From: a virus
Virus record (IMG/VR): IMGVR_UViG_3300007735_000475
Coordinates: 1 to 21,688 of that record
Length of the DNA stretch: 21,688 nt
Direction: 5' to 3' (one strand)
Each line of letters starts with the position of its first letter. The first letter of the stretch is position 1. The position numbers and the translations under genes were made by a program. This document shows positions 1-21,688 of the stretch, piece by piece. The notes under the pieces are model-generated. The model saw only the letters and a list, made by a program, of their open reading frames with translations, made no database searches and had not been told where the DNA came from.

Positions 1-14
1 CAAAAAGAAATAAT

Positions 15-581
15 ATGCGCGTAATAATGTTAGACCACGATGGAGTTATCTGTCTATCAGATAATTGGGGGTCACGATTTAAGAAACAACAAAAAGCAAG
101 AAAGAAGCTGAGTCAAGATGTTATGTCAATGCCTGTTGATGCTCGTTTTGATAACTTTGACAAGAAAGCCATTAAGGTATTAAATGAAATCTTGGAACAG
201 ACCGGTGCAGAAATTGTTGTTTCATCTGATTGGAAAAATTGGTGTTCAGTTGAAGAAATGGGTGATTACTACGAAAGACAGGGTATCATCAAACGACCAA
301 TTGATTTTACAGGAAATAACATTGATGGTGATAAGGTTACCTGGCACCGAAATTGGGATTTGGAAGGGACAAGAAGTGTGCAGATTCAAGAGTGGTTAAA
401 GGAACATCCTGAAGTTACACATTGGGTGTCAATTGATGATTTGAATATGGCAAAGACCGGACTTCATTACGGAATGGAATTTGAACACGAATGGGGATTG
501 GACAACTTTGTTTTAACACCAATGCGTAATGAAGGTATCAAACAAGTAGGAGTTAAAGAAAAAGTATTATCTTTTTTATAA
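15..581 (+). CDS. HAD-superfamily phosphatase-like protein
   Basis: 188 aa. Haloacid-dehalogenase-type fold suggested by motif I DHDG (residues 7-10, nucleophile Asp7 and acid Asp9), a Ser motif VVSSDW (68-73) and an acidic motif IDD (140-142). This set and the short length resemble the HAD domains seen in phage and RNA-repair proteins (HAD_SAK type), which remove phosphate from nucleic-acid ends or nucleotides; the substrate here is unknown. The start ATG at 15 follows an A-rich leader with weak ribosome-binding similarity. It ends three bases before the convergent metallopeptidase gene. A phage with many tRNAs could use such an enzyme in tRNA end repair, but no ligase or kinase is visible here, so that role is inference. 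Family assignment is fairly sure, function is not. Confidence 0.75.
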   Translation: MRVIMLDHDGVICLSDNWGSRFKKQQKARKKLSQDVMSMPVDARFDNFDKKAIKVLNEILEQTGAEIVVSSDWKNWCSVEEMGDYYERQGIIKRPIDFTGNNIDGDKVTWHRNWDLEGTRSVQIQEWLKEHPEVTHWVSIDDLNMAKTGLHYGMEFEHEWGLDNFVLTPMRNEGIKQVGVKEKVLSFL

Positions 582-583
582 TA

Positions 584-1897
584 CTATGCTGTTGGATAAT
601 CGGGAGAGGATTTTGAATTTAAATTAGTTTTATCAGTATTTAAAACGTATTCATTTTTCCAATCTTGGTACATATTATTTAAGTTGATTGTATAATTAAC
701 TTTATTTAATTCAATTGCGTTATTTGAATTAATTATATTGATATCTGTATAAACACTAAATAACCAATAAAGAGATGCGTTATTGTAATTATCCACATAA
801 ATTGGTAAAAAATCTTTTTTAGTGGAGACATCCTTCAAACTCTCACATGTATTATCTACAGTTAAAATTCCCCCACCAATTTTTGTATTACATATATTAT
901 AACCAATAGTGATTGTTTCGTCATTTAAACTTTTTTGAAAACTATCAATAAATGTATATAAATTTGAATTAATTTTTAATCCTTTTTTTGATAGAACGTC
1001 AAATAAAATTTTAAATCTGGTAAATTGTTCAGTAGGGTTTTGTCGATACGTTTTATCTAAATCTAATTCATCAAATTTAAAATCAAAAAAGTTTGATGAC
1101 GATGATTGGTGAGGGTATGGTACTAATTTAGAAAAACCTTTTTTACCACTATCGGATGAATAGAATTTAATACCTGACATATTAAAATACCCATCAACTA
1201 AATGACCAATTTCGTGTAAAACACTCTCTTTCCATATTTTAGGGTCTTTAAATGTATAACCTGAACCAATTAAAGATGGACTTAAAGCACATATATAAAC
1301 AGTCGCATCTAATTTCGCAGGCATTACATACATCATAGTATTTGGATTTTTTTCATTGAATTCAAAATCCAAATAAAATCCAATTTTAGGTAAATAATCA
1401 TTTATTAATTTATCGATAGTTTCTTTTACAAAGCTCTCACTTACAAATTTTTTATTATTATTTGAAATTGAAACTATTTTATTTAGCATCTCAGGTTTGG
1501 AATTGTAGTCCAAGTATTTTTTAAAAAATTCAATAGATTCATTTTTAAAAGTTGACGCATACTTTTCTGGTTTTATACTCCTTATTTTTTTTCTAACCCA
1601 TTCTTGGAATAAATTATTTTTGGATGTGTAATATTCTTCGTAAGGAACAGTATTTGCGTATTTTGATTTTAATTCTTCAAATTGCTGTTTAATCTTATTA
1701 AGTGAGTCAACTTGAGAACTAACATTTTTTGTTGTAACTTGTGGAACATAGTTTCTCTCAAAACTATTATCTTTACCTAAATAATCTGACGGCATTGATA
1801 TGTCAACCTTTCCTAAATCGTTTTGTTCTGAAATTATCCCGTATTGTTTTAGTATACTTGATTTTTCTTCTTCAGTGATTATAAATTTTTTTGACAT
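584..1897 (-). CDS. HExxH metallopeptidase-like protein with N-terminal ITE tag
   Basis: 437 aa, minus strand. HEIGH at residues 228-232 in the context ESVLHEIGHLVDG is the zinc-binding HExxH motif of metallopeptidases; flanking hydrophobic residues fit an active-site helix. A third zinc ligand is not obvious. The first 26 residues contain IITEEEKSSIL and then IISEQ, a tag shared with the minus-strand gene at 14542-15099 and, in shorter form, with the 1935 gene and the five paralogues at the window end. Residues about 60-130 are charged and may be coiled coil. It diverges from the 1935 gene across 37 bp, with TATTTAT 12 nt before the start. It could be a packaged or injected protease; the peptidase motif is seen, the role is inferred. 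No signal peptide is visible. Confidence 0.7.
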   Translation of the reverse strand: MSKKFIITEEEKSSILKQYGIISEQNDLGKVDISMPSDYLGKDNSFERNYVPQVTTKNVSSQVDSLNKIKQQFEELKSKYANTVPYEEYYTSKNNLFQEWVRKKIRSIKPEKYASTFKNESIEFFKKYLDYNSKPEMLNKIVSISNNNKKFVSESFVKETIDKLINDYLPKIGFYLDFEFNEKNPNTMMYVMPAKLDATVYICALSPSLIGSGYTFKDPKIWKESVLHEIGHLVDGYFNMSGIKFYSSDSGKKGFSKLVPYPHQSSSSNFFDFKFDELDLDKTYRQNPTEQFTRFKILFDVLSKKGLKINSNLYTFIDSFQKSLNDETITIGYNICNTKIGGGILTVDNTCESLKDVSTKKDFLPIYVDNYNNASLYWLFSVYTDINIINSNNAIELNKVNYTINLNNMYQDWKNEYVLNTDKTNLNSKSSPDYPTA

Positions 1898-1902
1898 ATT
1901 AT

Positions 1903-1909
1903 ATAAATA
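1903..1909 (-). promoter_or_regulatory. TATTTAT element upstream of the metallopeptidase gene
   Basis: On the minus strand TATTTAT begins 12 nt before the start codon. The same element lies 11-13 nt before several other starts in the window. Candidate phage late promoter. Confidence 0.5.
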
Positions 1910-1922
1910 CTAATTAATTTGG

Positions 1923-1929
1923 TATTTAT
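1923..1929 (+). promoter_or_regulatory. TATTTAT element upstream of the 1935 gene
   Basis: TATTTAT begins 12 nt before the ATG at 1935. It is the divergent partner of the element at 1903-1909, so the 37-bp intergenic region appears to hold back-to-back signals. Confidence 0.5.
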
Positions 1930-1934
1930 TTCAT

Positions 1935-2282
1935 ATGAGATATATTATTTCTGAGAGCCAATCCAATAAGTTAGTTTCAAGTATTCAAGGATTAATTGAT
2001 GATACTTTTGAAACAATTAAACAAGAATCTGAAGATTGGGGTATGGGTGAGATGGATGAATTACATGAAATTGGCGCGGTAGATAAAATTAAAATTGACA
2101 GGATTGAAAAGGATAAAGTATTACAAGTTTATGTTAATATATATCTAAATTACCCAAGATATGATTTTGAAAATATTTTAAATGAAATTGAATATAGAAT
2201 TAGACAATACATTCCAAAAACTAATTTAATTGAAAATGAAATAATAGACGACAGGAAATTCGGACCTGGAATTGATTGGTAA
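1935..2282 (+). CDS. Unknown protein with N-terminal ISES tag
   Basis: 115 aa, acidic, no family recognised. It begins MRYIISESQSNKL, matching the MKYLITESQFDK start of the paralogues at 19700-21382; the body differs from theirs. The rest alternates helix-like charged segments and a short beta-like stretch (KVLQVYVNIYLNY, around 68-80), so it is probably a small alpha/beta protein. No signal peptide or membrane segment. The ATG is preceded by the TATTTAT element. It is followed after one base by the next gene, so the two are probably cotranscribed. Function unknown; the shared N-terminus suggests a common destination with the other tagged proteins. Confidence 0.7.
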   Translation: MRYIISESQSNKLVSSIQGLIDDTFETIKQESEDWGMGEMDELHEIGAVDKIKIDRIEKDKVLQVYVNIYLNYPRYDFENILNEIEYRIRQYIPKTNLIENEIIDDRKFGPGIDW

Positions 2283-2283
2283 T

Positions 2284-3180
2284 ATGACGGACAAGATAAA
2301 AAATAAAATCGAACAACTCCTCAATCAGAAAATAGAGGAACTTAAAAAGTCATATCAAAAACATATTGAGAATGACGAAGATGAAGAATTTAATGATGAT
2401 TATTGGTACCTCAGTCCGATAGGTGATAATGAAGTTAAATCAATCAATAGTGTTAATGTTGTTGATGTTAAAATAGTCAAATTAGACCGATTTAAATCCT
2501 TAGGTTTCCCTGATGAGGCTACTCAATTACAAGTTAAGGTTACTGCGAATGTTAATAATAATGTTGATGAGTTTGATGAGATAATTCCAGAACTTGAATC
2601 TGCTTTAGAAATTTTTGCGGATTCGGTTAGGATTGATTTTAACCAAATTATTAAGGAACAAAAAAGAAGAATTAACGAAGTTAATGATGAAACCATACAA
2701 AAAGTGGCGACCAACTGGTTTAAAAGACAAATATCAAGAGGTGAGGACCCACACATAAGTGGTGACTTACTTATGTTTTTAAATATTAAACCACATAGAA
2801 GGGAATACTCAACATTAATTGGGGTTTTACGTTCATTTTTGGGGGACTCGGCTCAACTAGCAATCCAAAACAAAGTTAATAAAACATTTGATACAAATGA
2901 TTATCCTGATATTTCAGGGGGGTATGATTTTAAATTTAAAATTAGTATTGAAGAAATTGAAGGAGACCAAGTAATTCTTAATGTTGAATTAATCCCTGGT
3001 GGAAAAGTTACATTAATCATGCAAGATGGGGAGACGGTTAGTTTGGCTCAAGCAATGTGGGATGAAGAAATAGGTGATGAAGTCAGCATGGAGGTTGATG
3101 ATGTGATAAATGGAATACTATACGAAGAAATTCCAAATTACACAGGATATTCATTTGTAATTAACCACACTGATTATTAA
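2284..3180 (+). CDS. Unknown acidic protein, probably cotranscribed with the ISES-tagged gene
   Basis: 298 aa. The start was chosen at the ATG of MTDKIKNKI, which begins one base after the upstream stop; an in-frame ATG 12 bases earlier lies inside the previous gene. Residues 1-35 look like an amphipathic, coiled-coil-prone helix, followed by an acidic patch (ENDEDEEFNDD). Later segments are beta-rich (KFKISIEEIEGDQVILNVELIPGGKVTLI, about 222-250). No catalytic motif, signal peptide or membrane segment was recognised. The tight spacing behind a tagged gene suggests a partner protein, for example an assembly or virion component; this is inference. It could equally be an unrelated hypothetical protein. 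Confidence 0.7.
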   Translation: MTDKIKNKIEQLLNQKIEELKKSYQKHIENDEDEEFNDDYWYLSPIGDNEVKSINSVNVVDVKIVKLDRFKSLGFPDEATQLQVKVTANVNNNVDEFDEIIPELESALEIFADSVRIDFNQIIKEQKRRINEVNDETIQKVATNWFKRQISRGEDPHISGDLLMFLNIKPHRREYSTLIGVLRSFLGDSAQLAIQNKVNKTFDTNDYPDISGGYDFKFKISIEEIEGDQVILNVELIPGGKVTLIMQDGETVSLAQAMWDEEIGDEVSMEVDDVINGILYEEIPNYTGYSFVINHTDY

Positions 3181-3251
3181 CATATTTTTTATTACTTTAT
3201 CTGTAACTTTTTCTATTTATTGTAGTATATTCACATACTTACAAAAATTAG

Positions 3252-3728
3252 ATGGAAAACTCTTTACTTTATCATTCAGGTAACATCACCCAAGAATACG
3301 TGGATGAGGTAATTGAGTTTGTTTCAAAACTTGAAGAGAAACCGGCATTAATCAGAAAAATGTCTTTTTTAATTGTCGAAGCCCTACAAAATGTAATTAA
3401 TCACTCAGACAAAACACCAAAGGGTGAAACGTTTGCTTACTTTGAGTTACTTAAAAACGGAGATACTTACATAATCAAAACAGGTAACTTATTGTTAAAA
3501 GAAAATACCGAAGAACTTGAGAAACGGTTACAATGTGTGACCACTTCAAATGAAGAAGAAATTAAAGAAAAAATTCTTAATAAACTTGAACAAGAAGGAT
3601 TTAGTGAAAAAGGTGGTGCTGGTATCGGATTACTTGCGATAAGAAAAAGAGTGGGTGATGGTATGAGTTATGAAATAGAATACTTTAAAGAAAACTATAA
3701 TTTCATACATTTTGAAATAAAAATTTAA
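3252..3728 (+). CDS. SiaB-like ATPase/kinase (GHKL fold)
   Basis: 158 aa. The layout matches the SiaB family (DUF6272) of GHKL-fold protein kinases related to anti-sigma factors: an N-box helix with EALQNVINHS (E43, N47) and a glycine-rich nucleotide lid GGAGIGLL (121-128). No separate sensor or dimerisation domain is present. In bacteria such proteins phosphorylate a small partner to control partner switching or a diguanylate cyclase; no SiaC-like partner is seen here. A 71-bp AT-rich gap with a TATTTAT further upstream (3214-3220) separates it from the previous gene. In a phage it could redirect host sigma or second-messenger control, which is inference. Other GHKL anti-sigma families are the main alternative. 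Confidence 0.65.
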   Translation: MENSLLYHSGNITQEYVDEVIEFVSKLEEKPALIRKMSFLIVEALQNVINHSDKTPKGETFAYFELLKNGDTYIIKTGNLLLKENTEELEKRLQCVTTSNEEEIKEKILNKLEQEGFSEKGGAGIGLLAIRKRVGDGMSYEIEYFKENYNFIHFEIKI

Positions 3729-3735
3729 AAAAAAC

Positions 3736-3766
3736 TTGACATAACTGAAAAATAGCAGTACTTTTG
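3736..3766 (+). promoter_or_regulatory. Bacteroidetes-type promoter
   Basis: TTG (3736-3738) followed after 20 nt by TACTTTTG (3759-3766), matching the Bacteroidetes -33/-7 pattern TTG...TAnnTTTG. It would start transcription about 25-30 nt before the small gene at 3796. Confidence 0.7.
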
Positions 3767-3795
3767 TAAAACAATTGATATTTAATAAGAAAACA

Positions 3796-3909
3796 ATGAA
3801 ACAGAACTCAACACATAACGTAAGTAATCTCCCGATGAATGTGGGCCAAGCGTGGTTTACGATTAAGGGGCAGGATTGCCGTAAGTTCAGGGTTCTTAAT
3901 AAGATGTAA
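3796..3909 (+). CDS. 37-aa small protein with its own promoter and terminator
   Basis: ATG at 3796, TAA at 3907-3909; the product begins MKQNSTHNVSNLPMNV and ends with a basic tail (KFRVLNKM). No family recognised. The reading frame is supported mainly by context: a good promoter ends 30 bases upstream and a strong intrinsic terminator follows, making a self-contained single-gene unit. It may be an early-expressed small regulatory peptide. Alternatively the transcript could act as a small RNA and the frame be fortuitous. Confidence 0.5.
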   Translation: MKQNSTHNVSNLPMNVGQAWFTIKGQDCRKFRVLNKM

Positions 3910-3935
3910 TCGTATCATCAAATATATAAAGAAAG

Positions 3936-3967
3936 ACCCTGAACTATAAAGTTCGGGGTTTTTTTTT
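3936..3967 (+). terminator. Rho-independent terminator
   Basis: Nine-base-pair stem ACCCTGAAC/GTTCGGGGT (one G-U pair) with loop TATAAA, followed by a run of nine T. Terminates the 37-aa gene unit before the tRNA array. Confidence 0.85.
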
Positions 3968-4005
3968 GGTGTTACAAAAAGGTTCTTTGACATATTGGGA
4001 AAAAT

Positions 4006-4077
4006 GGTGATGTAGCTCAGAGGTGGAGCGTCTGATTGTTAATCAGAGGGTCGGGATTTCGAAATTCCCCATCACCG
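4006..4077 (+). tRNA. tRNA-Asn(GUU)
   Basis: Cloverleaf: acceptor GGTGATG/CATCACC, D stem GCTC/GAGC, anticodon GTT (4038-4040) in a TCTGA/TCAGA arm, T loop TTCGAAA, discriminator G. CCA is not encoded. First tRNA of the main array. Confidence 0.93.
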
Positions 4078-4085
4078 CAAATAAT

Positions 4086-4157
4086 GACCTCGTAGCTCAG
4101 AGGAAGAGCACCTAGCTTTTAACTAGGGAGTCGGGATTTCGAAATTCCCCGGGGTCA
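4086..4157 (+). tRNA. tRNA-Lys(UUU)
   Basis: Acceptor GACCTCG/CGGGGTC, D stem GCTC/GAGC, anticodon TTT (4118-4120), T loop TTCGAAA, discriminator A. Its T arm is nearly identical to that of the preceding tRNA-Asn, suggesting duplication. Confidence 0.93.
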
Positions 4158-4167
4158 CTTTTTATAC

Positions 4168-4252
4168 ACGTCAGTGGCCGAATGGTTTAGGCAACGGTCT
4201 CCAAAACCGTGAACTATTATGTTCTATGAGGGTTCGAATCCTTCCTGGCGTG
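4168..4252 (+). tRNA. Class II tRNA with CCA (Trp) anticodon
   Basis: Acceptor ACGTCAG/CTGGCGT, Ser/Leu-like D arm (GCCGAATGGTTTAGGC), anticodon loop CTCCAAA giving CCA (4201-4203) on a perfect 5-bp stem ACGGT/ACCGT, a long variable arm (GAAC/GTTC stem) and a normal T arm. The anticodon reads UGG, yet tRNA-Trp is normally class I; the body looks like tRNA-Ser. Charging identity is therefore uncertain. The discriminator is G, which fits Ser and also bacterial Trp. Confidence 0.8.
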
Positions 4253-4258
4253 CAACAA

Positions 4259-4329
4259 GCCTCTATAGTTAAAAGGTATAACGATTGATTTGTAATCAAT
4301 TGTTCTTGGTTCGATTCCGAGTAGGGGCT
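4259..4329 (+). tRNA. tRNA-Thr(UGU)
   Basis: Acceptor GCCTCTA/TAGGGGC, anticodon TGT (4291-4293) in an ATTGA/TCAAT arm, T loop TTCGATT, discriminator T. Starts six bases after the preceding tRNA. Confidence 0.9.
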
Positions 4330-4394
4330 CAAACATTATTTATGAGTTTCAAATTTTAATTTTTTAGTTTTAAATATTTTTCGAACCCGTGGTA

Positions 4395-4401
4395 TATTTA
4401 T
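4395..4401 (+). promoter_or_regulatory. TATTTAT element upstream of HNH gene
   Basis: TATTTAT 24 nt before the likely ATG of the HNH gene; spacing is longer than for the tagged genes. Possible late promoter, weaker case. Confidence 0.3.
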
Positions 4402-4418
4402 ATAAAAAAAGAAATAAA

Positions 4419-5006
4419 ATGGACACGAGTTTGAAACAGGGAATATTAAAATTAAGAAAGGAAGGGAAAAATTATAATGAGATATCTAAAATTTTGAATT
4501 GTTCAAAAAGCACAATATCATATCATTGTAATCATAATGATGTTGGAGGTAACTTTGTGAGTGAAATCAGAGAAAAATTAACTGAAGATGACATTATTGA
4601 GTTGAATAAATATTATAAAGAACACACAATTAAAGAGTGTATGGATAAGATTAACATTTCGAAAACAACGGTTGTTAAACATACTATAAACAAATATCGT
4701 AAATTGAGTGATGAGGAAATAAAAATCCGAAACTATAATCATGTGAAGACACATAGACAAAAATTAAAACAATCTGCTATAATTTATAAAGGTGGTTGTT
4801 GTGAGAGATGTGGATATGATAGATGTAATTCGGCGTTAGAGTTTCACCACTTAAATCCGAATGAAAAAGATTTTGGAATCGGTACTTATAAAGTTTTATC
4901 TTGGGATAAATTGAAAAATGAATTAGATAAATGTATTATGGTTTGTGCTAATTGTCACAGAGAAATACATGAAGAGTTAGATTATGGTCATGTAGTGAAA
5001 TGGTAA
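4419..5006 (+). CDS. HNH homing-type endonuclease with N-terminal HTH
   Basis: 195 aa from the ATG of MDTSLKQG; a GTG 30 bases upstream is in frame but overlaps the TATTTAT element. Residues 7-40 (GILKLRKEGKNYNEISKIL...STISYH) form a helix-turn-helix of the resolvase/Homeodomain-like kind, and 60-92 look like a second one (TIKECMDKINISKTTVVKH). The C-terminal HNH domain has CERC (128-131), FHH (142-144) and CANCHREIH (176-184), the zinc and catalytic set of HNH nucleases. Sits inside the tRNA array. The last six codons and stop overlap the 5' 21 bases of tRNA-Ile, so its stop codon lies within the D arm of that tRNA. This placement fits a mobile endonuclease gene that invaded the array. Confidence 0.88.
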   Translation: MDTSLKQGILKLRKEGKNYNEISKILNCSKSTISYHCNHNDVGGNFVSEIREKLTEDDIIELNKYYKEHTIKECMDKINISKTTVVKHTINKYRKLSDEEIKIRNYNHVKTHRQKLKQSAIIYKGGCCERCGYDRCNSALEFHHLNPNEKDFGIGTYKVLSWDKLKNELDKCIMVCANCHREIHEELDYGHVVKW

Positions 5007-5057
5007 TCACGCAACACTGATACTGTTGTATTTTGAGTTCGAGTCTCAGCATGACTA
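4986..5057 (+). tRNA. tRNA-Ile(GAU)
   Basis: Acceptor GGTCATG/CATGACT (first pair G-U), D stem GTGA/TCAC, anticodon GAT (5019-5021) on CAACA/TGTTG, T loop TTCGAGT, discriminator A. Its first 21 bases are also the 3' end of the HNH coding sequence. Confidence 0.9.
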
Positions 5058-5065
5058 CTAAAATT

Positions 5066-5137
5066 CGAGAATGAGGTGTAATGGTATGCATGGGATGTTT
5101 GGGGCATTCAGGAGACGTTCGATTCGTACATTTTCGA
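5066..5137 (+). tRNA. tRNA-Pro(UGG)
   Basis: Acceptor CGAGAAT/ATTTTCG, anticodon loop TTTGGGG giving TGG (5100-5102) on GGATG/CATTC, T loop TTCGATT. The T stem has only three solid pairs and the D region has one extra base, so it may be decaying or fold unusually. Confidence 0.72.
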
Positions 5138-5148
5138 CAATTTAAAAT

Positions 5149-5221
5149 GGGCCGGTAGCTTAAATGGCTAAAGCGCTGCACTTGCAATGCGGAAGATTGG
5201 GTTCGAGCCCCACCGTGTCCA
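5149..5221 (+). tRNA. tRNA-Ala(UGC)
   Basis: Anticodon TGC (5183-5185) on CTGCA/TGCGG, D stem GCTT/AAGC, T loop TTCGAGC. The acceptor keeps G1-C72, G2-C71 and the alanine identity pair G3-U70 but mismatches at the fifth and sixth pairs. Discriminator A. Confidence 0.82.
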
Positions 5222-5244
5222 CTAAACTTTAAAAACCAAAAATT

Positions 5245-5274
5245 ATGAGACCAGGACACTATTATGGATATTAG
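5245..5274 (+). CDS. Possible 9-aa leader peptide
   Basis: ATG at 5245, TAG at 5272-5274, encoding MRPGHYYGY. Its stop lies within a perfect 6-bp hairpin ATTAGG/CCTAAT (5270-5286) just before the ATG of the 5291 gene. The arrangement resembles a translated leader, but so short a frame could be chance. Confidence 0.2.
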   Translation: MRPGHYYGY

Positions 5275-5290
5275 GTAAACCCTAATAACT

Positions 5291-5512
5291 ATGTCAAAAA
5301 ACAGAAACAGAGCAAAGCTCAAACAATCAGAATGTGGTCGGGATTACCACCTAATTTCTCTAAACGAATGGTATCCACTTTATTGGGATGAAGGATTAAA
5401 TTTCTATCCATACTATAAGAGAGGTTATAAAAATCCAAACAAGAAAATTCCTTGGGCGAAAGTACGAGAGTATAGAACTTGGAAATACAACAGAAAAAAT
5501 CAGTGGAAGTAA
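5291..5512 (+). CDS. Small basic, aromatic-rich protein
   Basis: 73 aa, strongly basic, rich in Tyr and Trp (residues about 25-50: WYPLYWDEG...FYPYYKRGYKN) and ending REYRTWKYNRKNQWK. No family recognised; such short basic proteins ending in RTWKYNRK-like tails are frequent in large phages. Likely nucleic-acid binding by charge, but that is inference. It lies between tRNA-Ala and tRNA-Ile(UAU) and follows a 6-bp hairpin that ends five bases before the start, so translation may be modulated by that structure. No membrane segment or signal peptide. Confidence 0.65.
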   Translation: MSKNRNRAKLKQSECGRDYHLISLNEWYPLYWDEGLNFYPYYKRGYKNPNKKIPWAKVREYRTWKYNRKNQWK

Positions 5513-5522
5513 TTCCACAAAT

Positions 5523-5596
5523 GCTTCCGTAGCTCAGGGGTATAGAGCGGGACTCTTATACAGTCAAGGTCATTGGTTCAATTCCAATCGGAAGTA
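5523..5596 (+). tRNA. tRNA-Ile(UAU)
   Basis: Acceptor GCTTCCG/CGGAAGT, D stem GCTC/GAGC, anticodon loop CTTATAC giving TAT (5557-5559), T arm ATTGG/CCAAT, discriminator A. UAU reads AUA directly, whereas most bacteria use a lysidine-modified CAU tRNA. One mismatch at the base of the anticodon stem. Confidence 0.83.
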
Positions 5597-5598
5597 CG

Positions 5599-5662
5599 AA
5601 AAAAATGGGTGGGACTTGTGAAAAATGAGAGTAAAACCACTCTTCACGGAAAAAATGGGTGG
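5599..5662 (+). repeat. Direct repeat AAAAAATGGGTGG flanking a hairpin
   Basis: The 13-mer occurs at 5599-5612 (with one extra A) and 5650-5662. Between them lies a hairpin (AGAGT/ACTCT, loop AAAACC). No gene here. Function unknown; possibly a processing spacer between tRNAs or a duplication scar. Confidence 0.5.
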
Positions 5663-5682
5663 AGATTATTTTCCACTAAAAT

Positions 5683-5756
5683 AGCCCCTTGGCTCAGTGG
5701 TTTAGGGCGATTGTCTTACAAACAATAGGTCGTGTGTTCGATTCACACAGGGGCTA
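5683..5756 (+). tRNA. tRNA-Val(UAC)
   Basis: Acceptor AGCCCCT/AGGGGCT, D stem GCTC/GGGC, anticodon TAC (5717-5719) on ATTGT/ACAAT, perfect T stem GTGTG/CACAC, discriminator A. Confidence 0.93.
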
Positions 5757-5762
5757 CTTTAA

Positions 5763-5834
5763 CCCGGTATAACTCAGTGGTAGAGTACTTGATTCATATC
5801 CAAGTTGTCAAAAGTTCAATTCTTTTTACCGGGA
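5763..5834 (+). tRNA. tRNA-Met(CAU), elongator type or Ile2
   Basis: Acceptor CCCGGTA/TACCGGG fully paired, D stem ACTC/GAGT, anticodon CAT (5795-5797), T stem AAAAG/CTTTT, discriminator A. Full pairing of the first acceptor pair argues against an initiator. Sequence alone does not separate Met from lysidine-modified Ile. Confidence 0.87.
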
Positions 5835-5849
5835 CAACGAAAAAGTTTG

Positions 5850-5857
5850 TATATTTG
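5850..5857 (+). promoter_or_regulatory. TATATTTG -7 element before tRNA-Phe
   Basis: Matches TAnnTTTG and lies 12 bases before tRNA-Phe. No clear TTG at the -33 position, so promoter strength is uncertain. Confidence 0.45.
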
Positions 5858-5869
5858 CAAACGAAATAT

Positions 5870-5945
5870 GGGGTGATAGCGCAGGTGGTCAGTTCGCGTC
5901 GGTCTGAAAAACCGAAGATGTGTGGTTCAACTCCCACTCACCCCA
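5870..5945 (+). tRNA. tRNA-Phe(GAA)
   Basis: Acceptor GGGGTGA/TCACCCC, D stem GCGC/GCGT, anticodon GAA (5906-5908) on TCGGT/ACCGA, discriminator A. The T arm pairs best as GTGG/CCAC with an eight-base loop, slightly unusual. Confidence 0.87.
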
Positions 5946-5949
5946 CGAG

Positions 5950-6022
5950 GTCCTGAATTAACAGGACAAACCCCACCTCCGAAATGGCAGTCAGTCCGTT
6001 AATCTGACGAAGTGGGTTTTTT
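5950..6022 (+). terminator. Hairpin plus Rho-independent terminator
   Basis: A perfect hairpin GTCCTG/CAGGAC (5950-5967) is followed by a stem CCCAC (5972-5976)/GTGGG (6012-6016) enclosing an inner GTCAG/CTGAC hairpin, then six T. Probably ends the transcript carrying the first tRNA block. Confidence 0.65.
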
Positions 6023-6026
6023 ATAA

Positions 6027-6099
6027 GCGGGTATAGTATAAAGGCTTATTATGTCGGTCTTCCAAACCGAGGATGTGAGTTCGATTCTCACTACCCGCT
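6027..6099 (+). tRNA. tRNA-Gly(UCC)
   Basis: Acceptor GCGGGTA/TACCCGC, anticodon TCC (6061-6063) on TCGGT/ACCGA, T stem GTGAG/CTCAC, discriminator T as usual for glycine. Confidence 0.92.
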
Positions 6100-6105
6100 C
6101 TTTTT

Positions 6106-6178
6106 GGCTCCATGGTTGAATGGCTACAATGCCGGCTTGTCACGCCGTGTGGTACGGGTTCGAATCCCGTTGGAGCCG
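6106..6178 (+). tRNA. tRNA-Asp(GUC)
   Basis: Acceptor GGCTCCA/TGGAGCC, anticodon GTC (6139-6141) in a CGGC/GCCG arm, T stem ACGGG/CCCGT, discriminator G as usual for Asp. Confidence 0.92.
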
Positions 6179-6195
6179 CTAAAGAGGAACAACTT

Positions 6196-6233
6196 AGTGT
6201 AGGAGCCTCAGGGGACTGCAGCCCCACTACACT
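6196..6233 (+). ncRNA. Hairpin between tRNA-Asp and tRNA-Gln
   Basis: Perfect outer stem AGTGTAG/CTACACT (6196-6202 with 6227-6233) and inner GGGG/CCCC stem. No T run follows, so it is not a classical terminator. Perhaps a processing signal or RNase barrier. Confidence 0.45.
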
Positions 6234-6239
6234 CCATAT

Positions 6240-6310
6240 TGTCCTGTAGTGAAATGGCATCACACAACACTTTGACTGTTGTATTTCTGGTTCGAGTCCA
6301 GACGGGATAA
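6240..6310 (+). tRNA. tRNA-Gln(UUG)
   Basis: Acceptor TGTCCTG/CGGGATA with the U1-A72 pair typical of Gln, D stem GTGA/TCAC, anticodon TTG (6272-6274) on CAACA/TGTTG, T stem TCTGG/CCAGA, discriminator A. D and anticodon arms closely resemble the tRNA-Ile at 4986, suggesting common descent. Confidence 0.9.
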
Positions 6311-6347
6311 CTTTTTTATCTGAAATTTTATTACTATTATTAAAACT

Positions 6348-6542
6348 ATGAAAACACTTTGGGAAACATTAACATATCCATTCCGAATGGTGTGGAATAG
6401 TATCTTTGACAACGACGCTCATAAGATTGTATCAAAACAAGGACAGAAGGAACTATTGAAACAGATAATGAAACACGACGAGGAAGCGGGAATGTATGAT
6501 GTAGATTTCAACGAAAAAAAGTCAAAAGAAAATTTGGATTGA
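6348..6542 (+). CDS. Small unknown protein
   Basis: 64 aa, beginning MKTLWETLTYPFRMVWNSIF; the first 20 residues are aromatic and amphipathic, the C-terminal half is charged (EEAGMYDVDFNEKKSK). No family recognised, no clear signal peptide. The N-terminal helix could touch a membrane surface, but this is a guess. It follows tRNA-Gln by 37 AT-rich bases and is followed by a promoter for the next gene. Confidence 0.6.
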   Translation: MKTLWETLTYPFRMVWNSIFDNDAHKIVSKQGQKELLKQIMKHDEEAGMYDVDFNEKKSKENLD

Positions 6543-6564
6543 TAGAAATCTTACCATATATTTG
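6534..6564 (+). promoter_or_regulatory. Bacteroidetes-type promoter
   Basis: TTG (6534-6536), 20-nt spacer, TATATTTG (6557-6564), 21 bases before the ATG at 6586. The -33 element overlaps the end of the previous gene. Confidence 0.7.
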
Positions 6565-6585
6565 TAATCACAAAACGATAAGAAT

Positions 6586-6885
6586 ATGACACCAAAACAA
6601 CAAGATGCTCTTGACAACATAATGGATAGCTTTGACTTTGACAAAGTTCATAAGGTAATGGTATTCCTTAATTGGAAATGGGCAAATATGGATGGCGGTA
6701 TTGAGATTCCTGAAAAATATGAATTAAGAAGTGAAGCAAGACGACTTTTGAAAATGGCGATTGAGGAAAAGACAATTGTATCAACTGGAGGATTCATTGC
6801 TGAATATAGAGAGGGTGAAGAAGGTGGATGGATGGACTTGAAGTTTGTTATATCCGATTGGGATGAAGAGGTAAAAAATGGGTAA
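6586..6885 (+). CDS. Unknown small phage-type protein
   Basis: 99 aa, acidic. It has a helical N-terminus (MTPKQQDALDNIMDSFDFDKVHKVMVFLNWKW), an LRSEARRLL helix near 47-56 and a STGGF motif near 66-70. The overall pattern is like small conserved phage proteins of unknown function; I cannot name a family. No signal peptide or membrane segment. It has its own promoter immediately upstream and is followed closely by the 6889 gene, so the two probably form a short operon. Confidence 0.65.
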   Translation: MTPKQQDALDNIMDSFDFDKVHKVMVFLNWKWANMDGGIEIPEKYELRSEARRLLKMAIEEKTIVSTGGFIAEYREGEEGGWMDLKFVISDWDEEVKNG

Positions 6886-6888
6886 GCT

Positions 6889-7065
6889 ATGACAAATAAA
6901 GAAAAAATTGTAACTTTTAGTTGTAGTAAATCTGTTCATATATACGGACCAAAAAGTGGATTACTACCAATGTATCCGTATAGAACCCACCCAACCATTG
7001 ATGAAGCAAAAAAGTTTTTAACTGAAAGGGAAGGGGATTATGAAATAAAATTAGTATATTTGTAA
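6889..7065 (+). CDS. 58-aa unknown protein
   Basis: ATG at 6889, three bases after the previous stop; TAA at 7063-7065. Product starts MTNKEKIVTFSCSKSVHIYG and has a TIDEAKKFL helix near residues 37-45, reminiscent of small domains that display a short amphipathic helix after a beta strand. No family recognised. Its last codons contain TATATTTG (7055-7062), so coding sequence doubles as a promoter element for the downstream RNA genes. Confidence 0.6.
   Translation: MTNKEKIVTFSCSKSVHIYGPKSGLLPMYPYRTHPTIDEAKKFLTEREGDYEIKLVYL
7055..7062 (+). promoter_or_regulatory. TATATTTG -7 element inside a gene end
   Basis: TAnnTTTG match overlapping the last codons of the 58-aa gene and 11 bases before the tRNA-like element at 7073. 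No matching TTG at -33. Confidence 0.4.
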
Positions 7066-7072
7066 AATAATT

Positions 7073-7155
7073 AGTCAGGTAATGCGTAATGTGGAAACGG
7101 CATCACATCCGATAAAAAGGTTGCATTGTTGGGGGTTCGAATCCTCTCCTGACTA
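7073..7155 (+). tRNA. Aberrant tRNA-like element A
   Basis: Has tRNA ends: acceptor AGTCAGG/CCTGACT, T arm GGGGG/CCTCT with loop TTCGAAT, D-like stem ATGC/GCAT. The core does not give a normal anticodon arm; the best is CATCC/GGTTG with an eight-base loop GATAAAAA. One of four elements in the window with the same AGTCAGG start. Anticodon not assigned. Confidence 0.55.
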
Positions 7156-7310
7156 CACGGTCTGACTAATCATCAGATAGTATGTCCAATACGATGAGAA
7201 GTAGGTTGATTACCTATATGGAACTTCTGATAGGGAAACGCTCTATCTGGTTTAACTAACCACGGGAAATACCAAAGAGATGCGAAGAACAACGTGCTCT
7301 CATAGTTAAT
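7156..7310 (+). ncRNA. Structured non-coding RNA segment
   Basis: No gene. Several nested complementary stems in order: TCATC/GATGA enclosing GTAT/ATAC, AGAAGT/ACTTCT enclosing TAGGT/ACCTA, GATAGG/TCTATC, GGTT/AACC. Such density is unlikely by chance in AT-rich DNA. It directly follows tRNA-like A, so it is probably cotranscribed. Identity unknown. Confidence 0.5.
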
Positions 7311-7319
7311 ATTAAAATT

Positions 7320-7406
7320 ATGAAAAAGATATATTGGTTTTTTTGGTGGGTGTATAATTACCCCGACATAGTTTGGATGAAGATTAAATCACATTTCAAA
7401 AAATAA
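7320..7406 (+). CDS. 28-aa Trp-rich micropeptide
   Basis: ATG 7320, TAA 7404-7406. The product begins MKKIYWFFWWVYNYP and ends basic (KIKSHFKK); five Trp in 28 residues. It could be a membrane-active or membrane-anchored peptide. Evidence is only the frame and an A-rich upstream region, so confidence is limited. Confidence 0.4.
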   Translation: MKKIYWFFWWVYNYPDIVWMKIKSHFKK

Positions 7407-7408
7407 AT

Positions 7409-7439
7409 TTGGTGAATTGAAAAACTCACCGTAGATTTG
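7409..7439 (+). promoter_or_regulatory. Bacteroidetes-type promoter for structured RNA
   Basis: TTG (7409-7411), 20-nt spacer, TAGATTTG (7432-7439). A GGTGA/TCACC hairpin (7411-7430) lies in the spacer. Next downstream is a non-coding structured region, not a gene. Confidence 0.6.
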
Positions 7440-7446
7440 TAGAAGT

Positions 7447-7692
7447 TCTTTGAAAGATATAAAAATATTGATAGTGGATTTTCCCACTCAACGGATGTCG
7501 ACAATCCAGAGTGGAATCGGAAATCAGCACCCTCAGCCAAGGCCTTGTAAAACTTCAACAAAGCTGTTAAGATTGGGACGAGACGGGTATCCCAACACTA
7601 TCAACAATATTGTGTTGTTCCCTTGAGAAAGGAATTAGTTGGTAGGTCATCCAGTTATGACACAACACAGAGGACTTCTCATCCTCAAACAT
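7447..7692 (+). ncRNA. Multibranched structured RNA with long-range stems
   Basis: No protein frame of note. Long-range TTGATAGTG (7468-7476) pairs with CACTATCAA (7596-7604). TGTGTTGT (7611-7618) pairs with ACAACACA (7662-7669) and encloses TTCC/GGAA and GTCAT/ATGAC hairpins. AGTGG/CCACT overlaps the 5' side and GAGGA/TCCTC (7670-7686) precedes the next tRNA-like element by six bases. It begins just after a promoter. Size and position among phage tRNAs recall ornate large RNAs (GOLLD, ROOL), but I cannot match sequence. Confidence 0.6.
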
Positions 7693-7779
7693 AGTCAGGT
7701 GGACTAATGGTATGTTGCGAATGTTCAAGATGGATTTATCCAGCATAGAGAGATACAGGTTCGAATCCTGTCCTGACTA
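7693..7779 (+). tRNA. Aberrant tRNA-like element B
   Basis: Acceptor AGTCAGG/CCTGACT and a good T arm ACAGG/CCTGT with TTCGAAT; D-like arm GAC/GTT around TAATGGTAT. The 40-base core lacks a normal anticodon arm, showing instead an imperfect GATGGA/TCCAGC hairpin. Shares its ends with A and C. Anticodon not assigned. Confidence 0.5.
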
Positions 7780-7794
7780 CAAAAAAATAAAGTT

Positions 7795-7932
7795 ATGAAA
7801 GAGTATAAATGGGGAAGAGTGATGACTTCTAACCAAATAGGTTTAATGATTACCTGGGGAACTTCTACTATACCAAAGCGTAGATATGTCTCACTAGATA
7901 TTCCATTTTTAATCATTCAGTTTTATATCTAA
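7795..7932 (+). CDS. 45-aa unknown protein
   Basis: ATG at 7795, TAA at 7930-7932. Product begins MKEYKWGRVMTSNQIG and ends with a hydrophobic stretch (SLDIPFLIIQFYI, 33-45) that could anchor in a membrane. No family recognised. It lies between two aberrant tRNA-like elements; its stop is four bases before element C. Supported by an uninterrupted frame and an A-rich leader only. Confidence 0.45.
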   Translation: MKEYKWGRVMTSNQIGLMITWGTSTIPKRRYVSLDIPFLIIQFYI

Positions 7933-7936
7933 AAAT

Positions 7937-8046
7937 AGTCAGGTGGCGGAATTGGTCACCAAATAGCAGTAGCAGACACTACATAAAAATTGGCCGAATG
8001 TCAACGATACCAAAAGCTATTGCAGGTTCGAATCCTGTCCTGACTA
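7937..8046 (+). tRNA. Aberrant Leu-like tRNA element C with insertion
   Basis: 110 nt. Acceptor AGTCAGG/CCTGACT and T arm GCAGG/CCTGT are normal. The D region starts as a Leu tRNA (TGGCGGAATTGG) but continues with an insert after the GG pair. The core holds AATAGC/GCTATT enclosing GTAG/CTAC and TTGG/CCAA hairpins. Too long for an ordinary class II tRNA. Could be a tRNA with inserted hairpins or a tRNA mimic. Confidence 0.5.
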
Positions 8047-8258
8047 CAATGAGTAAGAGATGCTCAACGGTCTTCGAATCAAGACCTAAAGAATGATTCC
8101 GCAGAATGTCTACGGCGCGAGTGGGACATCGTGGGATGAAGGGACTGACACAATCCCTCCCAGTAGTGTTGGATGTTTTTAACGGGTAAGACCAGCAGGT
8201 TTTTAAGAAATAGAAAACCGATATATCTACTCACTTGGAATCTCAAGGTGGGGAACTT
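8047..8258 (+). ncRNA. Structured non-coding RNA domain
   Basis: No gene. TGAGTA near 8050 pairs with TACTCA near 8230, closing a domain that contains GGTCTT/AAGACC, TGGGA/TCCCA stacked on GGGA/TCCC, and GGTTTT/AAAACC. An additional GATTCC/GGAATC match crosses the closing stem and could form a pseudoknot. It lies between tRNA-like C and tRNA-Ser. Confidence 0.5.
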
Positions 8259-8345
8259 GGAAGGCTAAAGCGTAATTGGTATCGCCCCGGTCTTGAAAAC
8301 CGGTATCGGGAAACTGATGTGTAGGTTCGAGTCCTACGTCTTCCG
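8259..8345 (+). tRNA. tRNA-Ser(UGA)
   Basis: Class II. Acceptor GGAAGGC/GTCTTCC, anticodon TGA (8294-8296) on CCGGT/ACCGG, long variable arm, T stem GTAGG/CCTAC, discriminator G as required for Ser. Confidence 0.92.
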
Positions 8346-8352
8346 CTTATTT

Positions 8353-8426
8353 ACCCCCTTGGCGAAATTGGCAAACGCACTTGATTTAGGCTCAAGTTTT
8401 TGAGAGTTCGAGTCTCTCAGGGGGTA
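8353..8426 (+). tRNA. tRNA-Leu(UAG) with short variable loop
   Basis: Acceptor ACCCCCT/AGGGGGT, Leu-like D arm (TGGCGAAATTGGC), anticodon TAG (8387-8389) on CTTGA/TCAAG, T stem GAGAG/CTCTC, discriminator A. The variable region is only five T, whereas bacterial tRNA-Leu normally has a long variable arm. Confidence 0.87.
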
Positions 8427-8516
8427 CAACATACCCGACCCCCTTACCATAAGAACAGGGCGCTCAGGTTTTAAGAAGGGTTTGATTCCCCTTAATTAAT
8501 TGGGTTTTTTTACACG
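8427..8516 (+). other. Intergenic spacer with hairpins
   Basis: No gene. Contains CTTA/TAAG and an AAGGG-TTTGATT-CCCCTT hairpin that looks like a T arm, then GGG and a run of T. It may be a weak terminator or the remnant of a lost tRNA. Confidence 0.3.
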
Positions 8517-8588
8517 GTGTCTATGGTGTAGTGGCGAGCACGACAGGTTGTGGTTCTGTTAGCACCAGTTCGAATCTGGTTAGACACA
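8517..8588 (+). tRNA. tRNA-His(GUG)
   Basis: Acceptor GTGTCTA/TAGACAC with a G at the -1 position, D stem GTGT/GCAC, anticodon GTG (8550-8552), T stem ACCAG/CTGGT. The discriminator is A, followed by CCA in the DNA, possibly by chance. Confidence 0.9.
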
Positions 8589-8593
8589 CCATT

Positions 8594-8681
8594 GGAGAGT
8601 GAAGGAGGGAAATGGTGTCCCCGACTGTTTGCTAAACAGTAACCCATTAAGTTAGGCGTGGTTCGATTCCACCTCTCTCCG
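8594..8681 (+). tRNA. tRNA-Ser(GCU)
   Basis: Class II. Acceptor GGAGAGT/TCTCTCC (last pair T-T), anticodon GCT (8631-8633) on ACTGT/ACAGT, long variable region, T arm GTGG/CCAC, discriminator G. Confidence 0.9.
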
Positions 8682-8687
8682 CTTTTT

Positions 8688-8760
8688 GCCCCTGTAGTTT
8701 AATGGATTAGAACCTATCGCTACGGACGATAAGATGGGAGTTCGAATCTCTCCGGAGGTA
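8688..8760 (+). tRNA. tRNA-Arg(ACG)
   Basis: Acceptor GCCCCTG/CGGAGGT with one C-A mismatch, anticodon ACG (8722-8724) on TATCG/CGATA, T stem GGGAG/CTCTC, discriminator A. A34 would be converted to inosine by the host. Confidence 0.88.
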
Positions 8761-8766
8761 CAAGTA

Positions 8767-8796
8767 TTGTATATTCAAATTTTTTGATTATATTTG
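8767..8796 (+). promoter_or_regulatory. Promoter giving a leaderless mRNA
   Basis: TTG (8767-8769), 19-nt spacer, TATATTTG (8789-8796). The ATG at 8801 begins four bases after the -7 element, about where transcription should start, so the mRNA is probably leaderless. Confidence 0.7.
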
Positions 8797-8800
8797 CAAT

Positions 8801-9268
8801 ATGGAACACATAACAACTGAAGATTTATTAAAAGAAATACAAAGACGAGGACTTTTTACTAATGGTAAGTCAAATCTTTTAGTGATGTCAGGTGAAAGTA
8901 ATTATGATAATATTAAAGTTATATTATCTAAAGGTATCCCTGAATGTGATATGGAATGTCGTGAATGTCGACAAATGTTACCACCTGAAAATTTTAATTA
9001 TTACCAATCAAGGGTTGACCAAAACGGATACTTGATGAGGAGTAATGCGTTATGTAATGATTGCGGTAATAAATCTAATAAAGAAAGAAATAAAGTACTA
9101 ACATCTGAATCTTATAAAATACCTGAAAAACCTAAAAAAGGTTCAACTTGTCCTAATTGTAATAGACAATGGAGTGGTAATTGGCATAGACATCATGTTG
9201 GTGATAAATTTTTAAATTGGTTGTGTGGACATTGTAATATGTCTTTTAGTGACCAAAGAATTAAGTGA
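8801..9268 (+). CDS. Endonuclease VII-like HNH (His-Me finger) protein
   Basis: 155 aa. Four Cys pairs: CREC (53-56), CNDC (85-88), CPNC (117-120) and CGHC (142-145). HRHH at 129-132, then G and LCGHCN, follow the DHxH...G...LCxxCN layout of recombination endonuclease VII-type nucleases, which cut branched DNA or serve as homing or restriction nucleases. Begins four bases after a -7 element, so probably leaderless. Its TGA is one base from the methyltransferase ATG, so they are one operon. The pair could be a mini restriction-modification module or a resolvase beside an unrelated methylase. The first His of the motif is Trp-His here rather than Asp-His, so activity needs care. Confidence 0.75.
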   Translation: MEHITTEDLLKEIQRRGLFTNGKSNLLVMSGESNYDNIKVILSKGIPECDMECRECRQMLPPENFNYYQSRVDQNGYLMRSNALCNDCGNKSNKERNKVLTSESYKIPEKPKKGSTCPNCNRQWSGNWHRHHVGDKFLNWLCGHCNMSFSDQRIK

Positions 9269-9269
9269 T

Positions 9270-10073
9270 ATGGAAAATTTAAATAAAATAATTTGTGGAG
9301 ATAGTTTAGAAGTACTTAAACAATATGATGATAATACATTTGATTTAACTGTGTTTTCACCACCTTACGATAATTTAAGGGATTATAATGGTTATTCATT
9401 TGATATGCATAAATTGGGTGTTGAACTATATAGGGTTACAAAACAAGGGGGTATTGTTGTAATGGTAATTCAAGACCAAACTGTTGACGGAGTTAAAACT
9501 TTAACATCATTTAAAACAATTATCGATTGGTGTGATAATGTTGGATTTGGTTTATTTGAATGTAACATATATAAAAAACAAGGTAAAGATGGTGCTTGGT
9601 GGTCTAAAAGATTTAGAGTTGACCATGAGTACATACCAATTTTTATTAAAGGTAATCGGCCAAATAGTTTTGATAAAGAGTCAATCAAAATACCATCAAA
9701 ACATGGTGGTAAAACTATGACTGGTGGGGCCAACCGAGAAAAAGACGGAACAACTAAAAAATCTGTTAAAATGGTTATCAATCCATTAAAGTGTCCTGGA
9801 ACAATTTGGGATTATGCTAATGGTGGAGATAAAAACAAAGTTAAAAGATTACATCCCGCGACCTTTCCCGATAAAATACCATACGACTTTATACAAGTGT
9901 TCACCAAAGAAGGGGACTTAGTATTAGACCCAATGAACGGGTCAGGTTCAACATGTATTGCTGCTAAAGTACTAAATAGAAATTATGTTGGTATAGATAT
10001 TAGTGAAGAATATTGTGAGATTGCTAAAAATAGAATTGAGAATTTGGAAACGTCACTACCTTTACAAAAATAG
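9270..10073 (+). CDS. DNA methyltransferase, N4-cytosine/N6-adenine type
   Basis: 267 aa from MENLNKIICGD; an upstream in-frame ATG at 9225 lies inside the nuclease gene and is less likely. Catalytic motif IV SPPY (30-33) precedes the SAM-binding motif DPMNGSGST (220-228), the beta-class order. SPPY is most common in m4C enzymes, though some adenine enzymes share it. The target-recognition segment is roughly residues 90-195, with HPATFP (195-200) before the SAM site. It transfers methyl from SAM to DNA, protecting phage DNA or partnering the upstream nuclease. The gene follows the endonuclease VII-like gene by one base and ends with TAG. Specificity cannot be read from sequence. Confidence 0.9.
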   Translation: MENLNKIICGDSLEVLKQYDDNTFDLTVFSPPYDNLRDYNGYSFDMHKLGVELYRVTKQGGIVVMVIQDQTVDGVKTLTSFKTIIDWCDNVGFGLFECNIYKKQGKDGAWWSKRFRVDHEYIPIFIKGNRPNSFDKESIKIPSKHGGKTMTGGANREKDGTTKKSVKMVINPLKCPGTIWDYANGGDKNKVKRLHPATFPDKIPYDFIQVFTKEGDLVLDPMNGSGSTCIAAKVLNRNYVGIDISEEYCEIAKNRIENLETSLPLQK

Positions 10074-10099
10074 TGTTTCTTAGTTTGTGTCTTATCAGA

Positions 10100-10106
10100 T
10101 ATTTAT
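10100..10106 (+). promoter_or_regulatory. TATTTAT element upstream of T9SS-domain gene
   Basis: TATTTAT begins 11 nt before the ATG at 10111, the same spacing class as in the ITE-tagged genes. Links this secreted-type protein to the same expression class. Confidence 0.5.
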
Positions 10107-10110
10107 CTGC

Positions 10111-11688
10111 ATGAGACAAATTCTATTCCTCCTATTACTAATCCCCAATCTAATACTTGCACAATGTGCTGGGGTTCCATCTTTTACATTAAATCCTGCA
10201 CCTGTTAATGGTAACTACGAACCTGGAACTGTTGTAACTATGTGTTACACTTTGAATGGTTGGGACACAGGGTTTGGGTCAAATTGGCTTGAAGGTTTTA
10301 GTATTAACTTGGGACCTGGTTGGGCATCTTACACACCTATATCAGGACCTGATGATTGTGGAGGAGCAACACCACCACAAGGATGGTTATGGATGGAAAG
10401 TGTTACAAACAATTCAGGAACACTTACTGTTGGACCTGGTTATTTTTATGAAGGACCACAAGGACCTACCGATGGAAATCCGGGAAATGATTGGGGTGAT
10501 TTAGGGACAAATTGTTTATGGACTTTTTGTGTTCAGTTACAAGTATCTGATGAATGTAATCCTTTGTCATTGTTAATTGAAGTTACACCTTATGCTGATG
10601 GAACGATGGGAAGTTGGAGTAATGAATCTTGTTTTGACGGACCATTTCAGGTGTTTAATGGAATAATTGCTGGAGGAACTGTTGATACATCACCAATATC
10701 ACACGTTATGGATACAGTTTGTGTTGGACTAATTCAAAATTATTCTGTTGTTAACACACCCGGTTCAACATACGAGTGGAGTGGAACTGGTGGGTATTTT
10801 GGAATTGACCAAGACAGTTCAAATATTGCTGATGTGTATTGGGGAGCTTGGCCGGGAACTTATACATTATTTGTTCAGGAAACAACCGCTGAAGGTTGTG
10901 TAGGTGAAGAAGTATCTTTAGATATCACAGTTGTTGATACATTAATAATATTTGGACAACCAAGAACAGGTATTTGTTTGGGTGACACTACAAAATTATT
11001 TGCATCGCCATCAGGTGGGTTTTGGTCAGGTGAAAATATGGAAGGTGATGTCTTTACTGCTTACAACTCAGGAACTTACTACCCAACTTATTTTGTCAAT
11101 ATACACGGATGTCCTGTTGCTGATTCAGTTGAAGTTTTTGTTAGAGAACCATTTTACGCTCCAATAATTAACACAACACTATTAGATGTTGATTTGTGTT
11201 TAAACTCACCTGAACAATTCTATTATGCTACTGAAGAAGTTGGTGTTGAATACACATGGCATGTTGATGGTGTGTTACAAGAAGATACAGATTTTGAACT
11301 ATATCAGAATTGGTATGACACAACCATGTTACATACCATTACGGTTTATGGGACAGATACAATTGGATGTGAAAGTGAACTTGGTTATATATTAATTGAT
11401 GTTGAGGCATGTCACAGATTATTTGTTCCAATATCATTCACACAAAATGGTGATGGGTATAATGACGCATTTAAAATTGTTGGAGAATCAATATATGAAC
11501 CACATATGAAAATATTCAATAAAGATGGTATGGTTGTGTATGAAATTAAATCAGTTACACAAACTTGGAACGGTAATGATGGTACAGGATATTTTTGTCC
11601 AAATGGAGTTTATAATTGGGTTATGACTTATAGGGACGATAGAGGAATTGGTCACACACAAAAAGGTCATATTGTTTTGATTCGTTAA
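10111..11688 (+). CDS. Secreted protein with T9SS type B / gliding-motility C-terminal domain
   Basis: 525 aa from MRQILFLL; an upstream ATG at 10087 would spoil the signal peptide. Residues 1-18 are a signal peptide (hydrophobic core ILFLLLLIPNLILA). The body is beta-rich, with Ig-like stretches rich in Cys, Gly, Trp and Thr. Residues about 434-525 match the gliding-motility-associated C-terminal domain (CHU_C, TIGR04131): FTQNGDGYNDAF, then IFNKDGMVVYE, W-N-G, G-Y-F-C-PNGVYNW and a terminal GHIVLIR. In Bacteroidetes this domain directs export by the type IX system and surface attachment. In a phage it could be displayed on the infected cell or be an adhesion or exclusion factor. It may also have been acquired from the host. 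Confidence 0.85.
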   Translation: MRQILFLLLLIPNLILAQCAGVPSFTLNPAPVNGNYEPGTVVTMCYTLNGWDTGFGSNWLEGFSINLGPGWASYTPISGPDDCGGATPPQGWLWMESVTNNSGTLTVGPGYFYEGPQGPTDGNPGNDWGDLGTNCLWTFCVQLQVSDECNPLSLLIEVTPYADGTMGSWSNESCFDGPFQVFNGIIAGGTVDTSPISHVMDTVCVGLIQNYSVVNTPGSTYEWSGTGGYFGIDQDSSNIADVYWGAWPGTYTLFVQETTAEGCVGEEVSLDITVVDTLIIFGQPRTGICLGDTTKLFASPSGGFWSGENMEGDVFTAYNSGTYYPTYFVNIHGCPVADSVEVFVREPFYAPIINTTLLDVDLCLNSPEQFYYATEEVGVEYTWHVDGVLQEDTDFELYQNWYDTTMLHTITVYGTDTIGCESELGYILIDVEACHRLFVPISFTQNGDGYNDAFKIVGESIYEPHMKIFNKDGMVVYEIKSVTQTWNGNDGTGYFCPNGVYNWVMTYRDDRGIGHTQKGHIVLIR

Positions 11689-11707
11689 GATTTTTGCTTT
11701 ATATTTG
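11677..11707 (+). promoter_or_regulatory. Bacteroidetes-type promoter before tRNA-Cys
   Basis: TTG (11677-11679), 20-nt spacer, TATATTTG (11700-11707), 13 bases before tRNA-Cys. Confidence 0.7.
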
Positions 11708-11720
11708 TATTCACAAACAA

Positions 11721-11792
11721 GGTCGGATGTCTGAGTGGTTTAAGTGGAGCTCTGCAAAAGCTCTTACGTTGGTTCGAATCCAACTCCGACCT
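11721..11792 (+). tRNA. tRNA-Cys(GCA)
   Basis: Acceptor GGTCGGA/TCCGACC, anticodon GCA (11754-11756) on GAGCT/AGCTC, T arm TTGG/CCAA, discriminator T, the Cys identity base. Confidence 0.93.
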
Positions 11793-11807
11793 CAAAAATT
11801 TTAAACT

Positions 11808-12005
11808 ATGATACCAGTAATTGAAAAAGGACACATCTCTGAACCTGAATTGATGGATTTTATTTTAGGGTACAAAAAATTAGTTAAGGCTAATTTTATG
11901 AGCGAAACAAATTTCCAAGTTGTTATGGAAAATTTGGGAATTAAATTTGGTGAAAATGGTGAAATTATTTTAGATGAAAATAACGTCTACACCTTGTCCA
12001 ATTAA
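11808..12005 (+). CDS. Small unknown protein
   Basis: 65 aa beginning MIPVIEKGHISEPELMDF. Mostly helical with acidic residues; no motif, signal peptide or membrane segment. It follows tRNA-Cys by 15 bases and is likely on the same transcript. No family recognised. Confidence 0.6.
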   Translation: MIPVIEKGHISEPELMDFILGYKKLVKANFMSETNFQVVMENLGIKFGENGEIILDENNVYTLSN

Positions 12006-12024
12006 AAAATTCGTTGTATATTTG
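11994..12024 (+). promoter_or_regulatory. Bacteroidetes-type promoter
   Basis: TTG (11994-11996), 20-nt spacer, TATATTTG (12017-12024), eight bases before the ATG at 12033. The -33 element overlaps the previous stop region. Confidence 0.7.
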
Positions 12025-12032
12025 TGAAAGAA

Positions 12033-12428
12033 ATGAAAATCCAAAAAATGAATATTATGAGCAAAAAAAACAAAAAACAAAACGCTGAGTTGATTGAGCG
12101 TATTAATGAACTTCAATCACAATTAAATGATATTAAATCCGACGCTGGTATGGAAGTTGAGGAAGGGAACATCGTATTCACAAGAGAACAACTTGAAAAC
12201 TTCTTGGTTGAATACACCAACAAAGTAAATCAGTATATCTTTGACGAAGTGGCTAACTCATTAGATTCTGATGAAATTGTGACTGTTGATGTTGATGGTC
12301 GTGAAATCACTACTTATGTTGATGAGGACAAATTGAGGGATGCATTCATTGAAGCAACTGAAGGTGTTGAATCAGACATCATCATGGAATATGCTGATGA
12401 AGCAATGTCTGAAGTCGGACTAATCTAA
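12033..12428 (+). CDS. Acidic, coiled-coil-containing unknown protein
   Basis: 131 aa if starting at MKIQKMNIM; an alternative start at 12057 (MSKKNKKQN) would leave a longer leader. Residues about 15-35 (ELIERINELQSQLNDIK) are a coiled coil; the rest is very acidic (many D and E), with repeated VDVDGREITTYVDEDKL-like hydrophilic segments. No catalytic motif. Its last codons contain GAAGTCGGACT (12411-12421), the same 11 bases found at the end of the downstream structured RNA. Such acidic small phage proteins often act as inhibitors or DNA mimics, but nothing here proves that. Confidence 0.6.
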   Translation: MKIQKMNIMSKKNKKQNAELIERINELQSQLNDIKSDAGMEVEEGNIVFTREQLENFLVEYTNKVNQYIFDEVANSLDSDEIVTVDVDGREITTYVDEDKLRDAFIEATEGVESDIIMEYADEAMSEVGLI

Positions 12429-12434
12429 TTTTAA

Positions 12435-12919
12435 AATAAGACCCCACAATACCGTTTATCTGCGGTTGGACAGTGTGAACCTGGCGGGAAGGCTCCAAGG
12501 CTATGGGGGAGGCTACACAGAACGTGAAATACATATAGCACTACTTAATCGGTGTTAATTGGTTTGGGGAAGTTCAACCAAGTATGATAGGGAACAATGA
12601 ATTAGATACCCTCGTTATGGATTAAAAGGGTTAGGGGCTTTAAGTAGTCGTGTTAAAATCCACAAGTTGTAGACGTACTGGACAAATCTACAATATACAC
12701 TCTTCTTCCGAGTGGGACGGTCAGGTAACTTTGACGGTAGGGTGAAGATGTCCTGAGGGTAACCCTGTAATACGGGTGAGAGTAGAGGTCTTCGGTGGAT
12801 GGTTACTACGGTCCCACTCTCTTGGGACATATCCGAAGAAATACTATATTGGTGAATCTAATAAAACAAGTCCGACTCGTGAAACACCACACGGATAGGG
12901 AAGTCGGACTTACCTTTTT
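12435..12919 (+). ncRNA. Large ornate structured RNA (about 470 nt), candidate novel class
   Basis: No convincing gene. Long perfect stems: ACTACTTAA (12540-12548) with TTAAGTAGT (12640-12648); TTGTAGA (12667-12673) with TCTACAA (12687-12693); GAGTGGGAC (12710-12718) with GTCCCACTC (12811-12819); AAGTCCGACT (12868-12877) with AGTCGGACTT (12902-12911), the last followed by a short T run like a terminator. TCTTCGG (12789-12795) can pair with CCGAAGA (12833-12839) across the 9-bp stem, a possible pseudoknot. ACCG/CGGT and GTCA/TGAC hairpins add branches. Its size and its place beside phage tRNAs recall ROOL and GOLLD RNAs; it is not recognised by sequence, nor as RNase P, tmRNA or rRNA. Confidence 0.65.
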
Positions 12920-12925
12920 AATAAA

Positions 12926-13465
12926 ATGAAGAAATATAAAATTAACGTATCAGGTAAAGGTTCAGAAACTTTTATATTCCCAATTAATGAGGAACAAAAA
13001 CAGAAGTTGAAAGAAATTGATGTTGAAAAATCTGACATTGATTTTGATGAAATTGGACCAATCCTAAACGTTGAGTATTTAAGTGATACTGACATTTCAT
13101 ATATAGGTACGTATTCTGACCCCGAATTATATCACATTGAGGTTGAGAATGAAAATGGGGCAATTATTTGGGAAAGTGACACAAAGTTTTATCCTGAAGA
13201 TAACGTTGAAGAATATCTACATAATGATGAGGATATTTTATTAGTTGAGGATTATCAAAAAGGTACTTTTTTTACATATGAGTTGGAACTTGAGGAGGAT
13301 TTCAATCCCGACTCGATAAAATTAATTTTGAAAGAGATTGGTGAAAGGATTGAGATTATAACTGGATTGACTTATAACGGAAACGATATTGAAAATTATA
13401 AAGATTTTGGAGATACTTGGAGTAAAGGAATTTCTTATTATCTTTGTGAAAAATATCAGGACTAA
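12926..13465 (+). CDS. Unknown acidic protein
   Basis: 179 aa, acidic, beginning MKKYKINVSGKGSETFIFPI. The first 60 residues look like a small beta/alpha domain; a second beta-rich part (about 65-120) has YIGTYSDPELYHIEVENENG; the C-terminal part is helical and ends SKGISYYLCEKYQD. No family, signal peptide or membrane segment recognised. It begins 15 bases after the terminal stem of the structured RNA and is followed by a tRNA eight bases after its stop. Possibly transcribed through from the RNA. Function unknown. Confidence 0.65.
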   Translation: MKKYKINVSGKGSETFIFPINEEQKQKLKEIDVEKSDIDFDEIGPILNVEYLSDTDISYIGTYSDPELYHIEVENENGAIIWESDTKFYPEDNVEEYLHNDEDILLVEDYQKGTFFTYELELEEDFNPDSIKLILKEIGERIEIITGLTYNGNDIENYKDFGDTWSKGISYYLCEKYQD

Positions 13466-13473
13466 TATTAAAT

Positions 13474-13549
13474 GAAGAAGTAGCTCAGTAGGTAGAGCAT
13501 AGGGTTCGAAAGCCCTTGTGCCACGTGGTTCGATTCCCGTCTTCTTCAC
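13474..13549 (+). tRNA. tRNA-Arg(UCG), anticodon tentative
   Basis: Acceptor GAAGAAG/CTTCTTC, D stem GCTC/GAGC, T loop TTCGATT, discriminator A. The anticodon arm AGGG/CCCT encloses an eight-base loop TTCGAAAG, so the anticodon is TCG (Arg) or CGA (Ser); the class I body and A discriminator favour Arg. The T stem carries one bulged T. Confidence 0.68.
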
Positions 13550-13580
13550 AATTTTTTAAAATTAATTATAAAATAATAAA

Positions 13581-14000
13581 ATGAAAAAAACCCTAATTGC
13601 TCTATTGTTAATGCTGTCGACTTCAGCATTTACCCAAAAAATTGATGCTACTTCAAATTGTGAAGTGATATACAATGTTATAAGGGACACAGCATTCCAA
13701 ATTGATAAGAATGAAATTTTAGAAAAAATTGAAATTAATTTAGATAATAAAACTGTTGAGATGTTTAAAATGTCTCAGGATAGTCAATGGGTTAGTGTAT
13801 ACGGTATCATGAAAATTAAAGATTCTACAATTAATTTTAAAAGAAGAAACGGAGGTTTTGTTGAAGTTTTTTGTCCTGATACAAAAAAAACTTTGGTAAT
13901 ATGGTTGAATTCACGAGATAATAAATTTGAATTATACAAATATTGGAAAAATGAATCTTTGGTTTATTATAAAGAGTGTTTAACTGTAAACTTTAAATAA
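13581..14000 (+). CDS. Small secreted protein
   Basis: 139 aa with a clear signal peptide (MKKTLIALLLMLSTSAFTQ, likely cut after TQ at residue 19). The mature part is basic to neutral with alternating beta strands (IEINLDNKTVEMFKM, WVSVYGIMKIKDSTINF) and two Cys. No family recognised. Exported to the periplasm or beyond. Phage periplasmic proteins can act in superinfection exclusion or lysis; nothing specific is visible. Two bases separate it from the next gene, so they are probably cotranscribed. Confidence 0.7.
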   Translation: MKKTLIALLLMLSTSAFTQKIDATSNCEVIYNVIRDTAFQIDKNEILEKIEINLDNKTVEMFKMSQDSQWVSVYGIMKIKDSTINFKRRNGGFVEVFCPDTKKTLVIWLNSRDNKFELYKYWKNESLVYYKECLTVNFK

Positions 14001-14002
14001 TT

Positions 14003-14221
14003 ATGAACGGATGGTATGAAACTATGTTGTGGGTCGTAAGTGTAATTGATTCCTGTACCCACCCGATGCAAGACATTGCTTGTCGTAAGTTGGTTAGAAA
14101 TTATCTTAATATGTATGAGAAACAATTAGGTGGTGTTGGTTCGGATTTGTATCGAGCGACTGAGTCAAGATTACGGATAGCTATTGATGAAAACAGATAT
14201 AATAGAATTTTACAAAAATAA
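14003..14221 (+). CDS. Small helical unknown protein
   Basis: 72 aa, begins MNGWYETMLWVVSVIDSC two bases after the previous stop. Two Cys (DSCTHPMQDIACRKLV) suggest a disulphide or metal pair; the rest is helical and basic (LRIAIDENRYNRILQK). The pattern is like conserved short phage proteins, but I cannot name it. No signal peptide despite the hydrophobic start. Confidence 0.6.
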   Translation: MNGWYETMLWVVSVIDSCTHPMQDIACRKLVRNYLNMYEKQLGGVGSDLYRATESRLRIAIDENRYNRILQK

Positions 14222-14223
14222 AT

Positions 14224-14253
14224 TTGGATAATTAAAAATTATGTGTATCTTTG
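14224..14253 (+). promoter_or_regulatory. Bacteroidetes-type promoter
   Basis: TTG (14224-14226), 19-nt spacer, TATCTTTG (14246-14253), 41 bases before the ATG at 14295. Confidence 0.7.
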
Positions 14254-14294
14254 TAGAAGATAATTAAACAATAACCTTTTAATACTTATAAGTC

Positions 14295-14495
14295 ATGAAA
14301 AAATTCACTTTCATAATTGTAACCATCTTCATTATCTCAACATTACTTTTTGATACTCTTAGACCTGGTTGTCCTGAGAATTGGGAGCTACCATTGGCTT
14401 ACTTAAAATTAATTAATCGACTTTGTTTAATTTTCTTGGTTGTACCAAGTGTTATGGTGACTATTTACCGTTCAACAAAAAACCTTATTAAATAA
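14295..14495 (+). CDS. Small membrane protein, two predicted segments
   Basis: 66 aa. Hydrophobic segments at about residues 4-20 (FTFIIVTIFIISTLLFD) and 41-56 (LCLIFLVVPSVMVTIY), separated by a Pro-rich loop with one Cys. The ends are basic, and the short loop suggests a hairpin in the inner membrane. It has its own promoter and terminator. Could be a holin-like or exclusion protein by size, but there is no lysis gene nearby, so this is speculative. Confidence 0.65.
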   Translation: MKKFTFIIVTIFIISTLLFDTLRPGCPENWELPLAYLKLINRLCLIFLVVPSVMVTIYRSTKNLIK

Positions 14496-14499
14496 AAAA

Positions 14500-14526
14500 G
14501 GGTAGAATAATCTACCCTTTTTTTTT
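14500..14526 (+). terminator. Rho-independent terminator, bidirectional
   Basis: GGGTAGA (14500-14506) pairs with TCTACCC (14511-14517) around ATAA; nine T follow and an A run precedes, so it works for the + strand gene and, in the other direction, for the convergent minus-strand gene. Confidence 0.88.
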
Positions 14527-14541
14527 ATTTCACTGTTAATA

Positions 14542-15099
14542 TTATTTAACAGTCCAATCTCCTTTACAACCTTTATTTAATTTATTTGCGGAATTTTCAA
14601 ATGTTACATTACTAGGTGTGGGTTGAAGTGTAAAAAATGAACTACCGTAATACTTAGCCGCGGCGTTCGCAGTGTCTGTAAGTTTTTTTGTGATAGAGTC
14701 CCTGTACCCCTTATCAATGTCACCAAGATATCCAACCATTTTAACTTCTTCACTATTATCTTCTTGGAACATACGTTTTGTCACAAAACCATTTACACTA
14801 CACCAATTACCTTCGACATTGTTTCTTATATTCCATAAAATTGCAATGTATTTGTCAACACTATCAATACCGTTAACTAAATTAACAATTGCATCCTCGT
14901 CAACAGTACCTCCGATACCAGCACTTTCTGCTGATGTTATTGAGTTAATAAATTGCCAAGCATCATTATTATTAGTTGACAATATTTCATTTAATTTATT
15001 ATTTGAACTTTGTTCTGACAAATAAATTTTATTCAATGGTGATTTATGCATTCCTAAAATTCTTTGTTTTTCTGATTCTGTTATGACTAATTTTTTCAT
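14542..15099 (-). CDS. ITES-tagged unknown protein
   Basis: 185 aa from MKKLVITESEKQRIL; an upstream in-frame ATG at 15132 overlaps the TATTTAT element and the neighbouring promoter. The N-terminal 30 residues (ITESEKQRILGMH...IYLSEQ) closely parallel those of the metallopeptidase at 584-1897 (IITEEEKSSIL...IISEQ), with no similarity beyond. The rest is Asn/Ser-rich and helical, with two Cys. No enzyme motif recognised. A TATTTAT element lies 25 nt before the start. The shared tag suggests a common fate, possibly head packaging with cleavage at an LSE site. Function unknown. Confidence 0.7.
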   Translation of the reverse strand: MKKLVITESEKQRILGMHKSPLNKIYLSEQSSNNKLNEILSTNNNDAWQFINSITSAESAGIGGTVDEDAIVNLVNGIDSVDKYIAILWNIRNNVEGNWCSVNGFVTKRMFQEDNSEEVKMVGYLGDIDKGYRDSITKKLTDTANAAAKYYGSSFFTLQPTPSNVTFENSANKLNKGCKGDWTVK

Positions 15100-15117
15100 A
15101 ATTTTAATTTTATTAAT

Positions 15118-15124
15118 ATAAATA
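15118..15124 (-). promoter_or_regulatory. TATTTAT element upstream of minus-strand ITES gene
   Basis: TATTTAT on the minus strand, starting 25 nt before the start codon, farther than in the other tagged genes. Confidence 0.4.
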
Positions 15125-15146
15125 TGTGACAATTAGAAAAATTAAG

Positions 15147-15154
15147 TATATTTG
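15147..15154 (+). promoter_or_regulatory. TATATTTG -7 element, leaderless start
   Basis: TATATTTG ends four bases before the ATG at 15159; the following CAATATG is identical to that at 8797-8803. No clear -33 TTG. Confidence 0.55.
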
Positions 15155-15158
15155 CAAT

Positions 15159-15668
15159 ATGAATATATTTTTTCTTGATTGGGACACTGAAAAATGTGCA
15201 AAATATCATTGTGATAAACACGTGGTTAAGATGATATTGGAAACCGCTCAATTATTATGCGGTGCTCATCACATGACCCACCAAGTACCCACCAAGTACC
15301 CACCAAGTACCGTACAAGTAACCGACCAAGTACCGTACAAGTTATCCCACAAGAATCATCCTTGTGCTATTTGGACACGTGAGTCATTGTCTAACTATTT
15401 GTATCTTTGTGAACTTGGTTTGGAACTATGTAAAGAATACACTTACCGATATGGTAAACGTCATAAATCACAGGATGTTATTGAGTGGTGTTTAACCAAT
15501 AGACCAAATATTCACGATGTTGATATTACAACTCCTCCATTGGCTATGGCTGATGAATACAAAATTGGTGATGATGTTATAGAATCATACAGAAATTATT
15601 ATCGTAAGGCCAAGTCAGGATTTGCGGTATGGAAAAATAGAGAAACTCCAAGTTGGTATAAAATTTAA
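15159..15668 (+). CDS. Conserved phage protein (DWDxxxCAxYHCDKHVVKM type) with repeat insert
   Basis: 169 aa from MNIFFLDWDTEKCAKYHCDK. An earlier in-frame ATG at 15126 lies upstream of the -7 element and is rejected. The N-terminal DWD...YHCDKHVVKMILETAQLL, the HKNHPCAIW region and a C-terminal WKNRETPSWY make this a family I have seen widely in phages, with a role not established; Cys/His residues suggest metal binding. Between these blocks lies a low-complexity segment (about residues 40-65) encoded by an 11-bp minisatellite that expands the protein. Located between the minus-strand ITES gene and tonB. Confidence 0.75.
   Translation: MNIFFLDWDTEKCAKYHCDKHVVKMILETAQLLCGAHHMTHQVPTKYPPSTVQVTDQVPYKLSHKNHPCAIWTRESLSNYLYLCELGLELCKEYTYRYGKRHKSQDVIEWCLTNRPNIHDVDITTPPLAMADEYKIGDDVIESYRNYYRKAKSGFAVWKNRETPSWYKI
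15276..15353 (+). repeat. 11-bp tandem repeat (minisatellite) inside a gene
   Basis: Three perfect copies of ACCCACCAAGT (15276-15308) followed by degenerate copies ACCGTACAAGT, AACCGACCAAGT, ACCGTACAAGT and TATCCCACAAG. Total 78 bases, a multiple of three, so the frame is kept although the unit is not. Confidence 0.85.
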
Positions 15669-15733
15669 CAAAATAGTTGTATTTTTTTGAAACATTTTAA
15701 ATTTACAACTGTATATGTATAAAAAATAAAATT

Positions 15734-16582
15734 ATGGAAACAACACTAATCTTTGTCTTCGCTTCTGTTGTTATAACAACACTTAGCCTAAATTTTGGGT
15801 TTAACAACCTTTTGGGTAAAACTCGAAATGAACTTGTATTTGAAAACAAGAATAAATCTTATGGGGCATACGATTTAAGAAAATCTTATGGTAAGAATCT
15901 TGGAATTTCATTGTTTATAACATTGATTGTCGTAACTATGATTTCTTGGACACCATACCTTGTTAATGACACTGAAGAAAAAGTTAACACGACAAATATC
16001 ATATCAACTGAAATGTTACTACCACCACCTGTGGATAAACAGATGGAAGAGTTACCGCCACCTCCTCCTCCGGTTGAAGAAGTTAAAAAAGCTTCTATCC
16101 AATTTACAACAATAGAAGTTACTGAAGAAGAAATTTTAAATCCACCTCCAGCGGATACCGAAATGGATAGGAAGAAAATTTCTACAGAAACTGTTGAGGG
16201 GGAAGAGGGATTACTTAACCCAACCGAAAACACAAATACACCTGTTGATATTGTCCTTAAAAAAGAAAATGCAATAACATTCGCCGAGGAAATGCCAAAG
16301 TACCCTGAAGATAAGATGTATGAAGATTTGGCGAAAAATATAGTATATCCCGAAAGAGAAAAAACATTTCAAATTGAAGGGACTCTTTATATTAGTTTTG
16401 TTGTTGAAAAAGACGGTAGTGTAAGTGAAGTTCAAGTAATTAGAGAAGTTGAAGAAGGTAAAGGTTTTAATAATACCGCAATAAATGCTGTAAAAAACTT
16501 AAAAAACTTTACACCGGCCAAGATGAATGGGAACCCTGTTAGATTGAGAATGACAATACCAATAAGATTTAGTTTAAGATGA
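15734..16582 (+). CDS. tonB: TonB-family energy transducer
   Basis: 282 aa. In order: hydrophobic segment about 5-20; the Bacteroidetes TonB motif FENKNKSYGAYDLRKSY (36-52); membrane anchor about 57-75; proline-rich spacer with LPPPPPPVEEV (108-117); and a C-terminal TonB domain (185-282) containing MPKYPEDK, the beta-strand block YISFVVEKDGSVSEVQVIREV and a terminal IPIRFSL. TonB links the proton-driven ExbB/ExbD motor to outer-membrane receptors in the periplasm. The extra first hydrophobic segment is unusual. No exbB or exbD is present. A phage copy could alter receptor use or block superinfection, or be captured host DNA. ATGA overlap with the next gene implies translational coupling. Confidence 0.85.
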   Translation: METTLIFVFASVVITTLSLNFGFNNLLGKTRNELVFENKNKSYGAYDLRKSYGKNLGISLFITLIVVTMISWTPYLVNDTEEKVNTTNIISTEMLLPPPVDKQMEELPPPPPPVEEVKKASIQFTTIEVTEEEILNPPPADTEMDRKKISTETVEGEEGLLNPTENTNTPVDIVLKKENAITFAEEMPKYPEDKMYEDLAKNIVYPEREKTFQIEGTLYISFVVEKDGSVSEVQVIREVEEGKGFNNTAINAVKNLKNFTPAKMNGNPVRLRMTIPIRFSLR

Positions 16583-16773
16583 AATGTAAAGAATGTCCGT
16601 ATAAGGTTGATAACAACCATAATAGAAAGTTAAGGGAATTTACTGAAAGGACTGGTAGAAAACATACTTGTCATATGGTTAATCCAAAACTATGGGATAC
16701 TTCTGACGAGAAACAAATGTGTAAGGGGATTGATGAAAAAAGAAATCAGGGAACAAGTTTATCAAAAGTGTGA
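16579..16773 (+). CDS. Small Cys-rich protein, DUF6283-like
   Basis: 64 aa, ATG overlapping the tonB stop (ATGA). CKECPY at residues 3-8 and later CHM and C form a zinc-type Cys/His set; TGRKHTCHMVNPKLWD fits small phage proteins with a CxxCPY start (DUF6283 is a likely match). Function unknown. The last 41 bases overlap the following HNH gene in a different frame. Confidence 0.65.
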   Translation: MKCKECPYKVDNNHNRKLREFTERTGRKHTCHMVNPKLWDTSDEKQMCKGIDEKRNQGTSLSKV

Positions 16774-17098
16774 GGGACATTGCGCTTATTGTGGTAAGGA
16801 GATTACCTACAAAGAAATGCAAGTAGACCACATTGAACCACATTGGCATACTTTAACTGAAAGTGAAGCCAAACGAGCCGGACTTAATAAAGGTTCCCAC
16901 GACATTGAAAACTTGAATCCATCTTGTGCTAGATGTAATAAGTGGAAATCAACTTATTCTCTTGAAATGTTTAGAAAGGTTGTTGAGACATCACTTGACA
17001 GATTGGAAAGGGACACCCCCAATTATAGACTGGCAAAAGATTTTGGGTTTTTGATTGAAAAAAAGTCACCAATATTTTTTTACTTTGAGAAATTGTAG
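16733..17098 (+). CDS. HNH endonuclease
   Basis: 121 aa from MKKEIREQV. The start is set by AAGGGG (16723-16728) just upstream; the frame also opens at a TTG three bases before. CAYC (17-20), VDHIEPH (31-37) and SCARCNKWKS (about 65-74) give a complete HNH/zinc layout with catalytic His. Its single HNH domain and small size fit a free-standing homing or phage nicking nuclease. It overlaps the Cys-rich gene by 41 bases. An HNH with terminase partner role is possible in phages near packaging genes, but none is seen here. Confidence 0.85.
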   Translation: MKKEIREQVYQKCEGHCAYCGKEITYKEMQVDHIEPHWHTLTESEAKRAGLNKGSHDIENLNPSCARCNKWKSTYSLEMFRKVVETSLDRLERDTPNYRLAKDFGFLIEKKSPIFFYFEKL

Positions 17099-17106
17099 TA
17101 TCTTTG
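17099..17106 (+). promoter_or_regulatory. TATCTTTG -7 element, leaderless start
   Basis: TATCTTTG ends four bases before the ATG at 17111 and overlaps the HNH stop codon. No good -33 element. Confidence 0.5.
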
Positions 17107-17110
17107 TCCC

Positions 17111-17368
17111 ATGAATGTAAAATCAGAATTTGACCAATTGATTGACAAGAAACACGATGTGAGAGACCAAATCATTCTTGTTGATAGAATCACTAAAGAA
17201 ACACGTGAGTTACAAGACAAATCTCGTAATAGTATTTTTAGTAAAACCATTAAGATGTATTACGCTTGTGAAAAAAGAATTGAGGAACTAAATGGGCTCA
17301 GAGATTCTCTTTCAGAGTATTTTGAGTACATTAGTGACCGAATTGAAGAAGTAGAATCTAATAAATAA
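17111..17368 (+). CDS. Small coiled-coil protein
   Basis: 85 aa, nearly all helical, rich in charged heptads (KETRELQDKSRN..., RIEELNGLRDSL...EYISDRIEEVESNK). Predicted homo-oligomeric coiled coil. No family recognised. Probably leaderless, and in an operon with the next gene eight bases on. Confidence 0.65.
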   Translation: MNVKSEFDQLIDKKHDVRDQIILVDRITKETRELQDKSRNSIFSKTIKMYYACEKRIEELNGLRDSLSEYFEYISDRIEEVESNK

Positions 17369-17376
17369 GAAAACAT

Positions 17377-17589
17377 ATGAATAACTTTTTAGGTGGTGGA
17401 TTAGGTTTCTTTTTTGAAACGGCAATGAATGAGATGTTCGTTTACGAAAATAATCGTGAACAATGGAAACAAGATATTAAACGAAAGTTCCGTGAATCTT
17501 GTAATCTTCCACGAAAGAAGAAAAAACAAGTTAGAAAAGAACTTCAACTTGATTGGAGAATTGCTAACTGGGACCCTTTTAAATTTTGA
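17377..17589 (+). CDS. Small basic unknown protein
   Basis: 70 aa, begins MNNFLGGGLGFFFETAMNEM; the middle is strongly basic (WKQDIKRKF...LPRKKKKQVRKEL) and could bind nucleic acid. The Gly/Phe-rich start could be membrane-active. No family recognised. Confidence 0.6.
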   Translation: MNNFLGGGLGFFFETAMNEMFVYENNREQWKQDIKRKFRESCNLPRKKKKQVRKELQLDWRIANWDPFKF

Positions 17590-17615
17590 TAATTGAAAAT
17601 TTCAATTTATATTTG
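17586..17615 (+). promoter_or_regulatory. Bacteroidetes-type promoter
   Basis: TTG (17586-17588), 19-nt spacer, TATATTTG (17608-17615), 19 bases before the ATG at 17634. Confidence 0.7.
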
Positions 17616-17633
17616 TAGAAATAATTAAACAAT

Positions 17634-17837
17634 ATGAAAAACAAAGTTTGGCACAAAGTGGAGATTAGTACTGAAGAACAAAACATTGAAGTTTACCCAA
17701 CAGAAACATTTGACGGGATTATTGTTGAAACTAAGGAGTTGGATGGTAGTGGTAGTCCTCGTTTGTATCTTAACAAAGATGAAATGGAGTTCTTGATTAC
17801 CAAGATGCAAGAGATGATGAAATACGTGAAGGAATAA
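17634..17837 (+). CDS. Small unknown protein
   Basis: 67 aa, begins MKNKVWHKVEISTEEQNIEV; beta-rich first half and a helix at the end (KDEMEFLITKMQEMMKYV). No family recognised. Promoter directly upstream; it ends seven bases before the aberrant Leu-like tRNA element, so that RNA may be cotranscribed. Confidence 0.6.
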   Translation: MKNKVWHKVEISTEEQNIEVYPTETFDGIIVETKELDGSGSPRLYLNKDEMEFLITKMQEMMKYVKE

Positions 17838-17843
17838 AAAATG

Positions 17844-17988
17844 CTCAGGTGGCGGAAGTGGGACAATTCTAGATATTATCCCCTGGTAGACGTAACGTAT
17901 GGTTATAGCAACGTGGGTTAAAAATCACCTGAACAAGGTGTGGCCACTATAATGGCAGCCCGTGGAGGTTCAAATCCTTCTCTGAGTA
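17844..17988 (+). tRNA. Aberrant Leu-like tRNA element D with hairpin insertions
   Basis: 145 nt between acceptor GCTCAGG/TCTGAGT and T arm GGAGG/CCTTC (loop TTCAAAT). The D region begins TGGCGGAAGTGG like tRNA-Leu, then a hairpin insert GGGACAAT/ATTATCCC, then TGGTAGAC resumes. Further hairpins: TAAC/GTTA, CACCT/AGGTG, GCCA/TGGC. A possible anticodon arm GTGG/TCAC has the eight-base loop GTTAAAAA. Anticodon unassigned, perhaps UAA. Confidence 0.55.
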
Positions 17989-18058
17989 CAAACCAACCAA
18001 GGGCAATGCGGGCTCATACCTGCGGAGCAAGGAGACGGCCAGGAAAGACTGGCAACAT
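17989..18058 (+). other. Structured spacer between tRNA-like elements
   Basis: No gene. Hairpins GCGGG/CCTGC (18008-18023, loop CTCATA, resembling an initiator anticodon arm) and GCCAG/CTGGC (18038-18053). Possibly part of a larger precursor RNA with element D. Confidence 0.4.
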
Positions 18059-18125
18059 AGTCAGGTAACTTAATTGGCAAAGCTCCTAACAAGGAAGATT
18101 GTGGGTTCGAATCCCGTCCTGGCTA
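18059..18125 (+). tRNA. Short tRNA-like element E
   Basis: 67 nt. Acceptor AGTCAGG/CCTGGCT, T arm GTGGG/CCCGT, D arm CTT/AAG. The anticodon region is shortened to TCCT/AGGA around AACA, or reads AAC if a CTAACAA loop forms on a weak stem. Shares its 5' end with elements A, B and C. Probably degenerate. Confidence 0.5.
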
Positions 18126-18332
18126 CAAACTATTAGTAAACTTTAGTACCCGTACAGGTCACGTAGGGTTAAATTAGATACAATTTCGTGCCATATTTGT
18201 GGGAACTGGAAGTAGAATGCTAAAGAACTAATGGTTAGGAATAAATAAGATTTTTCTTGACATCGGTATATTTATATCTTACCTTTGTCAAACAATTCGG
18301 AAACGACTGAATTGAAAAACAAAATATTAAAT
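18126..18332 (+). other. Intergenic region with promoter and leader hairpin
   Basis: No gene seen. Contains a small AAATT/AATTT hairpin, the promoter at 18257-18287, and a leader hairpin CAATTC (18293-18298)/GAATTG (18309-18314) just after the expected transcription start for tRNA-fMet. Confidence 0.5.
18257..18287 (+). promoter_or_regulatory. Strong promoter for initiator tRNA
   Basis: TTGACA-like start (TTG 18257-18259), 20-nt spacer, TACCTTTG (18280-18287). Best -33 plus -7 match in the second tRNA block. Confidence 0.75.
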
Positions 18333-18406
18333 TGCGGAATAGAGCAGATGGTCAGCTCGTTAGGCTCATAACCTAAAGGTCAAGGGTTCGAATCCCTTTT
18401 CCGCTA
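18333..18406 (+). tRNA. Initiator tRNA-fMet(CAU)
   Basis: Arms TGCGGAA/TTCCGCT with the first pair T-T unpaired, as initiators require; D stem GAGC/GCTC (A11-U24 type), anticodon loop CTCATAA on TTAGG/CCTAA with two G-C pairs next to the loop, T stem AAGGG/CCCTT, discriminator A. CAT at 18367-18369. Confidence 0.87.
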
Positions 18407-18411
18407 CTAAG

Positions 18412-18520
18412 AGATAGAAGTAAGTTTCACCTGTTGCAGGCGACATAAAGTAAGATTCACAACTTGACTGGTCGTTACTTCTTATAGTGGAAAATGTGGA
18501 CACTATAGGCTATCTTTTTT
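18412..18520 (+). ncRNA. Small multibranched RNA ending in a terminator
   Basis: Closing stem AGATAG (18412-18417)/CTATCT (18510-18515) followed by T. Inside: GAAGTAA (18417-18423)/TTACTTC (18475-18481) and the perfect hairpin TATAGTG (18483-18489)/CACTATA (18501-18507), plus CCTG/CAGG. The direct repeat AAGTAAG(T/A)TTCAC occurs twice on the inner arm. It could be an independent small RNA or an elaborate terminator after tRNA-fMet. Confidence 0.6.
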
Positions 18521-18524
18521 AAAT

Positions 18525-18599
18525 GCTCGGTTCGTCTAGCTGGCTTAGGACATCCCCCTTTCACGGGGAAGGTCACGGGTTCGAATCCCGTACCGAGTA
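18525..18599 (+). tRNA. tRNA-Glu(UUC)
   Basis: Acceptor GCTCGGT/ACCGAGT, D stem GTCT/GGAC, anticodon TTC (18560-18562) on TCCCC/GGGGA, T stem ACGGG/CCCGT, discriminator A. Confidence 0.92.
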
Positions 18600-18616
18600 C
18601 CCTTGGACTTTTTTGT

Positions 18617-18642
18617 ACCTTTATGATATTTATTATAAAGGT
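18617..18642 (+). promoter_or_regulatory. RBS-sequestering hairpin with TATTTAT in its loop
   Basis: ACCTTTAT (18617-18624) pairs perfectly with ATAAAGGT (18635-18642), burying the AAAGG ribosome-binding site of the GIY-YIG gene. The ten-base loop contains TATTTAT (18627-18633). A transcript starting there would lack the 5' strand and be translated. Confidence 0.65.
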
Positions 18643-18647
18643 GTGTT

Positions 18648-19283
18648 ATGGCAAGAAAGTTAAAAAAATTTCATTTTGTTTATAAAACAAAAAATAAACT
18701 GAATGGAAAATATTATTATGGTATGCATTCTACCCATAAATTGGATGATGGCTATTTAGGTAGTGGTAAACAATTGAGGTATGCTATAAGAAAGTATGGT
18801 AGAGAAAATTTTGAATTAGAAATTATTGAGTATTTCCCTAATAGAGAATTATTAATTGAAGGTGAAAAAAAAATAATAACTGAAGAAATTGTTAAAGATA
18901 AAAATTCTTATAATATTTCATATGGAGGACTCGGTGGAATCCAAAATGAAAAACATAAGAAGAAAATGAGAGAAGGTGCGTCAAAATACCTGAAAGAAAA
19001 ATGGAAAGATTCAGAGTATAGAGACAAGATTTCAAAAGTATTAAGAAATAATATGAAAAGAAATCACAAGCTGGGGAAAATTAAGTATAATACTTTCAAT
19101 GGTAAGAAGCATAATGATGATACTAAACTCAAAATGAGTATAGTTAAGAAAGGTAAAGGTTTGAAATCCAATAACTCTCAATGGGGAACTAAATGGATAA
19201 CTAATGGTGTTGAAAGTAAAAAAATTAGTAAAAATGAAGAACTACCTGAAAATTGGTTTTACGGTAGAGCTTTGAAAAAATAA
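18648..19283 (+). CDS. GIY-YIG homing endonuclease
   Basis: 211 aa. Residues 9-23 (FVYKTKNKLNGKYYYG) hold the GIY-YIG core in variant form (VYK...YYYG); LGSGKQLRYAIRKYGRENFELEII (about 37-60) and a Glu in the GEKKIITEE segment complete the domain of I-TevI/Seg type. The C-terminal half is basic, with repeated helix segments (HKKKMREGASKYLKEKW; HNDDTKLKMSIVKKG) typical of NUMOD DNA-binding modules. Starts at ATG with AAAGG 6 nt upstream. Its stop is immediately followed by tRNA-Tyr. Expression is probably held back early by the hairpin overlying its RBS and released by a late promoter in the loop. Confidence 0.9.
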   Translation: MARKLKKFHFVYKTKNKLNGKYYYGMHSTHKLDDGYLGSGKQLRYAIRKYGRENFELEIIEYFPNRELLIEGEKKIITEEIVKDKNSYNISYGGLGGIQNEKHKKKMREGASKYLKEKWKDSEYRDKISKVLRNNMKRNHKLGKIKYNTFNGKKHNDDTKLKMSIVKKGKGLKSNNSQWGTKWITNGVESKKISKNEELPENWFYGRALKK

Positions 19284-19365
19284 GGGAGTATCGCATAGCG
19301 GCAATTGCAAGACACTGTAAATGTCTCACCGATAGGTTTCGGAGGTTCGAGTCCTCCTACTCCCA
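19284..19365 (+). tRNA. tRNA-Tyr(GUA)
   Basis: Class II. Acceptor GGGAGTA/TACTCCC, anticodon GTA (19317-19319) on AGACA/TGTCT, variable arm ACC/GGT, T stem GGAGG/CCTCC, discriminator A. Begins at the base after the GIY-YIG stop codon. Confidence 0.93.
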
Positions 19366-19648
19366 CAAAAACACGACGAAAATAGGATTAAAAGCTCCTG
19401 TTATCACGACACCAAAAGACAGTACGAGTGCGCGCTTAACGACTGTTGCGGTGAGGAGGGAATAAGTTTGGTTTAGCTAACCTAATAACGAAAACCTCAT
19501 AACAATAATAAAGGCCACCACTGCGGGGGTATAATAAAATGTTTGGGTCGGATGTGAATGACGCTTTCACGCAGTGTTTTGATATTAAAACTGAACTTTA
19601 AAAAGGGCGCTTCCTGAAAGATTGGCTCGCTGGGCCCGAGTTCATTTT
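19366..19648 (+). ncRNA. Large structured RNA before the paralogue array
   Basis: No gene in about 280 bases. Stems: ACAGT (19419-19423)/ACTGT (19442-19446); TGAGG (19452-19456)/CCTCA (19495-19499) enclosing GGTT/AACC; CACTGCG (19519-19525)/CGCAGTG (19570-19576) enclosing GTGAA/TTCAC; TGAACT (19592-19597)/AGTTCA (19639-19644) enclosing GGGC/GCCC. A strong terminator follows. Looks like a folded non-coding RNA downstream of tRNA-Tyr, related in style but not evident sequence to the 12.4-kb RNA. Confidence 0.6.
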
Positions 19649-19675
19649 AACCCCATTCTTTGAGTGGGGTTTTTT
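19649..19675 (+). terminator. Rho-independent terminator
   Basis: ACCCCA/TGGGGT stem (about 19650-19655 with 19665-19670) then six T. Ends the tRNA-Tyr and structured-RNA transcript. Confidence 0.85.
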
Positions 19676-19686
19676 GTTTTTATTTG

Positions 19687-19693
19687 TATTTAT
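19687..19693 (+). promoter_or_regulatory. TATTTAT element, first paralogue
   Basis: TATTTAT starts 13 nt before ATG at 19700; the following AATAATATG is identical to that before the third paralogue. Confidence 0.55.
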
Positions 19694-19699
19694 AATAAT

Positions 19700-20035
19700 A
19701 TGAAATACGTTATTACTGAAACACAATTATATAGAGTGGTCTTTCGTTATTTGGATATTCATCGGTTTAAAACTTTTGAAACTGCGGAGAATATATATTT
19801 TATGGAATTAATTGATGGTGAATTTTCAGAGATTACATATGATAAAAAAGATAAGTTCTGTAGCGTTGATACAAAATTACTTAGATTAATTACGGATTTC
19901 TTTTCGTTACCTCATGACTTAAAAGATGCTAGAGTAATTATTGGTAAATGGGTTGAATATACCCTTCAGATGGAAGTTAATAATGTATGGCCGTCAAATA
20001 AAGGTGGAATTACTGCATTAAGAGTTGAAAAATGA
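19700..20035 (+). CDS. ITE-tagged paralogue 1 of 5
   Basis: 111 aa from MKYVITETQLYRVVF; an upstream in-frame start at 19664 lies in the terminator and is rejected. Same plan as the next four: N-terminal tag, a YL...F segment, IYF, then E-I-(T/R)YDK, a C-x-V/I-D strand, LI...FFSLP and a final W-V-E. The most divergent of the five. Its stop overlaps the start of the next gene (ATGA), implying coupling. No outside family recognised. About 110 aa alpha/beta protein of unknown role. Confidence 0.75.
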   Translation: MKYVITETQLYRVVFRYLDIHRFKTFETAENIYFMELIDGEFSEITYDKKDKFCSVDTKLLRLITDFFSLPHDLKDARVIIGKWVEYTLQMEVNNVWPSNKGGITALRVEK

Positions 20036-20343
20036 AATACCTTATAACAGAATCACAATTTGATAAAGTAATCTTTAAATACTTAAATAATCAGGACTTC
20101 GTTCAGATTGAAAGGGGCAGGAATATATACTTTGTAAATTCAGAAAATGACAAATATGCTCAAATTAGATATGATAAAGAAGATGGATATTGTTTTATTA
20201 ATTTTGATTTAATTAGTGAAATTTCTTCCTTTTTTCCCTTAAATGAAAGTGATTCTGAAGAAGTTATTGGTAGATGGGTTGAGAATACCACCAAAAATAA
20301 GGTTACAAACACCTACGGTGCCTGGCGGCCCCGTTTGATGTAA
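20032..20343 (+). CDS. ITES paralogue 2 of 5
   Basis: 103 aa beginning MKYLITESQFDKVIFKYLNNQDF. Conserved middle YFVNSENDKYAQIRYDKED and C-terminal SSFFPL...EVIGRWVEN. ATGA overlap with paralogue 1; no own TATTTAT element. Tandem duplication origin is clear from residue identity with copies 3-5. Confidence 0.8.
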   Translation: MKYLITESQFDKVIFKYLNNQDFVQIERGRNIYFVNSENDKYAQIRYDKEDGYCFINFDLISEISSFFPLNESDSEEVIGRWVENTTKNKVTNTYGAWRPRLM

Positions 20344-20364
20344 GTTGAGAATACCCAAATAACA

Positions 20365-20371
20365 TATTTAT
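20365..20371 (+). promoter_or_regulatory. TATTTAT element, third paralogue
   Basis: TATTTAT starts 13 nt before the ATG at 20378, with the same flanking bases as the element at 19687. Confidence 0.55.
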
Positions 20372-20377
20372 AATAAT

Positions 20378-20710
20378 ATGAAATACCTGATAACAGAATC
20401 TCAATTTGATAAAGTAATCTTCCGATATTTGGATAATCAGGATTTTATTCAGATTGATGGGGAGGAGGAAATATACTTCGTTAATTCAGAAGGTGATGAA
20501 TATGCTCAAATTAGATTTGATTATGATATCCCTTGGGTTGGGATGTCTGATAATTTGTGTAAGGAAGTCTCTTCTTTCTTTTCTATATCTAAAGAAGATT
20601 CTCAAAAAATTATAGGTTTGTGGATTAAACACAAATTTAAAATAAGTGATGTAATGGTTGTTCAAAGTTATTTAAGAAATGAGGTACCCATTTTAATGGT
20701 TCCTTATTAA
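20378..20710 (+). CDS. ITES paralogue 3 of 5
   Basis: 110 aa beginning MKYLITESQFDKVIFRYLDNQDF. Shares YFVNSEGDEYAQIRFD with its neighbours; the later part diverges (CKEVSSFFSISKEDSQKIIGLW) and ends with a short unrelated tail. Follows paralogue 2 by 34 bases. Function unknown. Confidence 0.8.
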   Translation: MKYLITESQFDKVIFRYLDNQDFIQIDGEEEIYFVNSEGDEYAQIRFDYDIPWVGMSDNLCKEVSSFFSISKEDSQKIIGLWIKHKFKISDVMVVQSYLRNEVPILMVPY

Positions 20711-20717
20711 TATTTAT
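20711..20717 (+). promoter_or_regulatory. TATTTAT element, fourth paralogue
   Basis: TATTTAT starts 12 nt before the ATG at 20723 and immediately follows the upstream stop codon. Confidence 0.5.
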
Positions 20718-20722
20718 CTTAT

Positions 20723-21034
20723 ATGAAATACCTGATAACAGAATCACAATTAGATAAAGTAATCTTTAAGTATCTTGACAATCAGGACTTTATTGTAATT
20801 AAAATGAAGAATAGGTTATATTATGTCAACTCTGAAGGTGATGAATATGCTCAAGTTAGATATCATCCGAAAGATAGATGGTGTACAATACACTATGACT
20901 TGGTTGAGGAAATCGGCAATTTCTTTTCTTTGGACACTTATCAATCAATTGGTGTAATTAATAGATGGATTGAAAATAAACTAGGAATTAAATCCATTAA
21001 TGTGGAAGTTGCAAGTCCAATTGTTGGTTATTAA
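20723..21034 (+). CDS. ITES paralogue 4 of 5
   Basis: 103 aa beginning MKYLITESQLDKVIFKYLDNQDF, with YYVNSEGDEYAQVRY and GNFFSLDTYQS...VINRWIENKL. Clearly homologous to copies 2, 3 and 5. No membrane segment or signal peptide. Function unknown. Confidence 0.8.
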   Translation: MKYLITESQLDKVIFKYLDNQDFIVIKMKNRLYYVNSEGDEYAQVRYHPKDRWCTIHYDLVEEIGNFFSLDTYQSIGVINRWIENKLGIKSINVEVASPIVGY

Positions 21035-21037
21035 TTA

Positions 21038-21044
21038 TATTTAT
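21038..21044 (+). promoter_or_regulatory. TATTTAT element, fifth paralogue
   Basis: TATTTAT starts 12 nt before the ATG at 21050. Confidence 0.5.
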
Positions 21045-21049
21045 CTCAT

Positions 21050-21382
21050 ATGAAATACCTAATAACAGAATCTCAATTTGATAAATTAATCTTTAAGTAC
21101 CTTAATAATCAGGATTTTATTGTTACAGGTAATGATACAAGTTTATTCTTTATTAATTCAGAAAGTGATGAGCTTGCTCAAATTAGATATGATGAAGATA
21201 GAGGTGTTTGTTTTATTAATATCGATTTAAATAGAGAAATTTCTTCTTTCTTTTCTTTAGGACGAGACGAATCCCAAAGAGTTATCAGTAGGTGGGTTGA
21301 AAATACCTTACAAATGAAAGTTACAAAAACCACCGACGCATATAGGAATATTGACCAGTGGTTGAGAATACCCTCCAATTAA
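21050..21382 (+). CDS. ITES paralogue 5 of 5
   Basis: 110 aa beginning MKYLITESQFDKLIFKYLNNQDF, with FFINSESDELAQIRYDEDRGVCFINIDL and EISSFFSLGRDESQRVISRWVENTLQMKV. Closest to paralogue 2 in the middle segment. Last of the array; a folded leader and another gene follow. Confidence 0.8.
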   Translation: MKYLITESQFDKLIFKYLNNQDFIVTGNDTSLFFINSESDELAQIRYDEDRGVCFINIDLNREISSFFSLGRDESQRVISRWVENTLQMKVTKTTDAYRNIDQWLRIPSN

Positions 21383-21418
21383 TATTTACACAAAAACAAA
21401 TTACCTTATAGTTATTAA

Positions 21419-21492
21419 TGAAACCTTGTTGCTGAGGTCCACCTGTCCTTTGAGACAGTTGAGTTGGAGAAATACCAACGAAGTGGGGTTCA
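21419..21492 (+). promoter_or_regulatory. Folded 5' leader upstream of the last gene
   Basis: Four-helix arrangement: TGAAACC (21419-21425) with GGTTCA (21487-21492), CCAC (21439-21442) with GTGG (21483-21486), hairpins CTGTC/GACAG (21443-21458) and GTTGG/CCAAC (21463-21479). Closing helices stack directly on the 3' side. Could be a regulatory leader or small RNA; not a recognised riboswitch. Confidence 0.45.
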
Positions 21493-21522
21493 ATAAACAT
21501 AAACAATAAAATAAGGTAAAAA

Positions 21523-21688
21523 ATGTATTACAAATCATTTAAAAAAAATCCCACTGCACATATTACAGTAGGGAAACAACGACTAAAACAAAATGGAAGT
21601 GTCGTTTATCTAAAAGACGGGGATGAATTTGAAGTTGAAATCTTCAACCCCCAACAAAATTCAGTTTTAGCAAAACTTAAAATTAACG
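21523..21688 (+). CDS. Unknown protein, truncated by window end
   Basis: At least 55 codons, no stop before the window edge. Starts MYYKSFKKNPTAHITVGKQ; beta-rich with DGDEFEVEIFNPQQNSV, like small beta-barrel or virion-decoration proteins, though no family can be named from this fragment. A purine-rich AAGG (21513-21516) precedes the ATG at suitable distance. It follows the folded leader by 30 bases and may be controlled by it. Confidence 0.55.
   Translation, partial: MYYKSFKKNPTAHITVGKQRLKQNGSVVYLKDGDEFEVEIFNPQQNSVLAKLKIN

Follow-up and report, generated by a model that had tools for sequence, protein, structure and literature searches.

What is encoded between positions 12435 and 12919 of the window, the 21,688-bp IMG/VR virus record that holds 24 tRNAs (ARAGORN)? 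The original prediction placed an ornate, tRNA-associated candidate RNA of about 470 nt in this stretch, on the grounds that it contained no plausible gene and several perfectly complementary segments. We found that the absence of a plausible gene holds, as the longest open stretch in the RNA region is 80 codons and the indels among its homologues disregard every reading frame. The region is also GC-richer than the surrounding DNA. The complementary segments are all present, to the base: one of 10 bp (12868-12877/12902-12911), two of 9 bp (12710-12718/12811-12819 and 12540-12548/12640-12648) and two of 7 bp (12789-12795/12833-12839 and 12667-12673/12687-12693). Three perfect pairings of at least 9 bp were observed against 0.37 expected, and none of 100 dinucleotide shuffles reached three. 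Folded singly, the sequence had an ordinary energy (MFE z -0.2; both strands were folded and nothing unusual appeared), so the case for an RNA rests on comparison.

Homologues were gathered through flanking proteins and through DNA patterns from conserved blocks, and nhmmer was used to tell true relatives from chance pattern matches. The gene directly upstream (12024..12428, plus strand) encodes a 134-aa protein of no known family, which neighbours the RNA in the window group and is not conserved as a neighbour elsewhere. A search with this protein gave nine related loci, eight of which carry the RNA whole or, owing to a contig end or a deletion, in part; the DNA of these is alignable and 79-98% identical over the aligned part, and in the ninth, L002, the contig stops before the RNA. 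Altogether, the RNA is present at 83 loci on 73 other IMG/VR contigs, some of them 185-321 kb long, with a single copy per record in 15 of 15 records. With short flanks the homologues measure 427-558 nt, and their identity to the window RNA falls from 95% (L003) to 55-57% (L093 and L086). In the window, the conserved span revealed by nhmmer and blastn runs from GACCCC to the 3' end of helix P15 (12440-12911, plus strand, about 472 nt), and a covariance model matched 12658-12915 with 263 bits. Comparison with these homologues upheld the candidate and confirmed the predicted conserved non-coding RNA gene at 12440-12911.

Searches elsewhere gave no further members among the matches listed. In isolate phage genomes, three diverse members of the family gave no match to the RNA, the rows listed being tRNA parts. 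A pattern search of prokaryote genomes gave ten matches, all of which were rejected (nhmmer similarity in 0 of 10); in the four that were inspected (L042, L043, L048 and L050), the resemblance was confined to the pattern itself. A covariance-model search of 396 sampled genomes of one prokaryote phylum, run without a positive control, found none. A weak covariance-model match in L187, L204 and L219 (23.9 bits) was rejected, lying in L187 inside an 815-aa gene. The last pattern scan gave no new homologue among the matches listed.

Covariation in homologues, which the original prediction had proposed as a check, is strong. The full alignment contains 53 distinct full-length sequences. In alignment A2 (43 sequences, covering the 3' part at 12658-12915), 94.3% of cells form standard pairs, compared with 37-47% when the partners are slid, and 53 of the 67 pairs have undergone double-sided changes. 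The covariation score was 0.542, against 0.195 for shuffles and 0.09-0.12 with partners slid, and 0 of 500 shuffles attained either the pairing or the double-change level. Alignment A3 (16 sequences, 12440-12673) gave a similar picture for the 5' part: 94.7% of cells pair, with a score of 0.308 against 0.04-0.09 when partners are slid. We also ran an all-pairs test, which was a tree-based, R-scape-like G-test with APC and a substitution-preserving null rather than R-scape itself. It returned 18 column pairs with E<0.1, all of them base pairs of the model helices except two (12652/12656 and 12792/12900). Tests within the structure supported 40 pairs, a figure that errs on the high side, since these sequences also served to draw the structure. 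Judged from this comparison of sequences, it is near certain that the predicted structured RNA family is real.

The predicted architecture is a chain of pseudoknots, with K1 before P6, K3 before P8, K4 between P10 and P11, K5 in the terminal stem and K6 upstream of it (all features lie on the plus strand). Covariation shows pairing of a loop with a distant strand for P2, P6, P8, P13 and P16, and at least five such predicted loop pairings are supported. Hairpin P2 (12451-12454/12463-12466), which is misaligned in A3 and 98% paired in the other alignment, has double changes in three of four pairs, with 12453-12464 at E<0.02 in the all-pairs test. Its loop forms K1 with a distant strand (12457-12460/12605-12608); all four pairs are doubly changed (TATC/GATA, ACTC/GAGT and ATCC/GGAT are among the variants), and 88% of cells pair, or 97% in A3. 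K3 (12618-12622/12658-12662; 99% paired) involves the loop of hairpin P6 (12609..12630; 100% paired, double changes in 2/4 pairs), and three of its adjacent pairs are doubly changed in L086 and L093. Hairpin P7 (12636..12649) is 99% paired with double changes in 3/4 pairs. Hairpin P8 (12666..12694; 100% paired, double changes in 6/8 pairs) contributes its loop to K4 (12680-12684/12749-12753), in which four of five pairs have changed on both sides, 12681-12752 reaches E 0.033 in the all-pairs test, and GGACA/TGTCC alternates with AGACA/TGTCT and GAACA/TGTTC. P9 (12698-12702/12710-12714; 100% paired) and P10 (12720-12723/12732-12735; 84% paired) have two double-change pairs each.

P12 (12789-12795/12833-12839) is 99% paired with double changes in six of seven pairs, and hairpin P13 (12811..12828), also 99% paired, has them in all six. 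The P13 loop pairs with a strand inside P15/P16 to form K5 (12818-12822/12897-12901; double changes in 5/5 pairs), and an upstream strand pairs with the P16 loop to form K6 (12850-12854/12885-12889; likewise 5/5); 12818-12901 and 12853-12886 each have E 0.017 in the all-pairs test. K5 occurs as TCTCT/AGGGA, GAATC/GATTC and GTATC/GATAC. P15 (12868-12877/12902-12911; 96% paired) is doubly changed at ten of ten pairs and P16 (12878-12881/12890-12893) at four of four. Thus, three of the segments first noted, the 10-bp stem (P15) and both 7-bp stems (P12 and TTGTAGA/TCTACAA within P8), are maintained by compensatory changes. This does not hold for the two 9-bp stems: only 66% and 64% of their cells pair, and P5a, P7, P9 and P13 take their place. 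Similarly, the claim that the RNA is pseudoknotted is borne out by covariation, but the pseudoknots are different from the crossing that had been proposed.

At the 5' end, P1 (CCCCA/TGGGG, 12442-12446/12504-12508; 100% paired) crosses both K2 (GTGT/ACAC, 12473-12476/12515-12518), whose 3' strand runs on from P4, and P4 itself (12491-12494/12511-12514). P1 is invariant apart from a single compensatory change of CG to UA in L114, and K2 is nearly invariant, without covariation; the invariance of both is partly due to one search pattern having contained GGCTATGGGGGA...ACAC, which includes the ACAC of K2. In P4, the pair 12492-12513 occurs as GC, UA, AU, GU and UG. A further knot formed by P1, P4 and K2 is therefore a prediction supported by few changes. 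Hairpin P3 (12480..12500) is 98% paired, with double changes in two of five pairs.

Whole domains vary at two sites, 12519-12604 and P11. The first is an optional peripheral domain (12519..12604) built as a three-way arrangement of P5 (12532-12535/12583-12586), P5a (12537-12541/12552-12556) and P5b (12559-12564/12576-12581), with double changes in 11 of 15 pairs. It is present in the window group and in L034, L038, L041 and others and absent from L024, L036 and L086; in L079, L090 and L095 an unrelated domain occupies its place. The second, P11 (12762..12777; double changes in 3/4 pairs, 12764-12775 at E<0.02 in the all-pairs test), is either a short hairpin or, in many homologues, an arm of about 60 nt. 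Other parts hardly vary: a possible extra loop pairing of GTAAC (12725-12729, in the P10 loop) with GTTAC (12802-12806) and the candidate helix P12a (12781-12784/12804-12807) are nearly invariant and mutually exclusive, and long invariant tracts that are apparently unpaired include CACAAG, GTAACT, CTGAGG and GGATGGTTACTA. A 16S-like word, ATTAGATACCC, near 12601-12611 occurs only in the near relatives of the window and was taken to be a chance match. In a single contig, L010, the 5' two-thirds of the RNA (about 340 nt) are missing and the 3' third remains. This deletion (L010:4400-4560), natural or by assembly, creates an AAGACC-CCGA-GGTCTT junction ahead of P12; the missing part may be dispensable, or L010 may be misassembled.

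Because a tRNA often starts 0-5 nt after P15, the 3' stem, first noted as lying before a T run, more probably belongs to the fold than acts as a terminator. The T run is separated or absent in many homologues, and a G+C-rich stem followed directly by a T run, as in an intrinsic terminator, was not generally found among them.

The proposed location among tRNAs extends to most of the family. A same-strand tRNA lies at most 100 nt from the RNA in 26 of the 53 homologues and at most 3 kb away in 46, and the strand is always the same. Many copies are followed by a tRNA within 0-5 nt of P15, and four are preceded by one whose end lies 3-5 nt away. The neighbouring genes, those for proteins included, vary between phages both upstream and downstream (tRNAs, a ClpP-like gene and unknown genes downstream). 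Downstream in the window, a tRNA with an unusual and apparently enlarged (8-nt) anticodon loop (13474..13549, plus strand) was called '???' (cgaa) by ARAGORN; its relatives, which have Phe-like GAA or 8-nt loops, directly follow the RNA in several homologues.

Several other elements were seen in these regions. In many phages, another conserved element (AGAGAACCGTGAGTCCGCGGATGGAAACAAC...CATACTCT, about 60 nt) immediately precedes the large RNA on its 5' side; it occurs at L052:2442-2481, L062:1895-1934, L064:1099-1138, L070:4614-4653 and some ten other loci. The stem that closes it covaries (TAGAG/CTCTA, TGGAG/CTCCA, TAAAG/CTTTA); the element was not seen in the window and had no Rfam match in L062 or L075. 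Non-coding stretches between tRNAs at 7400-7690 and 8048-8258, conserved in as many as 25 and 13 related loci, respectively, are possible further small RNAs, and the sequence from 8048 onward resembles a stretch in L063. At 7076-7160, 7940-8046 and 17843-17990, tRNA-like ends (GTCAGGTGGCGGAA... GGTTCGAATCCTGTCCTGACTAC) surround extra sequence with no ARAGORN call, possibly representing interrupted or degraded tRNAs. The region 19664-21382 holds five tandem paralogous genes of 103-123 aa that start with MKY(L/V)ITE(S/T)Q, and other window genes start similarly.

The records that carry the RNA have 9-37 tRNAs each, on contigs of up to 321 kb, and 11 of 15 contain a T4-type major capsid gene (gp23). 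By capsid, Flavobacterium phage immuto and Rhodothermus phage RM378 are among the nearest isolates. TAnnTTTG boxes, a Bacteroidota promoter element, lie 20-24 nt upstream of the RNA in L034, L059, L082 and L089. The capsid relatives and these boxes point to a Bacteroidota host, and further hints come from two phage genes in the window, one with a type IX secretion C-terminal domain (CHU_C; 10087-11688) and one with a TonB C-terminal domain (15734-16582). The carriers are thus T4-like jumbo phages that probably infect Bacteroidota.

No known family in Rfam 15 matched the RNA. Against Rfam 15 (4227 families), the window matched only tRNAs above the gathering score, with nothing over the RNA; in sensitive mode, the best sub-threshold match to the region was MicC (E 4.7, other strand). 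Eight homologue loci likewise had no match over the RNA at E<=1. The ROOL, GOLLD, OLE and HEARO models, which the original prediction had singled out for comparison, were among those tested. GOLLD and ROOL, which phages encode near tRNA islands, assemble as homo-oligomeric cages made of RNA only (PMC12286853). Like them, the present RNA is a phage gene near tRNA islands, and it has the length, elaborate covarying structure and pseudoknots of a large ornate phage RNA. It shares with GOLLD (RF02032) the same genomes and a modular variable part with a steadier 3' part, and with ROOL (RF03087) the multiple pseudoknots; ROOL occurs in phages and prophages and has no known protein partner (PMC12286853). 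However, at about 470 nt it differs from GOLLD, which is often >800 nt and assembles as a 14-mer cage (PMC12286853), and from ROOL env-120, an octamer of about 659 nt. OLE, HEARO and raiA are also large structured RNAs, from bacteria, but are not known as phage tRNA-island RNAs and do not match it in Rfam; OLE and HEARO possess protein partners (PMC12286853). Freshwater-1 RNA (RF02979), a structured RNA of the same kind of phage tRNA array, is unrelated and only 62 nt long; one sub-threshold match to it lies 0.5 kb downstream of the RNA in L063. We found no description of this RNA in the open-licence literature, and it is very likely undescribed.

The likeliest explanation for these findings is that 12440-12911 encodes a trans-acting, multiply pseudoknotted large non-coding RNA of T4-like jumbo phages, a structural RNA that would be made with the tRNAs and work like GOLLD and ROOL during infection; we give this reading a probability of roughly 0.55. 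The RNA would be expressed within the tRNA-island transcript and freed as the neighbouring tRNA ends are processed. As tRNAs abut it by 0-5 nt, its ends are probably made by the enzymes that process tRNAs. It would then fold compactly, with most of its hairpin loops paired to distant strands, and all of these pairings seem feasible in a single chain. It may act as a scaffold or particle in the manner of GOLLD and ROOL, sharing their habitat but probably not their ancestry. Its size, 427-558 nt with short flanks and smaller than GOLLD, counts against this likeness, and it may have a protein partner or a catalytic role. More tentatively, the RNA might be an RNA-only particle of a class separate from both GOLLD and ROOL, deployed from tRNA islands and, in many genomes, alongside GOLLD.

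The dense pseudoknots and the long invariant tracts, apparently unpaired, look like a functional core, and the RNA is embedded in tRNA arrays. It could therefore be the core of a monomeric RNP or a ribozyme, folding alone or on a phage protein and cutting, ligating or modifying RNA such as tRNA precursors or host rRNA. We consider this unlikely, as the RNA matches no Rfam model of group I or II introns, RNase P or any ribozyme and no neighbouring protein is conserved. It is also rather improbable that the RNA is a regulator in trans that ties up host RNA polymerase, ribosomes or a regulatory factor, in the way of 6S RNA or a sponge. A free-standing gene with a stable fold would suit such a role, and GOLLD is reported to pull down ribosomes (PMC12286853), but the structure far exceeds what a sponge needs, lacks a 6S-like open-complex shape and has no Rfam match.

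The shared kind of phage, tRNA-island location and pseudoknots would also be expected of a divergent member of GOLLD or ROOL. This is very improbable: GOLLD had no match in the RNA at E<=5 in the window or at E<=1 in the eight homologue loci, and no sequence similarity went beyond chance-like matches of 17-23 nt. Moreover, of the 15 carrier genomes, 7 contain true GOLLDs that the same GOLLD model detected (312-328 bits); these are separate loci, 6-29 kb away from this RNA on the same strand, so the predicted RNA is a separate ornate phage RNA and not a GOLLD. ROOL had no covariance-model match in the window, the homologue loci or the 15 carrier genomes, the last of these scans giving no positive-control match either. 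In the GOLLD regions L237:8240-8647, L238:1513-1918, L239:1554-1962 and L240:7853-8267, the opposite strand carries a tmRNA gene at a distance of about 0.1-1.1 kb, and the tmRNA of L237 also has a group I intron beside it.

In the window the RNA sits between two genes, and L010 is without about 340 nt of it, as might be expected of a cis-acting leader or a self-splicing intron. This reading is hardly credible, because the upstream and downstream genes differ between phages; in addition, the RNA often lies between tRNAs, there are no conserved exons or splice sites, and L010 retains the 3' third. Intron and riboswitch-like readings were rejected on this variable context. Chance complementarity in ordinary intergenic DNA, which the MFE z-score of -0.2 would allow, is refuted by the covariation.

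GOLLD and ROOL are RNA-only assemblies (PMC12286853) larger than the ribosome, and why phages keep such RNAs is a standing question. A further RNA of this kind, with no sequence relation to them, a model built on covariation and a home in the same genomes as GOLLD, turns this into a comparative question, namely, what need tRNA-rich jumbo phages have for such RNAs. At about 470 nt and with most of its loop contacts predicted, the RNA is tractable for probing and cryo-EM. If the RNA-only particle reading is true, one phage would make two unrelated ornate RNA assemblies per infection.
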